A stretch of 46,781 nucleotides of DNA from Methanoculleus sp. (GTDB lineage: Archaea > Halobacteriota > Methanomicrobia > Methanomicrobiales > Methanoculleaceae). The DNA lies in assembly GCA_030156625.1 (NCBI GenBank), contig JASGMC010000005.1, positions 1-46,781 on the forward strand, given 5' to 3'. This document shows positions 1 to 46,781 of this stretch, piece after piece. The notes beneath the pieces were generated by a model. It did no database searches and was not told where the DNA came from. It saw nothing but the letters and a program-made list of their open reading frames with translations. The stretch's first letter is position 1; every line of letters starts with the position of its first letter. Made by a program: the position numbers and the translations under genes.

Positions 1-353
1 AAGTGTTTTTTGAACCTCTGGAGCAGCGCGAGGGGCACCGTCTCCGCTTCCACGTGAACCGTCTCCGGGCATGCACCCATCCCGGCAGCCGGGTCGCGGA
101 AACTCTTCATCGGCCGGATGTCGGGGAATAGCGACTCGTCTTCTGCTCGTTCGAGACTCCGGCGCACCCAGAGCACGGCCTCGCCGCTATGGGGGATGAG
201 GAGGACCCCGTCCTGCATCGTCCCGGTGAAGTAGAACTGGTTTGTCCGCCCGAAGATCGCGGCAAGCTCCCACGAGGGGTTCTCCGCGTCCATACGGAGC
301 CGGAACCGCTCCATACGGTCCCGGAGTTCTGAGGCGGGGGTCTTATGCTCCAT
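1..353 (-). CDS. M24 family (Xaa-Pro aminopeptidase-like) peptidase, N-terminal part
   Basis: The first 118 codons are present; the gene runs off the left edge of the window. The sequence begins MEHKTPASELRDRM and contains YFTGTMQDGVLLI and EAVLWVRRSLERA, the pattern of the creatinase-like N-terminal domain found in Xaa-Pro aminopeptidases and prolidases of family M24. In this family the N-terminal domain helps form the substrate pocket and the metal-binding pita-bread domain lies further downstream, so catalytic residues cannot be checked here. The start was chosen because a TATA-like element lies about 25 bp upstream, which would give a leaderless transcript. It could also be a catalytically dead M24 paralogue. 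Family assignment is fairly secure, substrate unknown. Confidence 0.8.
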   Translation of the reverse strand, partial: MEHKTPASELRDRMERFRLRMDAENPSWELAAIFGRTNQFYFTGTMQDGVLLIPHSGEAVLWVRRSLERAEDESLFPDIRPMKSFRDPAAGMGACPETVHVEAETVPLALLQRFKKH

Positions 354-373
354 ACGGATCATTGGGCGGTGGT

Positions 374-382
374 GGTATTTAG
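374..382 (-). promoter_or_regulatory. TATA-like element for the M24 peptidase gene
   Basis: On the minus strand this reads CTAAATACC and its centre is about 25 bp upstream of the ATG at 353. That spacing is typical of archaeal promoters driving leaderless messages. Inference from sequence and spacing only. Confidence 0.45.
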
Positions 383-556
383 CTCTGGCGGGATGCGGGT
401 TTTGGCAGTTGGGGCCGCCCCGATCCTCTCCCGCTCATGGGGATGGCAACCCTGTAACCCACCTTATAACCCCGGGTTCGGCACGGACGCGTTTTCGCGA
501 CGATCGGGAGCAATTCCGACTGTATGGGTTATAGAGCCGCACGACGCATTACTGTC

Positions 557-1306
557 ATGGAAACCCCTTTCATTTTTACCATGCACGAGGGCCTGCCCCG
601 CCAGGGGCCGGGGAGCAACGAGTGCACGAGAAAGGCTTTCTCGATGCTTACCGACCTTCCCGCCCGGCCGGAGATCCTGGATATCGGGTGCGGGGCCGGG
701 ATGCAGACGGTTGAGGTGGCCCGGACCTGCCCCGGCTGCCGCATCACCGCCGTCGACGTCCACCAGCCGTTCCTCGACGACCTCGCCCGGAGCGCGGCAT
801 CGGCGGGGGTGGGCGAGCGGATCGCCACGGTCCGGGCTTCCATGGCCGACCTGCCGTTCCCCGACACATCGTTCGACGTCCTCTGGGCGGAGGGCTCGAT
901 CTTTATCGTGGGGTTCCGGGAAGGGCTCGTCTCGTGGAGGAGGCTCCTCCGTCCCGGCGGCTACCTCTGCCTCACCGAATCTGTCTGGTTCACCGAACAC
1001 CCCTCGCCGGAGGCGGCGGCGTTCTGGAACGACTGCTACCCGGCGATAACGACGGTCCGGGAGACCTGCGCGATCGCAGAAGCTGCCGGTTACGAGGTCG
1101 TCGCGACCTTTCCGCTCCCGAAGTCCGCGTGGTGGGAGAATTACTATGTGCCGGTCCTCAAGCGGATAGAAGGCCTGCGGCCGAAAGTCGCCGGCAATCC
1201 CGAGGCGGAGGCGCAGATTGAGTTCGCCGAGCGGGAGACCGCCGTCTACCGGGAGCATGCCGACGAGTACGGCTACGAGTTCTTCATCCTCCGGAAGAAG
1301 GAGTGA
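557..1306 (+). CDS. class I SAM-dependent methyltransferase
   Basis: A Rossmann-fold methyltransferase of about 250 residues. The SAM-binding motif I is ILDIGCGAGMQT, followed by the acidic end of strand 2 (ITAVDVHQ) and the motif region DVLWAEGSI with the post-IV segment LLRPGGYLCLTE, the order seen in UbiE/COQ5-like enzymes. The acceptor is not identifiable; such proteins in methanogens are annotated only at family level. The start at 557 (METPFIFTMHEGL) is preferred because the conserved text begins there; an in-frame ATG at 524 lies 11 codons upstream with a GGGAG 13 nt before it. It stands alone between the M24 gene, which is divergent, and the convergent rsgA remnant. A TATA-like TTATAA lies near 464-470. 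Confidence 0.85.
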   Translation: METPFIFTMHEGLPRQGPGSNECTRKAFSMLTDLPARPEILDIGCGAGMQTVEVARTCPGCRITAVDVHQPFLDDLARSAASAGVGERIATVRASMADLPFPDTSFDVLWAEGSIFIVGFREGLVSWRRLLRPGGYLCLTESVWFTEHPSPEAAAFWNDCYPAITTVRETCAIAEAAGYEVVATFPLPKSAWWENYYVPVLKRIEGLRPKVAGNPEAEAQIEFAERETAVYREHADEYGYEFFILRKKE

Positions 1307-1336
1307 TCCGGCCGGGAGGTTTACCTCCAGCGGCCG

Positions 1337-2234
1337 TTACCTCCCCTTTGTCTTCCCGATATCCCTCTGGATCTTCCCGATCGCTTTCCAGCGCTTCTTC
1401 TCGAGCCTTATAAGCCCGATCTCGGCTTTATCCTGTTCAAACGCGAGTTCTCCCATGAGCCTCTGAAAACTCTTCAGCCGTGCTGCAGGGAGAATCCCGT
1501 CCGCGACGGCCGCCCGGACCGCACAGCCCGGCTCCTGCTCGTGCCGGCAGTCCGAGAACCTGCAGCCTTCCGCGAGTTCGAGAATGTCGGGGAACGTATC
1601 GGCGATACCGGCGGAAGCCGTGCCGATACCGACCTCCCGCAGGCCGGGGTTGTCTATCATGAGCGCCCCGCCGGCGAGGACGAAGAGCTGGCGGACGGTC
1701 GTGGTGTGCCGCCCTTTGCCGTCATAGTCCCGGATATCCGAGGTGTCCTGCACCGGACGGCCCATGAGCCGGTTGATCAGGGTGGACTTGCCGACACCCG
1801 ATGAGCCGATGAGGGCGATCGTTCTTCCCGGCGACAGGTATGGTTCGAGCCGGTCGACTCCCTCCCCGCTCACGGCGCTGATTGGAATGACCGGTATGCC
1901 GGGGGAGGCCGAAGCGAGTTCGTCGGCGAGCGTTGCGGGGTCGTCCGCCAGATCGGATTTATTGATGACGATACCCGGACGGGCGCCGGATGCGTGGGCG
2001 ATCGCGAGAAAGCGTTCGATCCGGCGGGCATTGAGGTCACGGCCGGCGGCAGTGACGGACCCGCCGTCGATGAGTATATCCCATATCCCACACCGTCTTC
2101 TGCCGGCAGGCCACGCGGCCGGCAAGGTACGGACCGGTGTACTTCGAGAATGCCGCATCATGCTCCTCCGTCCAGCCCAGGTCTTCAAGCATGTAGGGAT
2201 GCTGTTCTCCGCATCGGGAAGTGGACTGATTCAT
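1337..2234 (-). pseudogene. rsgA: RsgA-like ribosome-assembly GTPase, internal deletion with frameshift
   Basis: RsgA is a circularly permuted GTPase that helps mature the small ribosomal subunit. The GTPase part is well kept and in permuted order: NKSDL (G4), GSSGVGKST (G1 P-loop), DNPGLR (G3), and then the zinc-binding signature CRFSDCRHEQEPGC. The N-terminal portion (MNQSTSRCGEQHPYMLEDLG to about GRVACRQKTVWD) starts at 2234 but is in a different frame and ends at a stop near 2037. Compared with the family, most of the OB-fold (roughly 70 residues, my estimate) that should sit between VWD and VTAAGRDLN is missing. So the gene has lost its RNA-binding domain and its frame near 2050-2110. 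A shortened GTPase starting at a downstream codon cannot be excluded. Confidence 0.8.
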
Positions 2235-2386
2235 TGGAACGACCTTTTCTCTCTAAAATGTGTGTCATTCAAGGTGCCAAGTGCTTTGTGGTCGCGGTTG
2301 CCGACCGCATGCCGTAGATCTCCTTCAGTAAGGAAGAAGACGAGGAAGAGAAGTCCGTGCCGGCGGCATGGCGGTCCGGGCAGATC

Positions 2387-2394
2387 TTTATATG
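2387..2394 (+). promoter_or_regulatory. TATA box for the 2422 gene
   Basis: TTTATATG, centred about 31 bp before the ATG at 2422. It implies transcription starting a few bases upstream of that codon and argues against using the in-frame ATG at 2368, which would lie upstream of the promoter. Confidence 0.55.
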
Positions 2395-2421
2395 GGCTGG
2401 CGTTCCCGTCTCCGGGCGGTG

Positions 2422-2949
2422 ATGCGAATGACCGAGAGAGAAGCACCGGCAGGAACGACTGCCCGGTGGGAGCCCACGGTGCTGAAACCCGGACCTGAAA
2501 CCGGGGCGCTTGCCCGGTTCCACCCGAACGGGACCTGGACGGGCAGGGTGAAAGCGGGCGGCATGGGTCCGGGGTCGCCCGAGATGGAGGCAAGAGGCAG
2601 GGCGGACTGCGAGTGGATCATAAACGGCCTCTGGCGCTCCTGCAGGTTCGAGCAGGACCAGTTCGTCGCAGGAGAGAAGGTGGTTACCTGGAAGGCTCAC
2701 TGGATTGCGGGTTGGGATGCGAGGGCGGAAGAGTATCGGGGCATGGCCGTCGACAGCAACGGCATCTCCATGGTGTTTCGGGGGAGGCTCGAGGGTGATC
2801 GGCTCATCATGGAGTCCATGGGGGATCCGGCGGTCAGCCTGCGTTTCATCTGGGATGCGGCCGATCCGCGTGCGATCACCTGGACGAACGAGATCATGAC
2901 GGAGGACAGGTCCTGGAGGCTCATCGAAGAGTACGTCATCCGGCCGTAG
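2422..2949 (+). CDS. DUF1579-like conserved hypothetical protein
   Basis: A soluble protein of about 175 residues with no signal peptide or membrane segment. The alternating pattern with many Trp and short polar turns (GRADCEWIINGLWRSCRFEQ, TWKAHWIAGWDARAEEYRGM, DGDRLIMES-like turns) suggests a beta-barrel of the lipocalin-like DUF1579 type, whose members are commonly described as hypothetical proteins of around 160 residues. The start at 2422 is set by the TATA box just upstream; a second ATG follows two codons later. It is convergent with the histidine kinase at 3030 and divergent from the rsgA remnant. No reaction can be assigned; the family match is from pattern memory. Confidence 0.65.
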   Translation: MRMTEREAPAGTTARWEPTVLKPGPETGALARFHPNGTWTGRVKAGGMGPGSPEMEARGRADCEWIINGLWRSCRFEQDQFVAGEKVVTWKAHWIAGWDARAEEYRGMAVDSNGISMVFRGRLEGDRLIMESMGDPAVSLRFIWDAADPRAITWTNEIMTEDRSWRLIEEYVIRP

Positions 2950-3029
2950 GAGCCGGTATCCGGCGGAGCGCGAAGACGATGCCGCTTCCCGGGGATCCGC
3001 TCTTGAGGATGGCGGGACCGACCCTGCGC

Positions 3030-4814
3030 TTAGCCTTCCTCGGCGGTCTCCTGCCCCCGGCTATCCGTCGGGTCCGGTCCCGGCTCTCCGCCTCCGACCG
3101 GCCTCCAGGCCCGGGGAGGGATTAGGATCTCAAACCGGGCTCCCCGGCCCGCCGTCCCCGTCTCGCGTATCGCGATTTCGGTTACGGAAAGGATATCCCG
3201 GGAAAAAGCCAGCCCGAAACCGGTGTTCTTCCCGTAATGGTAGTTGAAGATCTTCTCCTTCTCCCCGTCATCGACTCCCGCGCCGTCGTCCTCGAATGCC
3301 ACGACGAGCGTCCCGTCGGTCCGCTCGACGGTCGTGATACTGATCGTGGTGACGTTTCCTCCGTGCCGGAGTGCGTTCTCGAGCAGGTTGTACACGGCTT
3401 TTGGCGAGAGCGGGTCGGCATGGATCTCCACCGGAGCGATTGACGCGGCGATCTCGATCCCCGGATGCGGAATGCTGCTGACGGCACGGACGATCATCGC
3501 CTCAAGCGGCTGCCAGACCGGCTGGTACACGCCGATCATCTGGTATTCGTGGGAGAACTGGAGATGCTTCTTGATCTTCTCCACGGCCTCGACCGATCGG
3601 GATAGATACACATCGCCGTCGGGATGCATCCCGTCCTCAGAGAGGAGGTTCAGGTACCAGGAAAGGGCCGTGATATCGTTGCCGATGTCGTGGCAGGTCA
3701 GCTGGGATAAGAGCGACAGTTTCTGGTTGGCAGTCCGGAGGGCTGTTTCGGCTGCTTTCCGGCCGGTGATGTCCCTGATGATCAGGACGATGCCGGCAGG
3801 CTCTCCATCCGGGTCGCTGACAGGTGCCCCGGCGATGCTGAGAACGCAGTCCTTCTTGCCGTCGGGCACCGCCTCCAGATCCGAAAACCTTCCCTGCTCC
3901 GTGACGGCGGCCCTGATCGAGGCGTACGCCGTATCGGGAATGAACCTCCCGACCGGCTGTCCGGGAAGATCTGCCTCGGCCACGCCGAAGACCTCCGCGG
4001 CCGACGCGTTTGCCGTGATGACCCTGCCGTCCATATCGGTAAGGACAAGGCCGTCGGGCATCGTCCTGAGGATCTCCGGGACCGCCGCCTGGGGGCTCAG
4101 AGTAAACAGCCCGTACCTGTGAACGGCGTAGGCGATAAGGAGGGAGAAGACCACGATCCCGATGAAGACGAGATTGACGGTGTAGATCCCGAAGGCCGGA
4201 AGGACCAATCCGGAGAGAGCGCCGAAAACGACGACGGTTGCGATGCCGATACTGACGAGCCGGTTCTGGCGCCGGACTCTCCCCGGGCGCGCTCTCCGCC
4301 AGGACGAGATGCCGGCGTATACCGCCCAGAGCATCGCAAAGGCGGCATAGGCTCTCCCGGCTACGTAGACCGGATTTGCAGATGCCGGCAGGTAGACGTA
4401 ACCCGTTCCGGGCTGGAACGCTACCGTGTAGATCAGATCGGTGGAGAGCCCGATCAGGGAAAAGCTCAGGGCGGGCAGGTACAGGGAAGCAAGGAGCACG
4501 CCGTGCTTCTTCTGCTGCGCGAGGGGGTGGCCGGTGAAGGCGAGCGTGAAGTGGGCGGTGAGCGCGATGACCAGGGGCCAGAACGAGCTGGCCTTCAGCC
4601 AGAACAGGCAACCATCGTAGCCGGCCGAATACCAGATGAAGAATTCGCCAATGGCCCAGTAGGTTGCCGAGAGCGCTACCGCGAGGAAGAGGCGGTTGAC
4701 CGCCGACGAAGGGTTCCGTGCAAAAACATACGTCCCGAGGCCGTAGGTGATGAGCGCCGAGACGACGCAGAAGCCGACCAGGATCGGAAAGAGAATCGTG
4801 AAGATATCAGACAC
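3030..4814 (-). CDS. membrane-bound PAS histidine kinase (7TM-type input)
   Basis: 594 residues. Residues 1-235 hold about seven hydrophobic segments, as in the 7TM N-terminal domain of archaeal and bacterial kinases. A PAS domain spans roughly 245-350 (DGLVLTDMDGRVITANASA to the RDITGRK exit). The phosphoacceptor helix carries CHDIGND with His375, the archaeal HDIxN form. The HATPase domain follows: N box NLLENALRHGG (476-486), DDGAGVDDGE (509-518) and the G box NTGFGLAFSRDI (530-541). It should sense a membrane or intracellular signal and autophosphorylate; no receiver gene is adjacent, so the partner is unknown. A minus-strand TATA-like TAGATATAAC lies near 4900, giving a leader of some 60 nt. 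The C-terminal 25 residues are a low-complexity acidic tail. Confidence 0.9.
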   Translation of the reverse strand: MSDIFTILFPILVGFCVVSALITYGLGTYVFARNPSSAVNRLFLAVALSATYWAIGEFFIWYSAGYDGCLFWLKASSFWPLVIALTAHFTLAFTGHPLAQQKKHGVLLASLYLPALSFSLIGLSTDLIYTVAFQPGTGYVYLPASANPVYVAGRAYAAFAMLWAVYAGISSWRRARPGRVRRQNRLVSIGIATVVVFGALSGLVLPAFGIYTVNLVFIGIVVFSLLIAYAVHRYGLFTLSPQAAVPEILRTMPDGLVLTDMDGRVITANASAAEVFGVAEADLPGQPVGRFIPDTAYASIRAAVTEQGRFSDLEAVPDGKKDCVLSIAGAPVSDPDGEPAGIVLIIRDITGRKAAETALRTANQKLSLLSQLTCHDIGNDITALSWYLNLLSEDGMHPDGDVYLSRSVEAVEKIKKHLQFSHEYQMIGVYQPVWQPLEAMIVRAVSSIPHPGIEIAASIAPVEIHADPLSPKAVYNLLENALRHGGNVTTISITTVERTDGTLVVAFEDDGAGVDDGEKEKIFNYHYGKNTGFGLAFSRDILSVTEIAIRETGTAGRGARFEILIPPRAWRPVGGGEPGPDPTDSRGQETAEEG

Positions 4815-5086
4815 GGCCGCTCACACTCCTGTACCGTCCGGTTTTGCCCTGGGCCATCCTGTCCCGTTCCTGGTTATCGTGAGAGCTCGTTGCAGAACTG
4901 TTATATCTAGGCTCTGCTCTTCTTCCTGAAAACGCTTTGCTTTCCTGTTCCTGCTGCGGATATCACGATACGGCCGGCGTGCAACGCTCCGGGAGGGTAA
5001 CATGATCCGGCGAGCCGGACGGGACCCGCACCCCGGTGCCTTAATACAGAACTTGTGCATAGATCCCTGCAGGCAGAGGAAGCGGA

Positions 5087-5893
5087 ATGAGCGGCAGGCA
5101 GTATGTCCACGGGTATACAGAGCGGGAAGCGGAGCGGTTGCACGACCAGGCGGAGACCCTGACCGGGCTCCTCCACGGCGACACCCGGTATCCGGCGGAA
5201 TCAAGGGTGCTCGAGGCCGGGTGCGGCACCGGCGCCCAGACGGTCATCCTGGCGCGAAACAGCCCGGAGGCGCGGATCACGTCGGTCGATGTATCCGAAG
5301 CCTCACTGGCCCAGGCAAAACAGCGCGTACAGGCCGAAGGCATCACGAACGTCACGTTCGAGGCCGGGGATATCTTCGACCTCCGGTACGAGCTGGAGAG
5401 TTTCGACCACATCTTCCTCTGTTTCGTCCTCGATCACCTGGCGGAGCCCCGCCGCGCACTCGAACGCCTCCGCCCGCTGCTCAGGGAGGACGGCACGATC
5501 ACGGTGATCGAGGGAGATCACGGCTCGGCGTACTTCCACCCGGACAGCACCCATGCCCGCCGGGCCATCGGGTGCCTCGTCGACCTCCAGCGGGAGATGG
5601 GCGGCAACGCCCTGATCGGGAGGGAACTCGACCCGCTCGTCGCCGGTGCCGGATACCGCGACGTCCGTGTCTCTCCGCGGATGGTCTACGTGGATGCGTC
5701 CCGGCCGGACCTCGCCCGCGGGTTCACGAGACTGACCTTCACCGCCATGGTCGAGGGCGTCGGGGACGACGCGGTGGGCCGGGGGATGATGAGCCGGGAG
5801 GACTGGGAGCAGGGCATACGCGACCTCTACCGCACCTCTCGGCCGGACGGCGTCTTCTGCTACACGTTCTTTAAGGCGACGGGAAGGAAGTAG
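5087..5893 (+). CDS. class I SAM-dependent methyltransferase
   Basis: 268 residues with motif I VLEAGCGTGAQTVILAR, motif II TSVDVSEASL, an acidic motif FEAGDIFDL, and LREDGTITVIEGDHGS after the fourth strand. A C-terminal cap region of about 90 residues (SPRMVYVDASRPDLARGF) probably holds the acceptor site. The first 20 residues (MSGRQYVHGYTEREAERLHD) resemble methanogen methyltransferases that begin YVHGYTxxExxRLxDQA. A purine-rich stretch GAGGAAGCGGA directly before the ATG acts as ribosome binding site, and TTAATACA near 5041 is a possible TATA element. It is not closely similar to the methyltransferase at 557 outside the core. Acceptor unknown. Confidence 0.88.
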   Translation: MSGRQYVHGYTEREAERLHDQAETLTGLLHGDTRYPAESRVLEAGCGTGAQTVILARNSPEARITSVDVSEASLAQAKQRVQAEGITNVTFEAGDIFDLRYELESFDHIFLCFVLDHLAEPRRALERLRPLLREDGTITVIEGDHGSAYFHPDSTHARRAIGCLVDLQREMGGNALIGRELDPLVAGAGYRDVRVSPRMVYVDASRPDLARGFTRLTFTAMVEGVGDDAVGRGMMSREDWEQGIRDLYRTSRPDGVFCYTFFKATGRK

Positions 5894-5995
5894 CCGCCGA
5901 CGAGGAGGCCGGCAGCGAACAGGGAAGAAAGCCACCCCGGCCTTCGTGGCGTGCCCGGACTGCCGTTAACGAGATCCGGGAGCGGCGCCGGGCGC

Positions 5996-7168
5996 CTACT
6001 TCGTCGCCATCGTCTGCAGGATCGACATAATCCCCGGTTTTTTCTTCCGCCCGAACGGCGAACCGAACCCGCCCATCTCGATATCCGCGGATCCGAACAT
6101 CTCCTCGTTCAGCCGGTCGGTGATCTCGTCGAATATCCGCTTGTACGCAATACAGTGGGGATCGACACCCCGGACTTCGCCGTCCGTGGGCGCTATCGCG
6201 TTGTAGGGGCACCCGCCCCGGCAGTACTTGATATGGGGGCACTCGCCGCATTCGCGGTCGACATACTCCTTGAACGCGTGCATGAGTTTCCAGGCGTCTG
6301 ATTGGGCGAGGTCGTCGGCTGTGGGGCGGTCGTAGACGTTCCCCATCACGTACTCAGGCATCCCGACGAAGCGGTAGCAGGGGTATATGCTCCCGTCCGG
6401 CCCGAAGGCAAGGGTGCTTCCCATGCAGTCCACGAACGTGCAGACGGTGCCGTGCCGGGTAAAGATGCACCTGCAGAGGTCGTTGATGTTCATGACCTCG
6501 ATGTTGCCCAGGTTCTCCAGGTACTTATCGAGGAGGTAAACCAGCAGTTCCCCGTAGGCCTCAGGCTCGAGCGCCCACTCTTTCGGATCCTCGCTCCGGA
6601 GAGACGGCAGTGCCGGGTGCAGTTTGAGCGGGAACCCCCTCTGCAGGAAGAAGTTGAAGATCTCCTCCTTATGCTCGACCGACCGGCAGGTGAACGTGCA
6701 GATGAACCTGACCTCAAGTCCGTTTTCTCGTGCTATCTCGTAGCCCCGCATGGTCTTCTGGTAGTAGCCCTTTCCCCTCTGTGCGTCGTTGATCTCCTCG
6801 GGGCCGTCGATGCTGGAGCCGACGGGAATATTGTATTCTGCAAAAACCGTTGCCATCTCCGGGGTGAGCTTCCAGAGGTTGCTCTGCAGGGCGAACGTCG
6901 GTTCGAGATGGGCGAGCCCCTCGGAGAGGATGGGGAGAGCCTGCCGGTAAAAGTCCGCGCCTGCAAGGAGCGGCTCTCCCCCGTGGAAGGTGATGGTGAT
7001 CTGGTTGGACTGGTAGTCCTTGAGCCACTCCGTTATCTCCTGGACGGTCTCGATACTCATCTTCGGAGACCTTTCATCTGAACTCCAGCAGTAGTGGCAT
7101 TTGGACGGGCAACCGAGCGTGGGGATGATCATGACGTGAAAAGGGCTCTTCATCACATTCAGCTTCAC
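5996..7168 (-). CDS. radical SAM / SPASM peptide-modifying enzyme (Mhun_1560-like)
   Basis: 390 residues. The SAM-radical cluster motif is CPSKCHYCW with Cys20, Cys24 and Cys27, followed by the GGEPLLAG SAM-binding element. The C-terminal half contains a SPASM-type auxiliary cluster region: CTFVDCMGS, YPCYRFVGMPEYVMGNV, and CGECPHIKYCRGGCPYNAI. Enzymes with this architecture mature peptides or sulfatases. The sequence matches my memory of the methanogen family TIGR04083, predicted to modify a small Cys-rich peptide encoded nearby. No sulfatase is present, which favours a peptide substrate. On the minus strand an AT-rich TAAATTTTAC element at about 7178-7190 suggests a leaderless start, possibly at the second Met (7153, MKSPFHVM). 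See the small ORF at 7172. Confidence 0.88.
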   Translation of the reverse strand: MKLNVMKSPFHVMIIPTLGCPSKCHYCWSSDERSPKMSIETVQEITEWLKDYQSNQITITFHGGEPLLAGADFYRQALPILSEGLAHLEPTFALQSNLWKLTPEMATVFAEYNIPVGSSIDGPEEINDAQRGKGYYQKTMRGYEIARENGLEVRFICTFTCRSVEHKEEIFNFFLQRGFPLKLHPALPSLRSEDPKEWALEPEAYGELLVYLLDKYLENLGNIEVMNINDLCRCIFTRHGTVCTFVDCMGSTLAFGPDGSIYPCYRFVGMPEYVMGNVYDRPTADDLAQSDAWKLMHAFKEYVDRECGECPHIKYCRGGCPYNAIAPTDGEVRGVDPHCIAYKRIFDEITDRLNEEMFGSADIEMGGFGSPFGRKKKPGIMSILQTMATK

Positions 7169-7171
7169 GTT

Positions 7172-7327
7172 ATGAGATGTAAAATTTATTCATGCGGCAT
7201 CAAATCCTGCGGCCCTGGCGAGTGTGTCTTTTCAGGTAAGCGAGGCCATTTGCAAAGATTGCAAATTTGCATGGAGTGTACCGAATCGCTGCTGAAGCGC
7301 CAACGTGCGGTGTTCTGGTTCAGGTAG
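7172..7327 (+). CDS. possible small Cys-rich peptide (candidate radical SAM substrate)
   Basis: A 51-codon ORF divergent from the radical SAM gene, beginning MRCKIYSCGIKSCGPGEC and continuing to ICMECTESL, with six cysteines in the first 35 residues or so. Small Cys-rich peptides are the expected partners of this radical SAM family, and this is the only Cys-dense short frame touching the gene. Against it: no Shine-Dalgarno sequence and no plus-strand TATA element are evident, and the ORF covers the likely minus-strand promoter of the enzyme. A second frame in the same DNA (7231 onward, CKDCKFAWSVPNRC) is also Cys-rich, so a frameshifted or chance arrangement is possible. Low confidence as a gene. 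Confidence 0.25.
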   Translation: MRCKIYSCGIKSCGPGECVFSGKRGHLQRLQICMECTESLLKRQRAVFWFR

Positions 7328-7361
7328 CAGAATGAACTGCTCCGTCACGTATACCCCCTTT

Positions 7362-8900
7362 TTAAGGCGATAGGATTAAGTAATCGTATAGGGGGTTTCG
7401 ATGTTCATATCCGTCGTACTCGCACACCCGCACGGAGGAAGCTTCAACCATGCGATAACAGAGGTCGCCGTCGCTGCCCTCAGAGAATGCGGGCATACCG
7501 TTGCATTCCATGACCTCTATGCCGAGAACTTCGACCCACTGCTGCCCTACGACGAGATTCTCCGCGATGCGCCGCTGCCTCCGTCCGTTGCCGCGCACTG
7601 CGCGGAGATTGCCGCCGCCGACGGCCGTCGAGTAGGGACCTTCCTCATACGCTGTCGCGATCGTCAGGCGGCCGCGGAAGGTGGAAGCGATCGTCAAAAA
7701 GCTGTACGGCCAGCAGACGCAGGGGAGATACCGGACGTCCTGGAGATCGAGCTCCGTCCCGTCCTTTCCGGGGACGGGGAGGTAGTCGCCGGGGTCGAAG
7801 ACCCCGAGGTTGGAGAAGACCGGGTTTTTCTGGCCGGATGCCTGGTACCTTCCGAGCATCCCGTCGTAGAACGCTCTCACCGCCGGCATCCCGCCTGCCA
7901 GGATCTCTTCGTAGAAGAGAATGGCCGCAAGGCCAAGATTTCCCGCCTTGCGGTGGGTCGTTATGGCTGTCACCTGGTCGATGACATCTGCCAGTTCCGC
8001 TCCCACTTCTGCAGAGAGGGTGATCTCGTAGGCGATGGAGAGGTTCATGGGCAGGCCCTCGCCGTGGCACCCGGGGTGCTTCCTGCGCAGGTCGGCCGAA
8101 GTCAGGAGCGATAAAGGTGCTCCCCGGTCCGATGGGTTGCCCCGGACCCTCAGGAGGGCGAGGAAGTACGCGCCGATCAGGACATCGTTCACCGTCGCCC
8201 CGTGCTGTTTGCCAAACGCTTTTGCAAGTTCGAGCCGTTCGGGCGGGAGCGTCCGGCAGGCGATCCCGGGCGTCCCCCTCCCGGTCCGCTCGACCGGGAA
8301 GCGCCACCGGTCGACGAAGGGCTCCTCCCCGGCGAGCGCCTGCTGCCGCTCCTCATCGGAGTGGAGCGCAAGGATCCTGTCCGTGCTCCGGTCATAGGGC
8401 TCGCGGGGGACCGGCCGGAAGTCCGAGTTCTTCAGGATCTCCCGGTAGATCGCAAAGAGGTCCCGGGCAAGGGTCATGGCACCGGAGGCGTCGCAGAAGC
8501 CGTGGTGGCAGGTGACGGCCAGAAGGTCTCCTTCCCCTCTCCGGTAGAGGCCGACCCGCACCTGCGGCCCGGCGCGGACGTCGAGCGGCGGCGGGGGCAG
8601 GTTCTCGACCTCCCCGGCCGGGACAAGGACGAACGCTCCTTCCCACAGTTCTTCCGGGATCTCCTCCCAGACGGGCCGGCCGCCCACCTCTGCGTACCTG
8701 GACCGGAGGTAGGGGTCGGACGCGATCAGCCTCTTCGTCGCCTCCCTCATAGCCCCGGCGTCGACCTCACCGTCGAAGACGAAGACGACGTGCATCGTCG
8801 GGTCGTAGATCTGCTCGAAGTATACGTTGAAGACGTCGAAGGCGGGGGCAGGATGGCGGACCGGCGGGGGGGACATTCTCTTAAGAATCTCTCCGTCCAT
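7362..8900 (-). CDS. condensation-domain (acyltransferase-like) protein with replaced C-terminus
   Basis: Residues 1 to about 420 are a condensation/WES-type acyltransferase fold of the alcohol acetyltransferase kind. The active-site motif appears as HHGFCDASG, in place of the canonical HHxxxDG, and the late segments NDVLIGAYFLALL and PSYSFLTI-like CWPYSFLTIASTFRGRLTI are typical. Family members use acyl or peptidyl thioesters; the substrate here is unknown. After TAYEEGPYSTAV the frame runs into the reverse complement of the truncated flavodoxin-fold gene (7401-7625), adding about 85 unrelated residues. The natural C-terminal 20 or so residues are probably lost, so the protein may or may not fold. 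The start at 8900 is the first ATG; a second at 8876 (MSPPPVRHPA) is equally plausible. Confidence 0.75.
   Translation of the reverse strand: MDGEILKRMSPPPVRHPAPAFDVFNVYFEQIYDPTMHVVFVFDGEVDAGAMREATKRLIASDPYLRSRYAEVGGRPVWEEIPEELWEGAFVLVPAGEVENLPPPPLDVRAGPQVRVGLYRRGEGDLLAVTCHHGFCDASGAMTLARDLFAIYREILKNSDFRPVPREPYDRSTDRILALHSDEERQQALAGEEPFVDRWRFPVERTGRGTPGIACRTLPPERLELAKAFGKQHGATVNDVLIGAYFLALLRVRGNPSDRGAPLSLLTSADLRRKHPGCHGEGLPMNLSIAYEITLSAEVGAELADVIDQVTAITTHRKAGNLGLAAILFYEEILAGGMPAVRAFYDGMLGRYQASGQKNPVFSNLGVFDPGDYLPVPGKDGTELDLQDVRYLPCVCWPYSFLTIASTFRGRLTIATAYEEGPYSTAVGGGNLRAVRGNGRRQRRIAENLVVGQQWVEVLGIEVMECNGMPAFSEGSDGDLCYRMVEASSVRVCEYDGYEHRNPLYDYLILSP
7401..7625 (+). pseudogene. NAD(P)H quinone reductase-like flavodoxin-fold gene, 3' truncated
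   Basis: The first 75 codons match the N-terminus of the flavodoxin-like NAD(P)H dehydrogenase/MdaB-KefF family: a hydrophobic first strand MFISVVLAHP, the flavin-phosphate loop HPHGGSFNHAI, and the DLYAENFDP segment after strand 2. A strong ribosome binding site (AGGGGGT, 4 nt before the ATG) and a TATA-like TTTTTAAGG near 7365 show it was an expressed gene. Family members have about 180-200 residues, but here the homology stops near 7625 and the frame continues as antisense of the condensation gene to 8114. More than half of the protein, including the nicotinamide/substrate side, is missing. A non-functional remnant is the simplest reading. Confidence 0.7.
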
Positions 8901-9083
8901 GGATAATTGCTTTCGTCCCGGATACCGGGGTCGTCAACCGAGCGGGAAGTGTCCGGCGAAGTTCCGGAGCGGAGAGCCTGTGATGTCCGGGGCCTTGATG
9001 GGGGCCTGATTGATTAAGTGATCGATTTAAATGGATATTATTGGTTATCTCAGGCGATATGCTCTATGGCCGGATGCGAAAGG

Positions 9084-9091
9084 ATAAATAA
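9084..9091 (+). promoter_or_regulatory. TATA box for the 9112 gene
   Basis: ATAAATAA centred about 24 bp before the ATG at 9112, with no Shine-Dalgarno sequence between them, so the message is probably leaderless. Confidence 0.55.
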
Positions 9092-9111
9092 TCCGATAGC
9101 AAAAACTGGTC

Positions 9112-9651
9112 ATGAACCGAGGCTTCTGGCTTTTCATCGCGGCAGTCATGATGGCAGGTATTGCCGTACCTGCGGCATGTGCCGCCGGGCAGGATGTCCC
9201 TTACCGGATCGATGCTTCCCGGACGGTGCTGCAGGTGCAGACCGACGACGCTATCCTTGGCCGGATCACGTATGTTGACGCCGGCGGAGCTTACATAACC
9301 CGGCAAATGAATGTTATTCCGGCAACAGTCGGAGAGACACTCCTGCCCGGCGACATGGTCTCGGTGCAGCCCGGGAAATTTGCCAACCTTAAACTGGTCG
9401 ACCAGCCGGACGAGACGATGCTTGGCGGCGGAACCGACGGAACAGTCGTTGTCATCGAGAGGTATTCCGGCATCGCGGAAGACGGATCCTCCGGCCAGGT
9501 GGCTGAAGACCTCCTTCCCGAACCCGTGATGTCGACCCTGTCCTCCATCGGCAGTTTCTTTGAAGACATCCTGACCAGCGTTCGCGAGCTCATTGCCGGC
9601 GAGAGTTTCAAAGCACATGAGGGCACCGCGGGTGCCGGTGTTCGCGGATAG
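9112..9651 (+). CDS. secreted hypothetical protein
   Basis: 179 residues. The N-terminus MNRGFWLFIAAVMMAGIAV followed by PAACAAGQ is a classical Sec signal peptide with an Ala-x-Ala-like cleavage site near residue 25. The mature part has short beta-like segments (YRIDASRTVLQVQTDDAILG, LLPGDMVSVQPGKFANLKL, GTVVVIERYSG), which recalls FecR-type or SHD-like sandwich folds, then a helical tail (MSTLSSIGSFFEDILTSVRE). I do not recognise a named family and assign no function. It is a single-gene transcription unit with its own TATA box, pointing away from the condensation gene. Probably an envelope-associated protein. Confidence 0.75.
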   Translation: MNRGFWLFIAAVMMAGIAVPAACAAGQDVPYRIDASRTVLQVQTDDAILGRITYVDAGGAYITRQMNVIPATVGETLLPGDMVSVQPGKFANLKLVDQPDETMLGGGTDGTVVVIERYSGIAEDGSSGQVAEDLLPEPVMSTLSSIGSFFEDILTSVRELIAGESFKAHEGTAGAGVRG

Positions 9652-9915
9652 GCATCCGACCCCTCCTCTTTTGTACACGATTTCAGGCTGATCCCGGCCT
9701 GCCCTGCTCCCGGTAGTGTTGACGGCAGGTGCCGAACACCGGCAGAGTTGCTGTTACCATGACTTCTTATCCGGTGAAGAATCGCATGGGGTGAGTATCC
9801 ATCGGATGGCGGCCTCCCAGACCCGGTATGCCTCGCCCCTCCCGGTTCCCGGCGGGCTGCAAACGTTTTTGGGCGCCAACCGGTTAGAAGATCTACCGAA
9901 CGGAGGGAGTCGCGG

Positions 9916-10884
9916 ATGAAGAGAAAGATCATCGATATCGACCAGGAAAAATGCACCGGATGCGGGCTCTGCATACCGGACTGCCCGGAAGGAGCGCTCC
10001 AGATCATCGACGGAAAGGCAAGGCTCGTGAGCGACCTCTTCTGCGACGGACTCGGCGCCTGTATCGGGACGTGCCCGGAGGGGGCGATCTGCGTCATTGA
10101 GCGGGAGGCCGGCCCATACGATGAGAAGGCCGTGATGGCAACAATCGCCCCCCAGGGAGAAGCGGTCATTAAGGCGCACCTTGAGCACCTTATCGGCCAC
10201 GGGGAGGTGGACCTGTATCGCCAGGCGATCGAGTACCTGACCGCGAACGCGATTCCGGTTCCCCGGCACGACACCGCGGGAGGCCATGCAGGTGTTGCAG
10301 AGAGTGTCCCGGCGGGGTGTCCGGGCTCCGCCTCAAGAAGCCTTCCGCGAGGGAATGCGGGGGAGAGGGAGCGTGCCGCACGGACGGAGTCGGAGTTGAG
10401 GCAGTGGCCGGTCCAGTTGAAGCTCCTGAATGCCGCAGCCTCGTACTTCGACGACGCGGATCTCCTCATCTCCGGGGACTGCGTTCCCTTTGCATACGCG
10501 GACTTTCACCGGGATTTTCTGCGGGACAGGATCGTGATCATGTTCTGCCCGAAACTGGACACGGATGTTGAGGGATACGTCACGAAACTCGCGGAGATCT
10601 TCTCGCAGCATGCGATCCGGTCGATCACGGTCCTTCACATGGAAGTGCCCTGCTGCAGCGGGGTGCGGTACGTCGTGAACCAGGCCCTGAAACGCTCGGA
10701 AAATGAGATCCCGGTGAAGGAGCACACCATCCTGATCAGCGGGCGGGTTGCGGAGGAGGGGGAGGGGACGGCCCGGCGACGGGGTTCCGGGATGGGCCAG
10801 GGCCACGGGTCCGGCCTTACCGCCGCGAGACGTACCGGCTCCCCTTCAGGTAAAACCGGAGGGGGAGGTCCGCCGCCTTCGTGA
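9916..10884 (+). CDS. 4Fe-4S ferredoxin-type protein with C-terminal conserved domain
   Basis: 322 residues. The N-terminus holds a ferredoxin module: CTGCGLCIPDCPEGAL, then CDGLGACIGTCPEGAI, which can bind two [4Fe-4S] clusters. The middle (residues about 125-160) is a Gly/Arg-rich linker. The conserved second domain includes LLNAAASYFDDADLLISGDC, FADFHRDF-like AYADFHRDFLRDRIVIMFCP and the Cys pair VPCCSGVRY. Proteins with this layout occur in methanogens and anaerobic bacteria and are presumed redox proteins of unknown partner. GGAGGGAG upstream of the ATG is the ribosome binding site. The last 45 residues are low complexity and run 68 nt into the convergent glycosylase gene, so the natural stop may have been lost. 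Confidence 0.85.
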   Translation: MKRKIIDIDQEKCTGCGLCIPDCPEGALQIIDGKARLVSDLFCDGLGACIGTCPEGAICVIEREAGPYDEKAVMATIAPQGEAVIKAHLEHLIGHGEVDLYRQAIEYLTANAIPVPRHDTAGGHAGVAESVPAGCPGSASRSLPRGNAGERERAARTESELRQWPVQLKLLNAAASYFDDADLLISGDCVPFAYADFHRDFLRDRIVIMFCPKLDTDVEGYVTKLAEIFSQHAIRSITVLHMEVPCCSGVRYVVNQALKRSENEIPVKEHTILISGRVAEEGEGTARRRGSGMGQGHGSGLTAARRTGSPSGKTGGGGPPPS

Positions 10885-11398
10885 TCCCGATCCGGGTCGT
10901 CTGCACGATCTCCCCGGGAAATCCTTCCGGCCGGCGGCCGGGGAGGCTGTCGGGCGACCGGACCTGAAGGGAGCCGTCGTAAAGGGAGGTCCCGTTCAGG
11001 TCCATGGTGATTCCGAGCGCCTGCGTCAGTTTCCCCGGCCCGCTCGCGAGCGAGACAGGGTCGCTCATTCCCCGCCGCGCCTGCATGAGTTCGAGCCCGA
11101 TACCCGGTTCGAGAGCCCGGATCAGGACCGCCTCCCCTGCCCCGGTCACGACGTTGACGCAGGTGTGCAGGCCGTAGATCAGGTAGACGTAGGCATGGCC
11201 CGGCGGGCCGAACATGACGCTGTTCCGCTTCGTCTCTCCCCGGTACGAGTGGGCCGCCGGGTCCCCCCGGAGGTAGGCCTCGACCTCGACGATCCAGCCT
11301 GCCGTTGTTGCTTCCTCCCGGTGCACGAGCAGGCATCCCAGCAGGTCCTTTGCGACGGTCACGGTATCGCGTTCGTAGAATGCAGGCGAAAGGATCAT
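10817..11398 (-). CDS. DNA-3-methyladenine glycosylase (AAG/MPG family)
   Basis: 193 residues, the usual length of bacterial and archaeal members. It removes alkylated purines such as 3-methyladenine and hypoxanthine in base-excision repair. Family signatures are visible in order: the N-terminal FYERDTVTVAKDLLG, the catalytic-Glu strand IVEVEAYLRGDPAAHSYRG, the YLIYGLHTCVNVV hairpin that intercalates in DNA, VLIRALEP, and SGPGKLTQALGI with the C-terminal GITKAADLPLRFYL. All expected segments are present, so the enzyme should be active. The gene is convergent with and overlaps the iron-sulfur gene by 68 nt, and faces away from the secreted protein at 11597. Confidence 0.93.
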   Translation of the reverse strand: MILSPAFYERDTVTVAKDLLGCLLVHREEATTAGWIVEVEAYLRGDPAAHSYRGETKRNSVMFGPPGHAYVYLIYGLHTCVNVVTGAGEAVLIRALEPGIGLELMQARRGMSDPVSLASGPGKLTQALGITMDLNGTSLYDGSLQVRSPDSLPGRRPEGFPGEIVQTTRIGITKAADLPLRFYLKGSRYVSRR

Positions 11399-11596
11399 GG
11401 CGGTTCCGTGTCTTCTTCAGGGTCTCTCCCGCCTGCCCATCAACGTTCCGGGTTATGGTCGCCGGCGTCCCCGCAGGCAAAGGTATATAGTCCGGTATAC
11501 CAATGCCGCCGATCCCCTCTGCGAGGGGGCACCGGGGGCAGCACGGCGTCCGGCCGGCGATGCTGCAACCGTGTGAGGATATGGAGGTAGAAACGT

Positions 11597-12283
11597 ATGA
11601 ACGCATTCAGGTGGGTTGTTGCCGTGATCCTGGTGATCTCTCTCGTGGGAGTGGCCTGGGGTCAGATCATGCCCCCGGACAACCAGACGCCCGCAACGGG
11701 GGAGAACGTCACTCCCACGATGGAAGGGAACGTCACTCCCTCGATAAACGTAACGATGAACCAGACGATCGAGGGCAACGCGACCATGGCGAACGTCACC
11801 ATCGATGAGGTCGTGAGCGACGGCCCCGGGTGGATCGTCGTCCACAACAACCTCTTCGGCACCCTCGGAGGGGCGGTAGGGTTCTCGCCGGTCGACTCCG
11901 GCACGAACAGCAACGTCACGGTCACGATAGATACTCTCGCCGCCACCGACCGGCTCACTGCCGAGCTTCACAAGGATCTCGGTCGGGAGGGCGTCTTTGA
12001 GTATCCGGCCGTCGATATCCCGCAGATGGTCGACGGACAGCCGGTGACGGCGAACTTCAGCATCACGGCCGAGAATTTCACGGTCAAGAACCTGACGGAA
12101 CTTGCCGGTGATCAGACCCGGTTACTTGACCAGATCCAGAACCGTACACTGGACCAGAACCGTACACTGGACCAGAACCGTACACCGGACCAGAACCGTA
12201 CACTGGACCAGAACCGTACACTGGACCAGAACCGGACACCGGACCAGATCCAGAACCGGACCCGGGACCCGACGCTGATGTAG
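11597..12283 (+). CDS. secreted DUF7282-like protein with N-x-T repeat stalk
   Basis: 228 residues. A signal peptide (MNAFRWVVAVILVISLVGVA) is followed by a Thr/Asn-rich segment, then a single globular domain of about 90 residues (VTIDEVVSDGPGWIVVHNN to VTANFSIT) resembling DUF7282 domains of archaeal surface proteins. The C-terminus is built of six-residue repeats of the type NRTLDQ/NRTPDQ, each with an N-glycosylation sequon (N-R-T); further sequons (NVT, NQT, NAT, NFT) are spread through the protein. It is probably a glycosylated envelope protein, without an obvious anchor. The ribosome binding site GGAGGT lies 7 nt before the ATG; a TATA-like GTATATAG near 11485 would leave a leader of some 80 nt. 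Confidence 0.8.
   Translation: MNAFRWVVAVILVISLVGVAWGQIMPPDNQTPATGENVTPTMEGNVTPSINVTMNQTIEGNATMANVTIDEVVSDGPGWIVVHNNLFGTLGGAVGFSPVDSGTNSNVTVTIDTLAATDRLTAELHKDLGREGVFEYPAVDIPQMVDGQPVTANFSITAENFTVKNLTELAGDQTRLLDQIQNRTLDQNRTLDQNRTPDQNRTLDQNRTLDQNRTPDQIQNRTRDPTLM
12140..12247 (+). repeat. 18-bp tandem repeat encoding NRT(L/P)DQ
   Basis: Six consecutive 18-bp units of the form AACCGTACACTGGACCAG, differing only at a T/C (Leu or Pro) and a T/G position, followed by a degenerate unit. They encode the sequon-bearing stalk of the 11597 protein. The near identity suggests recent expansion by slippage or unequal exchange. Confidence 0.95.
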
Positions 12284-12590
12284 ACGCTTTGCCGGTGACG
12301 GCAGGGACCCGTGTCGGGGAGTGGTGGGGAAAAAACCCCTGCTGTTTCCCGGCGCAGTTGTTTCTGCAGAGCCACGGCGGGTGATGCGCTGTCTCCCGAT
12401 CGCCGGAAAAATCCCGCCTGCAGTATGGGCGGTTCACCGCATGGGAGGGGGCCTGATTGACAACAGGCCCCTCTGCTGCGGTGGTTTCGTCATCGATCCC
12501 CTTGCATCGACCTAACGATTAAATACCGGTGGCACCACATGGAATACTATTACCAACCCATAGTGCCCTGAACTTCAGGAGGTTTGAGAT
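12284..12590. other. intergenic region with hairpin and cupin promoter
   Basis: No gene seen. It holds a strong inverted repeat at 12448-12471 (listed separately), and near 12517-12527 the TATA-like GATTAAATACC that probably drives the cupin gene, leaving a leader of roughly 45 nt with AGGAGGT before the start codon. Confidence 0.6.
12448..12471 (+). terminator. stem-loop between the sequon protein and the cupin gene
   Basis: GGGGCCTG and CAGGCCCC form a perfect 8-bp stem around an 8-nt loop. No T-tract follows directly, so it could be a terminator, a processing site or a stabilising 3' structure for the upstream message. Confidence 0.4.
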
Positions 12591-12992
12591 ATGAAGAAAG
12601 GATTTGCAACTGATATCGAGACTGAGACGGTAAAGAACACCGATTTTCGCAGGGTTCTCTATACGGGGAAGTTCAGCCAGCTCGTGCTGATGCGGCTGAA
12701 GCCCGGCGAGGAGATCGGCGCGGAAGTGCACGACGACGTCGACCAGTTCTTCCGGTTCGAGGAAGGGGAAGGGGTTGTCGTGATCGACGGCGTTGAGCAC
12801 GCCGTCAAGGACGGCAGCGCCGTGATCGTGCCGAACGGCGCGAACCACAACGTGATAAACACCTCAAAGACCGCCGACCTCAAACTCTACACGATCTACT
12901 CGCCGCCGGAGCACCAGGACAAGGTCGTTGCAAAGACCCGCGAGGAGGCCATGGCTCACGAAGAGCACTTCGACGGGAAGACGACGGAGTAA
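12591..12992 (+). CDS. cupin domain protein
   Basis: 133 residues forming one small beta-barrel. Cupin motif 1 is visible as KPGEEIGAEVHDDVDQFFRF, with one metal-ligand His and following acidic residues, and motif 2 as NGANHNVIN near residue 85. Single-domain cupins of this kind bind a metal and act as isomerases, dioxygenases or sensors; nothing in the sequence fixes the substrate. The glutamate expected three to four residues after the motif 1 histidine is replaced by Asp/Gln, so metal geometry may differ. It has its own TATA element and a good Shine-Dalgarno (AGGAGGT) 9 nt before the ATG, and stands alone on the strand. Confidence 0.88.
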   Translation: MKKGFATDIETETVKNTDFRRVLYTGKFSQLVLMRLKPGEEIGAEVHDDVDQFFRFEEGEGVVVIDGVEHAVKDGSAVIVPNGANHNVINTSKTADLKLYTIYSPPEHQDKVVAKTREEAMAHEEHFDGKTTE

Positions 12993-13116
12993 CTCTTCCT
13001 CGAACCACTTAAAAAGTCCTTTTTTGACCGCTGCTGTCTGAGTCGTGTCGCGTGGGATCGTTTTCCAGTCGTTGCACCTTATACCGCAGGCACCCGCCCT
13101 GGACGGTGAGATCCCT

Positions 13117-13380
13117 TCAATCCCGTTCGATCTCGCCGCCCGCCTCGCGGATCGTCGTCTCGATATGCTCCAGCAGACCGGCGTCGTGGGTGGCAAAGTC
13201 CAGCATTGAAAATCCCCCCACGAGGGGGATGGGCTTGAAGATCGCGAGCGGTGCCTTTCCTCCCCTCTCCGGGTTCTCGCCCGGGGCAATGACGGCGGTC
13301 GCTCCGTCTCCCCAGACGGCGAGGTTCCCGTAGCCCTGTGCGTCCCAGATCTTTTTGACGAGCTCACGCGTGTGCAACAT
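13117..13380 (-). CDS. small conserved hypothetical protein
   Basis: 87 residues (MLHTRELVKKIWDAQGYGN to IREAGGEIERD), soluble, no cysteine, no recognised motif. The hydrophobic pattern LAVWGDGATAVIAPGEN then APLAIFKPIPLVGGFSMLDF suggests a compact alpha/beta domain. It lies 88 nt downstream of the AI-2E type permease gene on the same strand and may be cotranscribed with it. I do not know a function; codon use and composition look like those of neighbouring genes, which supports it being real. Confidence 0.6.
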   Translation of the reverse strand: MLHTRELVKKIWDAQGYGNLAVWGDGATAVIAPGENPERGGKAPLAIFKPIPLVGGFSMLDFATHDAGLLEHIETTIREAGGEIERD

Positions 13381-13468
13381 TGTCTGTCCCGGTAAAGATG
13401 AAGCGTGAAGAGGGCATCAACCTTCCGGCACGGTAGTGCCGCAACGCATGGATGCCCGGGCCGCCCCC

Positions 13469-14554
13469 CTACCTCACCGGCGGAGCCTCGGGTTCCCTGC
13501 TCTCCGCCGAAGGCGTCTGCTCTCCCGTAAAGAGGTGGTCGACACCCAGGATCGTGTTCACCCAGGCCCAGTCGTCGCTGAACTGGACGAGCATCAGGAC
13601 GATGAGGGTGAGCGGAACGGCAAAGATCATCCCGGCAACGCCGAGCGCCCATCCCCAGAAGATGACCGAGAGAATGACCACGAGGGCGGGGATGTCGAAA
13701 CGCCTCGATGCGAAGTGAGCGAAGATCGGGTTCTCCACCAGCGCATTCAGGATCGCGACGGCCGCAATCACCGCGATCGCGCCCCAGATCCCGAATTGCA
13801 GCCATGCAAAGAAGATCGCCGGGAGTGCCGCGACGATCAGGCCGATGTAGGGGATGTACGAGAGCAGGAACGTCAGCACCCCCCAGAGCACGGCCGCGTG
13901 CACCCCCATGACCCAGAGGAACGTGCCGAAGAGGAAACCGTGGACGAGGTTTGCCTCGGTCCTGACGATGACGAAGTCGATCAAAAACCTGCTCATGCGG
14001 GAAAATCCCTCGACACTCTCGGATCTGTTCGTCACCCTCTGTATGCGCTCGGGCATCCGCGGTGCCTCAAGGAGCATGAAGATCGTCGTCACCGCTATGA
14101 AGAAGAGGTAGAGGAGGAGGTCCGCGATGCTTACGGCGGACGAAGAGAGGAATCCGGCGAACCCCTGCAGGTTGACCGAAGAAGGAGAGAATGAGCCCGT
14201 ATCGATCCCGTATCTGTCCAGGAGTGCGATGATCTCCGATAGCCTGGCGGTCAACTCCCGCTGGTAGAGGGGGAGATCCGAGATCAAACTTTCGAACGAG
14301 AAGAAGACGAGGTAGCAGATCAGCAGGACTGCAAGGCAGGCGATGACGGCGACCACACCGACAGCGGCGAGTTCCGGCAAACCCCTGGAGCGGAGTGCTT
14401 TCGCCGCGGGATAAACGATCATGGCGAGGATCAACGATACGACGATGATGGTGATGATATACGCAATCGCCTGGATCCCGATTATGAGGAATACTGCTGC
14501 CGTCAGAAGGAGCACGGTGCCCGCGGACCGGGGAAAAACTGGGGTTTCTGTCAT
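13469..14554 (-). CDS. AI-2E family transporter (PerM/YdiK-type permease)
   Basis: 361 residues with seven or eight hydrophobic helices. The pattern is that of the AI-2E/PerM family: two N-terminal helices (TVLLLTAAVFLIIGIQAIA), a long soluble region (about residues 75-140, LIYQREL-type LPLYQRELTARLSEIIALLD), then the conserved GFLFGTFLWVMGVHAAVLWG, IPYIGLIVAALPAIFFAW and VEN-containing ALVENPIFAHFASRR loop. Family members export small molecules or ions; the substrate is rarely known and the AI-2 name should not be taken literally in a methanogen. A minus-strand TATA-like TTAATATAG at about 14578-14586 lies 28 bp before the ATG, so the message is probably leaderless. Confidence 0.9.
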   Translation of the reverse strand: MTETPVFPRSAGTVLLLTAAVFLIIGIQAIAYIITIIVVSLILAMIVYPAAKALRSRGLPELAAVGVVAVIACLAVLLICYLVFFSFESLISDLPLYQRELTARLSEIIALLDRYGIDTGSFSPSSVNLQGFAGFLSSSAVSIADLLLYLFFIAVTTIFMLLEAPRMPERIQRVTNRSESVEGFSRMSRFLIDFVIVRTEANLVHGFLFGTFLWVMGVHAAVLWGVLTFLLSYIPYIGLIVAALPAIFFAWLQFGIWGAIAVIAAVAILNALVENPIFAHFASRRFDIPALVVILSVIFWGWALGVAGMIFAVPLTLIVLMLVQFSDDWAWVNTILGVDHLFTGEQTPSAESREPEAPPVR

Positions 14555-15100
14555 CCTGGGTGACGTGTTTTAATGGCAACTATATTAATGCCGCGAAATG
14601 CGCCGGAGGCGGCGAGACTGACAGATCCCCTAATCGATGCGTTTATCTTCCGTCGTCGTCCCAATACCGGGTGCCGGGACGACGTCCTCCTCCTCGCCTG
14701 CCCGTGCACCGCGGCCGGTCCCGTCTCCGGCAGCGGGAGGGCATCTGCTCAAGCGATCGGAGAGGCAACCAGAAGCACAATCATCGAGGCCGGGGAACGT
14801 CCCCGGTATCGAAGCATGATGCACGAACATAGCGCCGTCCGGTGTTCGGGACAGGGCAAAATCCCCTCCCCTGCACGGGCACCCTTTCCGCACCGGAATT
14901 TCCCGGCGAGCACGGCCGGGGTGACCCTGTCGCCGTAACTCTGCGAGGATGCCCCCGGAAGGTTCCGGCCTGCCACGAACCTTTTCCGGCTTCGAGCTTC
15001 CCGCGATCTTCACCGAGATCCCCCCGGTGCGATCCGGCATACTTCTCGTTTTATAATAATGTTTATATGGTATGGTCCGTTTAACCCCCTCGGGGATAAT
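14555..15100. other. gene-poor region between AI-2E permease and PKD protein
   Basis: About 545 bp with no gene I can support. A 121-codon frame (14573-14938) exists but has low-complexity, GC-driven composition and no recognisable domain. Visible elements are the permease TATA box (14578-14586, minus strand), a perfect 7-bp hairpin CCGGGGA-ACG-TCCCCGG at 14790-14806, and the AT-rich promoter of the PKD gene at about 15049-15070 (TTTATATG). Confidence 0.5.
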
Positions 15101-16273
<1,173 letters not shown>

Positions 16274-16507
16274 TCTTGCCCGGCAAGCATCACGACAAGC
16301 GGGAACTCGTTCCACGGCGACGTCGAAATCCAGGGTGACTGCTCCGTGACCGGCTGGACGTGGAACTTCGGTGACGGGACAACCGGCAGCGGCCAGGACG
16401 TCACCCACGATTACACGTCGGAAGGGAACTTCACGGTCACGCTGACTGTGACGCTCGACGACGGGAGCACATGCCAGGCGACATCGGAGGACGGCGTACT
16501 CCTCTGA
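16274..16507 (+). pseudogene. third PKD domain beyond the in-frame TGA
   Basis: Read in the same frame as the preceding gene, this stretch begins [13 protein letters not shown] and contains [40 protein letters not shown] and STCQATSEDGVLL before a TGA at 16505-16507. It aligns with the other two PKD domains: their starts read NCSCTA and NCTCTA, here P-stop-SCPA, so the TGA stands where a Cys codon (TGC/TGT) is expected. Purifying features (WTWNFGDG, Cys pairs) are intact, so the stop is recent or is read through. No ribosome binding site exists for separate translation. Confidence 0.8.
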
Positions 16508-16577
16508 TGCATCCGCGAAAAACGGCGGGGAGATTCCCCTCCCCGTCTCCTCTTCTGGTGATACGCGGGGCGGGGGG

Positions 16578-18010
16578 TCACACTCCGACGACCGCAGCCT
16601 CGATGGTCTCCTCTCCAAGGTTTTCGGCGTGAACCTCGTCCCTGCTTAAGAACGCGAGGGCGACGACGGCGAGCGAAACCGCGAAGACGGCGACGAAGAC
16701 AAAATCGAACCCCGTGGCAAGCACGTCTATCCTGATCTCCGCCGGAGAAGACGCCGTGACGTGGCGGTGCGACGCGACCGTGAGCATTGCCTGGATAAAA
16801 AGCATGCTGATGAAGGAGATCCCGAGGGTTATCGGCCCGGAGCGCTCCACGGAGATGAGGCTTGAGACCATGCCGTGCCTGTCGCGGGGGCCATGTTCAT
16901 CACCATGTTCGTGCCGGGCGAGAGCATGAGGCCGAGACCGAACCCCACGGCGGCGAGTGTGCCGATGATGTAGTAAATCGTGCTCTCTGCCGAGAAGAGG
17001 TGGAACATCAGGTACCCGGCGGAGACGACGAGCGCACCGGCGATACAGAGCCTCCGGTTCCCGATGCTGTTGATCAGCATGCCGGAGAGGAAGCCGCTCG
17101 CCATCATGGCGAACGAGAGCGCGGTGAGGACGAGCCCGGAGGTCGACGGGTCGAAGCCCTTCACCAGTTCGAGGAAGAACGGGAGAAGGTAGTTGACGCC
17201 GCCGAAGAGGAAGTAGGAGAGGGCGAGCATGAGATTGACGTAGAGGAAGTTGCGGTTCGCAAAGAGCCGGAAATCGAGCAGCGGGTCGGCCGCCCTCCGC
17301 TCATGGAGGACGAGATACCCGAGCGCGACGCCTGCGGCCGCGAGTGCCGAAAGAATCGCCGGACTGGTCCAGCCGAGCGCGGACCCTTCGCTGACGGCGT
17401 AGATGAGGGATCCGAGCCCGACGAAGATCAGAACCGCCCCGAGACGGTCGAACGGCGAGGGCGTGCCGGTTGCCGTCCGGCCCGCCGGTATCGCGTAGGA
17501 GCCGAGCAGGATGGCCGCGAAGCCGACCGGGACGTTGATGTAAAAGATCCAGTTCCAGGAGAGGTACTGCGTCAGGACGCCCCCGAGGATCGGGCCGGCC
17601 GCGGTCCCGAACGCCGCGACCAGGGCCGGGGCGATGGCGGCGATCATCGCCCCGCCGATCGCCTGGAGCACCCTTGAAGCGATCAGCATCCAGAATGAGT
17701 CAAAGATCTCCGGGAAGAATCCGCAGAAGAACGAGCCTGCCGTGAATACACCGAACCCGGCGAGAAATACGGTCTTGAAACCGATCCTATCCGCCGCCTT
17801 GCCGAAGACGAGGACACAGCCCGTCAGCACCAGCAGGCATGCAGTTGCAACCCAGCTGACCGTCGTCGAGGGGAGGTCGAAGATCGTCGATATCGTGGGA
17901 AGAGCGATATTCACGATCGTCCCGTCAAGCGACGTCATGAACATCGCGAGAGCAACCGAAACCATGAGCAGCGTATACTGCTGCGAGGCGTTGCCGTCCG
18001 GTGAATGCAT
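16578..18010 (-). pseudogene. MFS drug exporter (DHA2/EmrB type), frameshifted and internally deleted
   Basis: The N-terminal frame (16886-18010) encodes MFMTSLDGTIVNIALPTI, the DHA2 motif, FGKAADRIGFKTVF (motif A) and GPILGGVLTQYLSWNWIFYI (motif C-like), with about 11 helices. After NMVMNMAP it shifts into a dead frame; the true continuation, RHGMVSSLISVERSGPITLG, is in another frame down to 16578. The two join if one C were added to the run of five at 16886-16890 (GGGGG on the plus strand). In addition, about 20-25 residues normally found between APALVAAF and GTAAGPILGG, covering the start of the fifth helix, are absent in frame. Two independent lesions make a working 14-helix exporter unlikely. 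The original role would be proton-driven efflux of amphipathic compounds. Confidence 0.85.
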
Positions 18011-18316
18011 ATAGAAATCTGCCTGCTGATAGGGTTAAGATTTTTTAGAACGGACGCGCCGGAGATCCCTGATTTCAGGATGGTGGCGGGAGGATCGTGT
18101 GTACGGAGATACGCGGTTGCATGCCGGTATTTCGCTGAAGCGAGCGGAGTACCGGGACATGAAGACGGCGAGGTACGTTATGGCATGTACGGAGGGAAGA
18201 GGCGACCTGTTGGGATTACTCCTCCCATGACCGGCCCTGCAAGCAGCGTGAGGGCAGAGATGCCGAAGGCGGCCGGCGCAGGTGGTTACCTTTCCGGGAG
18301 CGCGGAGACTCCGCGC
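18011..18316. other. intergenic region upstream of MFS and downstream of hybrid kinase
   Basis: No gene seen. It contains the probable MFS promoter (minus strand, AATCTTAACC near 18035, about 27 bp before the ATG) and ends in the hairpin at the kinase stop codon. Confidence 0.5.
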
Positions 18317-18318
18317 TC
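18298..18318 (-). terminator. 9-bp GC hairpin at the stop codon of the hybrid kinase
   Basis: GAGCGCGGA and TCCGCGCTC form a perfect 9-bp stem around a GAC loop, and the stem includes part of the kinase stop codon. A strong structure at this position suggests transcript termination or protection of the 3' end. No T-tract is present. Confidence 0.45.
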
Positions 18319-21274
18319 ACGAGCAGGGGTCTCGCTCCCGCTTTGCCGGTTTGAGCGTGAACCTGAATGCCGCCCCTTCTTCCGGCCGGCCGGGCACGCG
18401 GTCCTCGATCCAGATCTTTCCTCCGTAGCGCTCGGTGAGCGTCCTGCAGATGAAGAGCCCGAGCCCGTCGCCCTTCCCCCGGGCCTTCCCCCGCTCGAAC
18501 CGGTGGAAGAGCTTCTCCTTCGTATCGTCCGGCACGCCGGGCCCGGTGTCCTCCACCGAGACCAGCACCTCGCCGTCCCGCTCCTCCGCCCGGACGACGA
18601 TCTCCACGTCCGGGCCGCCGAACTTGAGGCTGTTGCCGATGAGGTTCGTAAAGACCGTGGAGAGGAGGTTGTCCGCCAGGACATCGAGCGGTGGAACTTC
18701 CTGCCGTATCGATGCTCCGCGGAAATTTCCAATCTCCTCTTCTATGACCGCGTTGAGACTCACCGGCGCAAAATCCGCTGATTCCGTATGGATCCGCCGG
18801 AACGTCGCCACGTTCATGAGGATCTCTGTGCTCCGTGCGATGCTGTCGTGGAGTTTTTGAGCGTAGGTCTTCTCGGCGCCCTCGAGCAGGTCGAGCATGA
18901 GGTCGGCGTAGATGCCGGAGACGTTGTTCGCGTTCCTGATATCGTGCGTCATGATGTCGAGATACAGGTTTGCCTCCCGGTGCGCCTCCTCGAGGCTTGC
19001 GATCAGCCGACTTCGCTCCTCCTCGGCCTGTTTCCGATCGGTAATGTCGCGTGCGTTCACGATGAACCCCCGGGCGCTCCCCTCCCGGAGCAGGTTCGCA
19101 CCGGTGACGTCGAGGTATATCCACCGCCCTGCAGAGTCCCGGACCCTGATCTCGAAGGTGAGTCTCGCCGATGGCTGGGCCGCCCCGGTTCTCATCGCCT
19201 CCAGCACCGCCGGTACATCGTCCGGATGCGTGAGGTTGAGCACGTTCGTGCCGATGAGGCCGTCGGGGTCGTAGCCCCCGATCCGCTTCACCGAGGGGCT
19301 CGCATAGGTGATACGCCCGTTCGTATCGAGAAGGATGATGATATCGGACGCGTTCTCGATGAGAGAACGGAAATGCTCCTCGCTCTCCTGCAGGGCCCGG
19401 TTGAGATGCACCAGTTCGTTGCTCTTCTCCTGGAGTTGCTCGGTGGTGCATTGCAGTTCCTCGTTCTGGACTTCCATCTCTTCGGCGAACTGCTGCAGCT
19501 GTTCCAGGAGTTTCTGCCTCTGCGCTTCCGCCCGCTTAATCTCCGTAATCTCCGTTCCGACGGCGATGGCTCCGGTGACGTCTCCCTGTGCGTCCCGCAG
19601 GGGTGTTTTTGTGAAATAGAATGTTCTGTCGCCGGCCGCTTCTTCGAAGGTCTCGGTGGTCCCGGTCTCCATAACGCGCCGCTCGTTGGCAACGACAGGC
19701 CCGCCGACTTCCTCGCCGAGGAGTTCGATTGCCGTTCTGCCGAGCACTTCGCTGGCCGGCCAGCCCATCATCCGGAGCACGGCAGGGTTGCACATAACGA
19801 ACCGGTTCCGGCGGTCTACAGCGTAGATAGGTGCCGGCGTGTTCTCGGTGATGGCGTTGAGAAGGGCGTTGGCCTTCGCGAGCTGGTCCGTGCGTTCGAT
19901 CACGCGCTCCTCAAGCGTCTCGTTCAACCTCTGTAATGCCTCCTCGGCCCGCTTGCGCTTGGTGATGTCGATACCCATCTCCAGGATATGGAGCGTTCCG
20001 TCCGTTTCGGTGAAGGGGAAGTCGAAGATATCGTAATCGTGGCCGTCCGGGCCGGTCCACTCCCAGTGGTGGGGCGCCTTCGTCTTCATGACGCGGTAGG
20101 ACTCGCAGTTCTCGCAGGGCTCAGTGAGTCCGAAGAGATACTCGAAGCAGCGCCGGCCGCCGGACTCGCCGAACCGCTCCCGGAAGAAGCGGTTCGCGAA
20201 AGGCACGTGATAGTCCGGGGACAGCAGTACCACGTACGCTGGCAGCGTCTCCAGGACATCGTAGAGGCGTTGCCGCTCTGTCTTCACCGCCTCCTCCGCC
20301 CGGGCGCGCTCGGCGATCTCTGCCTGCAGGGCTTCGTTCGCCTCCCGGAGTTTGAGAGTGCGCTCCAGAACGCGCGTTTCCAATTCGTCGTGCGCTCTCT
20401 GCAGCGCCTCTTCGGCCCGTTTGCGCTCGGTGATGTCATGGCCCTGGGCGATGACCGATGAGACCGTTGTCCGATCGTCCCCGTACACGGCGGCGGAGTT
20501 CCACAGCACGGTCCTGATCCTGCCGTCCGCCGTGAGTATGGGGATCTCGACGGTCTCCCACCGCTCCCCGGCGGTCGTCTTCCGGATGAGATCCATCAGT
20601 TCTTCCCGCCGGCCTTCGGGGAAGAGTATCTCCGGGGACCGCCCGACGACCTCGCCCGCGGTTCGACCCGTCAGCCGCTCGAAGGCGCTGTTGAACCTGG
20701 TGATCCTGAGGTCTGCGTCCCAGACGATGATGGGGGCGTTGGCGTACGCGATCAGGTTCTCCAGGTGCTGGGTCGTCTCGCGCAGCGAACGTTCGCTCCT
20801 TCCCAATTCGTCCAGGTTCTGTCTCAGTTCCTCCTCTACCACCGAGAGATCTTCGTACGCATCGTTGAGCTCCCTGTTCTTGCGGACCAGTTCCCGTTCG
20901 ATGCGTTTACGCTCCTGTGCGTAGCGTATCGACCGCATGAAGGACGAACCCGTCAGCCGGCCCTTCACGAGATAGTCCTGCGCCCCCTCCTGGAGTGCCG
21001 CAAGGCCGGTCTCTTCGTCGTCAAGCCCGGTCAGGACCACGATGGGGACGTCCGGCACGTGTCTCCCCACGGTCCCGACCGTATCGATACCCCGGCTGTC
21101 CGGGAGGTTCAGGTCGAGGAGGATGAGATCGATTCCTCCCTCGTGCAGGATGGAGAGCGCGGACGAGAGATACTGTGCGGATTCGATCTCAATATCGAGC
21201 CCCGGGGAATCCGCGAGCAGTTCCCGTATCAGTTCCAGGTCTGCCGGGTTGTCCTCGACCACCAGGATCTTCAT
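18317..21274 (-). CDS. hybrid sensor histidine kinase: receiver, four PAS domains, kinase core
   Basis: 985 residues, cytoplasmic. An N-terminal receiver (1-120) has the acidic pair in VEDNPADLEL, the phosphoacceptor in LILLDLNLPDS and the Lys in DYLVKGRL. Long coiled coils alternate with PAS domains at about 175-290, 345-460, 485-605 and 645-770; the second carries a Cys cluster (CFEYLFGLTEPCENCESY) that might bind a metal or report redox state. The dimerisation helix has MTHDIRNANNV, with the phosphoacceptor His, and the HATPase domain has NLIGNSLKFGG, EDTGPGVPDDT and GDGLGLFICRTL. A receiver at the front of a kinase suggests that another kinase controls it. The ATG at 21274 directly follows the receiver remnant (2 nt gap), which fixes the start at MKILVVEDN. 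Confidence 0.92.
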   Translation of the reverse strand: MKILVVEDNPADLELIRELLADSPGLDIEIESAQYLSSALSILHEGGIDLILLDLNLPDSRGIDTVGTVGRHVPDVPIVVLTGLDDEETGLAALQEGAQDYLVKGRLTGSSFMRSIRYAQERKRIERELVRKNRELNDAYEDLSVVEEELRQNLDELGRSERSLRETTQHLENLIAYANAPIIVWDADLRITRFNSAFERLTGRTAGEVVGRSPEILFPEGRREELMDLIRKTTAGERWETVEIPILTADGRIRTVLWNSAAVYGDDRTTVSSVIAQGHDITERKRAEEALQRAHDELETRVLERTLKLREANEALQAEIAERARAEEAVKTERQRLYDVLETLPAYVVLLSPDYHVPFANRFFRERFGESGGRRCFEYLFGLTEPCENCESYRVMKTKAPHHWEWTGPDGHDYDIFDFPFTETDGTLHILEMGIDITKRKRAEEALQRLNETLEERVIERTDQLAKANALLNAITENTPAPIYAVDRRNRFVMCNPAVLRMMGWPASEVLGRTAIELLGEEVGGPVVANERRVMETGTTETFEEAAGDRTFYFTKTPLRDAQGDVTGAIAVGTEITEIKRAEAQRQKLLEQLQQFAEEMEVQNEELQCTTEQLQEKSNELVHLNRALQESEEHFRSLIENASDIIILLDTNGRITYASPSVKRIGGYDPDGLIGTNVLNLTHPDDVPAVLEAMRTGAAQPSARLTFEIRVRDSAGRWIYLDVTGANLLREGSARGFIVNARDITDRKQAEEERSRLIASLEEAHREANLYLDIMTHDIRNANNVSGIYADLMLDLLEGAEKTYAQKLHDSIARSTEILMNVATFRRIHTESADFAPVSLNAVIEEEIGNFRGASIRQEVPPLDVLADNLLSTVFTNLIGNSLKFGGPDVEIVVRAEERDGEVLVSVEDTGPGVPDDTKEKLFHRFERGKARGKGDGLGLFICRTLTERYGGKIWIEDRVPGRPEEGAAFRFTLKPAKRERDPCS

Positions 21275-21276
21275 GC

Positions 21277-21378
21277 TCACTCTCCACACCGGGGCGGCAG
21301 GGTCACGATCGAGAACCAGAAATCTTCGATCGACTGGACGATCTTGATGAACTCTTCGAACTTCAACGGTTTGCGCAT
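21277..21378 (-). pseudogene. C-terminal fragment of a response-regulator receiver
   Basis: A 33-codon frame reading MRKPLKFEEFIKIVQSIEDF and on to W, then a short tail. This is the end of a stand-alone receiver protein: the (S/A)YxRKP motif contains the conserved Lys that follows the fifth strand, and FxxFxxxVxxxxxFW is the last helix of Rcp-type regulators. Everything upstream (about 110 residues with the phosphorylation site) is missing, and a TGA blocks the frame 6-9 codons before the ATG. GAGAGGA sits 5 nt before the ATG, so the stub may still be translated and could couple translation to the kinase gene that begins 2 nt after its stop. Confidence 0.7.
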
Positions 21379-21783
21379 CTTGATCCTCTCTTTAAAACCG
21401 CATCATCGAGTGGATGGCTGTCTCCGGGAGCCGGCACAAATCTTCCGGTTCGGCACCCGGTCTCTGGCCGCCCGGGATGCCGTGAGGATTCGCTCACCCG
21501 GCAGGTCATCCATCTGCCGGACAATGAGTTTTTTCAGGTGTGTATTCGTGATTTCCAGCCACAATCCTGATGTCTCAATCAGTTAATAAGTATGGTTCTT
21601 CGAGTTATTGCTATTAACATTTGGCCTTAGGGCATCCGGAATCTCCTGCCGGAATAAGCCCGATTACCCGCTGGATGCTTGAACGCGGGCGGTCGCAAGC
21701 AGCGGCCGCGGTGCTCACGTTTCCGGCACGCCCGGTACACCCGCGGCCGTGCAACGAGGGTTGTCCACGGCCACGGCAAAGCC
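21379..21783. other. intergenic region upstream of the hybrid kinase
   Basis: No intact gene seen. A minus-strand TATA-like CTTATTAAC near 21585 could start the kinase transcript, leaving a leader of about 180 nt. That leader contains a perfect 7-bp hairpin, CCGGCAG and CTGCCGG around a 9-nt loop, at 21498-21520. The part from 21640 to 21783 shows nothing recognisable. Confidence 0.45.
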
Positions 21784-22590
21784 TTATGCCTGCCCCCGGC
21801 CGGCGGATCGCCTGCGGATCAGCAGGTAATCGGCAGCGGTCAGCACCGCGACCAGGGCCAGGGCAAGCGCTATCGCGCCGGGGTTTGGCCGGGCCAGCGC
21901 CGCCGGATCGACGCTCTGGAGCACCCCGAGCGTTCCCATGTGGTTCTGGAAGACGATCGTCGAATAGATTTCCCTGACTGCAAAGTAAAAGATGCTCGTT
22001 GCAAGGCCCGGGAGCATCAGGAAGGCGATCATCATCGGGGTGTTGAACGGCGGGCTGTGAGCGACATGGTAGACCCCGAAGAAGACCGTTGCCGTCACGA
22101 TCCCGGTGACGAGTGCGAGATATTTCCCTGCCGGCTGTGCCAGGGATTCGCTCACCATGCCGATGGCCGCCCAGCAGACGAAGACCTCTGCGACGGATGT
22201 CGGGAAGACCTGGGCGAACCCGTTGAGAAAGACGACCGGGTCCGACGTCGGGAACCCGGCAAGAGCGTAGATGAGCGCCCCGACGACCCCTGCGAGAACA
22301 ATTGCACCGACCGCATAGGGAACCGGGCGGAATCCAATCCGGTCCGGGGAGAGAACGCCGGCCGAGAGGAAGGTGCGGATGGCGACGAGGGCAATCAGGG
22401 TCCCGATGATGATGTTCGCCACGACGGCGTAGATCAGCCTTCCCGTCGGGTCCGGGTTCTGCAGCAGGAGGATCCTGCCCTCGAGCAGTCAGGTGGCGAA
22501 GACCCAGACCAGGTAGAGCGCGACCGCGATGCCGAAGGCCCTTCCCCTGGAGAGCCCGGTGCTGCCGGGGGCTGTTTCGACCGATGTCAT
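21784..22590 (-). pseudogene. CPBP-like multi-pass membrane protein with in-frame TGA
   Basis: Read from the ATG at 22590, the first 33 codons (MTSVETAPGSTG to YLVWVFAT) end at a TGA at 22489-22491; the same frame continues without further stops as LLEGRILLLQNPDPTGRLIY and six or seven more hydrophobic helices to 21784. The later part carries AEVFVCWAAIGMVSESL and FFGVYHVAHSPPFNT, which resemble the Glu and FxxxH/HxxxN motifs of CPBP intramembrane proteases, although the EExxxR motif is incomplete. The stop lies inside the first helix; one transition (TGG) would give Trp. Translation could restart at GTG 22422 (VANIIIG), giving a shorter membrane protein. Activity is doubtful. Confidence 0.7.
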
Positions 22591-22938
22591 ACGGATCAGG
22601 TATCCCGTAAATGGTAGATAACCCTTTTCGCTACCGTCTTTCTTCCGGCAGACCGGTTCCCGCTGCACACCTGCCGTCGGGTGAAAGCCGTCGGAAGGAG
22701 TGACCGCGAGCGATGCGATCTTTATACCTCCTGTCCTCCCTGCCCTGCCGAACGGTACGTTGTTTTGTCGGGCCCGATCTCCCGGGCCCCTGTCCTGTAA
22801 TCCCGGCGAACCTGCCACGGTGCCGGCTGGATGGCAACGGGGGCAGAATGACGCTATTCCCTGGATTATCCTCCAGTGGTGGCGTGTATTCGGGATCGAT
22901 CGGTTTAACTCCTATGGCGAAAGACAGTACGGATACGC
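22591..22938. other. divergent promoter region upstream of trkH
   Basis: No gene seen. Plus-strand TATA-like elements are CTTTATACC (22719-22727) and GGTTTAAC (about 22901-22908, some 32 bp before trkH). Between them is a perfect 7-bp inverted repeat GGGCCCG-ATCTCC-CGGGCCC at 22770-22789. If transcription starts after the first element, this hairpin would lie in a long trkH leader or in a short separate RNA. Confidence 0.45.
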
Positions 22939-24411
22939 ATGGCGCGGTTCTCGGACTTCTCGGCCATCGCCCCTGATCTGGGTCGCATCTTCCTCTTCAT
23001 GGGCCTGATATCCTATCTCCCCCTGCTCATCGGTCTCTTCTACCGAGAGGTTGGCGTCCTGCCGGCGATGGCTTCTGCTCCGACGATCTTAACCGTGCTC
23101 GGCTTCCTCCTCACCCGGATTCCGAAGAGCGAGCGGGAACCGCCGCTTTCCATCGCTCTCGGAGCGGTGGCACTGACGTGGCTCGTCGCCTCGCTGATCG
23201 GTGCTCTTCCGTTCGTCCTGGGTATCGGGATGCCGTACACCGATGCGGTCTTCGAGGCGATGTCCGGGTGGACATCGACGGGCCTGAGCCTGATCCCCGA
23301 TGTCGACGCCGTGCCCCGGACCATCCTCTTCTGGCGGTCGTTCACCCAGTGGGTGGGCGGAATCGGGATCGTCGCCTTTACCGTCGCGCTGGCGAGCCGG
23401 TCGAGCCTGACGAGTTTCCGGCTCTACCGTTCCGAGGGCCGGAGCGAGACGCTGATGCCGAGCGTTGTGGCAACGGCGGTGCAGATGTGGCGCATCTACC
23501 TCTTCCTCACCGCGGTCGGGGTAGGGTTGATCCTGCTTTCCGGAGTCTCCCTCTGGGACGCGATCAACATCTCCATGACCGCGATAGCCACCGGGGGGTT
23601 CTCGGTCCACTCGGAAGGGATAATGTACTATCAGAACCCGCTGCTCGAAGTGCTGATCGTTCCTATCATGATTGCAGGCGCCCTGCCCTTCAAGATCTAC
23701 TACCTGCTGTACTACCGGAGACAGTTCCGCCTCTTTGAGAATTCGCAGGCCCGCCTGCTCTTCCTGCTGATAGCGTCCGGCATGGGTCTGGTCACCTATG
23801 ACCTGATTGCTCTCACGCAGGTAGCCCCCTTCCAGGCCCTCAGGGAAGGGCTTTTCATGGTGACGAGCGCGGTGACCTGCACCGGGTTCAACAACACCGA
23901 CCCGTTTGCCTGGTCCAGTGTCACGGTACTCTTCCTCTCGGTGTTTATGCTCATCGGCGGTTCAGCGGGGAGCACCGCCGGCGGGATCAAGTTGTCCCGG
24001 GTAAACCTCGGTATAACCACGCTCCTGTGGTGGTTCCGTCGGCTATACACCAGCAGCCGGGTGCTTATTCCGTTTCGTCACGAAGGAAAAGGGGTAGGGA
24101 ACAACATTGCTGAATATGAGGTTTCCAAGAACATGCTCGTTATCGTGCTCTTCATCCTGACCATTTTTGTCGGTTCGATTCTGCTGCTGCACCTTGACCC
24201 CGCATCGGCGTTCGACTCGAGCGACGTGATCTTCGATGTGACCTCTGCGATCGCGAACGTCGGGCTGTCCACCGGGTTCGTGAACCCGGAGATGAGTCTG
24301 GCCGGGAAATGGCTCTTTATCATGATCATGTGGGCGGGCCGGTTGGAGATCATCCCGGTGATCGCTCTTGCAATGGGCGTTTTCCGGCAGGCCAGCCTGA
24401 AACAGGCGTGA
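22939..24411 (+). CDS. trkH: TrkH/KtrB-type potassium uptake channel subunit
   Basis: 490 residues. TrkH is the membrane channel of Trk/Ktr potassium uptake, driven by the membrane potential or cation gradient and gated by a TrkA-type RCK protein. The four pore-loop repeats can be read in order: EAMSGWTSTGLSL (around residue 112), SMTAIATGGFSV (about 212), SAVTCTGFNNTD (about 312) and SAIANVGLSTG (about 433), each with the filter glycine. The start begins MARFSDFSAIAPDLGRIFLF; no better upstream start exists. No trkA gene lies in the window, so the gating partner must be elsewhere. It is transcribed alone and followed by 300 bp of non-coding DNA. Confidence 0.94.
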   Translation: MARFSDFSAIAPDLGRIFLFMGLISYLPLLIGLFYREVGVLPAMASAPTILTVLGFLLTRIPKSEREPPLSIALGAVALTWLVASLIGALPFVLGIGMPYTDAVFEAMSGWTSTGLSLIPDVDAVPRTILFWRSFTQWVGGIGIVAFTVALASRSSLTSFRLYRSEGRSETLMPSVVATAVQMWRIYLFLTAVGVGLILLSGVSLWDAINISMTAIATGGFSVHSEGIMYYQNPLLEVLIVPIMIAGALPFKIYYLLYYRRQFRLFENSQARLLFLLIASGMGLVTYDLIALTQVAPFQALREGLFMVTSAVTCTGFNNTDPFAWSSVTVLFLSVFMLIGGSAGSTAGGIKLSRVNLGITTLLWWFRRLYTSSRVLIPFRHEGKGVGNNIAEYEVSKNMLVIVLFILTIFVGSILLLHLDPASAFDSSDVIFDVTSAIANVGLSTGFVNPEMSLAGKWLFIMIMWAGRLEIIPVIALAMGVFRQASLKQA

Positions 24412-24717
24412 CACGCGATCCCCTCTCGAACTGCTCTGGATGGGGCTGCATCTGCAGACCCCGCGGGATTCCGGCCTTCCGGCGGCGGACGTTCGAGGTC
24501 ATGGTCCCCAGAATGGATAGGCGGCGGAAGGCGTGGCTTGACGAGGTGCGAACGCCGGCCCGAGAAGCATTTCCGCCGGGTTCTGCCTGTTCTCTCCTGC
24601 AGACACTTTGATCACCGCTGCAACTGGCAGCGAAAGTGAATCCGTTCTGACAAATCTTTCCGAAAACAGCGACAATCAATTCGCCATCCTTTTAAGCCCG
24701 GGTTGTCTCTTTTCCTT
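24412..24717. other. intergenic region with promoter of the C69 peptidase gene
   Basis: No gene seen. The only element I can support is the TATA-like TTTTAAGC at 24689-24697, about 25 bp before the ATG at 24718, consistent with a leaderless message. Confidence 0.5.
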
Positions 24718-26538
24718 ATGCGAAAGCGTGTCGGTATAACTGTTTTCTTACGCAGCGGCCTGTGCCTGTTCGTTGCATTCCTGCTCCTGTCGGTGAATGC
24801 AGCGGCATGCACCGTCTTTGCGATAACGCCCGGCGCATCCGAAGACGGGTCGATGTATGTCGGGCATACGAACGACGGAGTCGGGAAAGACTGGAGGAAC
24901 GTCGACGACATAAGCCTCTTCTATGTTCCTGCGGCCGACCATGCCCCCGGAGAGAAGAGAGCGGTCTTTTACGACCCGGACAGCGGTTCGGATGCGGCAG
25001 GGGGCAAGGAGAGCGGTGATTCGCGTCTGGTTCTCGGGTATATCGACCAGGTGCCGCACACCTACGCCTACTACACTGCATCGTACGGCATGATGAACGA
25101 ACACCAGCTGCTCTCCGGCGAATGCACCGATTACGCGAAGGTCGAGCTCGATGCAGTCGAAGGAAAACGGATCTTTTACTCTTCGGAGCTCTCGAACATA
25201 GCGATGGAGCGGTGCACGAAAGCACGGGAGGCGGTCGAACTGATTGGCGGCCTGATCGACACCTACGGCTATTACGGAACCGGCGAGACGCTCATCTTCG
25301 CCGATCCGGAGGAGGCGTGGGTCATCGAGATGTGCTCGAGCCTTGATCCGGAGGACGGCGGAGGGCTCTGGGTCGCGCAGAAGATCCCCGACGGGGAAGT
25401 CTTTGTCGCGGCAAACGAGTTCAGGATCCGCGAGGTTGTCCCGGGAGATCCGGATATGCTGTACTCCAGAGATCTCTTCAGTATGGTGGAGAAGGCAGGC
25501 GTGTGGTCCCCTGCGGACGGCCCCCTCGACTGGCTCAAGATCGTCAGCTACGGCGAGTATTCACATCCCTACTATTCGCTGATGCGGGTCTGGCGTATCC
25601 AGGACCGACTCGCCCCGTCGCTCAACCTGAGCCCGTACGTCGAGAACTCGTACACGGAGGCGTACCCGTTCACCGTTACGCCAGACGAGAAGGTCAACCT
25701 CACCGGGGCATTCTCGCTCTTCCGGGACCACTACGAGGGAACCGACTTCGACCTCTCGACCGGTGAGGCCGCAGGGCCGTTCGGGAACCCGTACCGGTAC
25801 TTAGGGCCTGCCGATGCCCACACGGATTTCCAGAACGAGTCGTATACGGAGGTTCGTCCCGGGGCGAACCCGCGACCGGTCTCGGCGGTCTTCTGCAGCT
25901 ACAGTTACGTCGCCCAGGCACGCTCCTCTCTCCCCGATCCGGTAGGGGGCGTGCTCTGGTTCGGTCCGGCGGTCACGTACGAGACGGTCTATGCGCCGAT
26001 GTACGCGGGCTCCGAGAACGTATCAACCGCATACACGACCGGCGACCGATTGAAATACGATTACGACACCGCGTACTGGACGTTCGACCTCTTAACGAAC
26101 TGGGCCATGCTTCGCTACGACGCGATGATCGACATTATCACCGCAAAGCAGGGCGACCTCGAGGCCGAATCGATTGCTCTCGTGCAGGAGACCGACAGAC
26201 AGGCGGCCGACCTCATCGCTGCCGGCGACGAGGAAGGAGCGGCACGTCTCCTCACGAACTTCACCGTCACGCGTGGCGACGAGATCATCGATGAGTGGCA
26301 CGCCCTCACGGGCACGCTGATCGTCACGTACTCAAACGGCCTCATCACCGACCCGGCGACGGAGGCGGTCGAGGAGCCCGGGTATCCGGCATGGTGGCTG
26401 AACGAAACCGGGTACCAGTACGGGCCGCGGGTCTACCCGCTTGAAGACCTCCGTGCCACAGACGGGCTGAACTACACCGGCAGCAGTGTGTGGGTTCCGA
26501 AGAATGCCACGTTTGCAGAGATCCGGGAACTCATCTGA
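24718..26538 (+). CDS. secreted C69 family dipeptidase (Ntn hydrolase)
   Basis: 606 residues. A signal peptide (SGLCLFVAFLLLSVNAAA) ends directly before Cys31, and CTVFAITPGASEDGSMYVGH is the family start: in C69 enzymes cleavage exposes this Cys as N-terminal nucleophile. Other family segments are present (the central YGMMNEHQLLSGECTDYAK, DPEEAWVIEM, and NPYRYLGPADAHTDFQ). Typical bacterial PepD enzymes have about 470 residues; the extra length is mostly in the C-terminal half, which contains N-x-T/S sequons, in keeping with an extracellular location. It probably degrades di- or oligopeptides outside the cell. The 24718 start is fixed by the TATA element about 25 bp upstream. Confidence 0.9.
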   Translation: MRKRVGITVFLRSGLCLFVAFLLLSVNAAACTVFAITPGASEDGSMYVGHTNDGVGKDWRNVDDISLFYVPAADHAPGEKRAVFYDPDSGSDAAGGKESGDSRLVLGYIDQVPHTYAYYTASYGMMNEHQLLSGECTDYAKVELDAVEGKRIFYSSELSNIAMERCTKAREAVELIGGLIDTYGYYGTGETLIFADPEEAWVIEMCSSLDPEDGGGLWVAQKIPDGEVFVAANEFRIREVVPGDPDMLYSRDLFSMVEKAGVWSPADGPLDWLKIVSYGEYSHPYYSLMRVWRIQDRLAPSLNLSPYVENSYTEAYPFTVTPDEKVNLTGAFSLFRDHYEGTDFDLSTGEAAGPFGNPYRYLGPADAHTDFQNESYTEVRPGANPRPVSAVFCSYSYVAQARSSLPDPVGGVLWFGPAVTYETVYAPMYAGSENVSTAYTTGDRLKYDYDTAYWTFDLLTNWAMLRYDAMIDIITAKQGDLEAESIALVQETDRQAADLIAAGDEEGAARLLTNFTVTRGDEIIDEWHALTGTLIVTYSNGLITDPATEAVEEPGYPAWWLNETGYQYGPRVYPLEDLRATDGLNYTGSSVWVPKNATFAEIRELI

Positions 26539-26646
26539 TCCCCTCTTTTTTTACCGGGCGGCCGCTGAAACTCCATTCCAATCTCGTCTCTCCCTGCCGT
26601 CGGATCTACTCCTGTTCGAGGTTTTTGTCCTCGCCGGGCAGAATCG

Positions 26647-26655
26647 TTATATATG
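26647..26655 (+). promoter_or_regulatory. TATA box for the dienelactone hydrolase gene
   Basis: TTATATATG, about 46 bp before the ATG at 26697. Transcription would start near 26680 and leave a short leader that contains the Shine-Dalgarno GGAGGGAG. Confidence 0.6.
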
Positions 26656-26696
26656 GTGAGCAGGATGGGGATGCACTCCGTGACGGAGGGAGATCC

Positions 26697-27464
26697 ATGA
26701 GAAACGTTATCCTGATTGCGGCGGTTGTATCCCTGCTCCTCCTCGTCGGTTGCGCCAGCGCCGGCGACGTGGGCACTGCCGGGATGCGGAACGGGACGAC
26801 GGTGAACATCCAGAGCGGCGGCCAGAGTTATCCGGCCTACATCACGACGCCCGAGGACGACGGGCCGTATCCGGCCGTGGTACTGATTCATTCCTTCAAC
26901 GGCCTGGAGCCCGGCTACCTGGATATGGTCGACCGCTTTGCCACTGAGGGGTTCGTCGTCATCGCCCCCGAGTGGCAGACCTTTAACGAGTCACCGGAGG
27001 ACGCCGTGATGGAGGGGCTCATCAGGGACACGGTCACGTATCTTGAGACCCGGTCCGAAGTGAACTCAAGCAGCATCGGCCTGACGGGGTTCTGTGCGGG
27101 CGGGCGCTACACGATGCTCTTCCTGCCGCAGATCGAGGAGTTCGACTCGGCTGTCGCCTGGTACGGCTTCCCCTACTCCGGCGGACAGGCGAACGGGACC
27201 GCCCCTGTAGAACTGATCGACAACATCACCGACCCGATGCTGATCATCCACGGCACGGCGGACCAGGCAAGCCCGGTGGCTGATATCTACCGGTATGCGA
27301 CCGCCCTCGATGAGGCCGGGAAGTACTTCGAACTCAAGGTCTACCAGGGCGAGCCGCACGGGTTCATGATCGGGGAGGACGGACAGCTCGTGGAGACGCC
27401 CGTCGCAGAGAGCGCGTATGAGGAGATGGTGAGGTTCTTCAATAAGCGACTGGTGGGCGCGTAA
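26697..27464 (+). CDS. secreted dienelactone hydrolase family protein
   Basis: 255 residues, alpha/beta hydrolase fold. The N-terminal LLLLVGCASAG could be a lipobox with Cys19 or a signal-peptide end. The catalytic triad of dienelactone hydrolases is visible: nucleophile Cys133 in GLTGFCAGGRYT, Asp189 in IIHGTADQASP, and His221 in GEPHGFMI. Substrates of such homologues are mostly unknown; hydrolysis of a lactone or ester at the cell surface is the likely role. GGAGGGAG lies 6 nt before the ATG. The stop codon sits in the loop of a hairpin (27455-27470) that begins a series of stem-loops separating it from the convergent DUF169 gene. Confidence 0.9.
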   Translation: MRNVILIAAVVSLLLLVGCASAGDVGTAGMRNGTTVNIQSGGQSYPAYITTPEDDGPYPAVVLIHSFNGLEPGYLDMVDRFATEGFVVIAPEWQTFNESPEDAVMEGLIRDTVTYLETRSEVNSSSIGLTGFCAGGRYTMLFLPQIEEFDSAVAWYGFPYSGGQANGTAPVELIDNITDPMLIIHGTADQASPVADIYRYATALDEAGKYFELKVYQGEPHGFMIGEDGQLVETPVAESAYEEMVRFFNKRLVGA

Positions 27465-27516
27465 GCGCCCAGCAGGAGCTGGAGAAAATGCGAAGCATTT
27501 TCGACCAGCGGCTGGT
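27455..27516. terminator. four consecutive stem-loops between convergent genes
   Basis: Four perfect inverted repeats follow each other: GGGCGC-GTAA-GCGCCC (27455-27470, loop contains the TAA stop), CCAGC-AGGA-GCTGG (27469-27482), GAAAATGC-GAA-GCATTTTC (27484-27502) and ACCAG-CGG-CTGGT (27504-27516). The symmetry would work on both strands, which fits bidirectional termination between two convergent genes. Confidence 0.6.
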
Positions 27517-27550
27517 GTTCGGAGAATGGGTACGTGGCCGGATTCAGTAC

Positions 27551-28318
27551 TCACCCGAGCGTCCGGCTGCTCCTATCTATCTTCTTCATCACCTTCTCCC
27601 AGGTGCCCGTGATGAGGAAACTCTCCTCCATGAAGCCGACCACCTGGGTAAACTTCTTCATGGGGAAGGCCATCGTCAGCACATCCAGCGGGACGCAGGG
27701 CCGTGCCGAGGGGTCGAACATCCCGAGCACCGCTCTTGGATTCTCGTTCTGCTGCTCGAGCCAGGGGAAGTAGAAGACCGAGCTGCACCCGGCGCCGAAG
27801 GGGCAGATGACGCCGTTCGGGTCGGCCCGGTCGAAGTTTGCAAGCGTGAAGAGACCGGAGAGCACCTCCGGCCGGGCGGAGAAGACGACGGCGTCCGGAT
27901 TGTCAGCGTCCGTCAGGTTGTCCCAGCGCTTGAAGACGATCTCCTTTCCCTTCGTGGGTATCCGGGTGGTTCCCCGGTCGAGCTCGTCCACGATCTCCGG
28001 CGTCTGCTTGTAGCGCTCCCCCTCCATCTCGCCGGGCTTCCCGTAGGAGAGGAAGTAGCGGAAATCGGGGAACCGTTCGGCGTCGTAGCCGAGGTAGAAC
28101 CTTCCCCCGCGGCATCCTATTGACTCTTCGGAAAAGACGAGACTCTTCCCGTTTCTCACCTTCGTAAGGTCGCAGACGAAGCACCTCCAGCCCTTCGGGG
28201 CGGGTGCCTTCTCCACCCCGTCGGTCGCGCCCCCGACCTCGAAGGCGATCGGGAGGTCCGTCCCCGGGAAGTAGTTCTCGTGGAGCCGGATGTAGGCGTC
28301 GCGCAGTGCTGTATCCAT
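27551..28318 (-). CDS. DUF169 domain protein
   Basis: 255 residues, soluble. The sequence has the DUF169 pattern: a start region with LPIAFEV, a segment CFVCDLTKVRNGKSLVFSEE, GCRGGRFYLGYD, and the later GVICPFGAGCSSVFYFPWLE. Conserved cysteines in these segments suggest metal or cluster binding, but no reaction is established for the family. It is the third gene of the TetR, aldo-keto reductase, DUF169 series (80 nt after the reductase) and is probably cotranscribed, which would place it in an electron-transfer or detoxification response. Confidence 0.88.
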   Translation of the reverse strand: MDTALRDAYIRLHENYFPGTDLPIAFEVGGATDGVEKAPAPKGWRCFVCDLTKVRNGKSLVFSEESIGCRGGRFYLGYDAERFPDFRYFLSYGKPGEMEGERYKQTPEIVDELDRGTTRIPTKGKEIVFKRWDNLTDADNPDAVVFSARPEVLSGLFTLANFDRADPNGVICPFGAGCSSVFYFPWLEQQNENPRAVLGMFDPSARPCVPLDVLTMAFPMKKFTQVVGFMEESFLITGTWEKVMKKIDRSSRTLG

Positions 28319-28398
28319 ATGATCCTGTTCTGGGGCGGCGGGGATTAATATTCTGGTATGCTCGCGGCGCCATCCGCGGCACCCGTCGCCGTGTCGCT

Positions 28399-29607
28399 TC
28401 AGGCTTTTCTCATCGTGTTCCAGCGCATGAGCCTGAGCGCGTATACCGTTGCGCCTCCTATAAGTCGGGCCCCAACGGTCTCGTACTCACTCGCGACCTC
28501 CTTGAGGTGTTGCGGGATGGGGAGGTGCTGGGGGCATACCTTCACGCAGTTTCCGCAGTTCCTGCATAACGATGCATACGCCGGTTTCGCTCCGTCCATC
28601 TTCCCGCCGACCCGGAGGTGGTACATCACCTTCGACTGGAGCGTTCCACTGTCGGTATTGTAGGCTTCAAAACATCCGGGGATGTTGACGCCCGCGGGGC
28701 AGGGCATACAGTACCGGCACCCGGTACAGCCCACCCGGTTCGTCTCACGGTACGCCTCCGCCGCCCGGCCGACGATCTCAAGTTCCTTTTCGGTGAGGGA
28801 GTTCGGGTGGGCTTCGTTGGCGATCCCGATGTTCTCTTCGATGTGCTGCTCGTCGTTCATCCCCGAGAGGACCACCGTGACCTCGGGGTGGTTCCATACC
28901 CAGCGGAGCGCCCATTCGGCAGGCGTCCTCTTCACGTCGGCCTCGTCCCAGACGGCCTGCACCGGCGCCGGTGGGTTCCTCGCAAGGTAGCCGCCCCTCA
29001 GCGGCTCCATGATGACGACGCCGAGCCCCTTCGAGGCCGCATACTTGAGCCCCTCGGTCCCCGCCTGGTTCGTCTCGTCCAGGTAGTTGTACTGGATCTG
29101 GCAGAAATCCCAGTCGTAGTCGTCGACGATCTCCTTGAAGTCGCCGACGGCGCTGTGCGACGAGAATCCCGCGTTCACGATGCGCCCGTCTGCCTTCGCC
29201 CTGGCGAGAAAGTCTGTGACCCCGAGTTCTTTCATCTTTTTCCAGCCTTCACCGCTCGCCAGGCTGTGGATCAGGTAGTAATCGATGTGGTCCGTCTTTA
29301 AGGTCTTGAGCTGGAGATCGAGCATCCTGTCCATGTCCTCGCGGGATTTGACGAGCATATGCGGCAGTTTCGTCGCCAGCTTGACCTTCTCCCGGTAACC
29401 GTCGGCAAGCGCACGGCCGAGCAGCTGCTCGCTGCCGGGGTAGATCAATGCGGTGTCGACGTAGTTCACCCCGTGGTCGACGGCGTACCGGATCTGTCGT
29501 ATCGCCCGCTCTTCATCGATGCCCATACCCTTCGTCGGCAGTCTCATGCAGCCGAAGCCCAGCACCGAGAGTTCGTCGCCGGTCTTTTCCATCGTCCGAT
29601 ACAGCAT
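28399..29607 (-). CDS. aldo/keto reductase with C-terminal ferredoxin domain
   Basis: 402 residues. Residues 1 to about 285 form the (beta/alpha)8 aldo-keto reductase barrel: GFGCMRLPT, VDHGVNYVDTALIYPGSEQLLG with the active-site Asp and Tyr, the Lys strand KLATKLP, and DYYLIHSLASG with the His. The C-terminal domain has two cluster motifs, CTGCRYCMPCPAGVNI and CRNCGNCVKVCPQHLPI, for [4Fe-4S] clusters, so electrons may come from ferredoxin rather than only NAD(P)H. This fusion is frequent in methanogens and anaerobes; physiological substrate unknown. It begins 41 nt after the TetR gene and should be controlled by it. Confidence 0.93.
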   Translation of the reverse strand: MLYRTMEKTGDELSVLGFGCMRLPTKGMGIDEERAIRQIRYAVDHGVNYVDTALIYPGSEQLLGRALADGYREKVKLATKLPHMLVKSREDMDRMLDLQLKTLKTDHIDYYLIHSLASGEGWKKMKELGVTDFLARAKADGRIVNAGFSSHSAVGDFKEIVDDYDWDFCQIQYNYLDETNQAGTEGLKYAASKGLGVVIMEPLRGGYLARNPPAPVQAVWDEADVKRTPAEWALRWVWNHPEVTVVLSGMNDEQHIEENIGIANEAHPNSLTEKELEIVGRAAEAYRETNRVGCTGCRYCMPCPAGVNIPGCFEAYNTDSGTLQSKVMYHLRVGGKMDGAKPAYASLCRNCGNCVKVCPQHLPIPQHLKEVASEYETVGARLIGGATVYALRLMRWNTMRKA

Positions 29608-29647
29608 AGTCAGTACCTCTGTTTTTTCTCTGAACCACGAAAGCCTG

Positions 29648-30226
29648 TCACTCGCCCGTCAGGCCTCTCCACACGATACCGAACGAGGCGTCGATCAGCC
29701 GGTCCCGATCGAGGTCTCGGTCCGAGTCGACGATCGCTCTGACAACCGCGTCGATCGGAGAGCATATGACGGAGAAGGCAACGTCGATTGGCATGTCTTT
29801 CATACAGCTGGTTCCGATGGTCCCGGCAAGCACCTCGAATGCGGTCGGGGCGTTCTTCAGGATCTCCTCGGGGGGCAGCTTCCTGATGAACGGGGACGAG
29901 CAGAACTGCTGGACGAAGAGATACTCGTCGGGATGATGGACTCCCCAGAGGATCGCGTTGCGCCACATTCTCCGCATCTTCTCCTTGTTTGCGCGCTCTT
30001 CATCGACTCCCCTGCCGATTTCCCCTGCCATCCGGCTTTTGATCTCGTAGTAGGCGAAGTTGATGAGTTCCTCTTTCGTCGGGAAGTAGTGGAAGAGCGT
30101 CCCGTTCGAGATGCCGGCCTCGCGCGCGATCAGCGACGTAGGGGTGCCGTGGAACCCTCGTTCCGTGAAGAGCCTGACGGCTGTACCGGCGATGACCGCC
30201 TTTTTTTCTTCCTTGTTCTCGGTCAT
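29648..30226 (-). CDS. TetR/AcrR family transcriptional regulator
   Basis: 192 residues. The N-terminal DNA-binding domain is typical: AVRLFTERGFHGTPTSLIAR, EAGISNGTLFHYFPTKEELI (residues about 17-56). The remaining helices form a ligand-binding and dimerisation domain with two Cys residues (QQFCSSPF, GTSCMKD) and VICSPIDAVVRAIVD. It is the first gene of a three-gene minus-strand operon with the aldo-keto reductase and DUF169 genes, and a perfect palindrome at 30262-30277 lies 36 bp upstream of its start, so autorepression together with control of the reductase is likely. The effector is unknown; a reactive carbonyl or quinone would fit. Confidence 0.93.
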   Translation of the reverse strand: MTENKEEKKAVIAGTAVRLFTERGFHGTPTSLIAREAGISNGTLFHYFPTKEELINFAYYEIKSRMAGEIGRGVDEERANKEKMRRMWRNAILWGVHHPDEYLFVQQFCSSPFIRKLPPEEILKNAPTAFEVLAGTIGTSCMKDMPIDVAFSVICSPIDAVVRAIVDSDRDLDRDRLIDASFGIVWRGLTGE

Positions 30227-30261
30227 ACGGGTTCTACCTCTGAACGTGGCCGGTCACCCTG

Positions 30262-30277
30262 GAGTGACTAATCACTC
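30262..30277. promoter_or_regulatory. palindromic operator for the TetR operon
   Basis: GAGTGA-CTAA-TCACTC, a perfect 6-bp inverted repeat. On the minus strand a TATA-like CTTAACAG lies at about 30292-30299, which would put the transcription start at or within the palindrome. Position and symmetry fit a TetR-type operator. Confidence 0.65.
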
Positions 30278-30459
30278 TACTATCGTTCGGGCTGTTAAGG
30301 CTTTCCTTTCGTGCGGCTGCGATCGGGGTCGGTCTTGTACCGCTACATCTGCGATCCGAAGTGGGCTCATCAAGCAAAACGGGCGTGGGCGGGGCATCAG
30401 GCTTGCCGGGCACCTCCAAGAGCCGATACAAGGGATCTGGAGGGAACAAAATCAAAACG

Positions 30460-30487
30460 CATATATAGTCAACTCGGGAATGTTGAC
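30460..30487 (+). promoter_or_regulatory. TATA box plus palindrome upstream of the HTH regulator gene
   Basis: CATATATAG (from 30460) is centred about 26 bp before the ATG at 30490, implying a leaderless message. Between it and the ATG is GTCAAC-TCGGGAAT-GTTGAC (30468-30487), a perfect 6-bp inverted repeat that covers the initiator region. A protein bound there would block transcription, as in autoregulation. Confidence 0.6.
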
Positions 30488-30489
30488 GT

Positions 30490-30936
30490 ATGCCTCTCCC
30501 CTTAAACGACAGGCAGTTTGCGTTCTGGAGGCTCCGCCGCAGCGGTCTTGCGAACGTCCATATCGCGGACCGCTTTCGCATATCGCGCCAGGCGGTCTCG
30601 AAAGCGCTGCTTGCCATGGACCGCAAGGTCGAGGAGACGCTTCTAGAGATGGCGCAGGCGAACCAGATCGATGTCGAGAGCCTGAACGCAGAGATAGGGG
30701 TCCTCTTCGGGCGCTCCGTCCCGTTCGATGCGGCTGCGATCGTCTTCATCTCGGCGGACCACGGGGTGCAGGTCTGGTACGAGCACGAGGGCGACTGCGG
30801 CGCATGTCCCCGGTACGCCCGGTGCATCGAGCTACTCTGGGGCTACGCGGACGAACTGGGGATTACTCTCACGAAGACCGACGACCCGACCCGTCTGGCC
30901 GATGAACTCTTCGCGAAACTCCGGGAGCTGGTATGA
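30490..30936 (+). CDS. HTH transcriptional regulator with C-terminal Cys motif
   Basis: 148 residues. The first 55 residues are a winged-helix-like HTH: LNDRQFAFWRLRRSGLANVH, IADRFRISRQAVSKALLAMD. The middle (about 60-95) alternates strand and helix, and the C-terminal part has CGACPRYARCIELL, a CxxCx5C cluster that could bind a metal or an iron-sulfur cluster, then a helical end. This architecture resembles Tfx-like archaeal regulators in its N-terminus but the Cys-bearing half is different. Its stop overlaps the start of the following DUF1673 gene (ATGA), so the three genes form one operon, and the palindrome just before the ATG is the likely autoregulatory site. Confidence 0.8.
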   Translation: MPLPLNDRQFAFWRLRRSGLANVHIADRFRISRQAVSKALLAMDRKVEETLLEMAQANQIDVESLNAEIGVLFGRSVPFDAAAIVFISADHGVQVWYEHEGDCGACPRYARCIELLWGYADELGITLTKTDDPTRLADELFAKLRELV

Positions 30937-31542
30937 TGCCGCTCATGGAGACGATCCGGGCATACCTGGGCTGGTGCCCCATGCAGGCGTCGATGCGGGC
31001 GAATCTCAAGGTACGGTCGGCGACGGCCGCGGTGCCCGGCGGGAGGGAGGGACTGCGTCCCCCGGACAGAACCCGGGTGGTGGCGGCTCCCCCACAACCA
31101 GCTGCTGGTCGCGGCAATAGCCTTCTCGGCGGCGGCAGCGGCGCTCTTTATTCTGTTCGAGGATGCTTCAGGGCACCTTGCCATGTGGACGGGTCTTGCC
31201 GTCGCGGTAGGAGCGCTCCTCGGCTCTCTGCTCAGTTACCGCTCCCGGTACGCGCGGGTTGCCGCCGGCGAGTTCCACAGGGACAACATGACCCGGAGAC
31301 GGCGCATTGTCCAGTACCTAAGGGTGCCGGTGGCCTCCGTTCTCATCGCCGCCGGTATGGCGTATTTTGTTCTGGGCGGGATGTTCGACCGGATTCTCGG
31401 GCTCATGCTGGGCATGTGTCTCATCTGCTGGATCTGGTACGGCCTCACGATCCTCTGGGAGCGCCGGCACAAGGCGATCATGATCGCGGAGTGGGGGTCG
31501 GTGTATACCGTGGATACGGCAACAGAGGGTGAACGCGTATGA
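30933..31542 (+). pseudogene. DUF1673-type membrane protein, frameshifted
   Basis: The first frame starts MMPLMETIRAYLGWCP, the hallmark N-terminus of methanogen DUF1673 proteins, and continues to about SATAAVPGGREGL. The rest of the protein is in the +1 frame: PGWWRLPHNQLLVAAIAF, then four hydrophobic segments (LAMWTGLAVAVGALLGSLLS, VPVASVLIAAGMAYFVLGG, LGMCLICWIWYGLTIL) and the end WGSVYTVDTATEGERV at 31542. The shift lies between about 31030 and 31090, in a stretch rich in G runs (GGCGGGAGGGAGGG). Start and stop both overlap the neighbouring genes by ATGA, so this was a regular member of the operon. The function of DUF1673 is unknown. Confidence 0.75.
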
Positions 31543-32282
31543 TGAAGTTCTCCGAGACGATACGCAGGCGGCTGGGCTGGTGCCCGAACGCAGCAGCTGC
31601 CGGAACCTGCCGGCGCCGGTATGCCGCGCCGGGCGGCGAGGTCGGGATCGAAGCTGTGGCAGGCGATGGCCGGGAGATGATGGAGGACATATTCGTGGAA
31701 TACGTCAGTCCTCGGTTCATACTGCTGATGCCGTTTGCCTTCCTTGGTTTCTTGATGCTCTTCGTGGTATCCCTTCTGATCCCTTCCCTGTGGCCCGGGC
31801 TCATCTTTACCTTCATGGCTATTTTCTTTATAGCGTGGGCCGCATGGCGCATCTACTTCGATCCGTATCGGACCGTGATCGAATTCTCCGGGAACTCTGT
31901 CATCGTCCGGAGATTGCGTACCCGGCCGCTCGTCTTCGGAAAGGATGCGGTCCGGTCGGTCGAGGTGAAAGATGCCGATCGTCCCGTGCCCCGCTGGGTG
32001 TCCGTGCCGCTCTGGCTTCTCATGGTCGCGGTGGTATCCTTCAACCTCGTAGGGAAAGAGTTGATACGCTATCTGGGCAGCCAGGCCTTCGATCCCTATT
32101 TCGGCTTTCAGGTTCTCCTGGCAGTCGGCTGGATGGTGTTCATGCTGGAGTGGCTCTATCGTGTCCTGGCCAGTCTGCGATATCCGGGCTATCTCAGGAT
32201 GACGCTGGTACCCGCCGGTTTCCTCCACATCTACACGGACGGCCCGGAGAGGGTTGCCGCGCTGCTCGGTTCCCCGCGATGA
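31539..32282 (+). CDS. DUF1673-like membrane protein
   Basis: 247 residues. The start MMKFSETIRRRLGWCPNAAA repeats the LGWCP element of the preceding gene, so the two are paralogues at least in their N-terminus. Two hydrophobic helices (SPRFILLMPFAFLGFLMLF, LIFTFMAIFFIAWAAW) are followed by a PH-like stretch (YRTVIEFSGNSVIVRRLRTR, FGKDAVRSVEVKD), two more helices, and a short soluble end (LRMTLVPAGFLHIYTDGPER). The layout resembles bacterial PH-domain membrane proteins. Role unknown; being cotranscribed with an HTH regulator suggests a membrane sensor or a regulated membrane component. Its ATG overlaps the upstream stop (ATGATG). Confidence 0.75.
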   Translation: MMKFSETIRRRLGWCPNAAAAGTCRRRYAAPGGEVGIEAVAGDGREMMEDIFVEYVSPRFILLMPFAFLGFLMLFVVSLLIPSLWPGLIFTFMAIFFIAWAAWRIYFDPYRTVIEFSGNSVIVRRLRTRPLVFGKDAVRSVEVKDADRPVPRWVSVPLWLLMVAVVSFNLVGKELIRYLGSQAFDPYFGFQVLLAVGWMVFMLEWLYRVLASLRYPGYLRMTLVPAGFLHIYTDGPERVAALLGSPR

Positions 32283-32350
32283 CGAAGCGTACCTTTTGAA
32301 GACAACAGCCCAATGTACACTGTGGCAATATCCGATGGACTTCCATATCG

Positions 32351-32360
32351 AATATATATC
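32351..32360 (+). promoter_or_regulatory. TATA box for the ABC ATPase gene
   Basis: AATATATATC, centred about 34 bp upstream of the ATG at 32390, so transcription should begin about 7 nt before the coding region. Confidence 0.55.
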
Positions 32361-32389
32361 CTCAAACCCCATCTGACGGAGCAGCCGGC

Positions 32390-33199
32390 ATGACTGACAG
32401 CGCTCGACCATCTTCCCCGCCGCTTGTCGAGTTCCGAAACGTCAGCGTCGTCCGGGGCGGCCACAGACTCCTCGACGCGGTATCGCTCACGATCCGCGAG
32501 GGAGAGCATATCGCCATCCTCGGGCCGAACGGTGCCGGGAAGTCGTCGCTCATCCGGGCGATCACCCGCGAGTACTACCCCTCCTCGCCGGGCCCGGAGA
32601 CTGTCTTTCGGTTCCGGGGGCGGGAGACCTGGGACGCCTTCGACCTCCGGTCCCACATCGGGCTCGTCTCCGGTGACCTCCAGCAGACCTTCACCCGCGG
32701 CATATCGGGCCGCGAAGTCGTGCTCTCGGGGTTCTTCTCGAGCATCGGGCTCTTCCTCTCTCACGAGGTGACTCCCGGAATGGAGCGAAAGGCCGACGAG
32801 ATCCTCGAGTTCCTCGAGGTCGCGCACCTCGCCGACCGCCCGATGACCGGGATCTCCTCGGGCGAGGCCCGCAGGCTCCTGATCGGGAGGGCGCTCGTCC
32901 ACGACCCGGGCACCCTCGTCCTCGACGAACCCACGAACAGCCTCGACCTGCACGCGCTCCACACCTTCAGAAAAACCCTCCGGAAGATTGCACGGTCGGG
33001 CACCGGCATCATCCTCGTGACCCACAACCTCCCCGACATCATCCCGGAGATCTCCCGGGTCGTCCTGATGCGGGACGGTGCCGTCCAAAAAGACGGCCCG
33101 AAGGCGGAAGTCCTGACCGACGGAGCCGTCGGCGACCTCTTCCGCGTCCCTGTCCGTGTCCGGGAGGAGGACGGCTACTACTACGCGACGGGATACTAA
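32390..33199 (+). CDS. orphan ABC ATPase
   Basis: 269 residues, one nucleotide-binding domain: Walker A GPNGAGKSS (45-53), Q-loop region GLVSGDLQQTF, signature ISSGEARRLLIGRAL, Walker B TLVLDEPTNSLD, H-loop VTHNLPDII. The signature has Ser-Ser in place of the usual LSGGQ, as in the ModF/YlmA-like group of stand-alone ATPases (LSTGEARR). No permease or binding-protein gene is adjacent, so it either works with a permease encoded elsewhere or is a soluble regulator. Its own TATA box and the next gene 118 bp away show a single-gene unit. Confidence 0.9.
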   Translation: MTDSARPSSPPLVEFRNVSVVRGGHRLLDAVSLTIREGEHIAILGPNGAGKSSLIRAITREYYPSSPGPETVFRFRGRETWDAFDLRSHIGLVSGDLQQTFTRGISGREVVLSGFFSSIGLFLSHEVTPGMERKADEILEFLEVAHLADRPMTGISSGEARRLLIGRALVHDPGTLVLDEPTNSLDLHALHTFRKTLRKIARSGTGIILVTHNLPDIIPEISRVVLMRDGAVQKDGPKAEVLTDGAVGDLFRVPVRVREEDGYYYATGY

Positions 33200-33317
33200 C
33201 TCCCCCCGAACCCCGCTGTTTTTCCGATCGACATAACGCTTAAGGCCGGTGACGATCTCTCCCGCCGCTCATACCCCGGCATGGAGGTGCCGGGGAACCT
33301 GAGAGGGGAGAGGAAGC

Positions 33318-34334
33318 ATGGTCGAGATTGGCTACAAACTTTTCACCGAGGCGCACAGCGCATCAGAACTGGTGAAAAACGCGAGGCTGGCCGAGGATGC
33401 CGGGTTCTCGTTTTTGAGCATCAGCGATCACTACCTCCCGTGGATCGCAAACCACGGATACGCCGGGTTTGCCTGGTGCACCATCGGCGGCGTGTCCCAG
33501 AGCACCTCGCGGGTCAGGGTCTCCACCGGCGTGACCTGCCCGCTGGTGCGTTACCATCCTGCTATCGTCGCGCAGGCCGCCGCAACCGCGGCGAGCATGA
33601 TGCCCGGGAGGTTCGAGCTCGGGGTCGGGACGGGCGAGAACTTAAACGAACACGTCACCGGGGGAATCTGGCCGACATCGGAGCCGGTGCGGCTCGATAT
33701 GCTCCACGAGGCGGTGAACATCATCCGGACGCTCTGGAAGGGAGGGATGCAGGACTACTACGGCAACTACTACATCATCGACAATGCACAGATCTTCGAG
33801 ATCCCGGAGCAGCTCCCGGCAATCCGCATCTCGGCGGAAGGGTCGATGGCGGCGGAGGTGGCCGGGGAGATCGGCGACGCGCTTATCCACTACGAGCAGA
33901 AGCCCGAGGAGGTCATCGAGACGTTCCGTGCATCAGGCGGCGAAGGCAAGTCGTGCATGGTCGAGACCGCGGTCTGCTACGGCAAAAGCGAAGAGGAGGC
34001 GAAACGTACGGCGTACGAGTGGTTCCCCGTCGCTGCAAACAAGGGGGGGCTGAACTGGATCGTCCCCACGCCGACGCACTTTGAGCAGATGCAGCAGATG
34101 GTGACGCCGGACGATGTCGCAGAGAACGTCCTCTGCGGACCCGACCCGCAGAAGATCATAGAGAAGGTGGGTAAACTCGCCGATATGGGCTACGACAGCG
34201 TCCTGCTCCACCAGGTAGGTCCCGATCAGCAGGAGTTCATCAACCTCGCGCACGACACCATCCTGCCGGAGTTCGGGATCAGGCCCCCGCGGGCCGAGGC
34301 CGGGGGAAGGATGGTCCCCGGTCCCGCACGGTGA
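33318..34334 (+). CDS. F420-dependent LLM-class oxidoreductase (TIGR03557-type)
   Basis: 338 residues, TIM-barrel luciferase-like fold using coenzyme F420. Characteristic text is GYKLFTEAHSASELVKNARL, SISDHYLPW, VRVSTGVTCPLVRYHPAI, and FELGVGTGENLNEHVTG, the region that binds the deazaflavin phosphate and is strongly conserved in the F420 glucose-6-phosphate dehydrogenase-like TIGR03557 group. F420 is the main hydride carrier of methanogens, so such enzymes oxidise or reduce an alcohol, aldehyde or sugar; the substrate is unknown. GAGGGGAGAGGAAGC is a strong ribosome binding region before the ATG. Confidence 0.92.
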   Translation: MVEIGYKLFTEAHSASELVKNARLAEDAGFSFLSISDHYLPWIANHGYAGFAWCTIGGVSQSTSRVRVSTGVTCPLVRYHPAIVAQAAATAASMMPGRFELGVGTGENLNEHVTGGIWPTSEPVRLDMLHEAVNIIRTLWKGGMQDYYGNYYIIDNAQIFEIPEQLPAIRISAEGSMAAEVAGEIGDALIHYEQKPEEVIETFRASGGEGKSCMVETAVCYGKSEEEAKRTAYEWFPVAANKGGLNWIVPTPTHFEQMQQMVTPDDVAENVLCGPDPQKIIEKVGKLADMGYDSVLLHQVGPDQQEFINLAHDTILPEFGIRPPRAEAGGRMVPGPAR

Positions 34335-34489
34335 GTGGAAGGCCGGCTATTACCTCTTTTTCCACAGTCCTGACCTGCCAGAACGGCTCTTCCCGTGTTC
34401 GGGATGCCCGGGCCGGCAGAGCATGGAAGGGAGTGCGGACACCGCCGGGACAACATTTAAGAAGCCGGCGCGGCATCCCGTTTCCCGGG

Positions 34490-35722
34490 ATGACAGGGGA
34501 TACAGATATCGCAATTGTCCGGGACTTCATGGCGGAGTTCGCCGGCCTGACCGGGCTTGACCCGCCCCGCACCCCCCCGCGGCGCTACCTCTGGACGGAC
34601 GCTTATGCGGTCTGCAACTATCTCGAACTTTTCCACCGGACAGGTGACACATCCTACCGGGACCTCGCCCTCCGCCTCGTCGACCAGGTGCACCACACCC
34701 TCGGCCGGCACCGCGATGACGACCCTCGCACGGGCTGGATCGGCGGCTTACCCGACGAGGAGGGCGAGGCGCATCCCACCCGGGGCGGTCTCCGGATCGG
34801 AAAACCGCTTCCCGAACGAGGGCCCGACGAGCCGTTCGACGAGCGGCTGGAATGGGACCGGGACGGGCAGTATTATCACTATTTGACGAAGTGGATGCAC
34901 GCGCTCAACCGGGTGAGCCGGGTCACCTCTGATCCGACCTACACCCGGTGGGCGGTGGAACTTGCGCAGGCTGCCCATGCAGCGTTCACCTACACCCCCT
35001 CCTCCGGCGGCAGAAAGAGGATGTACTGGAAGATGAGCATCGATCTCTCCCGGCCGCTCGTCCCTGCCATGGGCCAGCACGACCCGCTCGACGGGTTCGT
35101 CACCTACAGCGAGCTCCAGATGACGGCTGCCGGGGGATGCGGAGGATCGCTGCAGCCCGAGATCGTCGATATGGCCGGCATCTGCCGGGGTGGGAACCTG
35201 GCCACGGACGACCCGCTCGGCATCGGCGGTCTCCTCTTTGATTCCGGAAGGATCGTGCAGATCCTGGAGGGATCCGGAAGGATCGTGCAGATCCTGGAGG
35301 GATCCGGAAGGATCGTGCAGATCCTGGAGGGATCCGGAAGAATAGGGCCGCTCGCCGGCCGGGAAGGGTCTGCATACGAAGATCTGCTGGCTCCCGTCCT
35401 TGACGCAGCTCTCGCAGGCCTCACACGCTTTACCGGGGGCGGCACCCTCCGGTACCCCGCGGATTACCGCCTCGCCTTCCGGGAGCTCGGGCTCTCGATC
35501 GGGCTCCGGGGGGTCGGTATCCTCGTGGAACGGGTCCGGGAGAATCAGGACCTTTCCCGGCGGGCGGAAGCCCTCATGCGGTACGTGCCGCTCGCCGACG
35601 AGATCGAGCGCTTCTGGATGGACCCGGACAACCGGAAAGCCGGCACCTGGAAACAAAACCGGGAGATCAACACGGTGATGCTCGCCACCAGTCTTGCGCC
35701 AGGGGAGTTCCTGGCTGTCTGA
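34490..35722 (+). CDS. six-hairpin-like helical protein with internal tandem repeat
   Basis: 410 residues, soluble. Repeated helical pairs (RYLWTDAYAVCNYLELFHRT, YRDLALRLVDQVHHTLGRH, GQYYHYLTKWMHALNRVSRV) recall (alpha/alpha)6 toroids of six-hairpin glycosidases and related proteins of methanogens; aromatic and acidic residues in these helices fit a carbohydrate-binding surface, but I see no assigned catalytic signature. Residues about 252-281 are three copies of the decapeptide SGRIVQILEG encoded by a perfect 30-bp repeat, an insertion in an otherwise regular protein. The start at 34490 follows a TATA-like CATTTAAG (34454-34461); the same frame is open upstream to 34331 but lies before the promoter. 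Confidence 0.75.
   Translation: MTGDTDIAIVRDFMAEFAGLTGLDPPRTPPRRYLWTDAYAVCNYLELFHRTGDTSYRDLALRLVDQVHHTLGRHRDDDPRTGWIGGLPDEEGEAHPTRGGLRIGKPLPERGPDEPFDERLEWDRDGQYYHYLTKWMHALNRVSRVTSDPTYTRWAVELAQAAHAAFTYTPSSGGRKRMYWKMSIDLSRPLVPAMGQHDPLDGFVTYSELQMTAAGGCGGSLQPEIVDMAGICRGGNLATDDPLGIGGLLFDSGRIVQILEGSGRIVQILEGSGRIVQILEGSGRIGPLAGREGSAYEDLLAPVLDAALAGLTRFTGGGTLRYPADYRLAFRELGLSIGLRGVGILVERVRENQDLSRRAEALMRYVPLADEIERFWMDPDNRKAGTWKQNREINTVMLATSLAPGEFLAV
35243..35332 (+). repeat. 30-bp in-frame tandem repeat, three copies
   Basis: Three identical consecutive copies of a 30-bp unit starting TCCGGAAGGATCGTGCAGAT, followed by an 8-bp partial copy at 35333-35340. The units contain GGATCC at each junction and encode SGRIVQILEG. 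Identity across copies points to recent expansion. Confidence 0.97.
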
Positions 35723-35819
35723 GGCCGCGGCTCCTGCAGCCCCTCACCCCTGTGGACACCGTCACCCATACTATTTTATGCAGAGGCGATAAGGCTGTGT
35801 CCGATTGGAGGAAAGAATC

Positions 35820-36239
35820 ATGGCATCCAGACTGATGGATTACTTCAACAAACAGCCGAGAATCGGTATCCTGAGCACCGCAAACAAAGAAGGAAAGGTC
35901 GATGCGGCAATCTTCGGCTCGCCGATGATGGTCGACGAGAAGACTGTCGTCATGGGGCTTGGAGAGAACCGCACGTTTGCCTACCTGCAGGAGAACCCGA
36001 ACGCCGTCTACACGATCGTGGAGAGTGGAGAGACGATCATGGACTGGAAGGGGCTCCGGGTCTACCTGAAGATGAAGGAGTACGCGACCTCCGGAGAGAT
36101 GCTGGACAACTACCGGAAACAGATTGCCGGGGTCGTGGGCGAGGATGCGGCGTCGACGATCCACGCCTCGGTGACGTTCGAGGTCGGTGAGGTGCGCCCC
36201 CTCGTCGATATGGGCCAGGGCTGGGAGCAATCTATCTGA
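35820..36239 (+). CDS. pyridoxamine 5'-phosphate oxidase-like flavin protein
   Basis: 139 residues, a split beta-barrel. The start MASRLMDYFNKQPRIGILST, followed by NKEGKVDAAIFGSPMMVDEK and TVVMGLGENRTFAYLQENPN, is the flavin-binding region of small PNPOx-like proteins. Such proteins in methanogens bind FMN or F420 and are mostly of unknown function; homodimers are usual. GGAGGAAAG 5 nt before the ATG is a near-perfect ribosome binding site and fixes the start. TATTTTATG near 35772 is a possible TATA element. Confidence 0.9.
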   Translation: MASRLMDYFNKQPRIGILSTANKEGKVDAAIFGSPMMVDEKTVVMGLGENRTFAYLQENPNAVYTIVESGETIMDWKGLRVYLKMKEYATSGEMLDNYRKQIAGVVGEDAASTIHASVTFEVGEVRPLVDMGQGWEQSI

Positions 36240-36286
36240 ACGTTTTTGGGAGGGCACGCTTGGACGGGCTTTCCTTCCCCTCCCGC

Positions 36287-37258
36287 CTACTCCGAGAGGA
36301 ACGGGAATATCCGGCGCAAGTTCTCATCGAGCGGTTTCTTCTTCTGCCAGGTCTCCTCGAGCGGGGTGTACGTGAGGTTCCCGCCGACCTCTCCTACCAT
36401 GCACCCGCTCCGCCCCTCGATCAGCGCCTCGACGGCGGCGACACCGAGGAGGCTCCCGAGCACCCTGTCGCGCAACGTCGGCGGCCCGCCACGCTGGAGG
36501 TGCCCGAGGACGACGACGCGGGATTCGAAGTTGAGGCGCTCACTGACCTCCCGGGCAATCTTAAAGGAGATGCCCGGCGTCTCCCCCTCCGCCACCACCA
36601 CGATCGCGCTCTTCTTCCCGATGGTGAAGCCTTCCTGTATACGCTCGCTGATCCGGGCGATCGAGACCTCTTCCTCCGGGATGACCAGCTCCTCTGCGCC
36701 GCCGGCGATGCCGCTCTCGAGCGCCAGAAACCCGGATGTCCGCCCCATCACCTCGATGAAGAAGAGGCGCTCGTGCGACCGGGCCGTATCGCGGATGCGG
36801 TCGATCGCCTCGACCGCACAGTTCGCCGCCGTATCGAACCCGATGCAGTAGTCGGTCCCATAGACGTCGTTGTCGATGCTCCCCGGCACACCCACGAGCG
36901 CCGCCGTATCCGCATCGGCGGCAAGCAGGCTTGCGCCGTGGAACGTCCCCTCGCCGCCGATCAGGACGATCCCGTCAAGCCCCATCCGGTCGATGGACGC
37001 TGCCGCCCTGAGTCGCCCCTCCTTCGTGTAGAAGTCCGGGTTCCGGGAGGTCTCGAGGATGGTGCCGCCCAGGTGGATGGTATTCCGGATCGCCGCCCGG
37101 TCGAGCGGCACTGTATCGCCGTTTATGAGCCCGGTATACCCCCGGCGTATCCCGACGACGGCAAGGTCGTGCGTGAGCGCGGTCCGCACCGCCGCCCGGA
37201 TGCAGGCGTTCATGCCCGGGGCGTCGCCGCCGCTCGTCAGGATACCGATGCGCCTCAT
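36287..37258 (-). CDS. pfkA: ATP-type 6-phosphofructokinase, bacterial PfkA family
   Basis: 323 residues, the length of bacterial PfkA. It phosphorylates fructose 6-phosphate to the 1,6-bisphosphate. Active-site elements are GILTSGGDAPGMNA, GVPGSIDND (bacterial consensus GIPGTIDND, with Asp129 as likely base), and MGRTSGFLA. The nucleotide loop reads GGEGTFHG (101-108): the glycine that marks ATP use is present, whereas a Glu replaces the usual metal-binding Asp (GGDGS/T). Most archaea use ADP-dependent or other kinases, so a PfkA-type gene suggests transfer from bacteria. It overlaps pgk by 4 nt (ATGA) and is translated with it. Confidence 0.92.
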   Translation of the reverse strand: MRRIGILTSGGDAPGMNACIRAAVRTALTHDLAVVGIRRGYTGLINGDTVPLDRAAIRNTIHLGGTILETSRNPDFYTKEGRLRAAASIDRMGLDGIVLIGGEGTFHGASLLAADADTAALVGVPGSIDNDVYGTDYCIGFDTAANCAVEAIDRIRDTARSHERLFFIEVMGRTSGFLALESGIAGGAEELVIPEEEVSIARISERIQEGFTIGKKSAIVVVAEGETPGISFKIAREVSERLNFESRVVVLGHLQRGGPPTLRDRVLGSLLGVAAVEALIEGRSGCMVGEVGGNLTYTPLEETWQKKKPLDENLRRIFPFLSE

Positions 37259-38466
37259 GACGTCCCTGCATCATCGAGCGCCGCAACACCCGGGAGCGGC
37301 TTCCCGGCAAGCATCGTCAGCGCGGCCCCGCCGCCCGTCGAGACGTGGGTCATCTGGCCGGCAAGCCCGAACCGCACCACCGCATCCGTGGTCGAACCGC
37401 CGCCGATAACCGTGGTGCCCCGGAGGTTGGCGAGGGCTGCGGCGACCCGGCGCGTCCCCTCTGCAAACTCCGGGATCTCGAAGACACCCATCGGGCCGTT
37501 CCAGACGACGGTCCGCGAGCCTGCAATTTCGTGAGAGAAATCGTCGGCAGCTCCCGGCCCGATATCCGCGATGACCCGGTCGTCCGGAACCTCTGTCGCG
37601 GGCACAACCCGGGTCGGGACGCCCGCTTCCAGCCTCTCCGCGACGACGACGTCCCCGGGCAGGAGGAGGCGGACACCGCGCGTCATCGCTCTCTCGGCGA
37701 TCTTCCTGACGGCATCCAGGCTGTCGGTCTCGACATATGATGCGCCGGTCCCGTACCCCTGGCTCGCAAGGAACGTCGCTGCCATGCCTCCTCCGATAAT
37801 GAGTGCGTCCACCCGGGAGATGATGTTCTCGAGAACCTCCAGTTTGTCGCTCACCTTGGCCCCGCCGATCACGGCGGCGAACGGCCTCTCAGGGGCTTGT
37901 AGGATACGCGTAAACGTGCCGATCTCCCTCTCCAGCAGGAGCCCGGCAACCGCCGGCAGATGCTCCGGGACGCCCACAACCGACGCGTGGGCCCTGTGGG
38001 AGGCTCCGAAGGCGTCGTTGACGTAGATCTCCGCAAGGCTGGCGAGTTCCTCCGCAAAAGCCGGGTCGTCTTTCTTCTCCTCCGGGTGGAACCGGAGGTT
38101 TTCGAGGAGAACGATATCCCCGCCGTTCATCGCCGCGACCGCGCTCTCCACCCCCGGCCCGACGCAGTCCCTGAGCGCGACGACCGGCCGGTCGAGCAGC
38201 GCGGAGAGCCGGTTTGCCACGAGGGTGAGACGCAACCGCTCCACGACCCCGCCCTGCGGCCGGCCCAGGTGTGAGCAGAGGATGACCCGTGCGTCCCGCT
38301 CGTAGAGATAGCGTATCGTCGGCAGGCTGGCCCGGATGCGGGTATCGTCGGCGATGGCGCCGTCCTCATCAAGCGGCACGTTGAAATCGGCACGGACGAG
38401 CACCCTTTTGTCCCTCACGTCAATCTCCCGGACGGTCTTCTTCCGTCTTGCTAGCACGTTCTGCAT
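37255..38466 (-). CDS. pgk: phosphoglycerate kinase, bacterial type
   Basis: 403 residues. The enzyme interconverts 3-phosphoglycerate and 1,3-bisphosphoglycerate with ATP. Motifs in order: DKRVLVRADFNVPLDEDG, SHLGRPQG, ENLRFHPEE, NDAFGASHRAHAS, AAVIGGAKVSDKLEVL, and the C-terminal NGPMGVFE and IGGGSTTDA nucleotide site. These signatures match the bacterial/eukaryotic form more closely than the archaeal form as I remember it. The start at 38466 (MQNVLARRKKTVREIDV) is preferred; the frame extends to an ATG at 38520. It is the first gene of a pgk-pfkA pair, which would support interconversion between hexose and triose phosphates, such as sugar storage or breakdown. A minus-strand TATA-like CTATATATG lies near 38606. 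Confidence 0.93.
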   Translation of the reverse strand: MQNVLARRKKTVREIDVRDKRVLVRADFNVPLDEDGAIADDTRIRASLPTIRYLYERDARVILCSHLGRPQGGVVERLRLTLVANRLSALLDRPVVALRDCVGPGVESAVAAMNGGDIVLLENLRFHPEEKKDDPAFAEELASLAEIYVNDAFGASHRAHASVVGVPEHLPAVAGLLLEREIGTFTRILQAPERPFAAVIGGAKVSDKLEVLENIISRVDALIIGGGMAATFLASQGYGTGASYVETDSLDAVRKIAERAMTRGVRLLLPGDVVVAERLEAGVPTRVVPATEVPDDRVIADIGPGAADDFSHEIAGSRTVVWNGPMGVFEIPEFAEGTRRVAAALANLRGTTVIGGGSTTDAVVRFGLAGQMTHVSTGGGAALTMLAGKPLPGVAALDDAGTS

Positions 38467-38770
38467 ACCTGCATTCCCCCGGAGCAGCGGAGAACCGCGG
38501 AGTTCCTGTGCCGGGTGCACGAGCGGCTGCGCCGCCCTGTCCAGCCTTCTGCAGTCTTCTGGCCGTTCCCCGCTGAATTACGGTGTCCCGTGCATGCGTG
38601 CCCTGGCATATATAGTGTTCGCCGCGGCATCCCGGCGGGGGATCTCCTCACCGCTACCGCCGGGGGTGGCCCGGGCGCCGGGGCTCCGAACCCCTGCGGG
38701 CATCCTCCAGTCCCCCTAAAAGTTGTCGCCGGCCCCGGCGGTCGATTCGATTCCTGCTCTCCCGGGCGTC
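38467..38770. other. intergenic region upstream of pgk
   Basis: No gene seen. It contains a minus-strand TATA-like element around 38606-38614, which would leave a pgk leader of over 100 nt. GC-rich blocks between 38630 and 38700 can form several hairpins, none convincing. I checked for tRNA-like T-arms near 38745 and 38690 and found no complete cloverleaf. Confidence 0.45.
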
Positions 38771-39166
38771 TCACCGCTCCATGCGGCGCTCCCAGTAGGG
38801 CGTGTAGCCGTAGTGGCTGTATATCCCGGTGAGCCACTCGCGCTCGGCGGTCGTCGGCCAGTTGTCCTTGTCAAAGCCCGGCGCGTTCTCCAGCCGCTCT
38901 TTGGGCACGTCCAGGACGAAGGTGTCGTCGGTCGCGTTGTACTGCAGAGCCTCCCAGGGGATGGCGAAGAGTTTGTCGCCGAGCCCCATGAACCCGCCGA
39001 ACGAGAGGGCGGCGTAGGCGATGCAGCCTTCGCCGGTATCGATCACGACGTCCTTGATGCTTCCGAGGTCTTCACCCCGCGGGTTCCTGACCGTATAATC
39101 CGCAATATCCTTTCCCCGTATGATATTCCGTGCCTTTACTTCTGTAGCAGTTCCTCTCATCTGCAT
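38771..39166 (-). CDS. PRC-barrel domain protein
   Basis: 131 residues. The core IRGKDIADYTVRNPRGEDLG, SIKDVVIDTGEGCIAYAALS, GGFMGLGDKLFAIPWEAL is a PRC barrel with the typical pattern in which the beta-barrel is followed by LGDKLFAIPW. In archaea such proteins are often associated with RNA processing (RimM-like fold) or cell division; no function can be fixed. The tail (EWLTGIYSHYGYTPYWERRM) is Tyr-rich. AGGAG 7 nt before the ATG at 39166 sets the start, and TTAAATAC on the minus strand near 39228 is a possible TATA box. This family is usually stress induced in related species (family knowledge, not seen here). Confidence 0.9.
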   Translation of the reverse strand: MQMRGTATEVKARNIIRGKDIADYTVRNPRGEDLGSIKDVVIDTGEGCIAYAALSFGGFMGLGDKLFAIPWEALQYNATDDTFVLDVPKERLENAPGFDKDNWPTTAEREWLTGIYSHYGYTPYWERRMER

Positions 39167-39316
39167 CACGTCTCCTGAATTGTGGAACGTCCTGTCCCAC
39201 GGCAAGGGGAATACAGGCCGCGCAGTATTTAATTCTTGTGAACTATAATAATCTATGGATAAAAATTACCGCTCTCCGGCATGGGCAGCCGGAGGCGGCA
39301 CGTCCCGGAGCAGAAC

Positions 39317-39565
39317 CTACTGCTTCGCCCCTTCCTTCCTCCTCCACTCGCCGCCCGGCCCCTTCTCGTAGACCTGCTCCACCGCCGCCCAGGCGACTTT
39401 GTGGGCAACCTCCTCGCGAGACTCTTGTGGGTTTCGCCGTTCCGGGGGGTCGGCATACTGTTCCCAGGCGCTGTTGAACGCTTCACGATAGATCTCCCGG
39501 CCGTGCTCGGGAAGCAGTTCCCTCACCGGCCGGGGGAGGTCTTCGTTACTTGCATAGTATGGCAT
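39317..39565 (-). CDS. ChaB family protein
   Basis: 82 residues. The segment MPYYASNEDLPRPVRELLPE, continuing with HGREIYREAFNSAWEQY and AHKVAWAAVEQVYEKGP, is a full ChaB domain, a small all-helical fold named after the E. coli gene next to the ChaA cation antiporter. Many archaeal and bacterial ChaB proteins are general stress proteins of unknown mechanism. It is transcribed alone on the minus strand, in the same direction as the PRC-barrel gene 150 bp further on. Confidence 0.93.
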   Translation of the reverse strand: MPYYASNEDLPRPVRELLPEHGREIYREAFNSAWEQYADPPERRNPQESREEVAHKVAWAAVEQVYEKGPGGEWRRKEGAKQ

Positions 39566-39617
39566 ACTCTCACCCGTTCCAGTGCGCCGGGTGTGTTCCG
39601 GCCAGTATAAAAACGTT

Positions 39618-40859
39618 TCAGGTGCCCGTGGACGAATCAGGCCGGCACGGCGTACAATCGGCCGAACCGGACGTGGGGGGCGGGGTCTGCACCTGAGCGT
39701 CGTCTCCCAGGCAATAGTGCTTTCTCAGGTACTGCCTGACGCTCAGCGATGCGACGTACTCCCGATCCAGCTCCGTAACGATCCCGTCGATGATTCGTGC
39801 CTGTTCGGAGATCTTCCGGGCGACCTCGCCCCCCTGCATGTCGGTAAGACCGACGATGACGGCGAGCGGGTTCCTGATGCGATCGCCAAGGCATGCGAGT
39901 TGCTCAGTGTTCCGGTCGAGCTGCGAACAGACTTCCCGCCACAGGCGTTCATCGGTTTTTTGATGCGCAACCGCGATGATCCCGGTGAGGCCGCCCTCAC
40001 CATCGTCGACAGGTGAAAACTCAAGGATCATGGTAACCGGTTGATTCTGCGCATCCATGAGGACCGCTTCCATCCCGCGCCCCCCTCCGGCCGGATCGGA
40101 ACTCCCCGCCGATCCCCTGGAGACACGATTCAGGACGCAAGCTTTCTGGAATTCGGCAACAGAATCCCGGGCCATTATGGAAGAGAGGTGCTTTCCTGCC
40201 AGATCGGCAGGGTTATGCCCGAGGAGTCCCTTCGCCGGGGGGCTCACCGATGTTATCGTAAAGCCGGGATCGAGGGATATGATCAGGTCGGAAGAGAAGG
40301 CCTTCAGGAAATCATATCGCTGCCGGTACTCCTGAAGGCTCGTCTCCGCCCGGTCGGAATCCCGGCTGATGTGGTAGGTATCCAGGCGCGCGCCCCGGGC
40401 CGGGCCGGCGGGGATTACGGTGCTCGAGTAGTCCACCCAGGCCCTTCTCGCCGGAGCGCGGGACATGCAGTATTGCCTTGCCGGAATATTCTCGCAGAAG
40501 AAGCAGGATACGATGAAGTCTTCTTTTAGATCTTCGCCGTCCAGCAGATTCGGGGAGATGCAGAAGGAGATGAACTCTACGGCATTCATGCCGATTGTTT
40601 CGTACCCGCTCATTCCGAAGAGTTTCTCCATGGCTTTGTTCATCCAGGCAACGGTCTGATCCGGACCGATCAGCACAATTCCATCCTCCTGACGGTCAAC
40701 CAGCAGCGCCAGAAGGTTCCGGGTAGATACCGCGGTGTGGGCATCATCCTGCACGTAGCAGCTTCCGCGGTAAAGCAGCGCCTCGGCTACCTGCTCCTGT
40801 TCCGGTTTCTGCTTACCCGTCCTGTGACAACTCGTACTCGCCGCCCCGGAGTAACGCAT
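39618..40859 (-). CDS. PAS-domain signalling protein lacking a kinase ATPase domain
   Basis: 413 residues from the first ATG. PAS 1 covers about residues 55-165 (DRQEDGIVLIGPDQTVAWMN, YCMSRAPARRAWVDYSS) with three Cys in FIVSCFFCENIPARQYC; PAS 2 about 185-305 (DLIISLDPGFTITSVSPPAK). A helical pair follows: QLACLGDRIRNPLAVIVGL, ARIIDGIVTELDREYVASL. This is the dimerisation-type region of methanogen PAS proteins in which the phosphoacceptor His of the HDIRNPL motif is replaced (GDRIRNPL), and no HATPase follows. It cannot act as a normal kinase. The true start may be downstream (a GTG at 40754), since a TATA-like TTAATGTATA at about 40872-40882 lies very close to the ATG. Confidence 0.8.
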   Translation of the reverse strand: MRYSGAASTSCHRTGKQKPEQEQVAEALLYRGSCYVQDDAHTAVSTRNLLALLVDRQEDGIVLIGPDQTVAWMNKAMEKLFGMSGYETIGMNAVEFISFCISPNLLDGEDLKEDFIVSCFFCENIPARQYCMSRAPARRAWVDYSSTVIPAGPARGARLDTYHISRDSDRAETSLQEYRQRYDFLKAFSSDLIISLDPGFTITSVSPPAKGLLGHNPADLAGKHLSSIMARDSVAEFQKACVLNRVSRGSAGSSDPAGGGRGMEAVLMDAQNQPVTMILEFSPVDDGEGGLTGIIAVAHQKTDERLWREVCSQLDRNTEQLACLGDRIRNPLAVIVGLTDMQGGEVARKISEQARIIDGIVTELDREYVASLSVRQYLRKHYCLGDDAQVQTPPPTSGSADCTPCRPDSSTGT

Positions 40860-40994
40860 CTGATCCCCGAGATATACATTAAAAATAACCTGTATAAATG
40901 GTTTTCTTACGGTTTCGCCGATTTAATGCAGTTATTTTGCAAAATTACAATGTTATTGGACTCTTCCAGCAGTACTGTACAGTTCCGGTCAGAA

Positions 40995-41005
40995 TGTAAT
41001 ATTTT
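40995..41005 (+). promoter_or_regulatory. TATA box for the UbiA-type gene
   Basis: TGTAATATTTT, centred about 28 bp before the ATG at 41028, with no Shine-Dalgarno sequence between; a leaderless transcript is likely. The region 40860-41030 is clearly richer in A+T than the genes around it. Confidence 0.55.
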
Positions 41006-41027
41006 CCTCTCCCCGATTGTGTACATT

Positions 41028-41798
41028 ATGCAAGGGCAAAATCTTATCATCTCGATACTTGTGGTTACGCTTTCAGGAGCCCTAAAACTGCAATTCGCGT
41101 ATGGGTTCCTCGGGAGCAACGCGCCGATCACAGAATTTGCCGCCGCGGCACTCATTGCATATGCAGCCTATGCGTTCGATCGGGGCGTGGAGAACAAGGA
41201 GGATGAGAAACGGGGAAGCCGGTTTCGGAAAACACTCCTGGCGACGGCGCTCATCGCCACGGTCGGCGCATTCGTCCTCTACCCGAACCCCGCCCTTCTC
41301 GTGCCGTTCCTCGTTGCATATCTCTATGCGAAGGGCATCGGGGGATACAGGCTGAAGGGGAGCAGGGGAATAAAGAACTGTATCGTCGCTCTCACCTGGT
41401 CGCTCGGCATCCTGATATTCCTCGGTACCCTCAGCCTGCCGGTCATGCTGGTCTGCCTCTTCTTCTTCTGCAAAAGTTTTGTCAATACCGTCATTTATGA
41501 CGTCCGCGATGTCGATAAAGACAGGACGGCAGGTATCCTGACGATCCCGACAGTCCTCTCCCGGATGCAGGTCACCACCCTGCTGCTCGGTCTCAGCCTG
41601 GCCGCCCATGTGGCGGTCTTCGGTGCATATTTTTCAGGCATTATCGCCGGTATCGACGTTCTGCTCATCAGTTCGGTTCACAGCACCTTCTACATCGTCG
41701 CCTACTGCAACCGGTTCGAGATGTTTCGCAACGCGCTCGTTGACGGGGAATGGATACTCTATACCGGCTATACGATTCTCCGCGATTGCGTCCTGTAG
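41028..41798 (+). CDS. UbiA family prenyltransferase
   Basis: 256 residues with about eight hydrophobic helices. The two Asp-rich motifs that bind the prenyl diphosphate and magnesium can be read: DRGVENKEDEKR (residues 51-62, a variant of NDxxDxxxD) and YDVRDVDKDRTAGILTIP (about 160-177). UbiA enzymes attach isoprenoid chains to ring or glycerol acceptors; in archaea the best-known member makes digeranylgeranylglyceryl phosphate, but the first motif here is atypical, so another acceptor is possible. The end overlaps the convergent FilR1-type gene by 31 nt. Start at 41028 fits the TATA box; the frame is open upstream to 40737 without a promoter. Confidence 0.88.
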   Translation: MQGQNLIISILVVTLSGALKLQFAYGFLGSNAPITEFAAAALIAYAAYAFDRGVENKEDEKRGSRFRKTLLATALIATVGAFVLYPNPALLVPFLVAYLYAKGIGGYRLKGSRGIKNCIVALTWSLGILIFLGTLSLPVMLVCLFFFCKSFVNTVIYDVRDVDKDRTAGILTIPTVLSRMQVTTLLLGLSLAAHVAVFGAYFSGIIAGIDVLLISSVHSTFYIVAYCNRFEMFRNALVDGEWILYTGYTILRDCVL

Positions 41799-42529
41799 TG
41801 ATGGATAAGATCCTTTCCAAACTTTATTGCTTCCGGAGACGTTGCGATGAGATCCCGCGTGAAATCGTAACTTCCCGACTTATAGAAGAACCCGATCGAG
41901 AGGAAGGTGTCCGTGACGGTGGCAGCGATCCCGGGGGCTCCCGGGGCGAGGTAGATCTCAAGATTATCATAGTTTCCGATCGGGTAAGCCGAGATGATGT
42001 TGAGGACCTCCTGTGTGACCACGAGAGAGATCGTATCGATGCTCTCCGCCAGGCTCTTGAAGAATTCGGGGTAATCAGGGAAGAGAATCGGGGAGACACC
42101 GTAAATCTCCCGGGTGTTTCTCAGATGGTCGGTGAATATGCGGTGCGGTTTTAGGATGTCGGATGGCTCCGAGGCGATGACCTGGGCATCGCGGATCTCG
42201 CAAAGACGGAGAGCAAACTCGTCCGGGAATACGATGACATGGTCCGGAAAGGCTTCATAAAGCATATGGAGGGCGTCGATACTCTCCTTGAACCGCTCGA
42301 AAATGATGAGGTTGGCGTGCCCCCTATCGGTCAGCGAGACCTCGCCGTCGGCCTCCCTGACGAATCCCACCTTCTTGAGGTAACTGACGGTAAAAGCGTA
42401 GGTTGAGGAGGGTATATGCCTTTTAATCGCATCTTTGGGCTCCTCCCGCAGAAGTGCGTCCAGAACCTCGATCCGGCGCTCACTCGAAAAGATCCTCATG
42501 AAATCGGTGATTTTCATGTACCTACTCAT
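41768..42529 (-). CDS. FilR1-type winged-helix transcriptional regulator
   Basis: 253 residues. The N-terminal 75 residues are a winged helix: FMRIFSSERRIEVLDALLRE, IPSSTYAFTVSYLKKVGFVR, GEVSLTDRGHANLIIFERF. The C-terminal domain (about 110-245) matches the FilR1 ligand-binding domain of methanogen regulators: HRIFTDHLRNTREIYGVSPI, FPEFFKSLAE-like PEFFKSLAESIDTISLVVT, and the closing SPEAIKFGKDLIHHYRTQ. In Methanothrix, FilR1 is part of the Fil quorum-sensing two-component system and controls methanogenesis genes. No filI kinase is next to it. The gene is convergent with the UbiA gene. Confidence 0.88.
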   Translation of the reverse strand: MSRYMKITDFMRIFSSERRIEVLDALLREEPKDAIKRHIPSSTYAFTVSYLKKVGFVREADGEVSLTDRGHANLIIFERFKESIDALHMLYEAFPDHVIVFPDEFALRLCEIRDAQVIASEPSDILKPHRIFTDHLRNTREIYGVSPILFPDYPEFFKSLAESIDTISLVVTQEVLNIISAYPIGNYDNLEIYLAPGAPGIAATVTDTFLSIGFFYKSGSYDFTRDLIATSPEAIKFGKDLIHHYRTQSRRIV

Positions 42530-42695
42530 ATTTCGTCGGTAGCGTCAGATTAATCTTGTTCTTTGTGAAGACGATATACTGAATATTCTGCGGAGCCGAT
42601 CATTTTTTGGCTGCGCTGAAGAGCCTGCACCGGGACCGTTCCTGCCAGCCCCGATCTCCGGGACCGGGCAGCAGGCGAGGATTTTCTCTACGCTC

Positions 42696-43805
42696 ATGAA
42701 TGTCAACTGGCGAGCCATACCCCAGGCGAACAACACCCTCGCCGCCCTCTTTGCGGCATGCGAGGGTTACGGCTACCACCTTGAGGTCGCCGACGGACCG
42801 CACCCCGACGTCACCATCTACAGCATAAACTCCATCAACGAGCGCATATACCGTGACGAGATCGCGGGGGCCGACTGCGTAACGATTGTCGGAGGGCCCC
42901 ACGCCTCCGCCTGCTACCGCGAGGTGGCGGAGTATGCCGACTACGTCGTCGTCGGGGAAGGCGAGTACACCCTCCCGGCGCTTCTCTCCGCCATCGAAGA
43001 GGGGAGGGATCCCCCTCCCGGCGTCGCCACTGCCGCCGGTTACGCGCCTGCCCGCCACACCGTCCTCCTCGACGGCCACCCGCCCTTTACGCGGATCAAG
43101 GGATTCGTCGAGATCACCCGCGGATGCCCGTTCTCCTGCGGGTACTGCCAGACCCCCCGCCTCTTCGGGCGGTGCATGCGCCACCGCTCCATCGACGAGA
43201 TCGTGCGCCATGCCTCCCGCTACCGGGATATCCGGTTCGTCACCCCGAACGCCCTCGCCTACGGCTCCGACGGCGTCCGCCTCCGGCTCGACAGAGTTGA
43301 GCGGCTTCTCCGGAGCCTCGACGGCAGAATCTACTTCGGCACCTTCCCCGGCGAGGTGCGCCCGGAGTGCGTCTCGCGGCAGTCCATCGAGCTCGTCCTC
43401 GACCACTGCGCCAACACCCGCCTGCACTTCGGGGCGCAGTCAGGGAGCGACCGGGTGCTGCGCCGCCTGCACCGGGGGCATACCGTGGAAGACGTCGTCC
43501 GCGCCGTCGACCTCTGCCGGGAGCACGGGCTCGTCCCGGTCGTCGATTTTATCCTCGGGCTGCCGTTCGAGAGCGACGACGACCAGCGCGCGACGCTCGA
43601 CCTCGTGCGACTGGTCACCCGGGGCGGGAAGGCGCACCTCCACTATTTCATGCCGCTGCCCGGGACCCCGCTCCAAAACGACCGGCCCCGCCCGCTCCTT
43701 GCCGAGACAAAAAAGGTTCTTGGGAAACTGGCGCTCGACGGCAGAATAACCGGCTCGTGGATGGATCATGAGATAAGGTTTTTTAGACACACTTCTCATC
43801 TATAG
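42696..43805 (+). CDS. B12-binding/radical SAM protein (TIGR04013-type)
   Basis: 369 residues. The N-terminal region is a cobalamin-binding-like Rossmann domain (residues 20-100, IVGGPHASACYREV, DYVVVGEGEYTLPALL) but lacks the DxHxxG cobalamin ligand motif, so it may not bind B12. The radical SAM core has CPFSCGYC (Cys144, Cys148, Cys151). The later LHFGAQSGSDRVLRRLHRGH and VVDFILGLPFESDDD are typical of TIGR04013, the MJ_1487 family of methanogens, reaction unknown. The final 20 residues contain MDHEIRFFRHTS. It is followed after 3 nt by the phosphoesterase gene and is probably cotranscribed with it. The start at 42696 is the first in-frame ATG. Confidence 0.9.
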   Translation: MNVNWRAIPQANNTLAALFAACEGYGYHLEVADGPHPDVTIYSINSINERIYRDEIAGADCVTIVGGPHASACYREVAEYADYVVVGEGEYTLPALLSAIEEGRDPPPGVATAAGYAPARHTVLLDGHPPFTRIKGFVEITRGCPFSCGYCQTPRLFGRCMRHRSIDEIVRHASRYRDIRFVTPNALAYGSDGVRLRLDRVERLLRSLDGRIYFGTFPGEVRPECVSRQSIELVLDHCANTRLHFGAQSGSDRVLRRLHRGHTVEDVVRAVDLCREHGLVPVVDFILGLPFESDDDQRATLDLVRLVTRGGKAHLHYFMPLPGTPLQNDRPRPLLAETKKVLGKLALDGRITGSWMDHEIRFFRHTSHL

Positions 43806-43808
43806 AGC

Positions 43809-44450
43809 ATGACGGATGTGCTACTCCTAGCAGATCTGCACGGTAACTTCGGAAAGCTTGACGCTTTTCTCGGCTACGACTACGATGCAGTCATCATTGC
43901 AGGCGACATCACCAATTTCGGTCCACTTGAGCCTGTGGATTCGGTACTCTCCAACTTCGAAGTACCGTGTTTCGCAATCCCCGGCAACTGCGATCCCCGC
44001 GAGATCATCGACGTGCTTGAGCGCTCGGATGCGGTCTGTCTGCACAACTCTTGGATCGCGCTCGGCAAGATCACGCTTGCGGGTCTCGGGGGTTCGAACA
44101 AGACCCCGTTCGACACGCCGTTCGAGCTGACGGAGGAAGAGATCGATAAAAAACTCGCCCGGATCACCAGCCACATGGACAAAAATGTCCACAACGTCCT
44201 GCTCAGCCACGCCCCGCCGTACGAGGCGCTGGATGCCGTCGGCGATGGCCACGTCGGGAGCCAGAGCATCAGGAAGCACATGACCCGGTTCGACCTGGTC
44301 TGCTGTGCCCATATCCACGAGGCACGGGGCATCACCGAGGTCGACGGTGTCACCGTCGTCAACCCCGGACCCGCCTCAGAAGGCTACGGCGCTATCATCC
44401 GTTTCGGGAAGGAGCCCAAAGATATCCATATAGAACTTATCGCTGTTTAG
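43809..44450 (+). CDS. metallophosphoesterase (YfcE/MJ0936-like)
   Basis: 213 residues. The calcineurin-like signature residues are all visible: ADLHGN (Asp9, His11), AGDITNFG (Asp33), GNCD (59-62), LLSHAPP, and CCAHIHEARG with the HxH pair. The fold binds two divalent metals and hydrolyses phosphomonoesters or diesters; archaeal members of this group act on small cyclic or nucleotide substrates in vitro. It directly follows the radical SAM gene (3 nt), so translation is probably coupled. Its end overlaps the convergent CYTH gene by 14 nt. Confidence 0.92.
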   Translation: MTDVLLLADLHGNFGKLDAFLGYDYDAVIIAGDITNFGPLEPVDSVLSNFEVPCFAIPGNCDPREIIDVLERSDAVCLHNSWIALGKITLAGLGGSNKTPFDTPFELTEEEIDKKLARITSHMDKNVHNVLLSHAPPYEALDAVGDGHVGSQSIRKHMTRFDLVCCAHIHEARGITEVDGVTVVNPGPASEGYGAIIRFGKEPKDIHIELIAV

Positions 44451-44967
44451 ACAGCAGCATCTCCAGATACGAGGTGTAGATCGGTGGACCGTCTACACCT
44501 AATTCTTTTGCAATCGCTGTGATCCGGTCGGCAGCGTCCTCTTTATCGTCCTCTGTCAGGATCTCGATCTCGACGAACGTCCCGAGCCCCTCGACGTTGT
44601 CGAGCGTAACCGTCACGTCCCCCATCTCGTAGAACTCCCGAACTTTTGAGACCGTGGCGGCCCGGTGGAAACCGAGACGGGAAAGAATCTCCTCGAGGGT
44701 TTCCCCCGATGCCACCGCGAGGTTGAACTCCTCGCGGGCCTTTGCGTTTCCGACCCGGACCTTCGGGCCCTTGTAGGTCACGGTAAACCCGGTATCGTCG
44801 TACCTGACCCTGAGTGCCTCGTCGGTCTCGCCGAAATCACGGTGGGGGGCGTTGTAGTAGACGTCGCGCTCCTGCTGTCTTCTGCCCATCCGCACCCCTT
44901 TCCGGTCGAGCCGGGCCCTGACGTCCCCCTGGTCCCTGACCGCAAACTTTGCTTCTACTTCGAGCAT
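44437..44967 (-). CDS. CYTH-domain (class IV adenylate cyclase/ThTPase-like) protein
   Basis: 176 residues. The N-terminal MLEVEAKF gives the ExExK motif that binds metal and triphosphate, and the tunnel strands follow as ALRVRYDDTGFTVTYKGPKV, KAREEFNLAV, VSKVREFYEMGDVTVTLDNV and GTFVEIEILTED. CYTH enzymes hydrolyse or cyclise triphosphates (tripolyphosphate, thiamine triphosphate, ATP); archaeal members such as the CyaB-like ones most often act as triphosphatases. The length agrees with the class IV cyclase group. It has a possible Shine-Dalgarno and lies 40 bp after the stop of the AAA ATPase gene on the same strand, so the two might share a message. Confidence 0.9.
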   Translation of the reverse strand: MLEVEAKFAVRDQGDVRARLDRKGVRMGRRQQERDVYYNAPHRDFGETDEALRVRYDDTGFTVTYKGPKVRVGNAKAREEFNLAVASGETLEEILSRLGFHRAATVSKVREFYEMGDVTVTLDNVEGLGTFVEIEILTEDDKEDAADRITAIAKELGVDGPPIYTSYLEMLLSKQR

Positions 44968-45009
44968 ATCAGTCGCGTCAGATTGTCTCTCGGGAACGAC
45001 GATAAATCC

Positions 45010-46515
45010 TCACTGTGCGGCCCGGCCCGGGCCGGAGGCCTTCTGCCGGATAACGTCTCTCTGCCGCTCTGCGACGGTGAGGAGAGCATCATCCCCGAGA
45101 CGCTCCGCAGAGACGATCGCGCGCTCGGTCAGCATCAGGGCGGTATCGTGGTCCTCGCGATGGTGGAACCGGAGCCCGATCTCCAGGTTCAGGTCGGCGG
45201 CTTTCCCGTACTCGCGCGCGTGGAAGAGGTGGCCGGCAAGCGAAAGGAGGACGTGCAGCCTGCCGGGGAGGCGGTGCATGGAACGCTCGAAACAATCCGC
45301 GGCGCGGGCGTTGAGCGTTACTCCCGTATCGGTGGAGAGTTCCCGCCTGCAGTGCTCCTGCAGGAGGGGGTGCGCGAAGGCATACTCACCGCCCGGAAGC
45401 CTTCGGAAGATGCCGCTCTCCTGCATCCTATCCGCCATCAGGGTCACGTCCGCTCCCTGGAGGCCGAGCATGCAGGCCATGACCGGCACGGGGAACGGGG
45501 GGTTCAAGACGCAGAGTTCCTCCGTCCATGCCTTCATGGGTTCGGGGAGCACGGCAAAGGCAAGCCCCGCCGGATCTTTCGCCCCGGCGATGACGTCCGC
45601 GACGTTTTCCCGGGACGGTGCGAGCCCCCGGCTGCGCAGGGTGTTGAAGCAGGCTGTAAGGCCGAACGGGTCGCCCGATCGCTCTTCGAGGAAGCCGGCG
45701 GCTGCATCGTCGATGGAGAAGTGAAACCGCCTCTCCCCGAGCTCCCGGATCTCGTGCCGCTGCATCCTGAAGAGCTGCACTTCGCGGATACCGAGATCCC
45801 GGATCTCCTCCCGCATCGCTGCGTATCCGGAACCGGCGCCATCTTCCGTTCGACAGGTGAAGGCGAGGAGGATGCCGGGCGGGAGGTCTTGCACGACATC
45901 CCGGAGGAGGCGCCGGTCGTGGCTCGAGGCGAGGTGGACGTCGTCCAGGAGAATCGCCGCAACGTGGCCGGCCATGCTCATCTGTCTCCCGAGCCCCCTG
46001 AGCAGTTCCTCGAACGCCTGGTATACGCGGCCGTATCCTACCTCGGGCGACCGGGCGAAGACGCCGACGATCTCCTCGCCGGCCTTCGGGAGCAGGCCGA
46101 CCGGCTCCACCGGGGCGGCGTATTTCTCGAAGACGTCGTCGGCATACCGGATGGCCTCTTTCATACTTTCGACGTCAAGGATGCTCCCGAACCTTGCGGA
46201 TGCCGAGGAGCGCCGAAGATCGTTCAACAACTCCCGGAACGCAGAGAAGATCATCCCGGGGAGGTCGAAGACCTCCGCCCTGAGGACAGGGGACTGGCGC
46301 CCGCCGGGGCGTTCCTGTACCTCGTATGCGAGCCAGTTCAGGAGCGAACTCTTCCCGATTCCCGGCGGGCCGGAGATCATCACCGCCTGCCCGTGCTCTC
46401 CCGCCCGCGAGAGGGTGGCAGAAATCTGCTCAAGTTCCTCCCGTCTGCCGCAGAACTCCTCCGGGGGAGAGGGGGCGTACGAGACTCCGCCGGCCTGTTG
46501 CTGTATTTCGTCCAT
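45010..46515 (-). CDS. large AAA/STAND-like ATPase
   Basis: 501 residues. Walker A is SGPPGIGKSS (48-57), Walker B is HVAAILLDDVH (184-194), and the region after it (FTCRTED, LGIREVQLFRM) fits the sensor parts of AAA domains of the Orc1/STAND type. The N-terminal text FCGRREELEQISATLSRAGE is the FxGRxxEL entry of this group. A C-terminal helical region of about 190 residues (LHVLLSLAGHLFHAREYGKA, LMLTERAIVSAERLG) resembles tetratricopeptide-like repeats used to bind partners. Related archaeal ATPases act as signal-responsive switches; no effector domain is attached. The start at 46515 agrees with a TATA box 28 bp upstream, so the message is leaderless. The upstream-extended frame (to 46662) precedes the promoter. 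Confidence 0.82.
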   Translation of the reverse strand: MDEIQQQAGGVSYAPSPPEEFCGRREELEQISATLSRAGEHGQAVMISGPPGIGKSSLLNWLAYEVQERPGGRQSPVLRAEVFDLPGMIFSAFRELLNDLRRSSASARFGSILDVESMKEAIRYADDVFEKYAAPVEPVGLLPKAGEEIVGVFARSPEVGYGRVYQAFEELLRGLGRQMSMAGHVAAILLDDVHLASSHDRRLLRDVVQDLPPGILLAFTCRTEDGAGSGYAAMREEIRDLGIREVQLFRMQRHEIRELGERRFHFSIDDAAAGFLEERSGDPFGLTACFNTLRSRGLAPSRENVADVIAGAKDPAGLAFAVLPEPMKAWTEELCVLNPPFPVPVMACMLGLQGADVTLMADRMQESGIFRRLPGGEYAFAHPLLQEHCRRELSTDTGVTLNARAADCFERSMHRLPGRLHVLLSLAGHLFHAREYGKAADLNLEIGLRFHHREDHDTALMLTERAIVSAERLGDDALLTVAERQRDVIRQKASGPGRAAQ

Positions 46516-46542
46516 GATCCCGCCGGGGGATTCTGGTAGACA

Positions 46543-46550
46543 GTATAAAT
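46543..46550 (-). promoter_or_regulatory. TATA box for the AAA ATPase gene
   Basis: On the minus strand this reads ATTTATAC, with its centre about 31 bp from the ATG at 46515. Together with the absence of a Shine-Dalgarno sequence it supports a leaderless start at 46515. Confidence 0.6.
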
Positions 46551-46554
46551 ACCA

Positions 46555-46575
46555 TTCCATCCAAATAAAATGGAA
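46555..46575. promoter_or_regulatory. inverted repeat in the divergent AAA ATPase / FKBP promoter region
   Basis: TTCCAT and ATGGAA flank a 9-nt AT-rich spacer (CCAAATAAA). It lies beside the AAA ATPase TATA box, and the spacer may itself be part of the FKBP promoter. A regulator bound here could control both genes. Confidence 0.35.
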
Positions 46576-46655
46576 CAACAAGACGCAGGCATGCGGCGGG
46601 CCGGTGCAGGAGGCGTACCGCGACCGCAACGCATCCGCTATCCAAGGTGAATGGA

Positions 46656-46781
46656 ATGGCACTTCAGGAAGGAGATTTTATCAGGCTCAGGTACACCGGC
46701 CGCGTCGGTGAGAATATCTTCGATACCACGGATGAGGAGAACGCAAAGGAAGAGGGAATCTACAACCCGCGGGCGGAGTAC
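46656..46781 (+). CDS. FKBP-type peptidyl-prolyl isomerase, N-terminal part
   Basis: Only the first 42 codons are inside the window. MALQEGDFIRLRYTGRVGEN and IFDTTDEENAKEEGIYNP is the start of a SlyD-like FKBP isomerase, in which YTGR-x-x-x-GxxFDTT forms the first strands and the extra insert-in-flap domain follows. Archaeal FKBPs catalyse proline isomerisation and act as chaperones in the cytoplasm; the short 17-18 kDa and the long 26-28 kDa types cannot be told apart from this portion. AAGGTGA lies 5 nt before the ATG. Confidence 0.9.
   Translation, partial: MALQEGDFIRLRYTGRVGENIFDTTDEENAKEEGIYNPRAEY

Follow-up and report, generated by a model that had tools for sequence, protein, structure and literature searches.

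Selenocysteine-using archaea comprise, according to a 2024 survey, only the Methanococcales, Methanopyrus and Asgard archaea (PMC11227280). The selenoprotein genes of these groups carry an in-frame TGA at a Cys position, and so does the locus described here, a gene for a multi-PKD surface protein of Methanoculleus. For this gene, by contrast, the searches gave no selenocysteine machinery over the cut-offs and no SECIS match, and the frame downstream of its TGA is not conserved among its TGA-bearing relatives. A literature search on PKD proteins in Methanoculleus found no paper, and a search of a phage collection gave no match.

We analyzed a stretch of 46,781 nucleotides (the window) from the genome of a Methanoculleus species (G000, an assembly of 130 contigs that is 82% complete) and compared the locus across 35 genomes of the genus. 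An inherited TGC-to-TGA nonsense truncation of the surface protein, with decay beyond the stop, appears to explain the locus best, with a probability that we put at roughly 0.93 from the comparison of sequences.

Results

Organization of the gene and of the frame beyond the TGA

Translation from the ATG at 15101 gives 390 codons up to the TGA at 16271-16273, and the same frame then stays open for 77 codons (16274-16504) until a second TGA at 16505-16507. The features of the locus are listed below, where G015 is a relative with the intact allele and G026 and G027 are two relatives with the TGA.

15101..16273, + strand: current gene, whose product of 390 aa is secreted or a surface protein (translation; Pfam PKD_4 and PKD matches in two stretches; 10 more species with an orthologue) and has a hydrophobic segment at the N-terminus, a conserved N-terminal segment, PKD domains 1 and 2 and a Pro-Thr tail, up to the TGA at 16271-16273
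15608..15870, + strand: PKD domain 1 (translation, profile matches, comparison with orthologues)
15880..16140, + strand: PKD domain 2 (DNA identity of 96% to G027 and 78% to G015)
16154..16260, + strand: hexamer array, CCGACA/CCGACG repeated about 18 times, which codes for a (PT)n tract (TRF; orthologue comparison)
16271..16273, + strand: in-frame TGA at a Cys codon position, TGC in 8/8 intact orthologues and common to G026 and G027
16274..16504, + strand: what is left of the ancestral fourth, C-terminal PKD domain, in a frame that is still open but probably untranslated
16505..16507, + strand: ancestral end-of-gene stop codon TGA (aligned with the stops of intact orthologues)
16524..16546, + strand: GC-rich hairpin 3' of the gene, probably a transcription terminator (found too in the intact orthologue G015)

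In searches with Pfam profiles, the part before the TGA scores above the curated cut-offs, with 127 bits for PF18911 (two domains) and 68.8 bits for PF00801. The 77 codons after the TGA match PKD_4 (PF18911; 6.3e-18, 65 bits against a cut-off of 27) and PKD (PF00801; 5.4e-13, 49.2 bits, likewise over its cut-off), and a separate PF00801 search places the domain at 16310-16480. Because of these two matches, the open frame beyond the TGA is, as judged from the profiles, a homologous PKD domain and not a chance open frame. Translation and profile matches thus agree with the original prediction, in which a TGA at 16271-16273 was followed by 77 open in-frame codons encoding a PKD domain.

Orthologues and the codon at the TGA site

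Using the N-terminal 152 residues as query against the 35 genus genomes, we found one close orthologue in each of 10 other genomes, with 86-95% identity over these first 152 aa; the remaining listed matches, less than 50% identical, were treated as paralogues. Eight of the ten orthologues have four PKD domains in a single frame and the C-terminus ...QAFVVF or ...QAFVIF. In all eight the codon at the TGA site is TGC, in the context CCC TGC, and the frame reads on to the far stop. The P-*-SCPA of the window aligns with the P-C-SCSA of these proteins, in keeping with the earlier view that a Cys codon had been replaced. Since CCC TGC occurs in every intact orthologue, the ancestral codon would most simply be a Cys TGC, from which the window appears to differ by a C-to-A change.

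The same TGA is present in G027 (CCA TGA TCC TGC, protein ...TPTPSP-*-SCPA) and in G026 (CCC TGA TCC TGC, protein ...PTPTPSP-*-SCSA), the assembly of the latter breaking inside the Pro-Thr repeat at the end of contig C8 and resuming at the start of contig C9. With TGC in eight species and TGA in three, the point mutation preferred in the original prediction is upheld. Past the stop, 84 bases and then one more (GGTCA-GCTGA) are missing from G027, which creates new in-frame stops, while in G026 nearly the whole of domain 4 is deleted, up to the old gene end. The frame beyond the TGA is therefore not conserved among the TGA-bearing homologues. As the two lesions differ, they arose separately, and their position beyond one shared stop indicates that domain 4 was dispensable in both lineages. 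Only one PKD domain stands ahead of the Pro-Thr repeats in G026, a structure that would result if recombination between repeats had fused domains 1 and 2.

Intact orthologues have the order D1-D2-D3-D4, while the window has no D3 and carries the hexamer array at 16154-16260 in its place; related Pro-Thr-rich tracts occupy the position of domain 3 in G026 and G027. It follows that the domain after the TGA, originally described as a complete third PKD domain, is real but corresponds to the ancestral fourth, the ancestral third being the one that is missing. Since the three TGA alleles have the Pro-Thr tract, the TGA and the 3' end in common, a single origin is probable; the signal in the N-terminal gene tree is too low to show them as one clade.

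Constraint on the remnant of domain 4

Changes unique to G000 in domain 4 number six, of which 5 are nonsynonymous and 1 is synonymous, a ratio near the neutral expectation of 159:48 sites. Summed over the intact species, the domain shows 14 nonsynonymous and 21 synonymous changes, far under the neutral expectation (binomial p = 3e-6). The contrast between G000 and the intact species, which rests on six changes, gives a one-sided Fisher p of 0.063. Pairwise dN/dS between the window and the intact species (0.15-0.48) is not clearly above the values between intact species, and the window's own domain 4 is fully open with a still good PKD-domain score, which counts against decay. Relaxed constraint or lesions beyond the stop are found in G026 and G027, and for the window copy the counts are suggestive. 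Its open frame fits a constraint that was lost recently, and no observation requires it to be translated.

Mosaic structure of the locus

The flanks of the gene resemble those of G015, with identities of 98.8% upstream (14051-14554) and 95.5% downstream (18320-21260). Between about 14.6 and 16.8 kb the identity is 78-93% to G015 and 84-97% to G027, the latter being higher in every block except PKD domain 1. The flank trees are pulled apart by this mosaic. The tree of the upstream flank joins G000 with G015 (100/100), and that of the N-terminal part of the gene joins G000 with G027 (97/98). Because the flanks (14051-14554 and 17373-21260) are 95-99% like G015 and the gene is mostly closest to G027, the allele probably arrived by recombination, the simplest reading being that a truncated, G027-like allele replaced the gene by homologous exchange. 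Alternatively, the mosaic may reflect incomplete lineage sorting or a chimera formed in binning; rpoB is not in the G000 assembly.

The MFS transporter gene at 17373-18010 shows 60 gap positions relative to G015, and the window copy may carry a small deletion. The response regulator-PAS-histidine kinase gene at 18317-21289 adjoins the PKD locus in the window, as it does in G015 and G010, and no close copy of it was found in G026, G027 and G009.

Searches for selenocysteine machinery and suppressor tRNAs

None of the 35 genus genomes has a match over the curated cut-off for SepSecS (TIGR03531), the control for which gives a match only in Methanocaldococcus jannaschii, as expected, or for SelD (TIGR00476), for which just weaker matches lie beneath the cut-off. 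Likewise, the selenocysteine tRNA that the original prediction had proposed to look for (RF01852) does not exceed the gathering score in any of the 35. Every sub-threshold RF01852 match that we checked, the highest-scoring one of the genus among them, is a tRNA for Arg or Ser; in G000, four of the five matches, its best included, were typed as Arg and Ser tRNAs. A SECIS hairpin, for which a search had also been suggested, was not recovered either: no SECIS family is among the Rfam matches up to E 10, in a database whose cover of archaeal SECIS elements may be incomplete, and the fold after the TGA is weak (z-score -1.77). The hairpin 3' of the gene is more likely a terminator than a TGA-specific element, since the TGC orthologue G015 has it too.

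An opal suppressor tRNA was considered and rejected, as none was found in G000 or G026. No UCA anticodon is present among the typed tRNAs of G000 (82% complete) and G026 (99% complete), a set that does not include tRNA-Trp and from which a suppressor with a long intron could have escaped.

Discussion

Three species share the stop, eight relatives have a sense codon at its position, and separate lesions lie beyond it in two of the three. Termination of translation at the TGA is strongly implied. One could imagine that the TGA is an error of sequencing or assembly, or that strains were binned into a chimera, given the fragmented, incomplete assembly, the mosaic locus and the hexamer repeat that lies 10 bases ahead of the TGA; the identical TGA in the same context in two other genus genomes refutes an error for the TGA itself and leaves this explanation very improbable. 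Insertion of selenocysteine would fit the replacement of a Cys codon, the pattern expected for a Sec/Cys exchange. It is nevertheless close to negligible in our estimate, in agreement with the original prediction, in view of the destroyed downstream frame in the TGA relatives, the failure to find SepSecS, SelD and tRNA-Sec over the cut-offs in the 35 genomes, and a 3' hairpin common to an orthologue with TGC, with no SECIS family matched. A CxC with a structural role in a secreted PKD domain would also be an atypical redox site.

Low-level readthrough or suppression, formerly listed as a third option, would yield a C-terminally extended isoform in the window species, where domain 4 is open and recognizable. 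This too has at most a slim chance of being right, as two relatives that share the stop no longer have the domain, the typing of tRNAs in G000 and G026 turned up none with a UCA anticodon, and the G000 branch of domain 4 gives no sign of purifying selection. Similarly far-fetched is a more elaborate version, in which a leaky stop in the window species would display a minor longer isoform with an extra PKD domain, and recombination would carry the stop allele from species to species, where it would act as a switch for the length of the surface protein. Restoration of domain 4 by slippage in the Pro-Thr hexamer array just upstream of the TGA, or its production from an internal start, can practically be set aside: both sides of the TGA are in one frame, so that whole 6-base units cannot bypass the stop, and a 77-codon product has no evident start codon that comes with a signal sequence. 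Homologues ending at the same stop, pointed out at the outset as a finding that would refute the exotic readings, were indeed found, in G026 and G027.

For the inherited nonsense truncation, we infer the order of events, recombination included, as follows. The ancestral Methanoculleus protein would have had four PKD domains, one of which, domain 3, may have been lost in a common ancestor of the three alleles with TGA, a Pro-Thr-rich linker taking its place. Through a C-to-A change, TGC, the first Cys codon in domain 4, would have become TGA, so that translation would stop after the Pro-Thr tail and domain 4 would not be made. The DNA past the stop would then decay: parts of it are deleted in G026 and G027, with a frameshift in the latter, and the window lineage still has it intact. 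The window species probably gained its allele from a G027-like relative via homologous recombination.

An in-frame TGA at a Cys codon can thus mimic selenocysteine, while comparison of sister species reveals a plain nonsense truncation. Because two other species share the stop, with the DNA beyond it lost or scrambled, the TGA is no special recoding signal; it is an ordinary nonsense mutation that cuts short a fast-changing surface protein in three species. On a small scale, the locus shows repeat domains being lost from archaeal surface proteins and alleles passing from one species to another.

Compared with the four-PKD orthologues of Methanoculleus (e.g., M. sediminis S3Fa and M. chikugoensis L21-II-0), the window copy agrees in its N-terminal segment (86-95% identity), in its PKD repeats, which carry CxC motifs, and in the sequence of the C-terminal domain, and with one of them, G015, it also shares the 3' hairpin. 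In contrast to the window, these orthologues have kept domain 3 and have TGC instead of TGA, so that domain 4 is translated. With the truncated alleles of G026 and G027 it has in common the TGA, the 3' end and a Pro-Thr-rich tract that follows the final translated PKD domain; in these alleles the downstream domain is deleted and/or frameshifted, whereas the window copy is still open.
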